Below the pieces are notes generated by a model. The model had not been told where the DNA came from and ran no database searches. It was given only the letters and a program-made list of their open reading frames with translations. Below are positions 1 through 64,000 of a stretch of 64,000 nt of DNA, one piece after another (positions within the stretch are counted from its first letter, which is position 1; each line of letters starts with the position of its first letter). The translations under genes were made by a program, and so were the position numbers. Origin of the DNA: Methanosarcina horonobensis HB-1 = JCM 15518 (lineage in GTDB: Archaea; Halobacteriota; Methanosarcinia; Methanosarcinales; Methanosarcinaceae); NCBI RefSeq assembly GCF_000970285.1, contig NZ_CP009516.1, positions 2,645,036-2,709,035 of the forward strand, given 5' to 3'.

Positions 1-565
1 GATGAAGAAGCTCCAGAGAGAAATTTTTCAGAGATACGGTTTAAAACCAGATGTTGAAAAAATGTTCCCCCATGAACTCTCAGGCGGGATGACCAGAAGA
101 GTTCTGGTTTCCACTGCAGTAATAGGCTCTGCAAAGCTTGTAATCGCAGACGAACCTACTCCGGGACTGGACGAAAAAACCCTGAATGAGACCCTGAACT
201 ACTTCAAGGATATGGCAGATAAAGGCTGTGCAGTGATAATTATCACCCATGATATAGAAGCAGCCCTAAAAATCTCCGATAAAATTGCAGTATTCTACGC
301 GGGTACGGTCCTGGAAGTTGCCAATGTTGAAGATTTCAAAAATGATGGTGAGAATTTAAGACACCCGTACACCCGCGCACTCTGGAATGCGCTTCCTCAG
401 AACAGGTTCCAGGCAGTTAAAGGGCATCAGCCAATGCAGGATGAAGTCGTTGATGGATGTATCTTTTATGAAAGGTGTTCTAAAAAAAGCGAACTTTGCT
501 CTAAAGGCATTCCTCAACTTAAAAGGATCAACGGAGGAGTGGTGAGGTGCAATAATGTGTCTTAA
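1..565 (+). CDS. ABC transporter ATP-binding protein, nickel/peptide type (5' partial)
   Basis: This is the C-terminal part of an ATPase of the NikD/DppD/OppD group, which powers import of nickel or small peptides at the inner face of the membrane. The gene starts before the window; the first visible ATG at 2 is probably internal, because the Walker A region is missing. Visible are the signature motif (HELSGGMTRR), the Walker B region (LVIADEPTPGLD), the switch histidine (IITHD) and a cysteine-containing C-terminal tail (GCIFYERCSKKSELC) typical of oligopeptide/nickel ATPases. The stop overlaps the start of the next ATPase by 11 bases, so the two are translationally coupled and probably form a heterodimer. 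The substrate cannot be decided without the permease and binding-protein genes upstream. Confidence 0.85.
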   Translation, partial: MKKLQREIFQRYGLKPDVEKMFPHELSGGMTRRVLVSTAVIGSAKLVIADEPTPGLDEKTLNETLNYFKDMADKGCAVIIITHDIEAALKISDKIAVFYAGTVLEVANVEDFKNDGENLRHPYTRALWNALPQNRFQAVKGHQPMQDEVVDGCIFYERCSKKSELCSKGIPQLKRINGGVVRCNNVS

Positions 566-1175
566 AGGCGAGAACATTAGCTTTGGGTACAAAAAAAACA
601 ATCTGGTTTTAAATAATGTCAGTATATCACTGGATCGTGGAAAGGTACTTGGTCTGATCGGAGACAGCGGAAGTGGGAAATCAACCCTGTGTAAAATACT
701 GGCTGGCTATGAAAATAATTATAAGGGAAATGTCAGTATTGACGGAAAAGAAATCCTGTCAAAAGGATACAATCCTGTACAGCTTGTTTTTCAACACCCT
801 GAAAAAGCCGTGAATCCGAAATGGAAAATGAAAGATATTCTGAGTGAAGGGAATAATGTATCACAGGATATTTTAGATTCATTCGGAATAAAAAAGAACT
901 GGCTTAATCGATGGCCCAATGAACTTTCAGGAGGAGAACTCCAAAGATTTGCTCTTGCAAGAGCTTTAGGCTCTGAAACCAGATATTTGATAGCTGATGA
1001 AATAACCACGATGCTGGACGCTATCACTCAGGCTCAGATCTGGAACACCGTTTTAGATATAGTTAAAGAGAGAAATATTGGAGTATTGGTTGTGAGCCAC
1101 GAAAAAAATTTGATTAAAAGGCTATGTCACGATATTATATATTTGAAAGATATAAATAATGTTTTATGTCATTGA
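555..1175 (+). CDS. ABC transporter ATP-binding protein, nickel/peptide type (second ATPase)
   Basis: This 206-residue ATPase resembles NikE/DppF and is the probable partner of the overlapping upstream gene. Walker A (GDSGSGKST) lies near residue 37, the signature is NELSGGELQR, Walker B is YLIADEITTMLD and the switch histidine is in VVSHE. It is shorter than DppF/OppF proteins (about 320 residues) and lacks their C-terminal extension, as NikE-like proteins do. It is the last gene of the operon; the DNA after it holds only a coding-like fragment. Nickel is plausible because methanogens need it for F430, hydrogenases and CODH, but the sequence alone does not separate nickel from peptide. Confidence 0.85.
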   Translation: MCLKGENISFGYKKNNLVLNNVSISLDRGKVLGLIGDSGSGKSTLCKILAGYENNYKGNVSIDGKEILSKGYNPVQLVFQHPEKAVNPKWKMKDILSEGNNVSQDILDSFGIKKNWLNRWPNELSGGELQRFALARALGSETRYLIADEITTMLDAITQAQIWNTVLDIVKERNIGVLVVSHEKNLIKRLCHDIIYLKDINNVLCH

Positions 1176-1212
1176 AAAGCTATTTTTGGCAAATTTTAAA
1201 TTTTTAAAGAGG

Positions 1213-1338
1213 GTTTAAGTGGTCTGCTGGGCTTCTATGAACCCGACCCTGACCCTGCCTTCTCTGCCCGTGAATTCTATCAGATAATCATCTATCCGCT
1301 GGGCTATGCCCTGGGGCAATTTTTGTTCAATTCCTGAT
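1213..1338 (+). pseudogene. Unidentified coding-like fragment
   Basis: A short open frame with normal-looking amino acid use (for example EPDPDPAFSAREFYQII and YPLGYALGQFLF) ends in TGA at about 1338. It has no start codon or ribosome site. It reads like the C-terminal end of a lost protein. I do not recognise the family. The rest of 1176-1427 holds nothing else I can support. Confidence 0.35.
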
Positions 1339-1427
1339 CCAGACACTGCAAAAGTTTTGTTTATCTCGCAACGCAGTAATTAATCGGAAAGAATCAGGTA
1401 AGGAGATTTCATTATTTATTAATTTAT

Positions 1428-2625
1428 TTACAGCAGCACTCTTAATGAGTGCTGCGCCTCTACAAAACCGATTCTAACTTCGACATCCTCACCTGTGGCT
1501 TCTGTCAAACGGTTATCGGCTTTGCTGGCTATGTCAGAAGGGACTTCCTGAACTGCGCTGCGGCCTACCAGCACGGCTACCTGTACAGGTTCTAAGAGGA
1601 GGTCTGCAGGACTGTAATCGACTGCAACTCCTTCAAGGGTCAAACTCATTTCCGTATATTCGGGCTTCTGGAACATGGATATCATTTCTCCATTTATTTC
1701 CTGTTCGACAAGTGTTGTCTGGAAAGAAGCATAGGTAACAAGCCCGAGAGCTATGGAGAGTAAGGCAATCGCAAAGACAAGGACAGCTGCATGTGAGATC
1801 ACAGAAAAGCGGGCACAACCAACTGCTTCTGTTTCTTCCGGGCGAAAATCGGAAATCCAGAGCATGATGAGGGCTGATACGTTGACTGCAAGCAGGTTAA
1901 CAAGCACAAGCACGGCAGCTGCGATGCTACTCCGGGAAGTCCCCATGCGAGTCCCAGCCCTGAGGTTGCAGCCGGAGGGACGAGGGCAATTGCAATAACA
2001 ACACCCACAAGAGCGGACTCTAACCCCGGATTATACTGATAGCGCCTGCAATGCCCGATCCTAGAGCAAGGAAAAAGGACAGGAAATTGGGACTTGTCCT
2101 TTCGGCTACCTAGGAAATTTCACGAATATCGAGGTCAGGAGGCAAAAGTACGGATTCCTTCAGAAGTATTCCAAGCAGTTCGCCTATCACAGTTGCAAGC
2201 AGGAGTCCTCCTACCTGCATTTTTATTCCTCTGGAAGCAAGCTCCCTGTTATCAGGGACAGTCCCTACGCTCGCAGAAATTGCAGGTCCCATAAGCGGAG
2301 CCACGACCATTGCCCCGATAATTGTTGTAGCCAAATCAAGAAGGAGCCCGCCGGTCGCAATAACCGTGCTCAGGACAAGAAACGCAAGATAGGTTGAAGT
2401 TTCGGGTGTCAGGACAATCGTATAAGTATTTTCTCTAATCCCAGCTTTGCGCAATCTCTCAAGTACCGGTTCCACGCCAATCGGAGGAACTGGAAACTGA
2501 ACCAGGGCTTCAAAATCCTTTCTTCCTGTTTCGTCCCACACGGCATAGTCTATTCCCTCATCATCCAGAACTGCCAGCACAGACTGCCGCTTCCCCACCT
2601 GAATAAGTACCTGAACCAGACGCAT
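1428..2625 (-). pseudogene. DUF389 (TIGR00341-like) membrane protein, broken by one TAG and two frameshifts
   Basis: The N-terminal piece (2625 down to 2110) carries the DUF389 opening (RLVQVLIQVGK) and the membrane motif IIGAMVVAPLMGP. It stops at a TAG, but the same frame continues with VAERTSPNF, a typical continuation of the family. A frameshift near 2030 leads to VGVVIAIALVPPAATSGLG, also a family hallmark. A second frameshift near 1950 leads to the C-terminal piece (NLLAVNVSALIMLW and onward) that ends at 1428. Added together the pieces make one full-length protein. TAG can be read as pyrrolysine in Methanosarcina, but the two frameshifts argue for decay. A perfect 9-bp stem, GCAGCACTC/GAGTGCTGC (1433-1455), closes the 3' end. 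Confidence 0.8.
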
Positions 2626-2793
2626 AGCAAATATACGCTATTCGGATAATTAGTATTAACCAGAGTGAAATAAAACAGACTGTAACAACTAGAAAAAATA
2701 AAGCAGAACATCGTCAGATGTTTGAATTTTAAAGTGAATATTAAAATTAATAAATATTAAGAAATAAAAATATGAACTTATTTTTAAATAGTT

Positions 2794-2885
2794 TATAGTT
2801 TTAGCAAGCTATGTTTTAACAGACTATGTTTTAGCAGGTTATAGTTTTAGTAAGTTATAGTTTTAGCAAGTTACAGTTTTAATAT
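2794..2885. repeat. Tandem array of about six degenerate 15-16 bp units
   Basis: Units close to TATAGTTTTAGCAAGT follow one another directly, with one-base length changes and a few substitutions. The array sits immediately beyond the stop codon of the DUF998 gene. No function is evident. Confidence 0.8.
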
Positions 2886-2888
2886 TTT

Positions 2889-3509
2889 TTACGGCCGTGA
2901 ATGTCCCATCAGGTATCCACCAAAACCAATTACCCAGAGCAGGATCGGATATGCAATCCACCTCTCCAGCCCTCCAATCCCGAAAACTGCAAAAGGGCTT
3001 GCGTCCAGCATGACATAGTAAAGAATGAGGTCTAAAAGTGAAATTCCTCCCAGTGCTACTGAGAAATACCTGATGGGTCCTGCCTGCACACTGTAGCTTG
3101 CAACTGCAGACAGTCCTCCTGCAAGAAAGGCAAGCAGAGAGAAAATGGCATGAATATCCCCATAACTTCCATCAAAGATCCCCACACCAAGAACACCGGT
3201 TCCAAAGAGACCGAGAAGCGCGGTAATGGCCTGTCTCCTGAACATGCTATGAATGAAATAAGCAGCAACAATTATCAAAAGGCCTGATAAAATCATTGTA
3301 GTATTAAAGATGGTTGCGGAAGGTTCAACGATAATGCTATCCGGAGGTAGAGTTGCACCAAGGTCACTTATCGTGTTCTGTGCTGTACTGTATCCGGGAT
3401 AAAGAGTCTCAGCCGTTATTATTCCCATGAACGCCAGCATGCCTGCAGTAAATAGGAGTGCTCCGGCAATACTTCCATACCGCATGCGAGAGTGTGATTT
3501 ATCAGCCAT
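2889..3509 (-). CDS. DUF998 family membrane protein
   Basis: This 206-residue protein has six predicted membrane spans and the N-terminal pattern of DUF998: a first helix, then LYPGYSTAQNTISDLGA, which matches the family's conserved YPGY...N.ISDLG stretch. The biochemical role of DUF998 is unknown. It stands alone, with a 332-base gap upstream and the tandem array directly downstream. The ATG at 3509 is the natural start, because a short hydrophilic N-terminus precedes the first helix. Confidence 0.75.
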   Translation of the reverse strand: MADKSHSRMRYGSIAGALLFTAGMLAFMGIITAETLYPGYSTAQNTISDLGATLPPDSIIVEPSATIFNTTMILSGLLIIVAAYFIHSMFRRQAITALLGLFGTGVLGVGIFDGSYGDIHAIFSLLAFLAGGLSAVASYSVQAGPIRYFSVALGGISLLDLILYYVMLDASPFAVFGIGGLERWIAYPILLWVIGFGGYLMGHSRP

Positions 3510-3841
3510 GGCAATCTAATAAATCCAAGGAGACTGAGGTATTTAGGAGTTGTATTAAAAGTACAGGTCCTCTGGAACAAGGCCCCTTAAGAGATAGAAA
3601 TCCTTAAAAGATAGAAACTGAAAAGATAGAAATCATCGAGAGAGCTGGTTACAGGCGGCCCCATTCCTTATTGTTAGTTTTTCCTTAAACAAACGCAGCT
3701 GGTGAAAGCAATAATCAGCTGGAAACCTCTATGTAGCATTTATAAATTCTATGCTTATATTCCAAACTCAAATTATTATATTGTAGATTAAAATTATTGT
3801 TATTGCGGATTAGATTATTGTTATTGTAGATTAAAACGTTA
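3510..3841. other. Intergenic region with short repeats
   Basis: No gene is seen. 3783-3845 holds about three copies of a 22-bp unit of the form GTAGATTAAAATTATTGTTATT. Around 3590-3630 the word AAAGATAGAAA recurs three times. Confidence 0.6.
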
Positions 3842-5008
3842 TTATACCACCAGATTAAAACTGTTAGTCCAGAAAACCATCAAAAAGCCTTGCATAAGAG
3901 CAAAAAATAGTGTAAAAAAGTCTTCTGACAGACGGTTTTTAGAAATATCAGCAAAAAGGATATAAAGAGGAAATATTACGAGAATATATCGAGGCATGGA
4001 CTGAATTCCGGTAGATAGCGGAACAAAAATCGAATATATAGCAAATAACCAGTAAGAAAATCTTATCTTTTTATGAAATAATATCAAAACGAGGATGGAA
4101 ATTCCTGTAAAAACTGCCTCAAAGCTGGCATACATATCCCCGTGATAGCCATCAATAAGGACCTCCAGAGGATTTCTATGATATCTTTCCCATGCAGTCT
4201 GTCCATGTACGAAAGCTAAAAAATCTCCGTTCAGATAGAAATTGAATATCATGTAAGAGATTATACCCAGAGGAATTAATGAGAGATAAAAGAGCGGAAG
4301 TATCCTGTCCCTATATTCTTTAAAATTTTTTAAATATCCTTTTTCTTTTAATAGTGGCATGAGACCTTCGTAAAGCAGAGGCAGGACGATAAGGACACCA
4401 ACAGATCTTGTTAGAGACAGAAAGAATCCAAATATACCTGCAAGTTGCCATTTACCTGTTCTGGCATAATAGAAACACATTAGGGCGAGGGCAAGATATA
4501 GAGATTCGGTGAAAACTCCTGATAAGATAAACGAAATCGGAAAAAGAAGTAGATATTTTACCGATCTGAAGGCACTGCTTTCATCAGAGTCAAGCCTGAC
4601 AAGTTTGTAAAGATAAATACAGGCAACTATTAAAGAAAAGTTGGATATTATAACACCGGCAGTATACTGGTTTCCTATAATCGAGCCCAGAAACCTCATA
4701 AGTAAAGGATACAGAGGAAAAAATACAACATTTGTCTGAAACGAAATTAATTCATCCAGAGGTCTTGCAGTATAGCCATTCTGAGAAATGTCCAGATACC
4801 ATCCCGTATCCCAGACCCCCCATATGTCCAGCCAGACATTATTAGTCCAGATACGCTGATTCACAAAATGTGATGCCAGAAGCCTGCGAGAAAACTCTCC
4901 TATTATGCTCAAAGCTATTCGTGTGCCAAAAAACATAACTAAAATATATAAAATATATTTCATTTTAGGGGCACTTAATCTGGACTTAAAGAATGACATT
5001 TTACCCAT
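3842..5008 (-). CDS. PIG-V-like mannosyltransferase family membrane protein
   Basis: This 388-residue polytopic membrane protein resembles the archaeal and bacterial relatives of GPI mannosyltransferase PIG-V (GT-C fold). After the first helix it has the lumenal-loop sequence WDTGWYLDISQNGYT, whose WD..WY pattern is the GT-C acidic motif region, then FFPLYPLLMR, a family hallmark. About nine further hydrophobic segments follow. The likely role is transfer of mannose from a lipid-linked donor on the outer face of the membrane, for glycolipid or S-layer glycan assembly. It stands alone. The start ATG (5008) follows a sequence without a strong ribosome site, so a nearby internal start is possible. 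Confidence 0.7.
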   Translation of the reverse strand: MGKMSFFKSRLSAPKMKYILYILVMFFGTRIALSIIGEFSRRLLASHFVNQRIWTNNVWLDIWGVWDTGWYLDISQNGYTARPLDELISFQTNVVFFPLYPLLMRFLGSIIGNQYTAGVIISNFSLIVACIYLYKLVRLDSDESSAFRSVKYLLLFPISFILSGVFTESLYLALALMCFYYARTGKWQLAGIFGFFLSLTRSVGVLIVLPLLYEGLMPLLKEKGYLKNFKEYRDRILPLFYLSLIPLGIISYMIFNFYLNGDFLAFVHGQTAWERYHRNPLEVLIDGYHGDMYASFEAVFTGISILVLILFHKKIRFSYWLFAIYSIFVPLSTGIQSMPRYILVIFPLYILFADISKNRLSEDFFTLFFALMQGFLMVFWTNSFNLVV

Positions 5009-5195
5009 CTTGTATTATTTTTTGTTTAATGCCGTAGCTGTTTTAACAACTATTTTAAATGTAAATTTTTTAAATAAAGATAAAATGAAACTTAAAAAAA
5101 TGAAATTAATATGAAATGCAAATCCTTTGCATTATAAGCCTGTTTAGGCTCTCATTATTTATTCTAATGTAATTATATATTCCAGTAAGGTGATC

Positions 5196-5280
5196 GTATA
5201 GAGAAATAAAAGATTTTTAAAATTTTTAGATGACAAATTACTTAGAAACCTAAGGCTTAAAATCTTTTATTTCTCTATAT
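5196..5280. repeat. Inverted repeat with 21-bp perfect arms
   Basis: TATAGAGAAATAAAAGATTTT (from about 5198) returns as its reverse complement ending at 5279, with about 40 bases between the arms. It lies between the upstream end of the mannosyltransferase gene and the IS256 element. It could be a small MITE or a strong RNA hairpin; there is no U-tract on either side to make it a clear terminator. Confidence 0.8.
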
Positions 5281-5404
5281 AAATCTTTTGATTTATTTAT
5301 TCACAGTTTTAATTTATTTTTAAAAGCTAAAAGCACCAAAATCAATAAAAGTACCAAATCAATAAAAATACCAAACCAATATATTTATTCGATATCCGGC
5401 AACC

Positions 5405-6672
5405 GGCAGTGTACCGAAAGTTCTGTAAAATATGATTGACTCTATATCCTTTTCCTTTCACCACAAAAAAAACAGGATGCAGAGTCAATGGTTAATGTCG
5501 TCTCATTTATAAAAGATTATCTTTTCGATCAGGAAGATGGAATTCGCCAGTTAATTACCTGGTTTTTAAACCTTGTAATGGAGGAGGAAGCCCTCCTCCA
5601 ATCTGGTGCAAAACGTCATGAGAGGACTGATTCTCGCAAAGCTAGTAGAAACGGTTACAAACCCCGTACTCTCCTGACCAAGTATGGAGAACTTGAATTA
5701 TTAAAACCTCAGTTCCGTGAGTTTCCCTTTGAAACAGAGGTTTTTGAGAAGTATTCAAGAGTTGAAAAGGCCATTTTAGCTGCCGTGAGTGAATCTTATC
5801 TCCAAGGTGTTTCCACCCGAAGGGTGGATAAGATCATGACTGCTTTAGGAGTAGAGGGAATCTCAGCCTCTTCTGTTTCCAGGATTACTAAAGAACTTGA
5901 TCAAAAGGTTGAAGAGTTCTTATCAAAGCCAATAGAACACGAAATTCCTTATCTGTTTATCGATGCGACTTATCTCAAAGTGAGAGATGGACTTCACTAT
6001 GAAAATAAAGCTCTTTTCATAGTTGCCGGAGTCAGGGACGACGGTTATCGTGAGATTCTTGGAGCAAGATTAGCAGACAGTGAAGACTCTCTATTCTGGC
6101 AAGATCTATTCGAAGACCTTAAAGTAAGAGGGTTAAGAGGTGTCAAGTTAATTGTTTCTGATGGTCATAAAGGAATACAAAAAGCAGTTAGAGAGTCCTT
6201 TGTTGGATCAAGCTGGCAAATGTGTCATGTCCATCTGATAAGACAAGCCCTAAAAAAGGTTCCAAAAAAGAAGCAAAAAGAAGTAGCAGATAAAATAAAA
6301 GAAGCATTGGTAGACCGTCAGAAGTTACAGGAATTGATTAGAGAACTGGATAAAATGGGATATAAAAGCGCAGCTGATACACTTGAAAGTTTCCAGTATG
6401 ATGTAATGAATTATATGCAGTTCCCGGAAAATCATTGGAGAAGAATAAGGACAACAAATATCATGGAGAGAACTAACAAGGAGATAAAAAGAAGAACTAA
6501 GGTAGTAGGGGCATTCCCGAGTCAGGAATCAGTATTGAGACTACAAGTCTCAATACTGATTGATATTAATGAAGAGTGGATTACAGGAAATAAGTATTTA
6601 ATAATGGAACAGTAATCAAAAAAGAAGAGGAAAAAGGTATAGAGAATTTTACAGAAATTCAGGCACACTGCC
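5405..6672 (+). mobile_element. IS256-family insertion sequence, apparently complete
   Basis: The left terminus (GGCAGTGTACCGAAAGTTCT from 5405) and the reverse complement of the right terminus (GGCAGTGTGCCTGAATTTCT from 6672) match over about 28 bases with a few differences and enclose one intact transposase gene. The element is about 1.27 kb, as expected for IS256. I see no 8-9 bp target duplication at these exact ends, so the insertion may be old or the flanks rearranged. Confidence 0.8.
5488..6615 (+). CDS. IS256-family (Mutator-like) transposase
   Basis: This 375-residue transposase cuts and pastes the surrounding element. The frame is open throughout and has the family hallmarks: FIDATYLKVRDG with the first catalytic Asp, LIVSDGHKGI with the second, WQMCHVHLIRQAL after it, and RTTNIMERTNKEIKRRTKVV with the catalytic Glu. 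The length is slightly under the usual 390-410 residues, with a short C-terminus. The start ATG is preceded by the left terminal repeat and an A-rich leader. Nothing suggests inactivation. Confidence 0.92.
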   Translation: MVNVVSFIKDYLFDQEDGIRQLITWFLNLVMEEEALLQSGAKRHERTDSRKASRNGYKPRTLLTKYGELELLKPQFREFPFETEVFEKYSRVEKAILAAVSESYLQGVSTRRVDKIMTALGVEGISASSVSRITKELDQKVEEFLSKPIEHEIPYLFIDATYLKVRDGLHYENKALFIVAGVRDDGYREILGARLADSEDSLFWQDLFEDLKVRGLRGVKLIVSDGHKGIQKAVRESFVGSSWQMCHVHLIRQALKKVPKKKQKEVADKIKEALVDRQKLQELIRELDKMGYKSAADTLESFQYDVMNYMQFPENHWRRIRTTNIMERTNKEIKRRTKVVGAFPSQESVLRLQVSILIDINEEWITGNKYLIMEQ

Positions 6673-6718
6673 AATGCTTTTCTGGTAGTCGAGTAATTAC
6701 CCAACAATTTTTCCTTTT

Positions 6719-7171
6719 TTATTTGTCACATAAACTTTTTTTCCGTCTGCAGTTGCTGCAAATGCCAAATATATCAAAATTCCATTCTCCAGCAGAAAAA
6801 TCTGCTTCATTTGACATCCGATCCACAATTTCAGAAATCATCGGGTCTGTGCAGTCACTGATGCTTTTGCACTGGAGGCAAACTAGATGAGCGTGTGGCT
6901 CCATATTGGAATCAAATCTGGTCTGATCTTTCTCTAAATTCAATTCTTGGATCAAACCTGCTTCTTTCAATATTTGAACAGTTTTATAAACTGTTGCAAG
7001 ACTGACTGTTGGATAGACTTTCTTGACTTCGTTATAAATTCTCTGAGCCGTTGGATGGGCATGATTATGGAGAACAAATTGACCGATCGCTATTCTCTGG
7101 GGCGTAGCCTTGTATCCTTTTCCGCGGAGAGCTTTGATTATAGATGAGCCTGAGTCCTGAAGGCTATTCAT
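6719..7171 (-). CDS. Fur-family regulator, PerR-like peroxide sensor
   Basis: This 150-residue Fur-family protein has an N-terminal winged helix (TPQRIAIGQFV, LATVYKTVQIL) and a dimerisation/metal domain. Two CxxC pairs (C98/C101 and C138/C141) form the structural zinc site. H93 and H95 (PHAHLVC) belong to the regulatory metal site, and an Asp at position 106 fits PerR rather than Fur. It is divergent from katG, the classic PerR target. A palindrome (7177-7192) lies 5 bases before its start, so autorepression is likely. The PerR assignment is inference from residues and context; it could also respond to iron. Confidence 0.85.
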   Translation of the reverse strand: MNSLQDSGSSIIKALRGKGYKATPQRIAIGQFVLHNHAHPTAQRIYNEVKKVYPTVSLATVYKTVQILKEAGLIQELNLEKDQTRFDSNMEPHAHLVCLQCKSISDCTDPMISEIVDRMSNEADFSAGEWNFDIFGICSNCRRKKSLCDK

Positions 7172-7176
7172 AACTC

Positions 7177-7192
7177 ATTATTATGTAATAAT
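7177..7192. promoter_or_regulatory. Candidate PerR/Fur operator between perR-like gene and katG
   Basis: ATTATTATGTAATAAT is a near-perfect palindrome resembling the PerR box (TTATAATnATTATAA). It sits just upstream of the regulator's start codon, where binding would block its own transcription. It is about 230 bases from katG, so control of katG from this same site is less certain. Confidence 0.55.
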
Positions 7193-7405
7193 CAATATTA
7201 AATAGATATCCATGGTTATAGAATCTGATTACTGAACTGGAAGAATTTCTTCAATGATAGTAAAAGACATAGCAAAACAGCATGTAAGAATTTCAAGCTC
7301 CTGTAAAGAGGACTGAAATTAATCCCTCTGGGAGTCATCACTCCATTTTTCCGAGGGAAGACAAGATTAAAGAGATTGCATAGAGTTTTGGCCTTGAATT
7401 TTTAG

Positions 7406-9619
<2,214 letters not shown>

Positions 9620-9649
9620 TCGTAGCATAAATGTCTTCAACAAAAAGTG

Positions 9650-9700
9650 TTCGAGGATCTATTAAAATAAAGAAAACTATCCTCGAATTTTCTATTTTTT
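9650..9700 (+). terminator. katG terminator hairpin
   Basis: TTCGAGGAT (9650-9658) pairs perfectly with ATCCTCGAA (9679-9687), followed by TTTTCTATTTTTT. The rest of 9620-9954 holds no gene, only an AT-rich promoter region for the next gene. Confidence 0.75.
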
Positions 9701-9954
9701 ATCGCGGAATCGCCCATTGATTGGCATTTACTTTAACTTTTAGATTACCTGATTGTTATGCGAGATCCCTATTTCCTTAAGTTAACAATCTCTATTAATC
9801 AACTGACTAGCTCATTCCAAGACCTAATTCTTCCTGAATTCGAGCTTCTACTGGTTATTCGACTGAAACAAAAGTTTTAACAATTAAATAAGTTATCATA
9901 TTCAGAAAAATATTTATTACTTTATATACCTATTAAAAAGAAGGAGTAAGTAAT

Positions 9955-10239
9955 ATGTTATCTCAAATACCGATCGATCTTAAAAGTATATCTGCAGAAG
10001 ACCTTGATAAAGAAATTCTCAGAGCTGGGATCATAGCCGAGCTTGATGCCATAAACTTATATGAACAGATGGCAAACCTGACTAAGAATCCAGATATCAG
10101 AGCCATCCTCCTGGACATTGCAAAGGAAGAAAAAACTCATATAGGTGAGTTTCAAGCCCTCTTGCTCAGGTTTGACCCCCAGCAAAAGAAAGAACTTGAA
10201 GAAGGAGCTGAAGAGGTAGAAGAGGAGTTATCCAAGTAA
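9955..10239 (+). CDS. EncFtn-type ferritin-like protein (encapsulated-ferritin family)
   Basis: A 94-residue two-helix protein matching the encapsulated ferritin-like family: helix 1 has GIIAELDAINLYEQMA and helix 2 has DIAKEEKTHIGEF. The conserved ferroxidase residues E29, Y36, E59 and H62 have the same spacing as the Rhodospirillum EncFtn residues E32/Y39/E62/H65. Such proteins oxidise Fe(II) at a dimer interface and normally sit inside an encapsulin shell. The tail is acidic (EEGAEEVEEELSK). No encapsulin gene is next to it. The start has a good ribosome site (AAGGAG). It lies downstream of katG, so a role in iron and peroxide control is likely. Confidence 0.75.
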   Translation: MLSQIPIDLKSISAEDLDKEILRAGIIAELDAINLYEQMANLTKNPDIRAILLDIAKEEKTHIGEFQALLLRFDPQQKKELEEGAEEVEEELSK

Positions 10240-10252
10240 TTCCTCTTCTATT
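10219..10252 (+). terminator. Hairpin spanning the EncFtn stop codon
   Basis: GAAGAGGA (10219-10226) pairs with TCCTCTTC (10241-10248) around the TAA, followed by TATTCTTTATTC. This is probably the transcript end. Confidence 0.55.
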
Positions 10253-10864
10253 CTTTATTCTACTTAGATCTCAGTCTGGGATACAAACAGGATATGAATT
10301 CCTATAAATAAGAAATCAGATGCTTGGACATTGGTTCAGGATAAAAGAGGTAAGGTAGCTGTTTTTAATTGAGTGCAGAGGCTCTGTGCTGTTAGATAAA
10401 AAATGGCTCTGCGTGCTATGCCCCTTTGCTTACAGTGGTATGCGTCAGGCAACTTTGATAGTCTATTCTGAAATAAATTTTCTAAAAGCTTAGAATATTG
10501 TCTGTAATAACCTTGTATGCTTCATAGGTTATGTTAAAGATCCGGCTCTTGTGCACTAACCTGATTCGAGTGTTTGAATGAAAAAAGATGGGTCGAAAGA
10601 GGGTACTATTTTGGATAGTTGAGGATGTTGCTGAGATTTTTGAAGGGTTTTTAGGTGTGAGAGGAGTATGAAGAGGCTGATGCAGGCTGGCGCTGTCGAG
10701 TAGAAATCCAAAGATTAAATTTTTTTTAGACAAAAATTGTGACTTTATAGAAACAAGCAATACTTTTTCCTTATGGGTCATTAAAGTATACAAACAATAA
10801 GATGGTGTAGAATTATGACGCTTAGGTATATTAATATAGACCGAATTACCTTATCGGTGATTTT
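10240..10864. other. Intergenic region with dispersed repeat copies
   Basis: No convincing gene is seen. 10349-10385 resembles 12993-13029 (GGTAAGGTRGCTGTT core). 10411-10460 is a degenerate copy of a hairpin element also at 17771-17826 and inverted at 12778-12828. 10564-10577 has ATTCGAGTGTTTGA, which reappears in tandem at 23321-23368. Confidence 0.6.
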
Positions 10865-11269
10865 TTGGTAAAATTAGAAGAAAAAATGAAAACTGCTTTT
10901 TCGAAAGTAAAGATCTTTCCTGTAGCTACAGCCTCAAAAGATGGAATTCCTAATGTTGTTCCAATAGGGTTCTGCCAACTCGTGGACGATGAAACTATCT
11001 GGATTGCAGACAATTTCATGGTCAAATCTCTGAAGAACCTTAAAGAAAACCCCTATGTTGCAATTTACGTATGGGGTCCAGATACAGGTGGCTGTTTCCA
11101 AATAAAGGGTAAAGCAGACGTTATTAGCACAGGAGAAAAATTCGAAAAAATGAAAGCAATTGTACATGCAGCAAAACCCGGTCTTCCTGCAAAAACTCTC
11201 ATTGAAGTCAAAATTACTGAAGTTTTCCAGTGCGCTCCCGGTCCAGGTGCAGGGCAGAAATTGCTTTGA
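10865..11269 (+). CDS. Pyridoxamine 5'-phosphate oxidase-like FMN-binding protein
   Basis: A 134-residue split-barrel flavoprotein of the PNPOx-like group. The order fits: an N-terminal helix, FPVATASKDGIPNVVPIGF (the family's 'a.T...dG.P...p' strand pair), then IWIADNFMVKSLKNLKENP and the later strands. Members bind FMN or F420, usually as dimers; the substrate cannot be inferred. I use the TTG start at 10865 because GGTGA (10856-10860) precedes it by 4 bases; the alternative is ATG at 10886. The C-terminus (CAPGPGAGQKLL) is glycine-rich. No operon partner is apparent. Confidence 0.8.
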   Translation: MVKLEEKMKTAFSKVKIFPVATASKDGIPNVVPIGFCQLVDDETIWIADNFMVKSLKNLKENPYVAIYVWGPDTGGCFQIKGKADVISTGEKFEKMKAIVHAAKPGLPAKTLIEVKITEVFQCAPGPGAGQKLL

Positions 11270-11536
11270 TAAAAAAATAAATTATGCCCTATAAAAAGTA
11301 TGATGAGATCATATAGGATTCTGTGTAGTCTTCACGATATGAGTATACTTATAGATTCAACATTAACTGAAAAGTATTCCAATTTCCTGAAGGCTTACAG
11401 AACCTTTTCTCAAGTATATTGTTCTGGATATTATATAGGATAAACTTACTAAGGCTGTGAAACCACAAAGAAGATAGAACTCCTTCAAATAGATGTTGTA
11501 CTTCTGTAATCACTAAAATGTGGGAAGTTTAAAAAA

Positions 11537-11746
11537 ATGGTAGATAATGAATTAGAACATTCTAGACCTCTAGACCCTAATACTCTCAACTATAGAAGAC
11601 TGAAAATGTTAGAACGGATACGTTATGCAGTTGATAAAGGGTTTGTAAATATTTCTGATCCTCATTTAACCAAAGTTAGGACTGATCTCAAAACCTTGCT
11701 TGAAGATATAGAAACTGAAATGGTTAATAGGGACATGAAGTTATAA
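11537..11746 (+). CDS. Small hypothetical protein
   Basis: A 69-residue charged, mostly helical protein without cysteines or membrane segments. GGGAAGTTT lies upstream of the ATG. Amino acid use looks real (LKMLERIRYAVDKGF, DLKTLLEDIETEM). I do not recognise a family. It precedes the riboflavin kinase remnant by only 14 bases, but no functional link follows from that. Confidence 0.55.
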   Translation: MVDNELEHSRPLDPNTLNYRRLKMLERIRYAVDKGFVNISDPHLTKVRTDLKTLLEDIETEMVNRDMKL

Positions 11747-11760
11747 AATGAGTTCATACA

Positions 11761-11954
11761 TTTGGAGGCGGGAAACGCTATCTTGTTGTCATGGGTGGTA
11801 TAGAGGCCGTTATAGAGGCTTCTGAAAAAACACCTTATCCGTTGATTTGATTGAGATTATTGCACCTGTAAAGCTAAGGGATGCCCTGGATTTGAACAAT
11901 GGGGACAGAGTTGTAGTACAGGTAAAAAAACAGGGTATGGAGAGCCAAAAATGA
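11761..11954 (+). pseudogene. CTP-dependent riboflavin kinase, C-terminal remnant
   Basis: From 11761 the frame reads FGGGKRYLVVMGGIEAVIEA and is then shifted near 11845. The next frame reads DLIEIIAPVKLRDALDLNNG and ends with a TGA that overlaps the ATG of ribB (ATGA, 11951-11954). This is the C-terminal third of archaeal riboflavin kinase (DUF120 family), including its IIAPV.LR...L..GD signature. The N-terminal two-thirds and any start are missing. The ATGA overlap shows that the two genes were once translationally coupled. Confidence 0.7.
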
Positions 11955-12691
11955 ACGGAAATACGGTTTACGATTGTCTTACGTATAGAAACGAAAACAT
12001 CAATCTGGCACTGGAAGCACTTCTGGCCGGAAAAATGATCCAGATCTTTGATTCGGACTCAAGGGAAGGGGAAACCGACCTCGTAATTTCTGCAAAAGCA
12101 GTCACTTATAAAGAGGTAAAGTGGATGCGAAAAGATGCAGGCGGTCTTATATGTGTAGCAGTGGACCCAGTGGCAGCAAAACAGTTAAAGCTACCTTTTA
12201 TGGCAGATCTGGTCCTTGAAGCCAGCAAAAGCAGTTACGATCTTGAGGAAGTTGTGGAAAGGGAAGGAGACCTTAAGTATGACTCTCATTCTTCTTTCTC
12301 TCTATGGGTCAACCACCGCGAGACCAGAACAGGAATTCCTGACGATGAAAGAGCCCTTACTATCCGAAAAATAGGGGACATAACAGAAAAATGCCTTTCC
12401 GGAAACGGAGTTCGTTTTGGAGACGAATTCAGGACCCCGGGTCATGTGGCGCTCCTAAGAGCTGCCGAAGGGCTTCTGGATGAACGCAACGGGCAGACCG
12501 AACTTTCAGTTGCTCTTGCCCATATGGCAGGCGTTACCCCTGCAATGGTAGTCTGCGAAATGCTGGACGATTATAATGGAAAAGCTCTCTCTAAAGAAAA
12601 GGCAAAAGAATATGGTAAAGAGCATGATCTTGTATTTCTGGAAGGGCAGGAAATAGTTGAAGCATATATAACATGGAAAAGCTGTGACTGA
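11951..12691 (+). CDS. ribB: 3,4-dihydroxy-2-butanone 4-phosphate synthase
   Basis: Makes 3,4-dihydroxy-2-butanone 4-phosphate and formate from ribulose 5-phosphate, supplying the four-carbon unit for riboflavin and, in methanogens, for FAD/FMN. Visible hallmarks are the acidic metal-binding loop (DSDSREGETDLVI), RTGIPDDERALT with the conserved Thr/Asp/Arg, and TPGHVALLRA near the C-terminus. The 246 residues slightly exceed bacterial stand-alone RibB (about 217), as in archaeal members, with an insertion near residues 90-110. The ATG overlaps the stop of the decayed riboflavin kinase frame. Confidence 0.93.
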   Translation: MNGNTVYDCLTYRNENINLALEALLAGKMIQIFDSDSREGETDLVISAKAVTYKEVKWMRKDAGGLICVAVDPVAAKQLKLPFMADLVLEASKSSYDLEEVVEREGDLKYDSHSSFSLWVNHRETRTGIPDDERALTIRKIGDITEKCLSGNGVRFGDEFRTPGHVALLRAAEGLLDERNGQTELSVALAHMAGVTPAMVVCEMLDDYNGKALSKEKAKEYGKEHDLVFLEGQEIVEAYITWKSCD

Positions 12692-13242
12692 TTTTTACTT
12701 TCTTTCAGGGTAGATAAAACAAGTCACATTAAAATACATCCAAATTCGAGATCAAATTTATCCCTAGATTAGTGCAAGATCAAAGTTGTGCTGAAACAGC
12801 CCACTGCAAGCAACGGGTAGTTCGCGTCAGCCTTTCATAATTATCCCATAAGCCTGAATCTTAATGTCTGAGGTCTGAGACATCGACATTAAGATAAATT
12901 CGCTACATTACCTCGAAGGTTCATATTTAAACTAATCTAAAAAGGTTAAGGCTTCTACTTGGAATATGAAGAATTATAAGTCACTATAATAGGGTAAGGT
13001 GGCTGTTATTAATTGAATGTAGAGGCCCTAGAAGATTTCGGAGAATTATATTCTCAGGCGGTATAGAAATATAGATTCAACTTCGAAATATTCAATTTCC
13101 CCTCTAGAATCATAATTTTTCGACTGTCTCTTACTTTAATCGATATATACTTATATTAAGTATACCTACCTACATGCAGGTAGATTTGTCCAGGAGATAA
13201 ATTAAATTATGAAAATTTATTATTATCAGGAGGCACAAAAAA
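12692..13242. other. Intergenic region before the QueG-like gene
   Basis: No gene is seen. It contains the inverted copy of the dispersed hairpin element (12778-12828), a partner of the 10349 repeat (12993-13029), a TATA-like stretch (about 13143-13155) and the palindromic operator at 13166-13183. Confidence 0.6.
13166..13183. promoter_or_regulatory. Candidate TetR operator, copy 1
   Basis: CTACCTACATGCAGGTAG is an 18-bp palindrome with one mismatched pair (16 of 18 positions symmetric). It lies just downstream of a TATA-like stretch and about 60 bases before the QueG-like gene. Its outline CTAC-TA-T-A-GTAG returns at 15635-15652. Confidence 0.65.
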
Positions 13243-14259
13243 TTGAGTAGTATCAACCTATCATCATGCATAAAAGAAAAAGCCTTAGGAATAGGTTACG
13301 ATTTATGTGGAATAACACCAGTTGATTTGGTTGAGGAATATTCATCACGTCTTGATGAGAGGATTAGAAATTTCCCCGAGTCACGTACATCATATGAAAT
13401 GCTGTATCCTCTAGCTTTTCCTCAAAAAAATGTAGAATGGGCCAAATCAATTATTGTTTGTGTTAGAAGATATGGAAAATATAAAATTCCAAAGGAACTC
13501 GATGGCTATATAGGAAAAGCATACTTGGTTGATGGAAGATTAAAACATTCTAAGGAATATTCTTGGAGACTCGAGTTTGAAGCTTATTTAAACGGGCTGG
13601 GAATTAAATATGCTTATGGAATAGTTCCAGCTCGTTTGGCAGCAGTAAATGCCGGCTTAGGACGTATAGGCAATAACAACTTTTTCTACACGAAGGAATA
13701 TGGTTCTTGGGTCTTCATTGAAACGTGGGTAATTGACAGTGAGCTGGAATATGACAAGCCAACGCGTTCATTAAATTGTCCAGATAATTGTAATAAATGC
13801 ATAGATTCATGTCCAACAGGAGCTTTGAATATGCCTTTATCAATGAACTGGGGAAAGTGCATCGCTAATCTCACAAGTGGGTTAAATTCGCAGACAGAAG
13901 GATTGAAAGCCAAGATGGGAACCTGGGTATATGGGTGTGATGTCTGTCAGAATATATGTCCCAAGAATAAAAATAAATGGGAAGAAAAGGAAAATTTCAT
14001 TGATCTATCAGACATTACACCACATTTATCTCTCGAAAGTATATGGAAGATGGATGAAGATACTTTCCTTGATGTAATTCAGCCTAGATTTTGGTATATA
14101 GGACAAGATGGCCTATGGATATGGAAGTGTAATGCTTTGAGAGCTATGGCCAATAGTGGAGATCAGAAGTATTATAAATATATTAAAGAAGCTGTAGAAG
14201 ATCCAGATCAAAATATTCGCAATACTGCTTTATGGGCCTGTCAGAAACTTGGTATATAA
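13243..14259 (+). CDS. QueG-like (COG1600) iron-sulfur protein
   Basis: A 338-residue protein with the architecture of epoxyqueuosine reductase QueG. It has an N-terminal corrinoid-binding-type domain (AAVNAGLGRIGNNNFFYTKE, compare QueG AA..AGLGWIGKNT). Two [4Fe-4S] motifs follow (CPDNCNKCIDSCP and CDVCQNICP), then a HEAT-like tail (DPDQNIRNTALWACQKLG). The TTG start at 13243 follows CAGGAGGCAC. Archaea make archaeosine, not queuosine, so the substrate must differ; a cobalamin-dependent or corrinoid-reducing reaction is the obvious inference. It heads a block with DUF3786, TetR and DUF1638 genes and has its own operator. The QueG GRDYH-like motif is replaced by GRLKHSKEY, which supports a changed function. 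Confidence 0.8.
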   Translation: MSSINLSSCIKEKALGIGYDLCGITPVDLVEEYSSRLDERIRNFPESRTSYEMLYPLAFPQKNVEWAKSIIVCVRRYGKYKIPKELDGYIGKAYLVDGRLKHSKEYSWRLEFEAYLNGLGIKYAYGIVPARLAAVNAGLGRIGNNNFFYTKEYGSWVFIETWVIDSELEYDKPTRSLNCPDNCNKCIDSCPTGALNMPLSMNWGKCIANLTSGLNSQTEGLKAKMGTWVYGCDVCQNICPKNKNKWEEKENFIDLSDITPHLSLESIWKMDEDTFLDVIQPRFWYIGQDGLWIWKCNALRAMANSGDQKYYKYIKEAVEDPDQNIRNTALWACQKLGI

Positions 14260-14290
14260 TACATGAATCCATTCGGAAAGTGAGTATTTT

Positions 14291-14920
14291 ATGAATAGTG
14301 GTTATGATCAAATTTATAAAAATCTTATACTCAAACTAGACAAATGCGATTTTGTAGAGGTTGCCGAACGTCTTGGTTTGTTACTTCAGCCGAACGGAGC
14401 CCTATCTGTCAATTTTCTTGGTCGGGAATATGAGATAAGTTCTCAAGGTATTAATCCAACTGACGGCAAGCCGGTTAATGTCAACAACCGCAGTGTTCTG
14501 GCTTACTATTTATTATCAAAAGGTAAAGGCGAACCTGCGTATTCATATGTGCCAATTCATAATCTTACCGGCGTAGTAATATCATCCAGCACAAATACAA
14601 AATGGATGACCGATCCGCTTAGTAAAACATTCAGTCAAGATTATGCAACATTCAGTGAAGCTATTTGCAGATTAGGTGGGGTTTTTAACGGCAAGCTGAA
14701 ATCGGGCGGCTATTCATGGCTTCTTGAAGCATTGCCTAAAATCCTCCTCCAAATCGTATATTATGAAGAAGATGCTGAATTTCCTTGTGAAGTTCAAATT
14801 CTGTTTGATAAAAATGCTTCATACTTTCTGGAGTCTGAATGTCTGGCTTTTTTAGAGGGATGTCTTGTAAGAGCAATAATCATGACAGCAAAAACAGGAG
14901 ATACAGCTGGATGGGTATGA
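14291..14920 (+). CDS. DUF3786 family protein
   Basis: A 209-residue soluble protein that begins 31 bases after the QueG-like gene and is probably co-transcribed. Recognisable DUF3786 features are the N-terminal helix followed by LSVNFLGREYEI, then RSVLAYYLLSKGKGEP, FSEAICRLGG and ILLQIVYYEEDAEFPCEVQILFDKNASYFL. DUF3786 has no established function; family members often neighbour iron-sulfur or corrinoid proteins. There is no signal peptide or membrane segment and only two cysteines. The ATG start is preceded by GAAAGTGAG. The DUF3786 call is by memory of the family pattern and should be treated as probable. Confidence 0.65.
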   Translation: MNSGYDQIYKNLILKLDKCDFVEVAERLGLLLQPNGALSVNFLGREYEISSQGINPTDGKPVNVNNRSVLAYYLLSKGKGEPAYSYVPIHNLTGVVISSSTNTKWMTDPLSKTFSQDYATFSEAICRLGGVFNGKLKSGGYSWLLEALPKILLQIVYYEEDAEFPCEVQILFDKNASYFLESECLAFLEGCLVRAIIMTAKTGDTAGWV

Positions 14921-15034
14921 TACTGATACATGTATTGTATGAGCTGCAAGATGTCTTTCATTTATACAGAGTTAGGACTAATTTTTATATGAATCAGTAC
15001 TGTTCAAGTATTCACAAGAAACAAGTGTTTTCAT

Positions 15035-15613
15035 ATGACAGATATAAACCAGACCAATCAACAAATACTCCATTACGCAAGACACTTTTTGCAATGCCAG
15101 GGTTACAATGGATTTAGTTACAAGGATATTTCCCAGAAACTGGGGATAAAAAACGCTTCAATACATCATTATTATCCAAAAAAAGAAGATTTAGTTGCAG
15201 CCTTGCTTGAAGAGAGCAGAAAAAATTTAGCTGAGAATATTTTCAAAATAGCGGAATCTGGAGGGTCTGCTCGTCAGCAGCTTCAATACTATTTCGATTA
15301 TTCATTAAAGGAGTTTGATGAAGGTAAAAGTATCTGCCCTCCTGGATCATTGATCCTTAATTTTGAAGGCCTTCCAGAAGAAGTTAAAAAGCAAAATCTG
15401 TTGCTACTAAATTATATACTAGATTGGATCACCAAAGTTCTCAGAACCGGTTTGGAACAGGGGGAATTCAATTTTTCAGACCCTGTAGAAGTGCGCGCAG
15501 AATTGGTAGTCGAGACATTGATGGGGGCCAGACTATTATCTAGTATCCAAGGTAGAAAAACACTTGTCAGGTCTATTTCCTTAATCAAATCTGATCTTGG
15601 ATGGAAGGATTAA
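15035..15613 (+). CDS. TetR/AcrR family transcriptional regulator
   Basis: A 192-residue repressor-type protein. Residues 8-55 form the TetR helix-turn-helix (ILHYARHFLQCQGYNGFSYK, then IKNASIHHYYPKKEDLVAAL), followed by a helical ligand domain with the TetR_C-like stretch CPPGSLILNFEGLPEEVKKQ. It lies between the DUF3786 gene and the DUF1638 pair. Matching palindromes stand before the QueG-like gene and directly after its own stop, upstream of the DUF1638 genes, so it likely controls both transcripts. The ligand is unknown. The closest style is the YxaF/LmrA group, but that is only an impression. Confidence 0.88.
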   Translation: MTDINQTNQQILHYARHFLQCQGYNGFSYKDISQKLGIKNASIHHYYPKKEDLVAALLEESRKNLAENIFKIAESGGSARQQLQYYFDYSLKEFDEGKSICPPGSLILNFEGLPEEVKKQNLLLLNYILDWITKVLRTGLEQGEFNFSDPVEVRAELVVETLMGARLLSSIQGRKTLVRSISLIKSDLGWKD

Positions 15614-15634
15614 TTTTATTTATCCACTTAGAAC

Positions 15635-15652
15635 CTACTTATGTATAAGTAG
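15635..15652. promoter_or_regulatory. Candidate TetR operator, copy 2
   Basis: CTACTTATGTATAAGTAG is palindromic except for its central two bases. It lies 22 bases after the TetR stop and 65 bases before the DUF1638 gene, and agrees with the 13166 palindrome at both outer CTAC/GTAG arms and the inner TA/A positions. Confidence 0.65.
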
Positions 15653-15716
15653 ACAAATTCGAATTATAAACAATTGCTCTAAAGAACTGAAATTCGTAAA
15701 AAATATAGATTAGGAG

Positions 15717-16526
15717 ATGTTCATGATGCCTGTTTTAAGCATATTAAGCTGTAAAATACTTCAGGATGAGATAGTTTGGCTTATTACAAATGATTCGCAA
15801 ATAAAGAGAGTTATAATCGCAGAGAATGGAAATATCCTTGAGTTTACAGAAAAACTAGATGAACAGCATATAAATTATAATATTGTTCCTTTTAAGAAAT
15901 TGCCACAGATCCTTCAAAATATTGACAGGGATGAACTTACTCTTGTGGTCAATCTGAGAGAACTTGGGCTTCATGCAGCACCAAAAATATTGAAATCTGA
16001 GGTCTATCAAAATATCAGGGAAATGATACCTTTCTCGAATGGGATACTCATTTTTTACGGTCTTTGCGGAAATGTTCTGGGTAATGTTGAGGAAGATTTT
16101 TGCCTGGAAAAAGATGGTTGTACGGTGCGGATACTGAGGGATGATGAAAGAGTTGTAGATGACTGCATAGGAGCAACGGTAGGCGGTGGTGCAAACTACC
16201 TCAAATTGCTTAAAACCCATAGTAAGGAGCCTGCTTTCTTCTTTACACCGATGTATGCAAGTTCATGGAAAGAGCTTTTAAACATAAATAAACTCCATTC
16301 TAATCCTGAAAAGGCATTGAAAATGGCAAAAATGGTAAATGACCTGGCAGGATATTCAAGAGTTGCAAAAGTCAATACAGGCCTGACATATGTAAAGAAC
16401 ATAGATGAAAAGATCGAAGAATATGCTAAATTGTTTGGATACAGTACTTTTGAAGTTGATGGTAATCAGGAAATATTCAAAAAATGTTATCTTTCCATGA
16501 AGAAAGAAATATGCGATCATTGCTGA
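15717..16526 (+). CDS. DUF1638 family protein, first copy
   Basis: A 269-residue protein whose N-terminus (MPVLSILSCKILQDEIVWLI) and central NGILIFYGLCGN and DDERVVDDCIG stretches match DUF1638. This family is common in Methanosarcina and acetogens beside corrinoid methyltransferase genes and has no proven activity. Conserved cysteines occur at the N-terminus (LSCKIL), in YGLCGN, and in DDCIGA. There is no signal peptide. The start may be at either of two nearby Met codons; GGAGATGTTC precedes. It is followed by a second family member 17 bases downstream, so the pair forms an operon. The upstream palindrome suggests TetR control. Confidence 0.8.
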   Translation: MFMMPVLSILSCKILQDEIVWLITNDSQIKRVIIAENGNILEFTEKLDEQHINYNIVPFKKLPQILQNIDRDELTLVVNLRELGLHAAPKILKSEVYQNIREMIPFSNGILIFYGLCGNVLGNVEEDFCLEKDGCTVRILRDDERVVDDCIGATVGGGANYLKLLKTHSKEPAFFFTPMYASSWKELLNINKLHSNPEKALKMAKMVNDLAGYSRVAKVNTGLTYVKNIDEKIEEYAKLFGYSTFEVDGNQEIFKKCYLSMKKEICDHC

Positions 16527-16543
16527 TTAAAGAAGGTCTTTCA

Positions 16544-17410
16544 ATGCCAGTGTTGAGTATAGTTGCCTGTGAAATGCTTGAAGATGAATTAGTATACGCT
16601 CTCTCAAAAGACCCTGAAATTAAAAGGCTGTTTGTAATAGAGAACAGAAACAGTTTCCGATTTGTAAAGAAACTAAAGTCTGAACATCTTAAACCTTTTG
16701 TGTTTTCTCCAGAGAAGTTGTATCCCCTTATCTCAGAAATCAATAGGAAATCATTTGGTAATCCTATGGGAAAGCTTTCTAACTTTCCTTTATTTAAGAA
16801 AACATATGATGTTATATTTAACAAAAAGCAGCAAAAATTAACTGTTGTTGTAAACCTTCTACGAAAAGATTTACATTCTGATATTGACCTTTTGCAATCT
16901 GAAGTATATCTGAATGCCAAAGAAATGTCAAAAATCTCGAATGGTGTTCTTTTATTCTATGGAAAATGTGGCTTTAGTTCTGAAAAAATGCAAGCAGAAT
17001 TGCAAAAACTTGGTTGTCCTATTTGTTTTCTGAGGGATGAAGGAAGAAATATTGTTGATGACTGCATAAGCGTAGCATTAGGGGGGAATGAAATTTACAC
17101 AAAAACGATGCTATTGGGAAATGGCAAAGGAGCCATATATGCAACACCAATGTGGCTTTCCGAACTGAATGAAACCAATTATAAATCTTCTGAATCTTAC
17201 CAAAAGATCAGCAAATACCTAACCTCTCCTATGTATAGTCTTCTTTTTAAGATTAACAATCAACTCTATAAAGATGCTAATTTTCATAGAAATGCTTCTG
17301 AGTTTGCAAAAATTTTTAACATGAATATTATCAATGTTAATGGAACAATGAAGATAGCAATTAACTCTTACATGGAAGCTAAAACCGATATTTACAAAAA
17401 TTTAGCCTAA
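16544..17410 (+). CDS. DUF1638 family protein, second copy
   Basis: This paralogue of the preceding gene shares the N-terminal pattern (MPVLSIVACEMLEDELVYAL), NGVLLFYGKCG and GRNIVDDCISVALGG. I start it at ATG 16544, where GAAGGT precedes and the family N-terminus begins. An upstream in-frame ATG at 16484 would overlap the previous gene and add 20 non-conserved residues. It carries a lysine-rich insertion around residues 75-105 that the first copy lacks. The two may act as a heteromer; function unknown. A hairpin at 17473-17493 ends the operon. Confidence 0.78.
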   Translation: MPVLSIVACEMLEDELVYALSKDPEIKRLFVIENRNSFRFVKKLKSEHLKPFVFSPEKLYPLISEINRKSFGNPMGKLSNFPLFKKTYDVIFNKKQQKLTVVVNLLRKDLHSDIDLLQSEVYLNAKEMSKISNGVLLFYGKCGFSSEKMQAELQKLGCPICFLRDEGRNIVDDCISVALGGNEIYTKTMLLGNGKGAIYATPMWLSELNETNYKSSESYQKISKYLTSPMYSLLFKINNQLYKDANFHRNASEFAKIFNMNIINVNGTMKIAINSYMEAKTDIYKNLA

Positions 17411-17932
17411 AAAAAGATCATCATTCACCAAATCAAATTCGGTAATTAAATTTGATGTTTATTAATTCTAGTGTTTTCTCTGTGGGAGAAAACTTGATTT
17501 TAGAAAAAGAATTTCATAATTACAGGCTAGAATAAAACTATTTTATCTTCAAAAAGTTTTTAGATAATACTTGAGGTGAGTAAATTAATTCCAGTGAACT
17601 ATTGCTTTTATTTCAGTCGAATACCCCGCTAGCTTGCTGCGGGGATGGAAAACTTTCCCAGTAACCGTTAATGAAAGTTCAATGTATCAATTTCATTTTT
17701 GGGCTGTCAATTTCTGCTCAAACTAAATTATTTAGGGTTATTGTCTACTTTAACGAAATTTGGAGCGGTGGCGCGAACATACCCCGTTGCTTGCAGCGGG
17801 GTGCGCCAGCGCAACTTTGATTAAAGAATGAATCTGATAATATATCACCTGAATATTTGATGAAGGCAAAAGAGTATGATAATAAACATATACAAGATCC
17901 TCCAGAAAGCCCCAAATATATAATCCAGCATA
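17411..17932. other. Intergenic region with terminator and repeat elements
   Basis: GTTTTCTC/GAGAAAAC (17473-17493) is a terminator-like hairpin for the DUF1638 operon. 17611-17644 (TTCAGTCGAATACCCCGCTA region) is a repeat found inverted at 24235-24264. 17771-17826 is the best copy of a dispersed element whose core ACCCCGTTGCTTGCAGCGGGGT folds into a short hairpin (see also 10411 and 12778). From about 17828 an open frame of coding-like quality overlaps the start of the next gene. Confidence 0.6.
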
Positions 17933-18277
17933 TTGCCAGATATAATAATAGAAATATTCTCAGAGCTTCGAAATCGGAATTACGTAGATACTCTTGAAGA
18001 GATTGATCACGAAAAACTCGAAGACTTCATTCTCCGAATAAATCAATATATGGATGAAAATGTGCCCAATCAAAAAGACTTAAAAGAATATATTCGAATT
18101 ATATGTACCTATTTAACCTTTAAAGCAAAGAAGCCACTGCATCCCCCAGGCATGATTATTGATGGTAACAAGAAAATATTTAAAAAAGGAGACAATTATT
18201 TTTGTCCAATGAAAAGTAAGTATCTATCAGAGGCTATGTCTTTATGTAAATATTGCGTTTGTAAGAAAATTAATTAA
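17933..18277 (+). CDS. DUF2115 (UPF0305) family protein, short N-terminus
   Basis: A 114-residue product with the conserved end of DUF2115: NVPNQKDLKEYIRIICTYLT, then FKAKKPLHPPGM, and a C-terminal cysteine cluster (FCPMKSK, CKYCVCKK) that could bind metal. The function of this methanogen family is unknown. Typical members have about 40-60 more residues at the N-terminus. Here the frame is closed by TAA at 17921, while another frame is open from about 17828 to 18000 and reads sensibly (SPEYLMKAKEYDNKHIQDPP). A frameshift near 17930 may therefore have split the gene. The TTG start has no clear ribosome site. Confidence 0.6.
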   Translation: MPDIIIEIFSELRNRNYVDTLEEIDHEKLEDFILRINQYMDENVPNQKDLKEYIRIICTYLTFKAKKPLHPPGMIIDGNKKIFKKGDNYFCPMKSKYLSEAMSLCKYCVCKKIN

Positions 18278-18695
18278 AACAGATGATGGTGTCGACGGTT
18301 AACCTAAAAACTTGTTTTAATGTGAGATTGCCTGTAAATGTACCTGTTTTTCAAGGTTAGAGCTATCGGACCATATGAGAAGTTTGTATATCTTCTAAAA
18401 ACGTGCATGATATTCTTCGAGTAACATATCCAAAAAATGAAAGCACTTTCAAATGCTTTCATGCCAAATATAAAAAACTGTATCCCATAAAAAATATTAA
18501 AAAAGAAATCCAATATTCAAAAAATTTGTTGGGAAATAACTTGAAAGGTAATTCGCGTATTAAGTTCCTGTTTATTATGACTGAGATCGAATCTAAAACT
18601 AGGATTCACAGACCTTACGATATATCTGGGCATACAAGACGATATGATTATCTATAATAAAATTCACTTATTAATATAATGATTGGGGGTTACAT
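18278..18695. other. Intergenic region with a repeat shared with 29.15 kb
   Basis: 18297-18338 (GGTTAAC then TAAAAA and TGTGAGATTGCCTGTAA) recurs at 29150-29190. An 84-codon frame at 18403-18657 has no ribosome site and unremarkable composition, so I do not call it. Confidence 0.5.
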
Positions 18696-18905
18696 ATGCA
18701 CAGATATAAAGTACGGTTTGAAGGACATTCTGCAAAAAAAGAACACTTCGTAGATGTAACCGAGGTTGAGGCAGAAAATGAAAAAGAAGCAAGAATAAAA
18801 GCAGAAGTTATTTCTAAAGACCCTACTCCAGAAGGATTACTGTATAAATATGGACAAGGTTCTGAACCTGTAACATGTATAATTGAAATTACGCAGCTTG
18901 ACTAA
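18696..18905 (+). CDS. Small hypothetical protein
   Basis: A 69-residue protein with beta-rich ends and a charged helix (VEAENEKEARIKAEVISKDP), reminiscent of small MJ-type or dodecin-like one-domain folds, but I cannot name a family. ATTGGGGGTT is a strong ribosome site before the ATG, which makes translation likely. It has no cysteines and no membrane segment. It stands alone upstream of an IS200/IS605 relic. Confidence 0.65.
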   Translation: MHRYKVRFEGHSAKKEHFVDVTEVEAENEKEARIKAEVISKDPTPEGLLYKYGQGSEPVTCIIEITQLD

Positions 18906-18961
18906 AAAAATCCCTTCTGCTATAACATTAAGATAGTGTTCTATGAGAAAATTTGAAAAGT

Positions 18962-19375
18962 GAACTACCCCTCCCTAAACTCTTCGCGAAGCTCAGAGTT
19001 TTGAGGGAGGAGCTTCCTGAGTCACCCCTCCGCCTAATGGCGACAAGTCATACAGGCTCTTCCCCGCGTTCCGCAGGTGATGGAATTTGAATTGGAATCT
19101 ATGAGCGTGATATACTTGAGATGCTTTACAGCTTCCACCTTTCAGTGGCGTTATCTCCCGATCCCTTCAGGAGTTGCCATATCCTGTTTCCAACCGCCTT
19201 GCTTGGTTCTCGCTTCAGCTTGTGGTGACAATACAGCACTATATAATGGCCTTAATAATACAAGTAAGTTAGCAGAATCAATAACAAGAGAACGTGAGGA
19301 AGTTGACGGCTTTCATCCCCCACCTGTCGCTTCGCTCCGAGGAAGGGGACTTCCCGCCTTAAAGTTAAATCATAG
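18962..19375. mobile_element. IS200/IS605-type relic (structured ends without transposase)
   Basis: 18971-19010 is a strong hairpin (CTCCCTAAACTCT pairing with AGAGTTTTGAGGGAG around a self-complementary CTTCGCGAAG). 19308-19362 contains GACGGCTTTCATCCCC and later GGGGACTTCCCGCCTT, a sequence typical of the right end of IS605/IS1341 elements. The stretch between has no usable tnpA or tnpB frame. I infer an internally deleted element that keeps its end structures, possibly including the omega-RNA-like end. The family call rests on remembered end sequences. Confidence 0.5.
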
Positions 19376-19440
19376 GATTTTTGTACTCAAGATAAGCTAC
19401 GACACCGCTTTTATATTCAATATTTTTCAGCACAGTTTGC

Positions 19441-19878
19441 CTATTCATTGGTATATATAAATTTCTTACACGGATAATCAAAAACCGTGATAAGTTCGCC
19501 AGGCATAAAACCTATTCTTTTGTACAATTCCCGCGCTGCTTTGCCTTTTGGATCATCTTCCCGGTAGGTTATAACGGTAAAACAACTACCTTTAGGAAAA
19601 ATGGCAAGCATGTACCGGATTAAGGCAGTCGCCGTGCCCAGCCTGCGGTACTGAGGGTGTACCGCGAGAAACTCAAGTTCTTTGGATTCTCTTGAAAACA
19701 GCAGGACTCCAATCAACATATCGTTTTCTTTCGCTACCAAAGCGCCCTGTTCGAGTATTCTTGTTGACAGCCCCTTTTTATACTCTTCCATGTCAAGCCC
19801 CGGAAAATTATCTTTTACGAGCTCCAGTAATTTAATCCAGCCATCGATATCGTTGCTTTGCGCAAATCCGATCTTCAT
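19441..19878 (-). CDS. GNAT family N-acetyltransferase
   Basis: A 145-residue single-domain acetyl-CoA-dependent acyltransferase. Motif A is FLAVHPQYRRLGTATALIRY with the acetyl-CoA pyrophosphate loop (RRLGTA), and the C-terminal motif B region is AARELYKRIGFMPGE. The N-terminus (KIGFAQSNDIDGWIKLLELV) is the usual first strand-helix. Small GNATs like this act on amino groups of antibiotics, amino acids or proteins; the substrate cannot be inferred. It is monocistronic and overlaps slightly with the IS relic boundary. The start at 19878 has a GGTGTTTC-type upstream sequence. Confidence 0.85.
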   Translation of the reverse strand: MKIGFAQSNDIDGWIKLLELVKDNFPGLDMEEYKKGLSTRILEQGALVAKENDMLIGVLLFSRESKELEFLAVHPQYRRLGTATALIRYMLAIFPKGSCFTVITYREDDPKGKAARELYKRIGFMPGELITVFDYPCKKFIYTNE

Positions 19879-19990
19879 AGAAACACCACCAAACTAAATT
19901 AATAACCTTAATTCCCATTTTTTGCAGGGAATATATTAAATCTGAGGGCTTTGTCTAATTCCCTTAATATAAGCATTTTTTGGTAGCTAC

Positions 19991-20126
19991 GAACTTCGGT
20001 TCTGACCGTGCAAAAGCAGCACGAAAAGATAAATAAAAGGTACTGTTAAGCCTTCGGAGGATGGCTATAATTGCATGTTCGCCTGTAGCTGGAAAATTTC
20101 TTATCCCCCGAAGACATAACAGTACC
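19991..20126 (+). promoter_or_regulatory. Structured leader upstream of serC
   Basis: Three hairpins follow in order. GAAC-TTCG-GTTC (19991-20002) is capped by a UUCG loop. CGTGC/GCACG is at 20007-20023. A long outer stem GGTACTGTTA (20039-20048) pairs with TAACAGTACC (20117-20126), and its inner parts TTCGGAGGAT and ATCCCCCGAA also pair. The ribosome site and ATG of serC start 5-18 bases after the last stem. This could be a cis-regulatory RNA or a MITE inserted in the leader. Confidence 0.6.
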
Positions 20127-20144
20127 AAAAAAGGAAAAGATAAA

Positions 20145-21257
20145 ATGAAACCAACACGAGTTCCTAAAAATCCCTGTTTTTCTTCAGGGCCCTGTGCCAA
20201 ACATCCAGGTTATTCTGTTGAAGAGCTGAAGGATGCACCTTTTGGCCGGTCGCACCGGAGCAAACCCGGCAAGGAAAAATTAGCTGAAGCAATTAAAAGA
20301 ACAAGAGATATGCTTGGACTTCCTGCTGATTATCTGGTAGGTATTGTGCCGGCTTCCGATACAGGCGCTTTTGAAATGAGTTTGTGGTCTATGCTGGGAT
20401 GCCGCGGGGTTGATGTCCTGGTTTGGGAATCTTTCAGTAAAGAATGGGCGACCGACATCACCAAACAGTTAAAATTAAAAGATGTACGAGTTTTTGAGGC
20501 AGAATACGGGGAATTACCGGATTTAAAGAAGGTCGATTTCAAGAATGATGTCGTTTTTGTCTGGAATGGGACTACCAGCGGAGTCAAAGTACCCAACGGC
20601 GACTGGATTCCTGATAACCGGGAAGGGCTCACGCTTTGCGATGCCACCTCTGCTATATTTGCTATGGATATACCCTACCATAAATTGGATGTCATTACCT
20701 TTTCATGGCAGAAGGTTTTAGGTGGGGAAGGTGGACATGGGATACTGATTTTATCTCCGCGGGCTGTTCAGCGTTTAGAAAGCTATACTCCTGCCTGGCC
20801 ATTGCCCAAGATTTTCCGACTGACCAAAGGTGGTAAACTGAATAAGGAGATTTTTGAAGGCTCTACTATTAACACCCCATCCATGCTGGCTAATGAAGAT
20901 TGGCTGGCAGCATTAAAATGGGCAGAGTCTATCGGAGGGCTTAAAAAACTTATCCAGCGGTCAAATGAAAATCTGGCGGTCTTTGAGGCATTTGTTGCTA
21001 AAAACAACTGGATCCATTTCTTAGCGGAAACAAAAGAGATAAGGTCCAGCACCAGTGTCTGCTTTAAAGTTGATTTATCCGACGAAAAGCTTAAAGCACT
21101 GATTAAAACGCTTGAGGAAAAAAAAGTTGCTTATGACATCGGTTCTTACCGGGATGCTCCTTCTGGCTTGCGCATCTGGTGCGGTGCTACCGTCGAGAAA
21201 GAGGATTTACAATGCCTCTGTGAATGGATCGAATGGGCTTATAATTCGGTTGAATGA
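20145..21257 (+). CDS. serC: Phosphoserine aminotransferase
   Basis: PLP enzyme that converts 3-phosphohydroxypyruvate and glutamate to phosphoserine, for serine and, in methanogens, for the tRNA-dependent cysteine route. The 370-residue product from ATG 20145 begins with [14 protein letters not shown], the usual SerC N-terminus. The PLP lysine is in [16 protein letters not shown], and [11 protein letters not shown] and [11 protein letters not shown] are further family motifs. It is the alpha-proteobacterial/Methanosarcina type rather than the E. coli type. An upstream in-frame ATG (20061) lies inside the leader hairpin and adds a non-conserved stretch, so I reject it; AAAGGAAAAG is the ribosome site. 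A terminator follows at 21297. Confidence 0.93.
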
Positions 21258-21296
21258 CATAATCCTTTAAGAAGGAAATAATATAGTCCTTTTTGT

Positions 21297-21347
21297 TATC
21301 AGCAAAGAAGAGTTCGTGAGAGATCGTTAATATCTTTTTTGCTGATA
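21297..21347 (+). terminator. serC terminator-like hairpin
   Basis: TATCAGCAAA (21297-21306) pairs with TTTGCTGATA (21338-21347). A second hairpin, AAAATACGAAC/GTTCGTATTTT, lies at 21453-21489. Confidence 0.55.
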
Positions 21348-21502
21348 GCAAAAGATGTTTTATCCCGAAATAATTTCGCCCTTTAAATATATAAAACACT
21401 ATTTATAATTGTATTGGGGGTATTCTTGTAAAACTTGTATTCTCGTAACTTCAAAATACGAACGTTTTAGGATAGAATGTTCGTATTTTAAGCAAAAAAA
21501 CA

Positions 21503-21715
21503 CTTAGAGCCTATCCGAAAAATCCTGCTGCTCTAAATGTTATCCATGAACATGCCAAATGTAGCATCTCAAGGTAATTTTCAATTTTCTTTTTCCATCT
21601 AATAAGTAGCCTTTCGAATCTGTTTGTCCAGGAATGTGTTCTCTTTACACCCCATCTTCTTGCCCTAAAACCTGGTATCTCTTTCTTATGTTTTCCTCTC
21701 CCCGGCTTTTTTCCG
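21503..21715 (-). pseudogene. IS5-family transposase remnant (C-terminal end) with terminal repeat
   Basis: On the minus strand the frame reads RARRWGVKRTHSWTNRFERL, then RWKKKIENYLEMLHLACSWI and ends RAAGFFG-stop, the C-terminal DDE region of an IS5-group transposase. The outer end CTTAGAGCCTATCCGAAAAA (from 21503) is the element's terminal repeat, also seen at 24618 and 51307. Upstream codons break up near 21690 with a frameshift and stops. The N-terminal part and the other end are gone. Between 21720 and 21927 nothing else is recognisable. Confidence 0.8.
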
Positions 21716-21927
21716 ATATACTTCAGATTTTAAGGTTCATGTGCTAAATAGCTAAACTTTACTTCTTTTTTATAGTCAAGCCAGGTTATCCTCGTTATGC
21801 CAGATCTGGCACATCGGCATCATGTTCAAGTTTTGGAATAATCATCGAAAGCCAGGCGATGCATCTATCCCAAAAACGTTATTTTAGGACGTCTTGTTAT
21901 CTAAGTGGCTATCTTTTTAGATTGCTT

Positions 21928-23172
21928 TTACATCCCTGATTCCTTCCTTGTTTCCTGATCAATCATATATCTCAGCCCTATAAGCGTTACCAAGTCAACA
22001 GAAAGGCCAAAGAGTCCGTAGAGCTGAATTTCGAAGAAATCAAAGACATGGACAAAAAAGATATAAATCAACACTGCGCTCTCAAGAAGACGGTAAGCTT
22101 TGAGCCTGTTTTTTCGTATGCTTAGAATTCCTGCTATAGAGAAGCCACCTGCCAGTACTGTAAAACCCAGATGGAACCCATCAATCAAGGATAGAGATGG
22201 TAGCGCCATGTCCAGGATAGTGAAGGGAAAGATTGAAGTCAGGATTATGAGAATCATAATGTAACTTGCCTTCTTCATGGTCGATATCCCTGAAACCAGG
22301 ATTCCGTAAACCCCCAGGGATACTAAGGCAAAGATTGCCCAGAATATGGCATTATGTATATCCACGTTGAGGTAGATCGCTTCTATCAGGGATATCAGGG
22401 ATTTTAGGAAGAAAAAGGCTATCAGGAACTGAATAAACCATGTCCTTCTGATCATCCAGCTATAGAGATTATCAGCCCTTATCTTGGCAGTAGTGTAGAT
22501 CCTGGGCTCCAGACTTGAAGGAGGAGGCAGATCTGGCATCTCATCCAGGTCTCCTGAGGTCTTATCTGAGTCATTTGGGAATACCTTTTGGGTTTCTATC
22601 CTCTCAAGTACACTCCTTGATAGAAGTATCTCATATGCCTCATTGCCCTTGAGAACCGCCTCCCCGGATATCTCCAGGAAGTTGATCTGTTTTTCCTTTT
22701 CTGTGAGATAGCTTATGTTGCTTATCTTTTTGATAAAAATGAAAAGAAGAACAAAGGTAATGTAGATCAAGCCAATAGAAGGCTTGAAGAAGTAATCGTT
22801 GTCGCTTGTGATGAACTTCCCCAGTTCATCTATGAAGGCGCCAAAGCCGAAGCCGCCAAGGACTGCAGCCAGGCTCCTTGAATAGTTGCCAAGGAAGATC
22901 AGGAGGATCAATATGGAGACCAACATGAAAAAGCCTCCGACCAGTACATGAGCTATATGGAGACCGCCTCCTCCTACCTGGGGGTAACCTGTGATTTCAA
23001 GAAAGAACCTTATGGCAAGGACTGCGGTTACAGCCGTAACCATAAATACTTCCAGCAGGCTGCCGGCATATATATTTCTGGCAAGTTTTCTCTCCCACGG
23101 ACCCATGATCATATTTTGTTCCTTCAAAAAATCTGGTCTTAGCCTCAATTTATGCAGTTTTCTTAAGCGCAA
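21928..23172 (-). CDS. Conserved membrane protein of unknown function
   Basis: A 414-residue polytopic protein. Residues 35-150 hold four hydrophobic helices with the striking loop LGGFGFGAFIDELGKFITSD, rich in acidic residues inside a membrane region. A cytoplasmic linker (about 155-240, including a proline stretch DLPPPSS) is followed by five or six more helices. I know related proteins from diverse prokaryotes but no function. The conserved FIDELGKF motif suggests a shared active or ion-binding site. The gene overlaps a decayed alpha/beta-hydrolase frame at its start, so its promoter may be inherited from there. Confidence 0.7.
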   Translation of the reverse strand: MRLRKLHKLRLRPDFLKEQNMIMGPWERKLARNIYAGSLLEVFMVTAVTAVLAIRFFLEITGYPQVGGGGLHIAHVLVGGFFMLVSILILLIFLGNYSRSLAAVLGGFGFGAFIDELGKFITSDNDYFFKPSIGLIYITFVLLFIFIKKISNISYLTEKEKQINFLEISGEAVLKGNEAYEILLSRSVLERIETQKVFPNDSDKTSGDLDEMPDLPPPSSLEPRIYTTAKIRADNLYSWMIRRTWFIQFLIAFFFLKSLISLIEAIYLNVDIHNAIFWAIFALVSLGVYGILVSGISTMKKASYIMILIILTSIFPFTILDMALPSLSLIDGFHLGFTVLAGGFSIAGILSIRKNRLKAYRLLESAVLIYIFFVHVFDFFEIQLYGLFGLSVDLVTLIGLRYMIDQETRKESGM

Positions 23173-23299
23173 TTAAGTTATGTTTCAAAATAGGGCCGAA
23201 CTTTTCGCTTTCACCGACACCACCGTGAAACAAGAAAAACGTTCTGTCAGTTCCACGGATTTCATAATAATATATCTTGAGACTATTCATCGACATGTA
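23150..23299 (-). pseudogene. Alpha/beta-hydrolase N-terminal fragment
   Basis: The minus-strand frame reads MNSLKIYYYEIRGTD and FFLFHGGVGESEKFGPIL, the first strands and oxyanion-hole HGG motif of an alpha/beta hydrolase. It ends after about 50 codons, running into the start of the membrane-protein gene. The catalytic Ser, Asp and His regions are absent. Confidence 0.6.
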
Positions 23300-23320
23300 G
23301 CTGCACTTCTTATTCGTTTC

Positions 23321-23368
23321 ATTCGAGTGTTTGATCATACTCTTATTCGAGTGTTTGATCGTACTCTT
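23321..23368. repeat. 24-bp tandem duplication
   Basis: ATTCGAGTGTTTGATCATAC plus TCTT occurs twice in direct succession with one A/G difference. The core also occurs once at 10564. Confidence 0.85.
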
Positions 23369-23689
23369 TTCCTTAAGGATTTCTTATTTTCCAGTTTTTC
23401 GACGAATCTGTCGGTGGATCCCTTTCTAGCCAGCCAAGAGACTGCCTTAAATTCAAATTATTTCTACAATTGGACAAGAGGCAATGTTAACTCCAAATTC
23501 AAATCACAAATTTTTCTGGAATTAAGGTACACATAGACCTTAAGGATAATACTTATTCCCCATAGGACTTACGCATTCAAAGTATAAATTCAAGTACTGT
23601 AGACATTATGATTTAAATTATATCCTAGGTGTTTAATGTCTTAATGCTTGTTTTTCAGTCAGGTGCATAAATTCTATTCTAATTATAGA

Positions 23690-23945
23690 ATCAGATTTAA
23701 TTTTAAGAAAAGATCTAAGTCCAGCAGGTCATGGTTAGAGATGACGATGAACGGTTTCTTATCTATGTTCATCGAAACTTTGGTGGCACCGGCTGATCAT
23801 ATGCTGCCGTATTTACTTCATCAAGGAGCACCAGGCATTTTAAGTTGACTTTGCCGAGGACATGAGCATGCCAGGCACAGGCTGCCATGCCGCGAAGCCC
23901 GAATAGCAACACGGAATGCAGGGATGTGATATTGTCATCTCCATG
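23690..23945 (-). pseudogene. Hybrid cluster protein (hydroxylamine reductase) remnant
   Basis: Near 23945 the minus strand encodes LLFGLRGMAACAWHAHVLG, the conserved LL..GL.G.AAY..HA..LG segment of Hcp. Further on, DQPVPPKF resembles its HPVPT.V segment. After a frame change VISNHDLLDLDLFL (about 23735-23690) resembles the GHDL.DLE.LL segment. The large parts between and after are deleted, including most cluster ligands. Confidence 0.6.
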
Positions 23946-24124
23946 CGACATTGATATAAATTTCTAAACTTTTAAGTCTGATCTAAACCGGGATGTTTCG
24001 AATCTTTACCACTGTCTTAATTCAATGGGCAAACCATCAGGATCTGAATCTTAGCTCTTGGAGGCAAAAAACAGGGCAAAATCAAAAAATCAAATTGCGA
24101 GCGGCCACCCCACCCTAAAGAGGC

Positions 24125-24233
24125 TGTCCGACAATTATTGATCGTAATAAAAAAGTGCTAAAAAGAAAGCAAATAAGATTTTCAAATCAAAAAAGAAGGA
24201 ATTCTTTTATTACCGGAGGTAATTGTCGGACAA
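24125..24233. mobile_element. MITE-like element
   Basis: The ends GTCCGACAATTA and, inverted, TAATTGTCGGAC are perfect complements over 12 bases. A second matching block (GTAATAAAA/TTTTATTAC) extends the terminal repeats to about 28 bases. The element is about 110 bp and codes for nothing. Confidence 0.75.
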
Positions 24234-24283
24234 ACTGCAAGCTAACGGGGTATTCGACTGAAATAAGTACTAACTGCTTGCCA

Positions 24284-24619
24284 TTAATAACTTCGCTGTA
24301 TATCTTGAATTAGGTCTAAGATTACAGAAATCAAGTCTGAAGTGGCTAGAGATTTATCACCAAGTTTTTCAAAATTACTTTTAAATCCTGGAGAGGCGTC
24401 TGGGTAGTAAGTATCGAAATCGTCCCAAACTTCATTCCATAGATTCTCGGCCATGTATCCAGTAACTCCAATAGGAATCGGCAGAACCCCAGCTTTCTTG
24501 CATAATTCAAATTCTTGTTTCATTCCTTCAGATAGGACAATATTATCTGAAGAGTCAAGCTTGTTTCCATAGATGAAAATAGCAATTCCGGCTTGCTCAA
24601 TCATAGACTTTCGATATTT
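24284..24619 (-). pseudogene. STALD (SLOG-like) domain fragment of a SIR2/TIR-type defence protein
   Basis: The minus strand encodes KYRKSMIEQAGIAIFIYGNK, then LPIPIGVTGYMAENLWNEV and a helical tail ending QDIQRSY. This matches the C-terminal SIR2/TIR-associating LOG-like domain of Thoeris ThsA-like and related NAD-linked defence proteins. That domain senses cyclic nucleotides made after phage infection. The N-terminal effector domain is missing: an IS5-type element end (24618) abuts the fragment exactly. The frame formally continues into the IS end, which is not part of the original protein. The family call is by pattern memory. Confidence 0.55.
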
Positions 24620-25107
24620 AGAGCCTATTCGAAAAGTCCTGTTGCTCTGAATGTTATGCATGCACATGCTAAATGGAGCATAGCCATGTAATTTTCAATT
24701 TTCTTTTTCCATCTAATAAGCAGCCTTCTGAATCTGTTAATCCATGAATGTGTTCTTTCCACTACCCACCTTCTTGCTCTGTAACCTGGTATCTCTTTTT
24801 TTCTTATGTTTTCTTCTCCACGTTTATTATCATACTCGAGAAGACCAGCTTTCCACATATTCTCAAATAATCCAGCTTTTTGCCACTCCTGAAATATATC
24901 ATGTACGGTACTTGGGGTTCCATAAAACCGGGGCAATAATTTCCACTACCAGTACGAAGAATAAAAAATACCACTCATTATTTTCCTATCATCTTTTCTG
25001 GGTCTTCCAGCCTTCTTTTTTGGTTTAGGAAAAGGTAATAATGGTTTGATTTTATTCCAAAATTCGTCAGAAATCTCGTAATCGTAGCTGATTTTACGTT
25101 TTGTCAT
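24618..25107 (-). pseudogene. IS5-family element, internally deleted transposase
   Basis: From 25107 the minus strand reads MTKRKISYDYEISDEFWNKI, KKKAGRPRKDDRKIMSGIF, then after a stop and frame change LPRFYGTPSTVHDIFQEWQK. A jump follows to RARRWVVERTHSWINRFRRL and the typical end FRATGLFE-stop. The catalytic central part with the DDE Asp residues is missing, so it cannot move itself. The right terminal repeat (TTAGAGCCTATTCGAAAAGT) is at 24618; the left one beyond 25107 is not visible. Just beyond, 25110-25231 holds a plus-strand coding-like fragment (HYKQGALELGLEAGEEAQRA) of unknown origin. Confidence 0.8.
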
Positions 25108-25542
25108 TACAAGATATTTCTTATTCCGGCATTACAAACAAGGAGCATTAGAGCTTGGTCTTGAAGCTGGCGAAGAGGCTCAACGAGCCGAAAAAAGAGG
25201 ATATGGATTAAGGAAAAAGCTAATTTTTTGTTAAATTTGGACTCTTTTAAACTTATAATCATGCACGTCATATACATACCAATTTACACACTTCATATAC
25301 TTGGTACCATTCTCGACTTCAACGAAAAATCTCTATTTTTTTATATTCCTAGAGGCTTTTTTGAATCAATTTCTGGACTCAGTTTTTGATGTTATAAAAT
25401 CAAATACGTTGCAGGCAATTGAATAAATTTATCTTCGCTTACCAGCACTTTACACATAGTCCGTGAATTATAGAGATACCCAGGAGAAAATCTTTAATAA
25501 AAACCTTCTTAGCATAGGGCTTTATAGAAATCACTACTATAT

Positions 25543-25596
25543 ATTAGAGGGTGACATTATATTAGAGGGTGACATTATATTAGAGGGTGACATTAT
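25543..25596 (+). repeat. Three perfect 18-bp repeats carrying ribosome-binding sites
   Basis: ATTAGAGGGTGACATTAT occurs three times head to tail (25543, 25561, 25579). Each unit contains GAGGGTGA, a strong archaeal Shine-Dalgarno sequence. The third places it 4 bases before the ATG at 25595, which is formed by the unit's final AT plus the next G. Confidence 0.9.
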
Positions 25597-25885
25597 GGCA
25601 GATTTTGAATTGGGAGATGACGGTGTTTATCGAAATACCAGGATTTTCGAAGAACTTCTTAAGTTCACAAAGTTAGAGTGGGGAAATAATATAGCAATTT
25701 TAAAAGAGCTAGAAAAATTAGTGGACAATGATTTTACAGGTTGGTTTACTGAAGATATAAACGGTGAAATTTACGTAGGCATCGAACTCAATGAGTCAAG
25801 CGATCATAAATATGACGAAATCATATTCTATGATAAGAACAGAGATGATATTACAGTATTCTCGGTAATGCGAGAAGAAGCTTGA
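25595..25885 (+). CDS. Hypothetical acidic protein
   Basis: A 96-residue acidic protein. I start it at ATG 25595, which follows GAGGGTGA by 4 bases; an upstream ATG (25463) would translate the tandem repeat as ILEGDI units and lacks a ribosome site. The fold looks alpha then beta (FEELLKFTKLEW, ITVFSVMREEA). I do not recognise a family. It sits at the edge of the decayed region after the IS5 relic. 25232-25542 holds nothing else. The SD triplication immediately before it is unusual. Confidence 0.6.
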   Translation: MADFELGDDGVYRNTRIFEELLKFTKLEWGNNIAILKELEKLVDNDFTGWFTEDINGEIYVGIELNESSDHKYDEIIFYDKNRDDITVFSVMREEA

Positions 25886-26165
25886 TTAGAGTTTATCTAA
25901 AAAATCTCGCTACACTGAATATTAGTGCTTTGATAGCGTAGTAAAGTTTCTATTTATTTCTGAAATTCATTAAATATGTAATAGTTGTGTCTGATTTTTC
26001 ATGTTGTTACTGCTACACATTACCTTACATACAATTTATCTATTTTTTGGACAGGCTCTGAATAGACCCGAAAAACCTTTTATTAACATCGTCACAAGGC
26101 TTGAAGCTGGATCTTGAGTAACTTGGACTAATCTTTGGCTAATTTATGGCTAGATATTTGACTTT

Positions 26166-26633
26166 TTACCTAATACACTCATCCCTTACAACCATAACAG
26201 GAACCTTCGAGTGACGGACCACGTTTCCTGCAACGCTGCCAAGAAGCAACCTGTCCAGTCCTGTCTTTCCGAGAGTGCCCATAACAATGATATCCATCTC
26301 GTTTTCTTCTGCATATCGGATAAGTTCGTCTGAGGGATTGCCTTCAAGCAGGACAGATTCCACATTGATTCCTTTCATCTCTCCTAAATTTTTTACATAA
26401 TTTACAGCCTGCTGCCCTTGTGTTTTCCATGCCTCTTGTATCGACTCCCAATAAGGATTCACACCCATAAAGTAATCCCCGTCCATAGATAAGTAGGCCG
26501 TTGATACCACATAGACCGCGTAAACTGTTCCGCTACCCAATTGAGCAAGCTCTATCCCTTTGTCAACGGCCAGCCTGGAGCAGTCTGAGCCATCGGTTGC
26601 AATCACTATTTTTTTAAAATTAACAGTACCCAT
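26166..26633 (-). CDS. Universal stress protein UspA family
   Basis: A 155-residue Usp domain that binds ATP and acts as a dimer in stress adaptation. The N-terminal strand KIVIATDGSDCSRLAVDKG has the conserved ATDGS, and the ATP loop is IIVMGTLGKTGLDRLLLGSV followed by AGNVVRHSKVPVMVVR, matching G-2x-G-9x-G(S/T). A short insertion (STAYLSMDGDYFMGVNPYW) follows the second strand, as in many archaeal Usp proteins. It is monocistronic. The stretch 25886-26165 before it and 26634-27107 after it show no convincing gene. Confidence 0.93.
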   Translation of the reverse strand: MGTVNFKKIVIATDGSDCSRLAVDKGIELAQLGSGTVYAVYVVSTAYLSMDGDYFMGVNPYWESIQEAWKTQGQQAVNYVKNLGEMKGINVESVLLEGNPSDELIRYAEENEMDIIVMGTLGKTGLDRLLLGSVAGNVVRHSKVPVMVVRDECIR

Positions 26634-27107
26634 GTAAAATCATCAATTACACTATTTTTCGGGAAGACATATAATAGCATCGGAGTTCGTGAAGTGAAAA
26701 AGCCATAGGACTTCTTGATTGGAAACGTTTTGATTTTTGACAATATAAAAAGCAGAATAACTATTATTCAGTCCAGGCAAGACAACCTTAGCAACCTTCT
26801 TTATTAAGATTTAGTGAACAAACTTCATTGAGTTAATTCCCTTTAATTTTTGAAGTTAATCTAAAAGGATAGGGCTGTCGCTCGGTAAGGATAGATATTT
26901 TGGACATTCGGCGTATAGGCCTCGCCTTATTCTTGCCTGCTGGAAGATCAACCCCAGGCATAGGTTGACCTTCTGAGGACCCAACGCCAAATAACTCAGG
27001 TCCGTTTTTTTTCATTGTGCTTAACTATTTTCGCAAGCATCTCTATCAGTTTTGTTCCAAAATAATTATATGTTTCTTAGTTATTCTGTAACGAGCTCCA
27101 GATATTT

Positions 27108-27719
27108 TCAGTCTAAACGTGCAATTCTTACAAGAGACTGAATCGGAACATTATGCATCGTATCTACACCTTTTTTGTCGACAAGTACCACTACGACTCT
27201 TGGTTTTGCATCCATTTCCTTTAGCTGTTCAATCACTTCCGTACTTGTTGAACCTGTGGTAATAACATCATCAACGATAATGCAGTTTTTACCGGCAACG
27301 GATCCAAAATTTCTACTTATGATGCCTCGGTGGCCTGTTTTAACGCTTTCCTGACCTTTACGATGATAAATAGCTAGATCTGCATCCAGTTCATATGCCA
27401 TCATGCTTGCCAGGGGAATACCATTGGCGGCAATGCCAACGACCACATCTACTTCGGCGTTTATCTTTTCCATAGTCTCAAGCACCATGTCGCAAAGTGC
27501 AAGCGAAACATTGTGGAGACGTTTAGCACTTTTCCCTATACTGCTCCAGTTTACAGAAATATCTTTTGGAGCTGGAGTTGTTTCTTCTTTTTTTGAACGA
27601 GTTAAAAGCCAGACAACCGTTTCTCTTGAAATGTTGAGTTCATCGGCAATCTGGGCGGTAATAAGCCCGTTGCTCTGCAGTTCCACAGCTTTCTGGATTA
27701 AATCTTCTATATCCTTCAT
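27108..27719 (-). CDS. gfcR: GfcR-type PRPP-binding transcriptional regulator (orotate PRTase-like)
   Basis: A 203-residue protein with an N-terminal helix-turn-helix ([20 protein letters not shown], residues 18-40) joined to a type I phosphoribosyltransferase domain. The PRPP loop is [19 protein letters not shown] and the pyrophosphate loop region is [20 protein letters not shown]. This is the COG0856 architecture. In haloarchaea GfcR senses sugar catabolism and activates glycolytic genes; older annotations call it PyrE-like. In a methanogen the targets are unknown. The ATG at 27719 fits the family N-terminus. The gap 27720-28267 holds no gene that I can support. Confidence 0.85.
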
Positions 27720-28267
27720 GATTCCTATTCCTACCTGAAATTTTTGTTTGGCTATATCTACGAAAACTCTAAATTAAGACAGGGTTATAATATCAAGCGT
27801 TATATCTTTTTTTTCAGTTTAAGATCATCTTTTTTATAATTTCCTCTTTTATTAGGCACTTTTTCCATGAACTGCCTAAAATAAGGGATACCAACATGAT
27901 AGAATAGATAATTCGATGATTTCTGTACTTTTGATTCATTGTTATTATACTGCGGAAAAATGAAGTAAACGATATTCGTCTTTACATAAATCCTGTGGCA
28001 AAATTTCCACTACCTGCATCTGTTATCGAGAAATTTAAAACGCATGAAGTAAGGATAGTAATACCATCTATCTCACAATAATGTAATACTTTATAATCAG
28101 CTTTTGTCTGCAGTTTTCTGAAAGCAGTGACAAGGGTAAAATCAAAAGAAATAAGTTGGGAAACTGGAATTTCCCTTACCTTCTTATCACTAAGATTTAT
28201 TTACTACCTATTTTGATTTTACTGCGAAAATTAACCTAGCACTTGTAGCTTCATTTTCCTTGTTGAG

Positions 28268-28963
28268 ATGGAAAAATCTTATTTGCTTTGCTGGAGTTTT
28301 AAAGAAAAAAATGATTCTATTGAACCTGATGGTGAAGACAACTTGGTTTCAGATACATTAAAAAAGCAGATTGATCGATTCCTGTTAACTTTCGGTTTTT
28401 CCCTTATGTTCGGGATAATGATTCTTGGACAGGAGTTCAGGCAGGCTGTGGGAGAAGTCATCAGTATTATTATGAATCCTGTACTTGCTCTGGTCGGAGA
28501 GGAGAACTTTTATCTGGTCCTTTTAGTAGCGGCGGCTATTACTGCTACTTATTCATCTCTTATCCAGAAGTATACAATCGACTGGAATCTGATGAGGAAT
28601 ACTCAAGAACGGATGAAGTCTTTCCAAACGGAATTCAGAGAGGCACAGCTTTCCCAAAATACCGATATGCTGAAAAAACTTGAGGATCAACGAAAGGATA
28701 TGATGGAAGACCAGATGAAGATGTCCAAACAACAGTTCAAGCCCATGGCTTATATCAGTATCATTTCTGTTCCTCTTTTAATGTGGGTTCACTACTACAT
28801 CAACGGCCACAAATCCGCTACTATGGTTTTTCCCTTCTGGGGTAAACAGTTGCTTACTTCTCATGCTTTTGGCCCTTTTCAGCACTGGCTTTACTGGTAC
28901 TTTATTTGCTCTATAGGAGTCAGCCAACTTATTAGGAAGATATTGAACATTGGTGCAGTCTGA
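28268..28963 (+). CDS. DUF106 membrane protein (Oxa1/YidC/EMC3 superfamily)
   Basis: A 231-residue membrane protein with the DUF106 layout: first helices at about 38-58 and 75-97, a cytoplasmic coiled coil (RNTQERMKSFQTEFREAQL to MMEDQMKMSKQQFK), then helices near 162-180 and 208-225. DUF106 is the archaeal relative of YidC/Oxa1/EMC3, which helps insert membrane proteins. The usual euryarchaeal gene is next to secY and adk; this one stands alone, so it may be a second copy. It also has about 35 extra N-terminal residues. A start further in is possible, since ATG 28268 has only a weak ribosome site. Confidence 0.8.
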   Translation: MEKSYLLCWSFKEKNDSIEPDGEDNLVSDTLKKQIDRFLLTFGFSLMFGIMILGQEFRQAVGEVISIIMNPVLALVGEENFYLVLLVAAAITATYSSLIQKYTIDWNLMRNTQERMKSFQTEFREAQLSQNTDMLKKLEDQRKDMMEDQMKMSKQQFKPMAYISIISVPLLMWVHYYINGHKSATMVFPFWGKQLLTSHAFGPFQHWLYWYFICSIGVSQLIRKILNIGAV

Positions 28964-29386
28964 TCACACCTCGTGGCGGGCTTCAAGGTACATTACAGAA
29001 CAAGAGGATGAAAGAATATAAGGTCAAGAATAAGGAAAAAGGTTTTTAGCGTTTGCATCGTTGTAAAAAACTTTCTATTTAAACCATTAGCGTTTTTTCG
29101 GGAGAAATGAGGAATTTACCTGCTAAAATAAGAAAACGGGAAAGTTAATGGTTAACTTAAAAAACGTGTTAAAATGTGAGATTGCCTGTAAGGATGCCGT
29201 GAATATCTTGGGAATATAACGGGATAGTTCTTCTCTTTTTCGGGCAGGTTAAAAAATTATTTAGCAAAAAATTCTCATAAGGGTTCTTTGACTGCCTGAG
29301 TAATAATTATGCAAGGATTTTTACTATTATATACAAATTATAAAAAGGAATTGTTAATTGGAGGATCAATTTTGGGGGATCACAGT
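28964..29386. other. Intergenic region with shared repeat
   Basis: 29150-29190 (GGTTAACTTAAAAAACGTGT, then TGTGAGATTGCCTGTAA) is a copy of 18297-18338. Otherwise nothing is recognisable before the ribosome site of the DUF2769 gene. Confidence 0.5.
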
Positions 29387-29698
29387 ATGGGAAAAGATAA
29401 ATCAACTGAAGAAAACATTAGTAGATGTAAATGCCCGCAGTGTTCGGTCCAAGCTGACAGTCCATGTGCACAGGATAAAATTAAAAGTTCAAGAGAAGCA
29501 ATGGAATATATGCCCGCAGGAGACGTCCCATATCCGGAGTATATCCCTGGGGTGTATTGCTCAGAAGAGAAGCCACGATGTAAGGACCTTAACTTTGACA
29601 GACAATGCATTTGTGATTCGTGTGATGTCTGGAAAGAGTATGGTCTCAAAGATACAGATCCGAATAATCACTTCTGTCAGCATGGCAGAGCAACTTAA
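29387..29698 (+). CDS. DUF2769 family cysteine-rich protein
   Basis: A 103-residue protein with ten cysteines in spaced pairs: CKCPQCSVQADSPC, GVYCSEEKPRCKDLNFDRQC, ICDSCDVW and a final FCQHG. The pattern fits DUF2769, a small family of methanogens likely to bind metal or iron-sulfur; function unknown. ATG 29387 has GGGGGAT 6 bases upstream. A TTG at 29372 with its own GGAGGATC would add five residues. An earlier ATG at 29309 adds a hydrophobic stretch with no support. It is not part of an obvious operon. Confidence 0.75.
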   Translation: MGKDKSTEENISRCKCPQCSVQADSPCAQDKIKSSREAMEYMPAGDVPYPEYIPGVYCSEEKPRCKDLNFDRQCICDSCDVWKEYGLKDTDPNNHFCQHGRAT

Positions 29699-31467
29699 TT
29701 ATTAAGGGTAATGTTTTTACTCAATATTTTACTACTCAAATCGGTAACGGTTCCTAAAAAGGTGTTTTCAGAACTTGGTGGATTTCAGATTTTTTTACCG
29801 GTTGCAGGCCGGCTCCAGCCGTTCAGCCCTGAAGACCAGCCTTTTGGCAAGGAAGAGAAAAACTGAGATATTCCTTATTGTTATGGCATAAATCAACAAA
29901 TTAACCAGAGACCAGCAAAACATGAGAGAATAAACAAAATTTGACTGAAAAGCCAGCTGGTATGAAGGTAAAAACTCGTCAGAAAACGAGGGAAGAGGAT
30001 ACTTCAGTATTTAAGCCAGTATTTGCTTTTCTTACTTTTCGGTTTGCTTTGTCCGGAGACAAGAAAAAGGAAAAACAGACTGCTTAATCAGGTTAAGGCT
30101 AATTTTTGAACCTGACCATTTAGGTCATGACATGAGCTCAGGTTTGCCATTTCTCAAGTCACTATTAGGATAATATTAGTCAAAATCCTTACTTGAGATC
30201 CTGAACACTGTCCGACCTGGCAGCCCACTAATCTGATTTTCTTCACTTACCGGAATCGCTTCTGGAGGAATTTAACTGATTTTCCCACTTTAACCGATTA
30301 ATTTCCCTTTAATTCATTTCCTGACGAATTACTTCGATGAATTACCAACCCTTGTCCAAATTTAATCTAAGCCATTTTTAATAAGTTTTCCGAGTCAGAC
30401 ATTTCTTACTTTTTGTAAGGTATTTTATCTAATCCACGTATTTGTTTATTATTTTTCTCAGTGAGTTCCCAAACTCATATCCAACAAACTCATTGTCTAT
30501 TTTGAGGTTCTTTTTGATGTGTTATGAATTTGCACATCTTCTTTCTTTGAAGCATCGGCCTTATGTGCTGGAATAATGTTTTCCCTTCTTTTTAGCCTCA
30601 AAATCATGTCAGGTTGAACCTCCTTTTCCTGACACCTTTATTTTATAGATTCAATAATATATAGCCCAACCTGTAAAGTTTCTTCAGATGGCTATGGCTG
30701 GAGAAACAGATCCTGGACATTACCTTTTCCATGAGTTTTTTCAATGGCTTTAAAAATTTCTCAGACTCGAAATTGCAGACATAAATCCTTGAAAACAGAC
30801 CATAAGCGCTTGAAAAAAGACCGAAGCTCTACAATAGCAAAAAAATCCGGATCGCAAAAAAACGCTGAAAAAAGGTATTTGTTCGGAGAGCCCTGAGGAG
30901 CGCAACATTCCCACCTGTTACTCTCCTCTGGTGTATCTCTTAATGCAATTGCAGGGCAGGGAGCAGTATATGAAAACTGATCGCCATTGGATATTCGGCT
31001 ACCATTCTGCTCTCTGTTTTCCCAGAACACTTCGAATTTCCGGACCGCACTGGACCGCACTGGACCGCACTTCTACATTTTGTCCGGGGAGGTTTCTTAT
31101 TTTTGAGGATGCGACAGTATTTCCGGTCTTGCCATTTTTTTATCCAGAGGATTTGACTATGCTGGATAGGTTTTGTTTTTCTGTGCCTGATTACTTTTAT
31201 AGTTTCAATGATATTTAGCCCAACCCGTAATGCCCTGTCAAAACTCTCAGGTAAAAGAAAGAGTAAAAAGGATATTCATCTGGTACAGGATTTTTTAATG
31301 CCATTAAATTTTTTGAATGGCTTGAAATGCTCCGAAATTGTTAAAAAATGTTAAAGGTAAAAAATATTTAATGTTAATGATAAAAACATTTAATAATATC
31401 TTCAAATTAACCGGAAATTACAAAAACAAAGATATTAATAAAAGTTTATTTATATAAGGAAATATCA
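29699..31467. other. Long low-coding region with degenerate repeats
   Basis: No gene can be supported. Two minus-strand segments are related: near 31230-31190 the frame reads FDRALRVGLNIIETIKVIRH, and near 30680-30645 it reads ETLQVGLYIIESIK, both followed by stops. They look like decayed copies of one small gene. 31043-31072 is GGACCGCACT repeated three times. 31340-31460 is the AT-rich promoter of the next gene. Confidence 0.5.
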
Positions 31468-32253
31468 ATGAGCTCCTCTTTATGCGATACTATCTGGCTT
31501 TCTGAAAAAAGAAAAAACCTCCTCCTTTTGCTTATGGAAGGACCCAGGGATATCGAGCAGGTAAAGACCTCTCTCAACGTGACTTCCAAAGCGATGATGC
31601 CCCAGATTAAGATTCTGAAAAAGCAGGGGTTGATTTTCCAGAAAGGGGACACTTACGAGCTTTCCGAAATCGGAATACTGGTTGTAGGGAACATGCTCCC
31701 TCTCCTGAATACCCTTGAGGTTATTGAGGAAAACAAAGAATACTGGGCAAGCCGTGATGTGAGTGCCGTGCCTCAAGACCTGTTCATGCGTCTGGGAGAG
31801 CTTGGGGAATGCATGGTGATTGAACCTGACCTGAACCATCTCTTTGACCTCCCCAGGGAGTTTACGGAAAACCTTACAAAATCCGGGTGTATCATGAGTT
31901 CCCTTTCTTATTACCATCCTCTTTATCCTTCGCTTTATTCGAAGCTTTCAAAGAGTGAAGCTGAAGTTGAGCTCGTACTGACTGAATCCGTATTTGAGAG
32001 GCTGAAAAACGAATCTCCTGACGAACTCGGATCTCTTCTAGATTCTGAGAATACAACTGTAGTGGTCTGTAAAGAAAGCCTCAGTATTCCTACCATTGCT
32101 GTTACGGACCGTTTCATGTACCTCTGTCTTTTCGACAGACAGGGAAAATATGATCACAGAAAGGTGATGAGTTTCGATGCAAGTGCCCTTCTCTGGGGCA
32201 GGGAGCTTTTCACACACTATAAAAAATCAGCCAGGAAAGTTACAGATATTTAA
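31468..32253 (+). CDS. FilR1-type winged-helix transcriptional regulator
   Basis: A 261-residue archaeal regulator. Residues 10-75 form a winged helix (LSEKRKNLLLLLMEGPRDIE, MMPQIKILKKQGLIFQKGD). The rest matches the FilR1/DUF1724 domain common in methanogens, where such proteins follow filament or methylotrophic-growth genes, with LEVIEENKEYWASRDVSAVP and a C-terminal LWGRELFTHYKKSA. It is followed after 38 bases by a sensor kinase and response regulators, so it may belong to the same signalling unit. AAGGAAAT precedes the ATG. Confidence 0.88.
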   Translation: MSSSLCDTIWLSEKRKNLLLLLMEGPRDIEQVKTSLNVTSKAMMPQIKILKKQGLIFQKGDTYELSEIGILVVGNMLPLLNTLEVIEENKEYWASRDVSAVPQDLFMRLGELGECMVIEPDLNHLFDLPREFTENLTKSGCIMSSLSYYHPLYPSLYSKLSKSEAEVELVLTESVFERLKNESPDELGSLLDSENTTVVVCKESLSIPTIAVTDRFMYLCLFDRQGKYDHRKVMSFDASALLWGRELFTHYKKSARKVTDI

Positions 32254-32291
32254 TGCCCCCTTAATAATCCCGGTTTTTTAAACATAATTGG

Positions 32292-34964
32292 TTGCCGGTT
32301 TATGCTGAGTCTTTCCTAAAAAACCCTGATTTGTGGGAGTCTGGTACTCTGAGGTTTAAAAATGTCCCCCTGAAATCTAAACTGGTTATTTTTATCGTTG
32401 TTGGAGTTTTTCTCATTCTTGCAGTATCTACAGCGGTTATAATAGGGACCGTGACCTCTCAGGAAGAAAAGCTTGCCTATGAAAAATCCATCGAAATGGC
32501 AGGTAACTATGCAAACCAGTTTGATGCCCAGATGGAGGCAAATCAGGCTGTTGCAAGAACACTTGCCCTTACTATGGCTGAATATGGGGCATCTGACAGG
32601 GAAGAGGCAATGAACATTCTTGAAAGAATCCTTGAAGAGAACCCTCAGTTAATAGGTGTCTATCTGGGTTACGAGCCTAATGCCTTTGACGGCAGGGATA
32701 GGGATTATATTAATACTTCAGGGCACGATGTAACAGGCAGGTTTGTTCCGTATTGCAATAAGATTGAAGGGCCTATGACTATTGAGCCTCTTGTCCACTA
32801 CGATTCTTCTGACTATTACCAGCTGCCAAAGGCAACTGGCAGGGATATTCTAACAGAGCCTTATTTTTACGAAGGAGTATTCATGGTAAGTTATGACTCT
32901 CCCGTTTTTAAAGGTGGAGAGTTTGCAGGAATTGCAGGTGTAGATGTCCCGCTTGAGTATGTGGACGAAGTCGCAAGCAATATCCGAACTTTTGATACGG
33001 GATATGCTTTCATGGTGAGTAATACCGGTGTTTTCCTCTCTCACCCCACACAGAAAGACTGGATTGGCAAGAAAAGTCTCTCTGATTTTAACGTGAAAGA
33101 AATAAAAAGTGCTGCTTCCGATATTCGGCAGGGAATCGGTGGGCATATCGAAGTTAAGGATCCTACCACAGGCAAGACTGTGATTATGTTTTATGAACCT
33201 GTTAAAACAGGAGATTTTGCTTTCGTGCTCGTTGTTCCTAAAGAAGAAATGCTTGCCGGAGTAACTGATTTGAGGGATAGGCTTCTTATCATCTCTGCAG
33301 TCTCAATTCTGTTCATGGCTGCCCTTGCTTATATGATTGCCAGATCCATTACAAGGCCTATTGATGATATTGTTGATGATTTCAAGAATATTGCACAGGA
33401 AGCAGTCAAAGGAAAACTGGATGTGAGGGCAAATATCGATGTGGAAGTTGATTTTCAGGAGATCCCGGTAGGATTGAATGAGATTCTTAAAGCTGTGGTT
33501 GTTCCTGTCAGGGAAACCATACGGGTAACCAATGCCCTTGCAAAAGGAGAGTTAAAAGAAAGAGTTAAGGCAGATGTGCAGGGAGAGTTCAGGGAACTTG
33601 GAGACACTCTCGACAAATTTTCAGAGACTCTCAATATGATTATTGATGATTCTAATGCTGTCCTTACTGCTTTTCAAAACAATGATTTCAAGCGAGAGAT
33701 CCTTGTGCACGGGCAGGGAGATTTCAAGCTCCTTACGGACGGAATTGAAGAAACCCGCAGGGCGCTTGGCCTTATTACCATGAAGCGCAGGGAAGCAGAA
33801 AAGGCTTTACTGGACTACGCAATGGAGCTGGAGCACTCAAACAAGCTTAAAGAAGAAATGGAGCGGGTAATAAACAACAGTCCAGTAATTGTGTTTTTAT
33901 GGAAATATAAACCTGGATGGCCTGCGGATTTCGTCTCGGAGAATATTGTCCGGTTAGGATATGAAGTGGAAGATTTTACTTCTAAGAGGATTCTCTATGA
34001 AGATATCGTCCATCCGGAAGATCTCGAAAAGATGCATGAAGAGCTTGAAGGGAACGTGGAATCAGGTTGTGACCTCTATACTTCGGAGTACCGGATCTTT
34101 ACCAAATCCGGAGAAGTCCGCTGGGTGGATGAAAGGACTTTCATCCAGAGGGACGAAAAAGGCGAGATCCACCTGCAGGGAGTTATACTTGATATAACCG
34201 AGCACAAGAAAGCTGAAGAAGCCCTTTTGCAGATCGAAGAAATTCACAAAAAAGAAATCCATCACAGAATTAAAAATAACCTGCAGGTAATTTCAACCTT
34301 ACTTTATCTGGAATCCGGAAATTTTTCGGACAAAAAGGTAGTAGAAGCCTTCAAAGAGAGCCAGCACAGAGTCAAGTCTATGGCTCTTGTGCATGAAAAA
34401 CTCTACCAGTCCGAAGATATGGTAAGTGTGGATTTTGCAGACTACATTAAGGATCTTTCCGATTACCTTTTCCATTCTTATTCCGTGGGCAGCGGAAAAG
34501 TCAGTCTGAGGCTCGATGTTGATAATATATTTCTCGGAATGGACACCGCAGTTCCTCTGGGCATTATTATCAACGAACTTGTCTCAAATGCCCTTAAACA
34601 CGCTTTTTCCAAAGAAGAAAACGGAGAAATCTGTATTCAGCTGCACAGAAATGAAAGAAGATCTCTCTATAGAGAAAATTATAAAAATACAGAAACTCAA
34701 GTTTCTGTGAGCGAGAAAACAGACCGTACTGGTATAAGCAGGGCACAGGAGTATAAAAAAGCAGATGATAAGCTGACTCTTATTGTCCGGGATAACGGCA
34801 GAGGCTTCCCGAAAGGTCTTGACTTTAGAGGCACGGATTCCCTCGGGCTCCAGCTTGTGACTGCGCTTGTGGACCAGATTAATGGAAGCATAGAACTTGA
34901 TGCCAGCAAAGGGACCGGATTCAAAATTATTTTTCAGGAGCTGAAGTACAAACCAAGGGTGTGA
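32292..34964 (+). CDS. Membrane sensor histidine kinase (dCache-HAMP-PAS-HisKA_2)
   Basis: An 890-residue kinase. TM1 is at about 27-52 (KLVIFIVVGVFLILAVSTAV). A double-Cache sensor (about 60-325, with the PYFYEGVFMVSYDSPVF motif region) lies outside the cell. TM2 is near 332-352, followed by HAMP and a second HAMP-like segment (to about 480), a PAS domain (about 535-645), then HisKA_2 with HHRIKNNLQV (H657 the probable phosphate acceptor) and an HATPase with INELVSNALKHAF, DNGRGFP and GLQL. A low-complexity insertion (RNERRSLYRENYKN region) interrupts the HATPase. The N-terminal 20 residues before KNVPLKSK may not be native; TTG 32292 is the only early start I find. The ligand is probably a small molecule. 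Confidence 0.9.
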   Translation: MPVYAESFLKNPDLWESGTLRFKNVPLKSKLVIFIVVGVFLILAVSTAVIIGTVTSQEEKLAYEKSIEMAGNYANQFDAQMEANQAVARTLALTMAEYGASDREEAMNILERILEENPQLIGVYLGYEPNAFDGRDRDYINTSGHDVTGRFVPYCNKIEGPMTIEPLVHYDSSDYYQLPKATGRDILTEPYFYEGVFMVSYDSPVFKGGEFAGIAGVDVPLEYVDEVASNIRTFDTGYAFMVSNTGVFLSHPTQKDWIGKKSLSDFNVKEIKSAASDIRQGIGGHIEVKDPTTGKTVIMFYEPVKTGDFAFVLVVPKEEMLAGVTDLRDRLLIISAVSILFMAALAYMIARSITRPIDDIVDDFKNIAQEAVKGKLDVRANIDVEVDFQEIPVGLNEILKAVVVPVRETIRVTNALAKGELKERVKADVQGEFRELGDTLDKFSETLNMIIDDSNAVLTAFQNNDFKREILVHGQGDFKLLTDGIEETRRALGLITMKRREAEKALLDYAMELEHSNKLKEEMERVINNSPVIVFLWKYKPGWPADFVSENIVRLGYEVEDFTSKRILYEDIVHPEDLEKMHEELEGNVESGCDLYTSEYRIFTKSGEVRWVDERTFIQRDEKGEIHLQGVILDITEHKKAEEALLQIEEIHKKEIHHRIKNNLQVISTLLYLESGNFSDKKVVEAFKESQHRVKSMALVHEKLYQSEDMVSVDFADYIKDLSDYLFHSYSVGSGKVSLRLDVDNIFLGMDTAVPLGIIINELVSNALKHAFSKEENGEICIQLHRNERRSLYRENYKNTETQVSVSEKTDRTGISRAQEYKKADDKLTLIVRDNGRGFPKGLDFRGTDSLGLQLVTALVDQINGSIELDASKGTGFKIIFQELKYKPRV

Positions 34965-34967
34965 AGA

Positions 34968-35372
34968 ATGGCAGAAGGACGAATTCTGATTGTCGAAGAC
35001 GAACATATTGTTGCTATGGGAATAAAGCGTATGCTAAAGGGCCTGGGATATACGGTTACAGGAGTTGCTTCATCAGGAGAGGATGCCATAAGCAAAGCCG
35101 AGAGCACCTTTCCTGACCTTGTGCTTATGGATATAATGCTGAAAGGAGAACTTGACGGTGTAGAGGCTGCAAAAGAGATAAAAGAACGTTTTGATGTGCC
35201 TGTAGTTTACCTTACTGCTTATTCTGACAGCAATATTCTTGAGCGAGTAAAAAAAACAGGACCCTTTGGTTATATTGTAAAACCCTTTGATGAAAAAGAC
35301 CTGCACAGCAATATAGAAATAGCCCTGCACAGGTACAGGAAAGAAAAACTTGAAGGAAGAACTGAAGAATAA
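34968..35372 (+). CDS. CheY-like single-domain response regulator
   Basis: A 134-residue receiver domain beginning 3 bases after the kinase stop, hence its cognate partner. D11 and E12 form the acidic pocket with the phosphorylated D55 (LVLMDIML); T83 and K105 complete the switch. There is no output domain, only a short charged tail, so it must act by protein-protein contact. GTGTGAAGA provides a weak ribosome site over the upstream stop, consistent with translational coupling. A near-copy lies at 35994. Confidence 0.93.
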   Translation: MAEGRILIVEDEHIVAMGIKRMLKGLGYTVTGVASSGEDAISKAESTFPDLVLMDIMLKGELDGVEAAKEIKERFDVPVVYLTAYSDSNILERVKKTGPFGYIVKPFDEKDLHSNIEIALHRYRKEKLEGRTEE

Positions 35373-35993
35373 AACCTGAAAAGAAAGTACAGGCTGAAAA
35401 ATAAGCAATTAAAGTCCACCAGAAGCTTTTCAGCCTGGGTCATTCTTGAGTTCAACCCCAATTCAGCTTCTTAAACACTGCTTTTCTCAAATAATGGCTT
35501 TTATCTATTTTTCTGTGTAAGTTTTGCTCTTTGCCATGTAGATTCTTTTTAAATCAACGAATTTTTATAGGGTCTTCTGCAGGACTTTTGTGAAATTTTT
35601 CGGGGCTTCATTCTACAGTCTTTTTAATTTGAATATATTTTTGAGGTTAAAATTTTGAATGGCTTCAAAATATCGCATGTCTTCTGTCGTTACCTCTCTA
35701 TTCTGTTCAGGATAAGAGCTTGAAATAATCTCTTCTCTTCTGTCAATACCGTAGAGGGGAGGCTATATAGAGTTACTAAGATACTCTGTATAAGATGAAA
35801 TCCAGGATTGAGTCTCCGTTTTACCTTATGAATCGTCATTAAGGATACCTTTTTTAAAGGGAGGAGTAAGGTTTTGCATTCAGTGGAGAGAAAGATTGAT
35901 AAAGATGCTGGTAGTCAAATCAACATCTTCAGCAGGGCAAACAGGGGAATAAAAACGATTCAGTTGCTGAAGTACAAAACGAAGGTGTAATGA
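35373..35993. other. Intergenic segment containing a duplicated kinase tail
   Basis: 35962-35990 (CTGAAGTACAAAACGAAGGT and the stop) repeats the last codons of the kinase gene (34940-34964). The segment after it duplicates the response regulator. The rest of the gap is AT-rich and shows no intact frame. Confidence 0.6.
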
Positions 35994-36524
35994 ATGCCAG
36001 AAGGACGAATTTTGATTGTCGAAGATGAACATATCGTTGCTATGGGAATAAAGCGCATGTTAAAGAATATGGGGTATACACTGGCAGGCGTCGCTTCATC
36101 CGGGGAAGATGCCATAAATAAAGCGGAGAGTACCTTTCCTGATCTTGTGCTCATGGACATAATGCTGAAAGGAGAGATGAACGGGATAGAGGCTGCAAAG
36201 GAGATCAAAGAACGTTTAGGCATACCTGTGGTTTACCTGACTGCCTGCTCCGAAAGCAAAATAGTGGAGCACGCCTGGAGGACGGGGCCTCTGGGGTATA
36301 TTGTAAAGCCCTTTGACGAAAAGGATCTGCAGAAGAGTATTGATGTGGCTCTGCGCAGGCAGAGGATGGAAAAAAAGGAGCTTGAAAAGGGTTCTGATAA
36401 TTCGGAAAGTTCTCTCGAAAAGCCTGCAAAAGTTTCTGAGAAAACTCTTGATAAATGTGAAAGAAAATTCCGAAAAGTTCACGAACCTATCGAGTACGCT
36501 GAACGATCTCAGAACTTAAAATAA
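35994..36524 (+). CDS. CheY-like response regulator, duplicate with C-terminal extension
   Basis: A 176-residue protein whose first 125 residues are nearly identical to the regulator at 34968, at DNA level too, with D55 as phosphorylation site and the same T83 and K105. It adds a charged, helical 45-residue tail (KELEKGSDNSESSLEKPAKV and onward) that the first copy lacks. It arose by a duplication that also copied the end of the kinase gene. The tail may give it a different partner. The start ATG overlaps the copied kinase stop context. Confidence 0.88.
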   Translation: MPEGRILIVEDEHIVAMGIKRMLKNMGYTLAGVASSGEDAINKAESTFPDLVLMDIMLKGEMNGIEAAKEIKERLGIPVVYLTACSESKIVEHAWRTGPLGYIVKPFDEKDLQKSIDVALRRQRMEKKELEKGSDNSESSLEKPAKVSEKTLDKCERKFRKVHEPIEYAERSQNLK

Positions 36525-36741
36525 CTTGCCTTTTTTTAAATAATTATATCTTTATAAATAATTTTTTTCCTAACATAAATATCATCTTTTTCTCGATTAA
36601 ATAGCTTTTTTCATTCTGAATAAGTCTCAGGTATTAGAAAATAACTTTTTGGGATCCATATGTTAGTCTAATTAGAAGAACCATTTGCATTTCAATGAAA
36701 AAGAAAAGATAGATATTTGTTTTCAAAAGCGGCATTACAGT

Positions 36742-39000
36742 TCAAACCGAGAACGTATTTGTAACTTTAGGTTTTATAAGTGTAGCAGTTTCAAGCATTT
36801 TTCTCCATTTCTCATCTGTCAATTTATCTGACATAGGTTGTTCGAACTCATAGTATGTCATCACCGGACCGGCACCTATGAGTATTCTACCGTCTGGAAC
36901 CTTATATGCCATAATTATCATATCCACATACCCAACACCTTCTTCCAGAACACTACCTGAATTAGAATCAGTGTGTACATCTGTTATTATAGTGGTTTTC
37001 TGATTCTCTTCATTAACATTATCTATGGAGCCTTCAAACTCTTTTGCGAAGGACTCGATAAAATCATAGTCTTCTGCAGAAAGTTCTTCATTTTGCACTT
37101 CCTTCTCTGAAATTTCTACCAGTCTCTCAAGTATATATTCGAGACGATCTAGACGGTTGATTGAATAAGTATCAAGCACACCCATATCTCCCAGACCATT
37201 GTTTGTCATACGTATAAGAGAAAGTAGTCTATTGTAGAACTCTGGGACAGGTTCAACATAACCTGCGGCATTTTTATCTTCAGTTTCCTCGGGCATGCTT
37301 GTAAATGCAGTATAACTTTGTTTAGAATATAATACGGTATTGTGCCTTAGTTCTGTCCAAGATGCCATACATGTTACCAGCTGCTTATCCTGCCAGGCTT
37401 CGGTCTGCATGAACGTGGGATACCCTGCTCCATAATCCTTCATCAGAGGTTGCAAGGAATAGAGCCATGACCAATAAAGGTTCTTTGTCCAATCTGAGTC
37501 ATTGAAAGTATTTAATTCGCCCTGCAACTTACTGAACTGATCTATATAACCAGGCATTTTGGTATCTCCCTGAGCTTCAAGATGTGCATAAGCTCTGTCC
37601 GAACCAAGAAGTGCCATCACATCCAAACTCTTGGGCATGAGCCTTCCGTCCACAGTCGGATAAATCAAGTTTTGAAACATATAAGAATCTGGGTTGGATC
37701 TCTGACCCATTAGTCTAAATCCTTTTGTTTCTTCAAGGACCCTATCAATTTCATCGGGATTAGCCTGGTCTATTCTCACAGCCCCAGTTCCTCCATAGAT
37801 CTCAGGAACATGGTATGTCACAAGTTCTACTTTCAATGCTTCTACATCAAGTTCTTCGATATTATTGCTTCTTCCCATTACGGCATTAAGAGCTTCTATA
37901 TATTCGTATGGTCCCAGATCATCAGAAAATCCAACATAGAATGCAGTTACTGAGTAGATCCGTTCCCACTTTTCCATGAGCTGAACATTATCTTCCATAT
38001 GCAAAGCTATCAGGCTGGCTTCAAAAGTCTGTATTCTTGCCTCTTGCTTGGGGTTAGCTACTTCTATGAGATCGTCTTTAAGTAGCATGCCCATGCGGCC
38101 ATGCCACATGAAAGTTCTAAAATAATTTTTTAGCTTTTCAGAGTGGGTATAATGTCCTCTTGGAATATACTGAGAGTAATCTTCTTTGTAGCTGAAAATA
38201 GGTGAAAGAGCAAATCCTTCATGGTTCTCTATGAGTGCAAGTTCTGCTTCCACATCATCTTTGACGATCTGAGGAATTTCAAATAAGTACTTGTCTGCTT
38301 CTTCAAAACTAAATTTTTCTATATTTTCTTTTGTGTAGATATCACCATTTGCAACCTGTTCAGTTTCCGGCTCGAGCAAACTCAAAGCCACTGCAAAGTA
38401 AGCTATATTCCTACGAGCAGCTTCCTTGGCATCTCCAGAAGATGTCTCATAATCTTCAATAGATTTTTTGAGTAGTTCTGAATCCATTTCCCACAGATCA
38501 TCAAAAAACTCTTTTTCCTCTATTCGTCTCAGCGTTTCATCAAACTGGATGTAATATAAATGCAACAGAGAATCCGAGGTTATAACGATAGGTATTTCGT
38601 TCTTTTCAAGAGTGCTATACACTTCAGTAATAAGCTCTTCCTGAGGATTAAAAGGATTCTTTACAACGACAAAACCATTTTTTTCCAATTTGTTCCTTGC
38701 TTCATTATTAAGTTGAATTACAGAAGTAAACTCATTGTAATTTGAGATATCTTCACTTTGAAGTGGCAATTGATATTGTACTGCCTGAGTCTTAAAATCA
38801 AGTGGCTCAGGACGGTAGTATTGTTTAAAAACTAGATTGGAATTTTTGCTTTCATTATTAACTCTTTGTTCGTTTGCAACCAATCCTAGTTCCTCCATTG
38901 TAACGTTTGCAGATTTAGTATTATCTATACATCCTTCCACAAGTGTGAAAAGAAATATGAGAACTACGATTGTTTTTTTATTTGAAATTTTGATTAACAT
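36742..39000 (-). CDS. DUF3160 family lipoprotein
   Basis: From ATG 39000 (GGAGAG 6 bases upstream) the product has 752 residues. It begins with a hydrophobic signal ending in a lipobox-like FTLVEGC, so it is probably a surface lipoprotein. The body matches DUF3160: NGFVVVKNPFNPQEELITEV, then PIVITSDSLLHLYYIQFDET and onward to YVEPVPEFYNRLLSLIRMTN near the C-terminus. The family is alpha-helical and of unknown activity. An upstream ATG (39060) lacks a ribosome site and would spoil the signal. The gene is divergent from the secreted protease at 39198, with an inverted repeat between them. Confidence 0.85.
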   Translation of the reverse strand: MLIKISNKKTIVVLIFLFTLVEGCIDNTKSANVTMEELGLVANEQRVNNESKNSNLVFKQYYRPEPLDFKTQAVQYQLPLQSEDISNYNEFTSVIQLNNEARNKLEKNGFVVVKNPFNPQEELITEVYSTLEKNEIPIVITSDSLLHLYYIQFDETLRRIEEKEFFDDLWEMDSELLKKSIEDYETSSGDAKEAARRNIAYFAVALSLLEPETEQVANGDIYTKENIEKFSFEEADKYLFEIPQIVKDDVEAELALIENHEGFALSPIFSYKEDYSQYIPRGHYTHSEKLKNYFRTFMWHGRMGMLLKDDLIEVANPKQEARIQTFEASLIALHMEDNVQLMEKWERIYSVTAFYVGFSDDLGPYEYIEALNAVMGRSNNIEELDVEALKVELVTYHVPEIYGGTGAVRIDQANPDEIDRVLEETKGFRLMGQRSNPDSYMFQNLIYPTVDGRLMPKSLDVMALLGSDRAYAHLEAQGDTKMPGYIDQFSKLQGELNTFNDSDWTKNLYWSWLYSLQPLMKDYGAGYPTFMQTEAWQDKQLVTCMASWTELRHNTVLYSKQSYTAFTSMPEETEDKNAAGYVEPVPEFYNRLLSLIRMTNNGLGDMGVLDTYSINRLDRLEYILERLVEISEKEVQNEELSAEDYDFIESFAKEFEGSIDNVNEENQKTTIITDVHTDSNSGSVLEEGVGYVDMIIMAYKVPDGRILIGAGPVMTYYEFEQPMSDKLTDEKWRKMLETATLIKPKVTNTFSV

Positions 39001-39130
39001 GTCTTCTCTCCAATTTTTAATGTTGAATCTGTGCAACACTATGTTTTTTTTGGAATACAAATTAACTTGCGGGTATTGATAATTACAGTTATAAATATTT
39101 TATATAGTTTAACATCTATCTGCTATATAT

Positions 39131-39170
39131 ACTTACTAACAATTTTGATTAATTTTTAATGTTAGTAAGT
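39131..39170. promoter_or_regulatory. Inverted repeat between divergent DUF3160 and protease genes
   Basis: ACTTACTAACA (39131-39141) and TGTTAGTAAGT (39160-39170) are perfect complements 18 bases apart. They lie 28 bases before the protease ATG and downstream of a TATATA stretch (39111-39130). This could be a repressor site or a hairpin in the protease leader. Confidence 0.6.
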
Positions 39171-39197
39171 TAAAATGCAAAAGGGAGATGTTTACAA

Positions 39198-40327
39198 ATG
39201 CAAAAGAATATAAAATGGATAGCTGGTAGCCTCCTTTTAAGCTTAGTCCTTATTGGAGGCGTATTTGTTGGATCAGCTGACTCAAACAACCCTGTTATTA
39301 CATACGCAGTTGAAGAAGTACAGCCAATTGAAGAAAAACTTCCAGATTATGGTCCTCAAATCTATGAAAAAATTAAACAAAATAAGACTGTAGTAAAAGC
39401 AATGGGAGAAATTCCTCAAATAGAAATTGAGGAAGATAAAAGGAATTGGCTTAACATTTTAGATCAAAGTGGAAATAATTTAAAAGACCAGATGGAACCT
39501 TACGTAAAATCAGAAGGACCAATAATATCCTACGGCCTCAACTACCAAGGTTATCTGACTGTTAATATATTAGAAGAAACTGAAATTGATGACTCTTTAA
39601 TCAATGAAGTTTATGATATATTCGATCAAGAAGGCAAAAAACAAGATATTCAAGAAATTCCAGTTGTATTCCAATACTCACCACCATTTAAGTTCTCAGC
39701 ACGAGACAGTACTTGGACAACTTTAATTGGCGGAATAAAAGTATGTAATGAAAACAATGCTAATTCAACGCTTGGATTCGCTGTTGTTGATACAACCACA
39801 AATCAAAAAGGCTTTTTAGTTGCTGGACATACTGTTTACAGTACCGGAGGAATTGGTTCAAAAATGTATCAGCCATATAAGTCAAGTTCAAAATGCATAG
39901 GCACGGTTGATAGACTTGAGTTTGAATATGCAGATGCAGCTTTTATAGAGGATGACTACCGAAGTGTTGATAACCAAATATACTATCGAGATGTCAATCA
40001 AGTAATGGATGTTACTTCGTATGACACTAATGTACAGGTCGGAGAATATGTAAAGATGTCTGGTATAGCATCAGGATTAACATCGAGCGGACGCATTACT
40101 GATATTACCCATATACAATCTGTTTCTGGGTATCCAAATCTTTATAATCAATGTGTAGCACTTTACGATTGGGATTTTGGTGACAGTGGCGCTCCTGTGT
40201 TCCGTCTCGCTGGTACCAGTGAAGTCGAAATGGTAGGAATCCACAGTGGTTATATGGCTCAAACGCTGTATTCTCTCCCGTTAGTGGAATTTATGATGAC
40301 TTGCACGTTGTCCCACTTACTTACTAA
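39198..40327 (+). CDS. Secreted trypsin-like serine protease, frameshifted near the C-terminus
   Basis: A signal peptide (residues 1-28, ending FVGSADS) and a propeptide-like region to about 165 precede a chymotrypsin-fold domain. The triad is H211 (LVAGHTVY), D246 (YADAAFIE) and S330 (DFGDSGAPVF). After codon 359 the straight frame runs through a terminator hairpin to 40379. Removing two bases (CT near 40275) gives SGIYDDLHVVPLTY-stop at 40327, a natural end just before that hairpin. I therefore give the corrected end. Either an indel has extended the protein or the read is in error. The substrate is unknown. Confidence 0.8.
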
Positions 40328-40328
40328 T

Positions 40329-40355
40329 GCTATCTTTCTAGATAGCACTTTTTTC
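40329..40355 (+). terminator. Protease gene terminator
   Basis: GCTATCT (40329-40335), loop TTCT, AGATAGC (40340-40346), then ACTTTTTTCTT. It begins 2 bases after the stop of the corrected protease frame. Confidence 0.75.
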
Positions 40356-40492
40356 TTGAGCAATTTTCTACGAAAATAGTAGATTAAATATATAAAAAAA
40401 TATTTTCCCTTTTCCACCCCTCAAAAAAGTTAGTAGGGTCAGTGAAAAAAGAATTAGCTTTTAAGTTGAATTTCTAATTAGATGATCTTTGG

Positions 40493-42004
40493 TCAGCTTT
40501 CCAGTTCTTTTTCAAGAGTTTCAGCTGTCGTTTTCAAAACCTTTACTCTTGAATAGCGCTTGTCCCGAGATTCTATAATTATCCAGGGTGCACCTAAAGT
40601 GCTTGTTTTCTGTAGCATTTCATCGGCTGCAATTTTATAATCTTCCCATCTGTTCCGATTCCGCCAGTCATCTTCTGTGATTTTCCAGCGTTTTTCGGGG
40701 TCATTGAGGCGGCTTTTGAAACGTTCGAGCTGGGTTTCCCTGTCTATGTGCAGCCAGAACTTAAGTATAATCACTCCTGAATCGGCAAGGATTTTTTCGA
40801 ACTCGTTGATCTCCCTGTAAGCCCTTCTCCATTCTTCTTCAGTACAGAGCCCCTCAACTCTTTCAACAAGGACACGTCCATACCAGCTCCTGTCAAAAAT
40901 AGTTATGTGTCCTGCCATAGGGGCTGCATCACAGAAGCGCCAGAGGTACTGGTGAGCTTTTTCAGTATCATTCGGGGAGCCTACAGGTACAACCCTGTAA
41001 AGTCGTGGGTTTAGCTCTTCAACAAGGCGGCGAATATCTCCTCCTTTGCCTGCAGCATCCCAGCCTTCAAAAATTATTAATACTGAACGTTTTTTTCTAA
41101 AAAGTTCATACTGGAGGGTTTCAAGCCTATGCTGAAAAAGCTTTTTTGATTCCCTGTATTCTTTCAGAGAAAGATTTTTTGAGAGGTCGGTCTTTTCCAG
41201 GGTTGAACCGTTAAGCGCAGGCAGATTTACGGTTGCCATATCCAGGTACTTTATTGTCTGCTGTCCCGGAGTCCGTGTCACTTTTTCAATATGAGTCTTT
41301 ATTGCATGAGTTACCGTTATCATGATTTTAAGGACTGCAAAGTTTCTGTCGTTTGCTTCGATTATTGTCCATGGAGCATAAGGGACATCTGTTTTCTCGA
41401 GGATTTTTTCAACAACAGGCAGGTATTCATCATATTTTTCGATAAAATCCAGTTCTTTTCCGTTTTTCCCTTCGTATTCATCGAGAATAAGAGGAATATC
41501 CATCTTTTTGATTGCTTTAAAACGTTCTTTCTGCTCTTTTTCACTGATATGCAGGAAAAATTTGAGTATGAGGTATCCATCGTCTGCAAGCTGGCGCTCA
41601 AAATAGGTTGTTTCTTCCAGAGTTTTTTCCAGGGCTTTCTCATCTTTTTCTTTTCCGAAGAGTTCGATTACTGCTCTGCTGTACCAGCTTCTATCAAATA
41701 TCGCCATTCTTCCTTTGATAGGAATCTGAGACCAGAACCGCAGCATGAAGGGCCTGAGTTTTTCCTCATAACAGGGTCTGGTCATTGTATAGAAATCAAG
41801 TCCTCTTGGGTCCAGGGGGAGTATGAAACGGTTGATATCCTCTCCCATTCCCGAAGCATGCCAGCCTTCAAAAACAATTATGATGGGTATTTTCAGTTCC
41901 CATGCCTTTCGCTGAAGCTCACCCAGCTCAAGCTGAAGCGTTTTTATACTCTTCTTATATTCTTCACTTGTAATTGCCTGGGAAAGATCAACATTTTCTA
42001 GCAT
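40493..42004 (-). CDS. Two-domain polyphosphate kinase 2 family protein
   Basis: A 503-residue fusion of two PPK2 domains, the layout of polyphosphate:AMP phosphotransferase (class II PPK2), which makes ADP from AMP and polyphosphate. The C-terminal domain has an intact Walker A (GWDAAGKGGD, 314-323) and Walker B (IFDRSWYGR, 369-377). The N-terminal one reads GWHASGMGED (47-56), losing the Walker lysine, though FDRSWYSR is kept, as in other two-domain enzymes. Methanosarcina stores polyphosphate, so a role in energy reserve use is likely. The gene stands alone beside the long AT-rich gap. Confidence 0.9.
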   Translation of the reverse strand: MLENVDLSQAITSEEYKKSIKTLQLELGELQRKAWELKIPIIIVFEGWHASGMGEDINRFILPLDPRGLDFYTMTRPCYEEKLRPFMLRFWSQIPIKGRMAIFDRSWYSRAVIELFGKEKDEKALEKTLEETTYFERQLADDGYLILKFFLHISEKEQKERFKAIKKMDIPLILDEYEGKNGKELDFIEKYDEYLPVVEKILEKTDVPYAPWTIIEANDRNFAVLKIMITVTHAIKTHIEKVTRTPGQQTIKYLDMATVNLPALNGSTLEKTDLSKNLSLKEYRESKKLFQHRLETLQYELFRKKRSVLIIFEGWDAAGKGGDIRRLVEELNPRLYRVVPVGSPNDTEKAHQYLWRFCDAAPMAGHITIFDRSWYGRVLVERVEGLCTEEEWRRAYREINEFEKILADSGVIILKFWLHIDRETQLERFKSRLNDPEKRWKITEDDWRNRNRWEDYKIAADEMLQKTSTLGAPWIIIESRDKRYSRVKVLKTTAETLEKELES

Positions 42005-44646
42005 ACTTGAACCGTTGTTATTTTTAAAATAATTCTTATAATTTTGTCTAAAGTAATGTTAACTATGAATTCAATTTTAATATAAATTTATCTTTATTTT
42101 AAGTATATATAATGATTATGTGTATCCAATACTACTTTATTACTTTATGTATTTATGCTCAATGCTTTTTTACTGAAATCATTAATCTGCATAAAATATA
42201 TATCATAAATGCCTTACGTAGTACGTCCACAAACTATTTAAAATTTTTAATATAGATTGAAAGTACAAGTAAATTGAAAAAAATAGAAAATAAAAATAAA
42301 TAAGTTATGGAAACAAATAAGTTACGGAAATAAAGATAATTGTTATTAAATTTATTCTTCTCATATTATAGTTTTCACTATATTCATTTCATTGTATATT
42401 AATTACTCAGAATTTCCGATCTGAATTGTTCAAAAAATGAATAGTCAGTCTAAATATCGAAAAAGTTTAATTTCTTTTTAATATTATGCTTTTTAGACAT
42501 AATTCATCTTAGATAGTCTACACCTATGAGATGAGAAACTGTTTTATAAATATAGTGCAATATTAATTACAAGAATTCAATCTTAACGCTTTTTGAATGA
42601 CTATAAAATTCTCATTAATATTTACTAAATAAGTAATTATATACTATCTATCAGATGATACTATGAAGTTAGAACTTCTTCTTAATGTCCATTATTATAA
42701 TCGTTTTTCATTACATATAGTGAGAGATTTGTAATATTTTGATACATATAACCTATTATCCGATAATATATATCTAAATATCAGTTATTTAAAGCAAATA
42801 TCTAAAATAATAGATTTTATTAATTCTTATTTGTCAACTCTTTTTTCTGCAAACTTATAAATGTGTGATTAATTACATATTTCATAATACACTTTTTTAA
42901 ATGCGAAACATTAAATTGTTTTATATTATAAAATATATACACTACTAATCTTATTTAATATATGATAAATGTCATATATATTTGAGACTTATTGCTAATT
43001 TATTAATATTTATATTCTAGTATGTAGTAATTATTGGATGTATATATGTTAAAATATATTTCTTAAAAGGTCAATTGCTAAGTACTTCATATTATAACAC
43101 ATATTTAACTAAAAGTATATTGAGTTATATTCATCAAAAATTCTTTATTACCGAGTTACTATATCTTTAATAATCCATTATCACGCCTACAAATTATGTA
43201 TTATGAAGTGCTTTCTTTTTTAAGGCATATTAAAAATAAACTTATTCATTAAAATACATATTTTTTTAAATTGATTGGTAAAAATTTGTTGCTGGTTAAC
43301 TTTTAAAAATTCATTGAACACATTTAGAATATTATTTGTGATGTTGCATTCTATAAGCATATATTTATATTATACTTTTTTGGCCAAATAGGGTAGACTA
43401 CTCAGTCAAAACTTCAGTAAAAAAACATAGGAAAAAAATTGAAACATAATCTATTTTTCTGCAGTATTTGACTATAAATAACAATATTTCATTTATTTTT
43501 TAAAATTTTCTCATTTATTTGGACTAAAATAATGCGTTTTCTTATTCTTATAGTATATAGTAACTCTTTTTACATCAAGTGAAATTTTCTGTATAACCCC
43601 TAATTTTGTCAAGTCGGCTATTCTATAGACTATATGAATAAATACATTATGGCCGAACACCGCAACATTAAATAGAAAACAATACTAAGGAAAAAAGATT
43701 CTGAAAATAAGAGATATTATTCATAGACACTATATGAATACTTGTTTCTAAAGCTCCTGCATAGTGCGCAGGATCTGGCTCAAAGTTAAGTTATGAAATC
43801 AAAAATAGCAATATGCAAAAAAGTAATTATTAAGTCAAACAAATATTAAAAAATTGCGGATTTGTTAAGTAAGAAGGCTCCATATATTTGCAAAAAGAGT
43901 CAAGAACTGAATTCAAGATTTGTACTAATAACTTAACTGGCACTGATAAATTAACTTCAAAACTCAGTTGAAAATATGAGCCCGCTTTTAAGTGAAGTCA
44001 CCTTTCTTTTCAAACTATTATGTTTTCTATCAAATTCTTTACACTTTTTTTACATATTTATATAATTATATATACGATGATAAAAAATTATTTTTATGAT
44101 ACTATTATTATATATTGAAATTTTCATCAAATACTCTACACTACATAAATAAAAACTATGCTAAAACACATACGTAAGAAATAGTGATATATGGCTATAT
44201 AAAGTCGAATCACACTTTAATTACTACTGGTAGTTTAAATATAGGAAGACTAAATAAATAATTTTTTTCTATGCTATTCCTAAATGTGTCATTAAATAGT
44301 TACACAGCTCGTAAACTGTTCTCTAATTCCATACATTCTTATTTTCATTTCCTCGTTAAACCAGATCTCATTATTGAACATATAATATTATGTTTTGCCA
44401 TAATAAACAGAATGACTTTCTATAAATATTTATTTTTTAGAGGATTTCTGTTCAGAATATTCGGATTCAAACTATAATATATATTTTTCTTTGAACTAAA
44501 TTCTGTTACCTGCGCTTCTTCAAATAGTATATGGATAAAATAGCTTTAATTAAAAGTGGCTTAATAGTGTTACCTATATTTTATTCTGTTTTTAGTTTGT
44601 TTCCAGCGGAGTCTACAAAAAATAAGAAACTTCTCATGTAATAAAA
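42005..44646. other. 2.6 kb very AT-rich region without recognisable genes
   Basis: No frame longer than 70 codons and no ribosome site plus coding-like composition is found. TATA-like words are everywhere, so promoters cannot be singled out. I see no CRISPR, no tRNA and no long inverted repeat. It could hold unrecognised ncRNAs or be a promoter or chromatin feature. Confidence 0.6.
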
Positions 44647-45111
44647 TTATAAATCCAGCTTTAGATTAAAAATTTCTTCAAACAGTCTGTATTTTTTGCG
44701 AGCCCTGTACAGGTACTGACGAACCGGAGTTTTGTCTTTAGCCCGAGCAAAAAGAGCTTCGATTTCTCCTTTCGAAAAAACAGCTTCAAGCTTTTTTATG
44801 GGAATAGCCTCAAGTTCTTCCCAGCTGTCAATTACAGGGTTGCTTATAGGTATGGGGATTGGAAGAAGCGTTACGCTGGCCTCGTCTACCCAGTTCCAGT
44901 CAGAATCATATATATTTGCATAGAAGGCACCGCACGATGTACACTTTGTTACTACTGTTATATTCTCCCCAGCCAAGTGATAGCTAAGGCTAATAAGAGT
45001 GGAGTCGCAGCTAGTACAGTTTCCAATCTCGTTTTTTTCCAGGCTATACGCAGATGTTCGTTTTTCTTCGATGTAAAGAGCTTTTTCATTGAGGTCGTAA
45101 CTATATTCCAT
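44647..45111 (-). CDS. Hypothetical protein with zinc-ribbon cysteines
   Basis: A 154-residue protein with two CxxC pairs, CTSCDSTLI and KCTSCGAFY, about 26 residues apart, forming a likely zinc ribbon in the N-terminal half. The C-terminal half is helical and basic (VRQYLYRARKKYRLFEEIF), which could bind nucleic acid or protein. I do not recognise a family beyond zinc-ribbon. The ATG is preceded by GGAGCGGATAAC. Neighbours are unrelated. Confidence 0.7.
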   Translation of the reverse strand: MEYSYDLNEKALYIEEKRTSAYSLEKNEIGNCTSCDSTLISLSYHLAGENITVVTKCTSCGAFYANIYDSDWNWVDEASVTLLPIPIPISNPVIDSWEELEAIPIKKLEAVFSKGEIEALFARAKDKTPVRQYLYRARKKYRLFEEIFNLKLDL

Positions 45112-45540
45112 GTTATCCGCTCCTGATTAGGCCTGAAATCCCGGAATGCAAGTTTTTATTTCAGGGATGGGTTAGTTTCTTCTTTGATTTTTACTGTCTA
45201 AGGTAATAACCCTATTAATATTGATCGGGTATAGATAGTCTTCGTTTTTGAGAGGTATTTTTCAAATTTATAATCGAAAAACATACTTTTTCTTTTAGTT
45301 TGTATTACTATTATATTTTTAACATCAATTTTCTGCTTAATAGCTTTATGTTGGCAAAATCACAATCAGAAGGAATGTAATAAAAATAAGTTACATGAAA
45401 TTTACAAAAAATACTAAATTTTTAATCTAATGTGAGCCCATATTTGTTTGCATTTTTTTATTTTACATTACATGCAGAAATTCGGTTAGAAGACAATTTC
45501 ATAATAATACCTTATATCGATTTATTTCAAAGTATTTTTA
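45112..45540. other. AT-rich intergenic region
   Basis: No gene, repeat or hairpin of note is seen; it probably carries the two divergent promoters. Confidence 0.6.
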
Positions 45541-46440
45541 TTGAATGTTATCTTTCTGTATACCATGATTAATGAAACAATGGACGAAAAATTATTTTAT
45601 AAGTACCAATCAATAAATAAATACTTTTTTGAAAACCTATCAAATAATCAATTATTCTTTCATGATCCCACAGAATTTAATGATCCTTTTGATAGCAAAA
45701 CCGCTCTCTGTAGAAAAGGCAGTAGGGAAGAGTGGATCGCTTATTATGCAGCAAATAAATGGGAAAAGGAAAAGATTGAGAAGAAGATTGAAGATGATCT
45801 AAAAAATGGAAAGTCAGTGAAACAGGGAGAGAAAATTGTATCTTATTTAGATACTAATTCTGGCATTCTGCCCAGAATCTGCTGTTTGAGCACAAGAAAT
45901 GATAGTATCTTGATGTGGAATCACTATGCCAATTATCACACGGGAGTATGCCTCTGTTTCAGACCTAAAAAAAGTCTATGCGCTGATTCCAGTTCTGGAA
46001 AAATAAATGACATCTATAGATTGACCCTGGGGTCAGAACTTGCTGAGCTCAGGGAAGTAAAATATAAAGATGAATGCCCAGGTGAAGTAAATATACTAAA
46101 CTTAGACCGAATCGAAGTCGGAAAGCAAGTTTGGGAATGTTTTCTGACCAAATATCGTGAATTGCAATACGAAAAAGAATATCGTATGTTACTCTTCAAG
46201 AAATATTTTCACATGGAATATGTAAAAAAGTATGAGAAAAACGAGCTGGATGGTATTATTTTTGGATTGAAAATAAAACGCAACGATGCTCAGAACATTT
46301 ATGATATGGTTTGCGAGCAATATATAGACGAAAAGAAAAAAGTTAAGTTTTACAGAGCTAAATACATAAAAGGTGAGTATGCTATCAAAATTGAAAAAAT
46401 CGAAGAAGAATATATGAAAAGATATCTGGAATCATTATAG
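45541..46440 (+). CDS. DUF2971 family protein
   Basis: A protein of about 290 residues with the DUF2971 beginning (LFYKYQSINKYFFENLSNNQ, FFHDPTEFNDPFDSK) and the later RICCLSTRNDSILMWNHYAN, where W, H and Y are typical. DUF2971 is widespread in accessory regions and sometimes found with defence genes; its activity is unknown. TTG 45541 and ATG 45568 are both possible starts; neither has a strong ribosome site, and ATG 45568 fits the family better. It lies near other accessory genes (47.3-51.6 kb). Confidence 0.85.
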   Translation: MNVIFLYTMINETMDEKLFYKYQSINKYFFENLSNNQLFFHDPTEFNDPFDSKTALCRKGSREEWIAYYAANKWEKEKIEKKIEDDLKNGKSVKQGEKIVSYLDTNSGILPRICCLSTRNDSILMWNHYANYHTGVCLCFRPKKSLCADSSSGKINDIYRLTLGSELAELREVKYKDECPGEVNILNLDRIEVGKQVWECFLTKYRELQYEKEYRMLLFKKYFHMEYVKKYEKNELDGIIFGLKIKRNDAQNIYDMVCEQYIDEKKKVKFYRAKYIKGEYAIKIEKIEEEYMKRYLESL

Positions 46441-47348
46441 TAAATATCAAGTAACTTGTTTCGATTACAGTTCTTCCGAGTCCTGTTATTATTTTTCAGT
46501 ATCACTTTCGGGAAAATTATGTTAAAAATTAGAAAGTGTCACTAATTGAAAGAAGCTACTAACCGAAAGAATATTCATATAAATATTACTTTTGCTTTTG
46601 AGGAGGAGATCTGGAGTTCAAAACCAAACTTATTATATTTTTTAGACTTATTATATTTTTTAGACTTATTATATTTTTTATCTCCTCTATCTTTTATAAC
46701 AAAAGTTTGCTGACATTTATTAAACGATACATTTTTAAATAGCTTTTTTATATGTAATCAGCTCACTTAAATAAAGGCAATTCTGTGAAGGAGAAAGAGA
46801 GGGCAAATTCTGAAAAACAATAACATCTTCAAGTTTACTTGTATTTTTCAGGACTCTGAATTAATCTCCAGAATACTTTGGCCAAACAGAAAAACAGGAC
46901 ATACGTTATATCAATCAAATAAATTTAGTCTATTTTTAGGAGTTGAACACAAACTTAATATATATGTTCGTAAGAAAATAATAATGTTGTTAAGTAAATA
47001 TATTATGTAAGTATTCAAACTTTTAGCAGGAATTTAAAGGCTTTTTCAGCTTTGAAGAGAGTACAAAGCATTATCAAACAGAGTAATTAAAAACAAAAAT
47101 ATAAGAGTTATATCTCCAGGCAAGACGATTCCTAGGAGAATTCCAGGAGCATAGATGGTGGAAATGGATAATAAAAAGTGATATATTGGAGAAGGAATAT
47201 ATATACACAAAACTGAACTTGAAGCAAAGTAAAATTGCCCGAAGAGCAGGAACTTTAATATCCATTCCCATCAGAACGAATAAATTTACAAACCTATATA
47301 TAGAGCTATAACTGACATAGTTTACTACATCAGTAAAGGTGGTAATTT
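46441..47348. other. Intergenic region with an 18-bp tandem repeat
   Basis: 46629-46680 holds 2.9 copies of CTTATTATATTTTTTAGA. No gene is supported. 47300-47330 is the probable promoter of the DUF2551 gene (TATATATAG). Confidence 0.65.
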
Positions 47349-47681
47349 ATGGTATCCATCCGAGCTAAAATTAAATCCAGATTAGAGAAATTCCTTGAAG
47401 TTGATTCCAATGGATATCGAAGGGCTATACTGTGTATCTTCATCAAGGTAAAGAAAGCAACTATTGACGAGCTGCATGAAATGCTTTCAAGTAAGTACAA
47501 CGTATCAAGAAACACGGTAGCATCCATGGTAGGATACATTCATTCCAAACTTGGAATTCTGAGAGCACACAAGGAGTCCTACAAAACCCCTATGATCTAT
47601 CTTTTAAGAGAAGAGTATATAGATCTGCTTATGAAGATAGTTGCTTCACCTACAAAGACAATTACTGATTCCACAGCCTGA
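47349..47681 (+). CDS. DUF2551 winged-helix protein
   Basis: A 110-residue protein with a winged helix (RRAILCIFIKVKKATIDELH, then [20 protein letters not shown]) matching DUF2551, a family of Methanosarcinales. It is probably DNA-binding. GGTGGTAATTT lies before the ATG. It is followed after 35 bases by a second helix-turn-helix-like gene, so the two may form an operon. The targets are unknown. Confidence 0.8.
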   Translation: MVSIRAKIKSRLEKFLEVDSNGYRRAILCIFIKVKKATIDELHEMLSSKYNVSRNTVASMVGYIHSKLGILRAHKESYKTPMIYLLREEYIDLLMKIVASPTKTITDSTA

Positions 47682-47716
47682 AACTATCACTTCAAGCCAT
47701 AATTGCCTGATATAAA

Positions 47717-48118
47717 ATGTCAATTGTGAAAAACGCACCAAGAACAGCAACCACGATTGTTGTACGTTCAGACGCCAATACCCGTGTGAGTCACTCAAGA
47801 GATCCATATTATAATCTTATGAGGCGTATTTTCCAGGAAGATTCCACTGCTGTCCGGGGCCAGAAGTTCCTGTCAATGGTTGAAGAGCGGCAGGCTGCAG
47901 GTAATGCCATCCGAACTGATGAGTGGAAGACCGTTCTGGAAGAGCTCCAGATAGGTCGTGCCTCTTTTTATGCAATGCGCAACAAGCTACTTGGGGCGGG
48001 GCTCATTTCCATTAAAAATAAAGAGTACCGGCTTTCCGGCCAGTTTTCAAAAGATCTTATTGATATGGCTCGCTGGTGGTGGACCGCTGTCCTCGATCAG
48101 TCCGAAGAAAGCCTGTGA
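47717..48118 (+). CDS. Putative winged-helix protein
   Basis: A 133-residue basic protein. The central part (WKTVLEELQIGRASFYAMRN, then GAGLISIKNKEYRLSGQF) looks like a winged helix with its wing. The C-terminus is WWWTAVLDQSEESL. I cannot name the family. It probably shares a transcript with the DUF2551 gene upstream and precedes the tRNA-Gln gene by 240 bases. Confidence 0.6.
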   Translation: MSIVKNAPRTATTIVVRSDANTRVSHSRDPYYNLMRRIFQEDSTAVRGQKFLSMVEERQAAGNAIRTDEWKTVLEELQIGRASFYAMRNKLLGAGLISIKNKEYRLSGQFSKDLIDMARWWWTAVLDQSEESL

Positions 48119-48281
48119 TAAACATAGAAAATAGTTCTTTTTTGATCCAATGATCCAATTATCATTATTTTTCTCAAATCGAACTTCATGACTAAATTTC
48201 TTTTCGATAATTTATTCTTACCCAATCTTTTTATTACACGCCTTTAATGACCTTTGACAAATCCAGAGGTATTCACCCGAA

Positions 48282-48298
48282 AGCTATATATATAAAAT
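48282..48298 (+). promoter_or_regulatory. Probable tRNA-Gln promoter (BRE/TATA)
   Basis: GAAAGCTATATATATAAAAT is a near-ideal archaeal BRE plus TATA box, about 65 bases upstream of the tRNA, which implies a leader of some 40 bases. Confidence 0.6.
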
Positions 48299-48359
48299 CC
48301 TCCTTTAGAAGATACGCTTCAGGGCGCAAGAATCAAGCCCCACAGCGAAAAATCATCGA

Positions 48360-48431
48360 AGCCCGGTAGTGTAGTGGTCAATCATGCGGGACTCTGGATC
48401 CTGCAACCTCGGTTCGAATCCGTGCCGGGCT
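48360..48431 (+). tRNA. tRNA-Gln (anticodon CTG)
   Basis: The acceptor stem AGCCCGG (48360-48366) pairs perfectly with CCGGGCT (48425-48431). The anticodon loop CTCTGGA is held by CGGGA/TCCTG and gives anticodon CTG at loop positions 3-5. The T-loop is TTCGAAT, and its stem CTCGG/CCGTG has one T-T mismatch. The D-arm shows the usual AGTGTAGTGGTCAATCAT. CCA is not encoded. In Methanosarcina, Gln-tRNA is made by GatDE amidation. Confidence 0.93.
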
Positions 48432-48617
48432 ATACCTTCCTTGAATGTAATCCTATCACTTCTATTTAAGAAGTTAGGTAGTGCTAATTTCTGTTTTTGT
48501 AGAGTTTAATACTGATTTAATACAAATTATTTTTTTCTCGAATAAAAATTATGCGTTTTCCTAACTTGAATTAATACTGATTGTGTAATTATAACGTTGC
48601 GGCATGTCTTATAAATA

Positions 48618-48922
48618 TCAGATTAAGACATTACTTGAAGAGAACATATATTCGACTAATTCGGGTACTGCTTCTTTAGAGATCCCAAAAGAATCTGATA
48701 ATGCCTTTTCGAGATCTTCGGGCAATTTGTCCGCAGATAGCAGTATCTTTTTATTTCCTTCGCGAGTGCCCCTAGCGTTAAAGTTTCAGTAACTACTATG
48801 TTGTCAATTGAATACTTGTGAGCTTCTTCTTTTCCGCTAAAAAACTTATGATCCAATAATTCTATTACTACATTCAAATACAGGACTTGTCCAGAGTCAG
48901 AACTAACGGTTTTTATGTACAT
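48618..48922 (-). pseudogene. Small partner gene of the HEPN-like protein, frameshifted
   Basis: From ATG 48922 the frame reads MYIKTVSSDSGQVLYLNVVI and on to LTLGALAKEIK. At a run of five A residues (48748-48752 on the complementary strand) the straight frame turns to unconvincing sequence ending at 48656. The -1 frame reads ILLSADKLPEDLEKALSDSF and then EAVPELVEYMFSSSNVLI-stop at 48618. The joined product has about 101 residues. It overlaps the upstream HEPN-like gene by 10 bases. I do not know the family. A real indel, a read error or programmed frameshifting are all possible. Confidence 0.65.
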
Positions 48923-50226
48923 TTCTTGTGGTTCATATCATCTAAATCTTGAATGAATTTTTCAAAATCTCCATTTCGTTGATTATTTTCTCTAATTAGT
49001 TTTATTAATACACTTCTTGCATATATACTGGCTGATTCTGTTAATCTCATCTGTAATGCCATATCTTCAAGTTCTTTCTCGGATTTTTTGCCGAGAATCC
49101 TGCCTGTATGAACAACCTTACTTCTCAAGTCATAAATTTTTATAATTTCTTTTCTTATTTTCCGCCTTCTACCAACATCAGTTTCCAAGAATAAAGAACA
49201 ACGATCAGTTATTTTTTGAGTTACTTCGGAATCTTCTCTATTCAGTTTCAAGCCTGCCTCCAAAATAGTAACGTAATGAAGGAATTTCGCTGAGAGAAGA
49301 CTTGTATTCAAAGCAAGTCCATACCAATATAAACAGTCTTTTACTACATCGCTTATTTTCAAAGCACAACCTATTTGGCTATTATTTGAAAGACTGTTTA
49401 TTCCGTTTTTCACTAGGTAATCGTAGATTTTAGGACTCAAATCTATGCATCTCTTTTCATTATTTTTTACCGATATATTACCGTACTTTTTTGTTACATT
49501 AGTCGAAATAATTTCATAAGCAATTTTTTCTTGCGTATCTGACATAGATATCGGTCTTTTAATACTAATGTTTAAATTTGGAAAATAGAGCCTTAATAAA
49601 TTAAGAGACAAATTAAAATTATCAATAGCTAATTCTTCCGCTTTTAATTGATCGCCTGCTGTAACATCTGTGTATATGCAGTGCGATAATTCCCAGTTAG
49701 AATAATGAGGTCCTAATAAATCCCGTTGTAATGAATTGATACTAACAGATAAGTCCTCTGGCTTCATTAGTTTTAAAGTACAATCAAATAACTCCTCTGG
49801 CTTCATGAATTTCAGAGTGCTATCCATCAACTTAAAAACAGCACGTTCCACAAATCTTACATTTTCGAGCTGAGCAATAACCCGCCAGTTATTTTTAGAA
49901 TCGTCTATAAAGTTTGTATATAATTCTCCAATATACTCATTAGCTCGGGAGTGGTCACATAATATTTTATGAAGCAGCTCAAATAATTTTTGTTCTACAT
50001 ACTTTGTTGAGAAACTTCCATTAAAATCCTCATAATAGACTATCTTAGTTATAATATCATTAAAATCTGTCACTTGGTTAGATAATACAATAACCTCAAT
50101 TGGGGAATTAAAAAGGGAAAATGATTTTTCATTCCCTTCCTGACATCTTCTATTATTGCGAATTAGATGAATAAAATTATTTATATCTGGCTTAATCTTT
50201 CCTATGAATTGATCTTTTTTATTCAT
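48913..50226 (-). CDS. HEPN-like (Apea-type) protein, possible accessory/defence gene
   Basis: A 437-residue soluble protein. Its C-terminal domain (about 295-430) is helical and contains KIRKEIIKIYDLRSKVVHTG with R368-x4-H373, the pattern of HEPN RNase active sites, and the layout of Apea-like HEPN domains. The N-terminal 290 residues are unrecognised. It overlaps a small downstream gene by 10 bases, suggesting a two-gene unit. The AT-rich, lysine-rich composition and position beside a tRNA and MITEs suggest transferred DNA. HEPN proteins often act as toxins or in anti-phage systems; that role here is inference. Confidence 0.6.
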   Translation of the reverse strand: MNKKDQFIGKIKPDINNFIHLIRNNRRCQEGNEKSFSLFNSPIEVIVLSNQVTDFNDIITKIVYYEDFNGSFSTKYVEQKLFELLHKILCDHSRANEYIGELYTNFIDDSKNNWRVIAQLENVRFVERAVFKLMDSTLKFMKPEELFDCTLKLMKPEDLSVSINSLQRDLLGPHYSNWELSHCIYTDVTAGDQLKAEELAIDNFNLSLNLLRLYFPNLNISIKRPISMSDTQEKIAYEIISTNVTKKYGNISVKNNEKRCIDLSPKIYDYLVKNGINSLSNNSQIGCALKISDVVKDCLYWYGLALNTSLLSAKFLHYVTILEAGLKLNREDSEVTQKITDRCSLFLETDVGRRRKIRKEIIKIYDLRSKVVHTGRILGKKSEKELEDMALQMRLTESASIYARSVLIKLIRENNQRNGDFEKFIQDLDDMNHKKCT

Positions 50227-51306
50227 AAAAATAGCATAAAAACAAATAATATTAACTTTTCTAAATTTATTTATTATTCCATGATGTGTGCTCGCATGTC
50301 AAAAAATAATCTCTCTTTAGTTCTGATTTTATAAATAAGATTAAAAATTTTTAAGCATTAAAAAAGAATCAAAATAAGTTATATTTATATACTACTTCTT
50401 TTTCATGAAAAATATTTGTGTATATTCTCTTTTTGGTATGTTTGTTTTCCATTGAGAATATTTTTTTATAGCAGCTAAAACTAATGGCTTGTCAGCTAAT
50501 GGGAGCTTTGAATTTTTTGAAACCAAATCTCTAAATTTGTACTCTGGCTTCGCATAATATTATTTTCTAAATTTTTTAATAATTAAATAATAAATGACAA
50601 TAATAAAAAGTATTGTATATATTTCAGGGATTCCCAATTCGGTGAAGCTTTTAAAAATTAATGTTGGAGACATTCTTTTAAAAATGCTTTAATTTGTTAT
50701 GAATTTTTGCGCAGGCTCCGTCATGGGAAATTAAAAACAGTAAATATTGAGGTTTTGCCATTTTCTTTAAAATTACTTATTTATCAATAGATGGTTCTAG
50801 AGTATTATTCACAATTAACACTGTTTTATTTGCCAGACATTCTGCTGGAGTTTGGTAATATATTGAAAGTTCTGTAAATTCTTATCTACTCATCCTTTAT
50901 GCTTATTTTCATTAAGACCCTAATATATACAAAGGAGAGTTAAATTTGTCTTATTATGGGAACACATATTCTTGGCAATATTTTCCAGGTATATGAGTGT
51001 CTTAGATTGAATTTCAAATAAATCTGGTAGGCTCCTAACAATTGCCAGTGTGAGAGTGTACGTGTTGTAGGATAAAGTCCGTGTTGTGGATATCTTGTAA
51101 TTACGGAATGTGGGAGAGTTATCACTGCCAAATGATAAAGAGGATATGATACTCTGTAAAAATAAAATAGTCTTATAAAATCATTTTTGATTATATAATC
51201 CATTTCACATTTCTTCTGATAATTTGAAGTTTTTAGTATTTGCTATCCCCTCTTCTATTTCCTTATCGGTAGAGTATATTTCCTTGAGTCGATTAATTAT
51301 TTCTCG
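50227..51306. other. AT-rich region without genes
   Basis: No frame with both coding-like composition and a ribosome site is present. 50640-50940 and 51000-51200 look like old, scrambled sequence. Confidence 0.5.
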
Positions 51307-51440
51307 CTTAGAACCTATCCGAAAAGTGATTACTTACCGTAATTCTTACAATGTGCAATATGCAAAACCGGAACAGTACTATGATATGAATCTACTGTGC
51401 CTTTCAACATGTATTACTGATTTTTCAAATAGGCTCTAAG
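51307..51440. mobile_element. MITE with IS5-type terminal repeats
   Basis: The left end CTTAGAACCTATCCGAAAAG and the reverse complement of the right end, CTTAGAGCCTATTTGAAAAA, match each other and the termini of the IS5 relics at 21503 and 24618. The 134-bp interior has no transposase. Confidence 0.8.
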
Positions 51441-51453
51441 TTTCATTAGTAAA

Positions 51454-51583
51454 TGAGCCTATCCCAAAACCAATTTTGTTCCCAAATAGTGAGAGTTTAA
51501 AATTATTTTTCATTACTGAGAACTCGGGTGATCATCCTAAATTCGAGATTTGAGACGCAATTTTGAGTTTTGGGATCAGCTCA
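51454..51583. mobile_element. Second MITE, different family
   Basis: TGAGCCTATCCCAAAACC (51454) mirrors the right end, whose reverse complement is TGAGCTGATCCCAAAACT. The element is 130 bp, lies 13 bases after the first MITE and shares little with its interior. 51584-51896 then contains no gene. Confidence 0.7.
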
Positions 51584-51896
51584 ATGTTTTATTAATAAAA
51601 GCTAATTTCAAAGAATTTATATATTTCATTTATAAAAATTCATGACTTTTTATAGAAACATTGAAGTACTTTGAACACTATTATTTTATGTACGAAGTTT
51701 AGAGATTTTTAATCCCTAAACGCTACTGCGCATTAAATCAGGGAGGGGTAGAGCCTTAATATAATACCTTGAAGAGGAGATTCTATTTCTTTTCTCCTAA
51801 GCATTCAGGATAATAAAGAGCTCTGGAGACTTTTTCATTATTTTACAATCTTCCCAACTCTTATCTAGCTTAATACTTTTTAAAAAAATCTATAAA

Positions 51897-52835
51897 GTGG
51901 AGTTGTTTTTCATGCAAGAAAAGATGAAATCTCTTTCCGCATCAAAAAAACTGCTAAATTCTGCAGCTATTATCTTAGCATCCATACTGACTTTGTTGTT
52001 TTTCTCTCTTACAGCCACGGCTGGGGAATGGAATGTTGTCCCTTCAAACCCCTACCTTGGTGATAATTTAGTGATAACCGGAAATGCCAATCCTAATCAA
52101 GAACTTACAGCAGAAGTTTCATATGAGAAAAACGTGATCGCATCTAAAGGAGAATATGAGTATACTGTCAAGGAAGTTAAAATTCCTAAAGGAAATAATA
52201 ACCTCTTCACTGTAAGGGCTGAGCAAGTGAAAAACCTGAACATCAAGGTAAAAAAAATTGTAGGGTTTACTCTTAGCAAAAATGCTATTGACGGAGTCGC
52301 TACTGTTTCTCAATCAAGAGTACCTCCTTTGACTTATAGAGTTGAAATGTATGGAGACGCTTTGGAAGAAGAATCTAATGTAAAGCTCAGGATTACCGCT
52401 TGCCAAAAAATCACTGCTGATTCGGAAGGAAACTTTAGATATGAATATGATACCAGTAAGATGCCTGAAGGGGATTACAAAATAACAATAGGGGACACTT
52501 CAAAAATCATAACTCTCAAGAAATGGCATTCTTCTTCAAGCCACTCAGATAATCCTCGTCTGATTACACTGAAGCCCATCAAAACTCTAGATGACACAAC
52601 CGGAGGGAACATTCAAGAAGAAAACAATCCTGAAGGAGAGTTCGAAAAAGAACCGGAGAAAGATACAATAAATGTACCCGATACAATAAATGTACCCGAT
52701 AAAAACATTAACAAAACTCAAACTCAGTTAGAAAAACCAGCTGAGAAAAAACCAATACTTGTTATAAGCCTCATTGCCTTGGGAATTATTTGCATCCTTC
52801 TTTGGATCTATTACACGAAAAAACAGGAGAGATAA
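51897..52835 (+). CDS. Membrane-anchored surface protein
   Basis: A 312-residue exported protein. The signal sequence (about 20-43, AAIILASILTLLFFSLTATA) is followed by a beta-rich domain with two Ig-like halves (WNVVPSNPYLGDNLVITGNA and VEMYGDALEEESNVKLRI). An acidic Pro/Asn stalk includes a duplicated DTINVP hexapeptide, encoded by an 18-bp tandem repeat (52665-52700). A single C-terminal transmembrane helix ends with charged residues (PILVISLIALGIICILLWIY, then KKQER). This resembles the repeated adhesin-like surface proteins of Methanosarcina. The true start may be ATG 51912. A terminator-like hairpin lies at 52888-52911. Confidence 0.7.
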   Translation: MELFFMQEKMKSLSASKKLLNSAAIILASILTLLFFSLTATAGEWNVVPSNPYLGDNLVITGNANPNQELTAEVSYEKNVIASKGEYEYTVKEVKIPKGNNNLFTVRAEQVKNLNIKVKKIVGFTLSKNAIDGVATVSQSRVPPLTYRVEMYGDALEEESNVKLRITACQKITADSEGNFRYEYDTSKMPEGDYKITIGDTSKIITLKKWHSSSSHSDNPRLITLKPIKTLDDTTGGNIQEENNPEGEFEKEPEKDTINVPDTINVPDKNINKTQTQLEKPAEKKPILVISLIALGIICILLWIYYTKKQER

Positions 52836-53497
52836 AATTTTGATCAGAAGTAATCGGAAGAGTGAGTCTACTACTATTGAAGTTTTCAGGAAGCTTCTTC
52901 TGAGCTTTCCTGTTTTTCGAGAATAATAGAGGATTCCGATAAACCCAATTTTTTGACAGGTTCAAAAAATTGAATAAAATTTTATACACTTATATGGTGC
53001 TACTGCAGCTCTTTACTGAGCAACTTTTACTGAGAGATCTTTATGGATTGATAGTCAACAATTCTCATTTAAGTTTCCATTGCAGACGAGTTTTGAGATC
53101 AAGACTAGTTTTCATAAATAAGAGGGTCAGTTAAAACGAAAATTCCATCATCTGAGAACCAAAGTTAATAATTAAATTCTTTATGTAATGCGAAAAGATC
53201 TGCAACACATAAAACGAATAATTAACTCAGTTTTACTAAATATATTTATGCTGAAAGACTGCAAAATTTGTAGTAAAAGCTAAAAAATAACCCATATAAT
53301 ACGGTTTTTACCTATTATAAGACTCCTTTATGCTTACTCCAACGCATAATAAAAGTAAAAGATCTAATATACTATCTAAATAATGTTAGTTAAATGAGAT
53401 AACTATTTATAATAAGTATATGTAGTATATAATGCAGTAAAAGCATGAAATAAGTTACTAAGTAAAACATAAGAAAGCTTTACAGTGGGGGAAAAAC
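52836..53497. other. Intergenic region
   Basis: AGGAAGCT (52888-52895) pairs with AGCTTTCCT (52903-52911), followed by GTTTTT, a likely terminator of the surface-protein gene. The rest shows no gene; 53390-53440 is the AT-rich promoter zone of the DUF1699 gene. Confidence 0.55.
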
Positions 53498-53905
53498 ATG
53501 AGAATAAGAGTGGTTAGTTCAAGAGAAGAAATCTTTACACTCAATCCGAATGAGCGTCTTGTTCATCTGGCTTTCAGACCTTCTAACAAGGATATCTTTG
53601 GATTGGTAGAGACATGCCCTAAGATTGAGGTGATTCAGTTACCCAAATCTTACAGGCGTACGGTATCAAAGTCCATAGAAATGTTCCTTGAAATGCAAAG
53701 GATTCAGCTCCTTGAAGGAGATGTCTGGGGACACAGAAAGGATATTAACGAATATTACAGCATCCCATCCTCAGTGATTGAAAAAATTAAGGAAATGAAA
53801 ATCGAAGGCAGACCAGCTAAGGAAATCGAAAAGAAGGTTTCAAGAGAAAGCAAACTGAACCCTGAAATGATTGCTTATATTCTAACAAAAGAAACTCCTG
53901 CCTGA
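53498..53905 (+). CDS. DUF1699 family protein
   Basis: A 135-residue protein matching DUF1699, found in Methanosarcina. Characteristic stretches are the N-terminal MRIRVVSSREEIFTLNPNER, VHLAFRPSNKDIFGLVETCP and the helix-turn-helix-like C-terminus with GRPAKEIEKKVSRES. The function is unknown; the tail could bind DNA. GGGGGAAAAAC is a strong ribosome site. A hairpin (53941-54003) lies downstream. Confidence 0.85.
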   Translation: MRIRVVSSREEIFTLNPNERLVHLAFRPSNKDIFGLVETCPKIEVIQLPKSYRRTVSKSIEMFLEMQRIQLLEGDVWGHRKDINEYYSIPSSVIEKIKEMKIEGRPAKEIEKKVSRESKLNPEMIAYILTKETPA

Positions 53906-53940
53906 TCGCACAGGAAAGGTATGACCCTTTAGACTCTGCT

Positions 53941-54003
53941 GGAGATTAGACTTTACAGATCATCGATTCCACAATTCGATTCCACAATAAGTCTCTAATC
54001 TCC
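53941..54003 (+). terminator. Hairpin after DUF1699
   Basis: GGAGATTAGACTT (53941-53953) pairs with AAGTCTCTAATCTCC (53989-54003) with a two-base bulge. The loop carries CGATTCCACAAT twice. The rest of 53906-54271 is AT-rich and gene-free. Confidence 0.55.
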
Positions 54004-54271
54004 GGTAAACTCTCCTTTTAGAAGAAACTACACAATTAAAAATATATATTTGGTTTTTAAAAATAAATTAAGGTCAAATTTCAGCAGCATTTTGCGGAAA
54101 TAAAAAGTATTTGATAAAAAGACTAAGTTTAACTCTTAGATTCTGCTTTTTTATCAATTTTTTTCAATAATATCGGTTTTAAGAGTTTTTGCTCTTCAGC
54201 GCATTGTTTCAAGATCAGGCATATAAAGTAAAGAGTTCCTTGATTTTTGATATGCCTGACCAAGATATCTT

Positions 54272-54811
54272 TCAATTATTGATAGCTTTTTCCCACAGTT
54301 CCATTTGCCCAATATTGTCTTCTCCCCATTTTTGTTTTGTTTCTTCACTCCACTGGAGTCTATATTCTCCTATCATGGATTTTGGAATTGTGAAAACCTT
54401 TGCTCTGGTATTTCTGGGAGTATTACATCTTAACCATTTATACTGATTTATGTTAGTATCATATACCAGACAGTAATCAAGTTTAAACGCGCTTGGAATC
54501 TCAGAAGACTTATAGTAAACTTGCTTTGGGCCTTCCTTTAATTCCTTTCCTAGTTTTCGGCTTTTGCTGGCTATTTTTACTTCTTCTTTTCTTATATCTT
54601 CCAGATATCTTAGGCTTCTTTCAACTTCACTTTTAAATATAATCAAATGCCATTTCAGGGATAGTGAATAGTTTTTTCTTAAAAGTTCATTTAATTCGGC
54701 TATTAAAGCAGAGTCATTTGTTGTGTTTTCAATTTCATCCATCAGTTCTTTCATTCTGCTTAGATTCGCCTTCTGTCTTGCTTCACTTGTTACCATAGAT
54801 ATCGCCAACAT
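54272..54811 (-). CDS. Hypothetical protein with coiled-coil N-terminus
   Basis: A 179-residue protein with a helical, coiled-coil-like first part (ARQKANLSRMKELMDEIENT, SEVERSLRYLEDIRKEEVKI) and a mixed second part with a tryptophan/tyrosine-rich end (YRLQWSEETKQKWGEDN). It has no cysteine cluster and no membrane segment. I do not recognise a family. The start could be ATG 54811 or 54796. Confidence 0.55.
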   Translation of the reverse strand: MLAISMVTSEARQKANLSRMKELMDEIENTTNDSALIAELNELLRKNYSLSLKWHLIIFKSEVERSLRYLEDIRKEEVKIASKSRKLGKELKEGPKQVYYKSSEIPSAFKLDYCLVYDTNINQYKWLRCNTPRNTRAKVFTIPKSMIGEYRLQWSEETKQKWGEDNIGQMELWEKAINN

Positions 54812-54842
54812 CTCAATTATAGTTTAACTGTATATATATAAC

Positions 54843-55076
54843 ATGATGTTCTTAAATTTTTTCATCAGTTTGTGTAGAATTAACCCGGTTTCTACAAATG
54901 ATATAATAAAAGAGAAGAAAAGAGGCTTAATTATTAGAGAGATTTACCAAAAGGGAGATTTTACCAAAATCTTCGGAAAAATGGTTGTTGAGAAACTAAA
55001 GAGTCCTCACCTGAACGCGAACTTTGCAAAACATATCAGTACTTACGTACCATTTCCTCCTGCATTTGAGGGTTAA
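54843..55076 (+). CDS. Doubtful small gene
   Basis: A 77-codon frame ending in a coding-like stretch (KSPHLNANFAKHISTYVPFP) but starting with an unconvincing hydrophobic piece and no ribosome site. It may be a remnant whose N-terminus is lost. A hairpin (AGAGTG...AAGAT with ATCTTCACTCT, 55116-55172) separates it from the convergent surface-protein gene and could terminate both. Confidence 0.3.
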   Translation: MMFLNFFISLCRINPVSTNDIIKEKKRGLIIREIYQKGDFTKIFGKMVVEKLKSPHLNANFAKHISTYVPFPPAFEG

Positions 55077-55212
55077 CTGGCGGAAAACCCTGGTGCATTT
55101 TAAAAAGGTTGTTGAAAGAGTGTGAAGATTGAAGGTAAACGATCACTCTTTTATTCTCATATCTTCACTCTGCAGAACCCTTCCTAAAATTAAAAGTTAC
55201 TCTAAGTTGCGG

Positions 55213-58122
55213 TTATGATCTCAGACTCAATTTCGGGCGCTGATTCTCACTTCCTGCCTCAGTGCTGTAAAAGGCAATGTAATTATTGTTTTCCGTGCGG
55301 GCTTTTATGAAAATTCCGGTATTTTTGTATTTTCCACTTATATATTCATTTACGAGATCCGTTACATCCAGTTCGTAATATCTGTTGTCAGGATGGATGC
55401 TGCCTTTAATGGTGAGTGTAGCATACGGAGTGCTGCCCTGCAAGACACCGTTTTTATCATACCAGTCTCCTCCAGCATTTTTCCAGGCAACGTTTTTGTC
55501 CCGCTTATTCCAGCTTACGTAGTTTGCGTTCCAGGAAGAAGCCGGTCTGTAAATCTCAATCAAAGTATCCTGAGGCCTTGAGCTTCCTGCAGGATAATAC
55601 CAGTAGAGAGAAAGAGTTGCATTACTAACTTCGGTAACGTCATCGCATTTACTCAGGTCAAACCACATTACGTCCCTGTACCTGACACTATTCATCCCGC
55701 CAGCATCAATAAAAGAGCTTGCCTGATAGACTACCTCAGGAGATGCTTCACGCAGGCGGTTATCTTTTGCCCCGGTAATGGTTATGTTCAGGACCGGATC
55801 TACAGAGGATTTCTCATTTACGGCAAGTATGGGTTTCTGGTTCTCGTTTCCGGCTTCGGAACTGTAAAAAGCTATGTAATTATTACGTTCAATCCTTCCT
55901 TTAATGAGGAATCCCGTGTTTTCGTACTTACCGCTTGTATATTCTTTTACGAGATCGGTCACGTTCAGTTCGTAGTATCTGTTATCTGGAAGGTTGCTAC
56001 CTTTAAGAGTTATCGTGGCATAAGGTGTGTTCCCCTGCAAGACACCATTTTTATCGTACCAGTCTCCGCCCGCGTTTTCCCATGCAGTTCCCTTATCCCT
56101 TTTATTCCAGCTTACATAGTCCGGATTCCAGGATGAAGCAGGCCTGTAGACTTCGACCACTGTGTCTTCCGACCTTGTGCTTCCTGCCGGATAATACCAG
56201 TAAAGAGAAAGGGTTGTATTATCGATTTCTTCTGAGGTTGCGTACTCGCTCAGGTCAAACCATATTACATCTCTGTACCTGACACTATTCATTCCACCTA
56301 CATCAATAAAAGAAGTACTCTGGAAAACAGTATCAGGGGAAGCTTCACGCAGGCGATTATCATAGAGCTCTCCTATTCTCGGGGAAGAACTTTCCTGTTT
56401 GACAACGCTCAGGGTTGCTGTAGTCAAGGCACTTAGCTCTCCATCGCTTACCTCAAAGGTTACTACATAGGTTCCTTCCTGTCCGGCAGTCGGAGCCCAG
56501 CTGAAAAGACCTGAACTGCTGTCTAAAGTTGCGCCTGCGGGAAGATTTGAAGCGAAATAAGTAAGGGTATCTTCGTTTTCATCCGATGCACTAACTGTAA
56601 AGGTAAAGGCTTTTCCAATCTCAACAACGGCATTCTGGATTGACTTTATCACAGGAGCCTGATTGTTTGCTGTTTGTGTTCCGGATTTTGAAGCATACTT
56701 AGTGTTCCCGAAAGCCCCTATGTTAATCCTGCCTCCATTGTTCTGAGGTTCTGCAGAATAGTCCGAAAGGCTATACCCTGCATCAATGCATGGGGAACTT
56801 GTGCTGTCAGTCACCCAGCTTTTTCCGTTCCATCTTCCTGCTTTTGATTTAAGATGATAGTCATGGTTACTCCTATCAGCGTACTGCGGGTCTGCCTTTA
56901 TATCAGAAGATGAAGCCTGGACATTTTTGTAGTCTCCACCTGCGTTTCCGTAAAAGCAGTTGTTCTGCAGGACAAAAGAATGTGTACCTGTTAATTCATT
57001 GGACACTGCATACCCGATTCCACCCGAAGAAGACCTGGAGTTTGAAATTATATTATTTCTCAATGTAATTACATAGCCTGAACCGGAGGGGGCAGAAGAA
57101 TACACGTTTTTCTGTACGATGCCAGCTCCGTAGACTCCGTCAATAACATTGTTTTCAATGAGTGCATTGAATCCATCTGATATGATTCCTCCTATTATGA
57201 TACTGCTTGACTTGGTCCCTGTATCATAGATCTGGTTATGATGAACGTGGACATTTGTTGTGGATGGTGAATAAGAGCCTGCTCCAAAAATCCAGATCCC
57301 TACACGGGCAGTTTTGTATATTACATTATTATATACTTCAATATCATCCATTAAAGGAGAATTATACTTCTGGATTTCAATTCCTGCACCCCCAGAACCG
57401 TCAGATGTAATTACATTGTCATGCAGACTGGCTTTGTTTGTGTTATAAAGCCTGAGTCCGCTGTTTGTCCTGCAGGTTATTGTGTTATTGTAAGCCTCCA
57501 CGCCTGAACAGCTACTGGCATAGAGGCCGTCGTGTCCAAGCAGATATATCCTGCTGTTATAGAGCTTTATGTTAGAACAGTTATCTGTTTTCAAGCCGTC
57601 TCCGTGGTTATTGGTCAGACACATATCATACACACTTATGTTCTGACAGTTTCTCAGGTGAATAAGGTTATAATATCCCTTACCACTTTCGACATTGGTA
57701 TTTCCTTCCCGGTTTCCGTCAATTGTAAAGCCTCTAATGGTAATATCGTGACTGCCTGAACTTCTTTCCTTTATCATTGGCTTTGAAACTTCCCAGTTAG
57801 CATTACTGACAAGTTTTATTTTTGCACTCGAATCCCCCTCAAGAATAGTATTGCTGCCTATCAAAAGGGTTTCGTCAATGACATATGTGAACGGGCCCTT
57901 TAGATGAACAGTTGTATATGCAGAATTCTCGGCCACGAACTTGAGAGCCTCATTTATCTGTATATGGTCGTCTTTTCCATCACAATTAAAGTCACCGCTA
58001 CCGTCTCCTGCAACATATACAACCAGTGCCGAACTAGCACATAAAGCGGCAGGAACATTTGAGAAGGCAAGGCAAATTACAACAAAAAATATTACTAATT
58101 TTCGATTCAACAGAGTTATCAC
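55213..58122 (-). CDS. Disaggregatase-related surface protein (beta-helix plus two repeats)
   Basis: A 969-residue exported protein. A signal peptide (1-29) is followed by a right-handed parallel beta-helix (about 30-475), with pectate-lyase-like turns such as NISVYDMCLTNNHGDGLKTD. An Ig-like putative-polysaccharide-binding domain follows (about 485-575, FASNLPAGATLDSSSGLFSW), then two copies of the disaggregatase-related repeat (about 590-770 and 776-969), each with DNRLREASP, GGMNSVRYRD and SWNKRDK. Related Methanosarcina proteins cleave or bind methanochondroitin, the matrix that holds cell packets together. Carbohydrate cleavage is likely but the catalytic residues are not obvious. The repeats are about 80 percent alike, a recent duplication. 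Confidence 0.85.
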   Translation of the reverse strand: MITLLNRKLVIFFVVICLAFSNVPAALCASSALVVYVAGDGSGDFNCDGKDDHIQINEALKFVAENSAYTTVHLKGPFTYVIDETLLIGSNTILEGDSSAKIKLVSNANWEVSKPMIKERSSGSHDITIRGFTIDGNREGNTNVESGKGYYNLIHLRNCQNISVYDMCLTNNHGDGLKTDNCSNIKLYNSRIYLLGHDGLYASSCSGVEAYNNTITCRTNSGLRLYNTNKASLHDNVITSDGSGGAGIEIQKYNSPLMDDIEVYNNVIYKTARVGIWIFGAGSYSPSTTNVHVHHNQIYDTGTKSSSIIIGGIISDGFNALIENNVIDGVYGAGIVQKNVYSSAPSGSGYVITLRNNIISNSRSSSGGIGYAVSNELTGTHSFVLQNNCFYGNAGGDYKNVQASSSDIKADPQYADRSNHDYHLKSKAGRWNGKSWVTDSTSSPCIDAGYSLSDYSAEPQNNGGRINIGAFGNTKYASKSGTQTANNQAPVIKSIQNAVVEIGKAFTFTVSASDENEDTLTYFASNLPAGATLDSSSGLFSWAPTAGQEGTYVVTFEVSDGELSALTTATLSVVKQESSSPRIGELYDNRLREASPDTVFQSTSFIDVGGMNSVRYRDVIWFDLSEYATSEEIDNTTLSLYWYYPAGSTRSEDTVVEVYRPASSWNPDYVSWNKRDKGTAWENAGGDWYDKNGVLQGNTPYATITLKGSNLPDNRYYELNVTDLVKEYTSGKYENTGFLIKGRIERNNYIAFYSSEAGNENQKPILAVNEKSSVDPVLNITITGAKDNRLREASPEVVYQASSFIDAGGMNSVRYRDVMWFDLSKCDDVTEVSNATLSLYWYYPAGSSRPQDTLIEIYRPASSWNANYVSWNKRDKNVAWKNAGGDWYDKNGVLQGSTPYATLTIKGSIHPDNRYYELDVTDLVNEYISGKYKNTGIFIKARTENNNYIAFYSTEAGSENQRPKLSLRS

Positions 58123-59667
58123 CTTAAATTTCTATCAAATAAAATTTTGTATTTGATAATTAAAAAAAATGTACAGTGATTGAAATTTGTTAATCTTCAA
58201 ATCCGAATCTGACCAATATCCTTTTTTCATTTCACATTCGGAAGCCATACTCTCTTCTGAATGCCATAAACTCAAATCTCGCAGACAGTAGACAGTATAC
58301 ACTACCCGAATATTTGATGCTCAGAAGAATTATTAAAATGAGTCCTGACCAGAGGCTATTGTGTTGGTTTTTTGATTAGATAAATAGTACAGGACCATTC
58401 TTTCCAGGATTTAATCTCTTGCTTGAACTGGCTCTCCCAGCTGCAAACAATATAAATAGATTGTGTTTATCCCCCTAACTTAATTGACTAAGTTATATTG
58501 TACTTTATACATTATATTATAAAAATATTTGCGAAATTCATCATTCAAATTTGGGCAGATTGAAAAAAAGAAGTAACACCGAAGCACAACTACTGAAATC
58601 ATTAGACTGAGAATCTAAAAGCTTAGGGTAGTGAATAAAAGTCAACCAATTTATAACCCGAACTCTGGAGAATTTCAACTAAAAAAGATTTTTTAGGAGC
58701 AATAAGGGTAATCCCCGCCATTAAAATGACGGGATACAGCCGTCAACTTAATAAAATAACCTTTATTCAGGTAAAGTTTCATTATTCCTTAATATGCCTA
58801 AAGTAAACCGTTATAGAATCTATCCTGCAAAGTCACAGATTACAAAGCTTAATTCTACTTTGAAGTGCAGGATGCATATCTTAACGCAAATGTTTAGATC
58901 ATGCTATACCATTTATCTCATATCTACTAAAAACATTAACATCAGATTTATTCAGATAAAAATCAATATGAATAAAAAAGTGATTCATACTAAAGATCTT
59001 GGTTAAAAAACATAATTAAAATGGTTTCACTGCCTGTTGGAGCAGAAAGAGATAGATGAATGAAATATAATTGCTATGATTGCGTATTTTTCTCATAACC
59101 TTTTGTTAAGAAATCGCTATAGCTGTCTCCTCAGTTATAATATTTTATTAAAGGCATATCAATTTTTTTAGCTAACTAATATAATTATATTTATAAATAG
59201 TATTAAATATTATCGAATACAATTGTTAATACAATTGTTATATCAAATCAGTATTCTGTTACTCATTTTGCTAAATTTTAGTAATTGAGTAATCCGGTGG
59301 GAGTTGTGAATTTATCGCTCTCTACTGGTAAATTGAGCGATTAGTGGCCAATGTTCTATAATACCTGACTATGTGTTTTAGACTTTAGACTATATGTTTC
59401 TTAGGCAGTTGCGCGTTTTACAATAAATATATATATATATTAAATATAATACGGTAATAAACTTTGTGGATATAGTCTTTGCACAAATACTAAAGCTGAT
59501 CTATATTGATTTAAGAACACAATAAATTAATGAAAACTATAAAATAATTAAAACAGGGGAGTAAGGCTTAATTAAGTTCTGCTAAGTGGGAGCATACTCA
59601 ATTAAGTTTTTTAAGTTCTGTTAGTTGGAAGTACGACCCTGATTGCTCTATATTTGGGGGGAAATAG
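58123..59667. other. Intergenic region with IS605 relic
   Basis: Apart from the tnpB remnant at 58794 no gene is seen. 59430-59450 is a TA-repeat run. 59570-59635 contains two imperfect copies of TTAAGTTCTGYTAAGTGGGA directly before the glycosyltransferase start. Confidence 0.55.
58705..59006 (+). pseudogene. IS200/IS605 tnpB remnant (N-terminal piece)
   Basis: The frame from 58794 begins MPKVNRYRIYPAKSQITKLN, the typical N-terminus of TnpB (RIYP..SQ..KL...L..CR). It loses similarity after about 30 codons. Just upstream, 58711-58745 contains CCCCGCCAT, ATGACGGGA and AGCCGTCAAC, the inverted form of the usual IS605 end seen at 19308. The nuclease domain is gone. Confidence 0.6.
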
Positions 59668-62049
59668 TTGAATAAGCAACTGAAAGTTTTGTTCATAGGA
59701 ACTTATGTTCCAAAAGAATGTGGGATTGCTACATTTACTTTTGATCTTTTGAATTCAGTATCCGGGGTGCATGACGATATACATTGTGAAGTCATTGCCC
59801 TTAATGACCCGTCTGAAACCTACAACTATCCGGAAGAAGTCGTTTTTCAAATAGAAAGAAACAAACTCGAAGACTACCACCGGGCTGCAGATTTTATAAA
59901 CCAGTCCGATGCGGATATCGTGTGTCTTCAACATGAATTCGGGCTTTTTTGGGGAAATGCAGGCGATTATATCTTCACTCTCCTTTCAGGAATAAACAAG
60001 CCTGTGATTACTACAATGCATACTGTCATCAGGGAACCGGAACCTGAATACCGTGCATCCACGGAAAAACTGATCCGGTACTCAGAAAAGCTGGTTGTAA
60101 TGAGCCAGACTGCGGTCGACATGCTAAAAGACGTTTATAAGGTTCCGGACGAAAAAATTGAGGTCATTTTTCACGGCTTACCTGACTATCCGTTTAACAA
60201 CTGCAGCAAGTATAAACGGATGCTGAATCTGAAGGGTTCTCCGCTTATCCTAACCTTTGGCCTGCTGAGCCAGAACAAAGGTATCGAAAGTATGCTTGAG
60301 GCTCTTCCTGAAGTTGTAAGTCAGTATCCAGACCTTATTTACCTTGTACTGGGCGCTACCCACCCTGTGGTCAAAAAGCATAATGGGGAAGCCTACAGAG
60401 ATTACCTTATGAAACGAGTTTCAGAACTCGGGCTTGAGAACAACGTGGTATTTCACGATAAGTTTGTCGAAAAAGAGGAACTCTGCACTTATATCCTTGC
60501 CAGCGACATTTACGCGTCTCCTTATCTTTCCAGAGAACAAATAGTAAGCGGAGCCCTGACATATGCCATAGGCATGGGAAAAGCAATAATATCCACTCCT
60601 TACTGGTACGCCCAGGAAATGCTTTCCGATAGCCGCGGGATACTCGTGGACTTCGGAGATACGGACGGTTTTAAAAATTCTCTTTTGTATCTGATCGAAA
60701 ATCCAGACGAGTGTAACAATATGCGTAAAAAAGCATACGATTTTGGCAGAAAAATGACCTGGAAAAACATAGGTAAAGAGTATAATACTGTCTTTACCAA
60801 GGCTTTGAAGAACTACAATACCTATCCCAGAATACAGAATAGATTTAACTTTCTTCCAAACCAGCTTCCTGAAGTCAAACTTGATTACCTTAAACTGCTG
60901 ACCGATGATGTGGGCATTATCCAGCACACCAATCTGGGTGTACCTGCCAGACACCATGGGTACAGTACTGATGACGTGGGCAGAGGACTTGTTGCATTAA
61001 CTCAGATTATCGATAGTCAGGAAAAAGCCGAAGAGCTCTGGAAACTGATTACCACATATATGAGTTTCCTTGAACATGCCCAGACAGATTCCGGGCACTT
61101 CCATAATTTTATGAATTATAGAAGGGAATTTCTGGATAAGGAAGGCAGTGAGGATACTCTTGGGCGTGCAATTTACGGGCTTGGACACGTAGTAAGCTGC
61201 CCTTATATGTCAAAGAATATACGTACATTTGCACACACGCTTATCAGCAAATCAAAAATGCAGATGGAAAAACTGAACTACCCGCGAGCAAAAGCCTACA
61301 CAATGTGCGGACTTTATGAGATGCTCAGAGCAGGCGTGGGTGCAGATGACTTTGAATCTACGTTTATTTCCCGCAGGGACACTGTCAGGTCCATAGATGC
61401 CCTTGTGGACAAGGATACCTTTCAATCCATATTTATCAGCCATGCAGACTCTCTGGTTGATCTTTATGAGACTAATCATAAAGAAGGCTGGAACTGGTTT
61501 GAACCCACGGTCACATACAGCAATGCAAAACTCAGTGAATCCCTTATACTGGCATATAACTATACCAAGAACCGGACTTACAGAAAAGTCGGGCTTGCAA
61601 CTCTGGATTTTCTTACAGATATCCAGTGGAAAGGAGATTTTTTTGACATTGTCGGGAACCAGGGCTGGTACTCCTGCGATGGCGAAAAACCTATTTTTGA
61701 CCAGCAGCCCATAGAAGCAGGCTACATGACTCAAGCTTATGTTTCTGCTTATGAGACGGTCCGCGAGAGAAAATACCTGGAGCTTGCAAGGTACTCTTTT
61801 GAATATTTCCTGGGCAGAAACCGCCTTCGAACTCCTATGTATGACTCTTCGACAGGTGCAGTCTGTGACGGGCTCAACTGCGACGGGATGAACTGCAACC
61901 AGGGTGCAGAATCCGTAATCTGTTACCTTATGGCTTTAAATTCAATAAATAAACATTCGGATAGGGCATATGGCACACAATTCAAGCCAGCAATTGAAGA
62001 AGTTTTGCCCAAAAGAAAGAGCCTGCTATCAGCAAATCAGGTTGAGTGA
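59668..62049 (+). CDS. GT4 glycosyltransferase fused to an (alpha/alpha)6-type domain
   Basis: A 793-residue protein starting at TTG 59668 after GGGGGGAAA. Residues 1-385 are a GT-B glycosyltransferase of family GT4: N-terminal FIGTYVPKECGIATFTFDLL, central LTFGLLSQNKGIESMLEAL, and the donor-site part SREQIVSGALTYAIGMGKAI. Residues about 400-770 are an all-helical domain with repeated His/Trp-rich helices (WNWFEPTVTYSNAKLSESLI), resembling (alpha/alpha)6 epimerase or hydrolase barrels. Its stop directly abuts the GH130 gene. The trio GT4-GH130-GT4 recurs in many prokaryotes and probably builds and trims a mannose-containing oligosaccharide. Confidence 0.88.
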   Translation: MNKQLKVLFIGTYVPKECGIATFTFDLLNSVSGVHDDIHCEVIALNDPSETYNYPEEVVFQIERNKLEDYHRAADFINQSDADIVCLQHEFGLFWGNAGDYIFTLLSGINKPVITTMHTVIREPEPEYRASTEKLIRYSEKLVVMSQTAVDMLKDVYKVPDEKIEVIFHGLPDYPFNNCSKYKRMLNLKGSPLILTFGLLSQNKGIESMLEALPEVVSQYPDLIYLVLGATHPVVKKHNGEAYRDYLMKRVSELGLENNVVFHDKFVEKEELCTYILASDIYASPYLSREQIVSGALTYAIGMGKAIISTPYWYAQEMLSDSRGILVDFGDTDGFKNSLLYLIENPDECNNMRKKAYDFGRKMTWKNIGKEYNTVFTKALKNYNTYPRIQNRFNFLPNQLPEVKLDYLKLLTDDVGIIQHTNLGVPARHHGYSTDDVGRGLVALTQIIDSQEKAEELWKLITTYMSFLEHAQTDSGHFHNFMNYRREFLDKEGSEDTLGRAIYGLGHVVSCPYMSKNIRTFAHTLISKSKMQMEKLNYPRAKAYTMCGLYEMLRAGVGADDFESTFISRRDTVRSIDALVDKDTFQSIFISHADSLVDLYETNHKEGWNWFEPTVTYSNAKLSESLILAYNYTKNRTYRKVGLATLDFLTDIQWKGDFFDIVGNQGWYSCDGEKPIFDQQPIEAGYMTQAYVSAYETVRERKYLELARYSFEYFLGRNRLRTPMYDSSTGAVCDGLNCDGMNCNQGAESVICYLMALNSINKHSDRAYGTQFKPAIEEVLPKRKSLLSANQVE

Positions 62050-63066
62050 GTGGGTGATATGGTAATCTGGAAAGACCACGGGGAACTGTTTGTAAGATAT
62101 AAAAAGAATCCTATACTTACCGTTGAGGATTGGCCTTACCAGGCTAATTCGGTTTTTAATCCTGCAGCCGTAATAGTTGATGGTAAAACTTTATTACTTG
62201 TGCGTGTAGAAGACCACAGGGGTTTTTCTCACTTTACAATAGCCAGGAGCAATAACGGGGTAGATGGCTGGGAAATTGATACCGAGCCAACTTTTGCCCC
62301 GGATCCTGTAAACTATCCTGAAGAGATATACGGCATTGAGGACCCGCGTATAACTTACATAGATGAGATGGGAAAGTGGGCTGTAGCATATACGGCTTTT
62401 TCGGATTCCGGCCCCTTAACATCCCTTGCATTTACAGAAAATTTCCGTACCTTTGAAAGAATGGGGCCTACCATGCCTCCAGAAAACAAAGATGCTGCTA
62501 TCTTTCCTGTAAAATTCAACAACAGGTGGGCAATGTTACACAGACCTGTATCAAATATTGCGGGTGCAAAAGCAAATATCTGGATTTCTTTTTCCCCGGA
62601 TATGAAATACTGGGGAGAACATGAGGTTCTTCTGTATGCCAGAGAAGGAGGATGGTGGGATGCGCGTAAGATAGGTTTATCCCCGCAGCCGATCCGTGTG
62701 TCTGACGGATGGTTAATTATGTATCACGGGGTACGCCAGACAACATCCAAAGCTAGTTACCGCCTTGGGATGGCTCTTCTTGACCCTGAAGATCCCAGGA
62801 AAGTGCTCCACAGGTCAGAAGGCTGGGTTTTCGGGCCTCGTGAACTCTATGAGCGCAGTGGAGATGTTAATGATGTTGTTTTCCCCTGCGGATGGGTCCT
62901 GGTAGGTGATGAGATCCGTATTTATTATGGAAGTGCAGATACCTCTGTATCCCTGGCAACCGCAAAAGTTTGTGATGTCCTGAATTATATCCATCAATGC
63001 CCTGAGGAGCAGTGCCCTGAAGATTACTGCAGATTTTTTGAAGAGCACAAGCATGTTACACCATGA
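62050..63066 (+). CDS. GH130-family beta-mannoside phosphorylase-like protein
   Basis: A 338-residue five-bladed propeller protein of GH130, which cleaves beta-mannosides with phosphate (or water), releasing mannose 1-phosphate. Visible are NSVFNPAAVIVDGKTLLLVR, RVEDHRGFSHFTIARSNNG, the catalytic-acid region YGIEDPRITYIDE, GPRELYERSGDVNDVVFPCG and IYYGSADTSVSLA. The start is either GTG 62050 or ATG 62059; the first abuts the upstream TGA. It sits between two GT4 genes, so it probably acts on their product. Two C-terminal CPEEQCPEDYC-type cysteines are unusual. Confidence 0.92.
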   Translation: MGDMVIWKDHGELFVRYKKNPILTVEDWPYQANSVFNPAAVIVDGKTLLLVRVEDHRGFSHFTIARSNNGVDGWEIDTEPTFAPDPVNYPEEIYGIEDPRITYIDEMGKWAVAYTAFSDSGPLTSLAFTENFRTFERMGPTMPPENKDAAIFPVKFNNRWAMLHRPVSNIAGAKANIWISFSPDMKYWGEHEVLLYAREGGWWDARKIGLSPQPIRVSDGWLIMYHGVRQTTSKASYRLGMALLDPEDPRKVLHRSEGWVFGPRELYERSGDVNDVVFPCGWVLVGDEIRIYYGSADTSVSLATAKVCDVLNYIHQCPEEQCPEDYCRFFEEHKHVTP

Positions 63067-63120
63067 GTAAAAGTTGGAGAATTGGGAGCATATGAATAAT
63101 AAAATACTGGGGGGATCTTT

Positions 63121-64000
63121 GTCAGAATTGCTATGTTATCTCCGATTGCCTGGAGCACACCGCCTAAAAAGTACGGTCCGTGGGAGTCAATGGTATCCTT
63201 ATTAACTGAAGGACTGGTAAAAAGGGGTATTGACGTTACACTTTTTGCAACAGCTGATTCGCACACTGCAGGCAAGCTTCATGCAGTGTGCCCGAGACCA
63301 TACGAAGAGGATAAAAGCATTCTTGTGAAAGTGTACGAAGGCCTGCATATCTCAGAAGTTTTTGAAAGGGCAAATGAATTTGATATAATCCACAATCATT
63401 TTGATTATCTACCTCTTACTTACAGTAAGCTTGTGGACACGCCTGTCGTAACGACCATACACGGCTTTTCTTCGCGAAAAATTCTGCCTGTCTATAAAAA
63501 GTACAATAACAGTACCTTTTATGTCTCCATAAGTGACGCCTACAGGTGTAATGAACTGGATTATATAGCAACGGTTCGGCATGGAATAGATACCGAGACT
63601 TTTCCTTTTAATGACAGACCAGAGGATTATCTTCTTTTTATATCACGCATTCACAGAGATAAAGGCACAAAAGAAGCAATAGAGGTTGCAAAAAGGTCAG
63701 GAATGAAGTTAAGAATGGCTGGCTTTATTGCTGACCCTGAATACTTTAAAAAAGAAGTCGAGCCCCATATAGATAACGAACAGATAATTTACGAGGGGCA
63801 CGTATTCCAGGTGCGCAAAAAAGAGCTTCTATCAAACGCCCGTGCTCTTTTGCATATGATCAATTATGAAGAAGCCTTCGGGCTCGGTGTGGTTGAAGCC
63901 CTTACCTGCGGGACGCCTGTAATTGCAGTAAACAAAGGTGCAATGCCTGAACTGATTATGGACGGAGAGACCGGATTCCTTGTAAGCGGCGTAGATGAAG
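63121..64000 (+). CDS. GT4 glycosyltransferase (3' partial), start codon unclear
   Basis: The frame encodes a second GT-B family GT4 enzyme: RIAMLSPIAWSTPPKKYGPW (a typical N-terminus), DIIHNHFDYLPLTYS, VVTTIHGF, LLFISRIHRDKGTKEAIEVA and the donor site NYEEAFGLGVVEALTCGTPV. It continues past the window. The family's N-terminus starts at about 63121, where the codon is GTC, although GGGGGGATC lies at the right distance upstream. The first ATG in frame (63133) would cut off the first strand. TTG at 63119 is out of frame. Either an unusual start is used or a base has changed. It completes the GT4-GH130-GT4 cluster. Confidence 0.85.

Follow-up and report, generated by a model that had tools for sequence, protein, structure and literature searches.

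A predicted TetR-family regulon around paired DUF1638 genes, a candidate accessory module for corrinoid reactivation in Methanosarcina

In the window (the whole 64-kb stretch of Methanosarcina horonobensis DNA analysed here), a gene for a TetR-family regulator lies between two palindromes, O1 and O2, that are very probably its operators. We read the genes behind these sites as an accessory module under TetR control that serves corrinoid reactivation, with a probability of roughly 0.62. The conservation of the motif, its correlation with the recognition helix of the regulator, the gene neighbourhoods, and the loss of QueG-defining features in one of the encoded proteins are all visible in the sequences themselves.

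The first-pass annotation of the window had placed two matching palindromes upstream of the QueG-like and DUF1638 genes, one on either side of tetR, and both are present there. O1 (CTACCTACATGCAGGTAG, 13166-13183) and O2 (CTACTTATGTATAAGTAG, 15635-15652) have eight of nine complementary pairs each, and motif scans predict both as operators of the CTAC type. An AT-rich, TATA-like stretch just 5' of O1 (13137-13158, + strand) is the putative promoter of the operon for the QueG-like protein. The genes are all on the + strand. Downstream of O1 are those for the QueG-like protein (13243-14259; 338 aa), a COG1600/RdhA-like protein with a double [4Fe-4S] part and C-terminal HEAT repeats, and for a DUF3786 protein (14291-14920; 209 aa; PF12654, 156.2 bits, cut-off 27). 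The TetR/AcrR-family regulator (15035-15613; 192 aa), which is presumed to act on O1 and O2 as a repressor, has a TetR_N helix-turn-helix that scores above the curated cut-off (PF00440, 37.9 bits, cut-off 24). O2 is located shortly past the tetR stop codon and upstream of the genes for DUF1638 protein a (15720-16526; 268 aa; PF07796, 130.4 bits, cut-off 27) and DUF1638 protein b (16544-17410; 288 aa; PF07796, 107.1 bits, same cut-off). Beyond this pair is a DUF2115 gene (17858-18277) whose 5' part is disrupted by stops; its open part, 17933-18277, matches PF09888 with 101 bits.

No further exact match to the layout common to O1 and O2 was found elsewhere in the 64-kb window. Chance palindromes are ruled out genome-wide, though the window-wide search allowing two mismatches is weak by itself (8 matches observed, 4.4 expected, near chance); the significance of O1 and O2 comes from the whole-genome data and from the relatives, not from the window-wide count. 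In the 5.02-Mb host genome, the pattern YTACYTR(N4)YARGTAR (consensus YTACYTRNNNNYARGTAR) occurs in five places, all of them beside the three paralogous tetR genes or in their cassettes, versus one place for the reversed control pattern. The stringent 18-mer has three palindromic places genome-wide, which are O1, O2, and one at a paralogous cassette. This second cassette, with the order tetR-operator-DUF1638-DUF1638, is 236 kb from the cassette in the window. With the outer base relaxed to C or T, two further sites appear, both at the third paralogous locus, which contains DUF3786, a broken QueG-like copy, tetR, and a DUF1638 pair. Genes for a PNPOx-like protein and ribB accompany both the window cassette (10865-12691) and the third cassette (L045:4601-6779), and the two copies are 86-89% identical; this suggests duplication of a larger block, with the copies now about 136 kb apart.

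Orthologues of tetR were found in 20 of 31 Methanosarcina genomes, and are present also in Methanolobus and Methanomethylovorans. A search for the motif in these other Methanosarcina genomes, which the annotation had proposed, recovered a site within 300 nt of 24 of the 25 tetR orthologues in the 31 genomes; together with the Methanolobus loci, a cognate palindrome near the regulator's own gene is thus kept among the orthologues, as is expected in the TetR family. The 31 Methanosarcina genomes contain 67 sites, of which 45 have a tetR no more than about 3 kb away. The remaining 22, or 0.7 per genome, match the yield of the reversed control, and genomes that lack tetR are at the background rate.

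The commonest position of the site, in both Methanosarcina and Methanolobus loci, is about 20-24 nt past the tetR stop codon and before DUF1638. In one Methanosarcina lineage (L050 and L061-L064), the site is 39-86 nt past tetR and a second site is found 11 nt before tetR; Methanolobus keeps the usual layout and has another site roughly 60 nt before tetR. The palindrome is retained at orthologous loci despite diverged flanks, and L048 has CTACCTACATGTAGGTAG at the position orthologous to O1. The autoregulatory sites of L050 and L061-L064 have a TATA-like box some 20 nt upstream of them, which would put the start site under the operator. O1 is likewise preceded by an AT-rich box. At O2, a T-rich run precedes the operator and an AT-rich box follows it; the position of the promoter is therefore ambiguous, and activation is still conceivable at this site.

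The operator and the recognition helix of the regulator change together. Residue 42 is serine in 13 TetRs, among them the one in the window, and their operators are of the CTAC type. It is alanine in 21 TetRs, whose operators are of the TTAC type wherever a site exists; the TetR of L117 has, by eye, alanine at this residue and goes with a TTAC-type site. Mixed sites, in which one half has C and the other T, occur in L056, L113, and L117. The change from Ala42 to Ser42, and with it from TTAC-type to CTAC-type operators, maps to a single branch of the tree (support 100/96), which indicates one evolutionary event for the residue and operator rather than many. This covariation suggests that it is this TetR that reads the motif. 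Control of both operons by one TetR, proposed earlier from the two palindromes, is probable, given a motif that orthologues and paralogues retain and that varies in step with the recognition helix. That each palindrome serves just its own operon, read by a regulator other than this TetR, or that the palindromes work as terminators or structured RNA, strikes us as quite improbable: the T-rich run before O2 would fit such a role, but the site tracks tetR in the way described and follows the helix, and both the O1-type and the autoregulatory sites precede genes instead of trailing them.

The suggestion that all five genes make up one conserved system was not borne out, since the QueG-like and DUF3786 genes are present in a minority of genomes and are often broken. 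The conserved core is tetR with the two DUF1638 genes. The QueG-like/DUF3786 block is found upstream in a minority of the Methanosarcina loci, and neither gene was found in the Methanolobus or Methanomethylovorans cassettes. Several loci have a damaged or incomplete block: L045 is interrupted by TAA, L046 and L059 are split, and L049 and L056 contain remnants of DUF3786. Intact relatives of DUF2115 adjoin the same operators in L049, L052, L060, L107, L109, and L112. In another branch, an amino-acid permease, DUF6951, and DUF2099 are found near these operators.

The QueG-like protein is, judged by its sequence, a QueG/RdhA relative with a different role. It matches Pfam Fer4_16 with 51.6 bits and TIGR00276 with 149.3 bits, under the 200-bit equivalog cut-off. 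In an alignment with PDB 5d08, all eight Cys ligands of the two [4Fe-4S] clusters are kept. The QueG segment with VDTG in 5d6s, whose Asp we take to be the catalytic one, has no counterpart in the QueG-like protein, which reads AYGIVPARL. QueA (PF02547) was detected in none of the 31 Methanosarcina genomes, and 9 of 14 control genomes were positive. A function as epoxyqueuosine reductase is ruled out by the TIGR00276 score, the missing catalytic-Asp segment, and the lack of QueA in the genus. The protein thus resembles QueG (5d08, 5d6s) in its double ferredoxin-like part, its eight cysteines, its HEAT-repeat C-terminus, and its similar length, and differs from it in the same three features; it is a clear case of the fold of a queuosine enzyme reused in an organism unable to make epoxyqueuosine via QueA. 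The nearest paralogue in the genome, in the third cassette, is the copy interrupted by TAA. Pyrrolysine readthrough of this copy is ruled out, as the codon is TAA and not TAG.

DUF3786 is rare, occurring in 5 of the 147 genomes of the phylum, and its structure model (pLDDT 42) is too poor for use. In a search for a bacterial origin, the QueG-like/DUF3786 pair was not found as a linked pair in plasmid records. Helicobacter pylori, to our knowledge, has no corrinoid methyltransferases. DUF3786 has been reported in this species too (PMC12666383). The block might also be read as an unrelated, horizontally acquired operon that took up the operator, with the DUF1638 pair alone linked to corrinoids. 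We consider this possible but doubtful. The accessory nature of the block, with its broken or lost copies (L045, L046, L059), and the rarity of DUF3786, which has no corrinoid evidence attached to it, speak for such an origin, but almost all copies that retain at least one intact gene of the pair (window, L045, L048, L052, L057, L058) have the operator in front of the block, and the QueG family has a corrinoid/Fe-S fold by homology.

The corrinoid link that had been proposed for these genes is supported for DUF1638, through synteny with ramA-pyl and with MttB/MttC and through published work (PMC5764234, PMC12478193); for DUF3786, a corrinoid or Fe-S role found no support. In nine Methanosarcina genomes (L049, L051-L058), the orthologous cassette directly follows the pyl genes and so adjoins the RamA-pylTSBCD methylamine region. 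The upstream order in most of these nine loci is ramA-pylSBCD; the contig of L052 starts within pylC. In three genomes without tetR (G006, G013, G029), DUF1638 is 2.4-4.4 kb from pylB. In contrast, pylB in the M. horonobensis genome (C1:4855257) is not close to any of the cassettes. DUF1638 has further neighbours of this kind in other genera: in L130, the RamA gene ends 2 nt before DUF1638, and in L126 genes for MttB, a corrinoid protein, an ASKHA protein, DUF1638, and RamA are found together. Among the DUF1638 genes outside cassettes, 7 of 36 are within 6 kb of a B12-binding_2 gene, versus 1.5 expected.

In Phaeobacter inhibens, RB-TnSeq showed that methionine rescues DUF1638 mutants; the DUF1638 protein is cofit with a RamA-like protein, the two families co-occur, and the authors tied DUF1638 to B12 reactivation without proposing a specific function (PMC5764234). 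Proteomics agrees with this tie (PMC12478193). As in the cassettes, a PF07796 protein (PGA1_c13340) is there functionally connected with methyl transfer that depends on B12 and with a RamA-like reactivase (DUF4445) (PMC5764234); however, P. inhibens has a single DUF1638 gene that ends a methionine-synthase operon, whereas here there is a tandem pair with a local TetR and, in relatives, the link to pyl and ramA. From the literature and the synteny, DUF1638 probably has a role in corrinoid reactivation. In genomes of another family of the same class (f3), DUF1638-family proteins are present without RACo; the family is therefore not strictly tied to RamA. Cys10, Cys115, and Cys148 are invariant in an alignment of 14 diverse DUF1638 members. 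An AlphaFold2 model of DUF1638 is alpha/beta (pLDDT 86). Foldseek returned no PDB match for the model at E<=0.001, and VIA-align matched it to generic P-loop/Rossmann-like folds, with the best Z, 10.1, for a designed protein. The matches being generic, no function was drawn from the model.

We infer repression rather than activation, binding by TetR, an inducer, and the biochemical role of each protein along the following lines. A TetR dimer would bind the site of about 18 bp before the QueG-like/DUF3786 genes and before the DUF1638 pair, and the bound protein would block transcription until a ligand or redox signal frees the DNA. In many relatives, TetR would also repress its own gene via the site in front of it. 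Once induced, the proteins would most likely work alongside RamA to maintain corrinoid methyltransferase proteins or to reactivate them by reduction of Co(II) to Co(I). In this scheme DUF1638 would act as a partner of RamA, and the QueG-like Fe-S protein as an optional helper in electron transfer or corrinoid handling. Cys101 of TetR, in the motif CPPGS, is invariant in 25 orthologues and would permit a redox or electrophile signal to reach the regulator.

The same cysteine is the basis for a different reading, in which TetR senses redox, electrophile, or nitrosative stress via Cys101 as in NemR-type regulators, and the regulon repairs metal centres generally, with the corrinoid link secondary. 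Prismane genes near tetR in Methanomethylovorans and Methanolobus profundi, a KatG-type catalase-peroxidase (identified by sequence) upstream in the window, and ferritin-like and Usp-like genes near pyl-linked cassettes are consistent with it. However, these stress genes have no operator of their own and vary among genomes, a comparable Cys occurs in other TetRs (2g7s), and the linkage to ramA-pyl is more consistent than that to stress genes; we regard a stress sensor as unlikely. The accessory module for corrinoid reactivation can also be given a bolder form, which we put forward tentatively: a dedicated TetR regulon in methylotrophic methanogens may sense the state or supply of the corrinoid methyl-transfer chain and induce new maintenance machinery, namely the Cys-conserved DUF1638 pair and optionally the QueG-like protein, distinct from RamA yet cooperating with it.

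A local TetR regulon is of a known kind. Like local repressors of the TetR, NemR, AcuR, and ScbR type, the predicted regulator has a TetR_N domain, a short inverted-repeat operator, neighbouring targets, and often an autoregulatory site; it differs from them in operator motif, targets, and archaeal host. A literature search covering few subscription journals found no paper on a Methanosarcina TetR regulator of methylamine genes, nor these targets, this operator, or the link to ramA-pyl. The cassette would thus add an undescribed local regulator to methylamine methanogenesis. DUF1638 is linked to B12 reactivation and has no proposed biochemical role, and a readable operator beside ramA-pyl offers a handle on when this family is needed.

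The same operator is found beside DUF2099 at L066:6968-7160, L091:8130-8342, and L117:8780-8797; DUF6951 is also there in L066 and L091, and L091 has no adjoining tetR. A second COG1600/reductive-dehalogenase-like protein is encoded near several tetR loci (L045:2501-3622, L066, L067), and the L045 copy gave no Pfam match. Methanomethylovorans and Methanolobus profundi (L115, L116, L117) have genes for a hybrid-cluster protein (Prismane, PF03063) within a few kb of tetR, a possible link to nitrosative stress. ASKHA proteins of the hydantoinase/oxoprolinase type (640-658 aa) flank DUF1638 in L123, L124, L125, and L126; several of their genes adjoin those for MttB, a corrinoid protein, and RamA, and these proteins are possibly a second family of corrinoid-activation ATPases.
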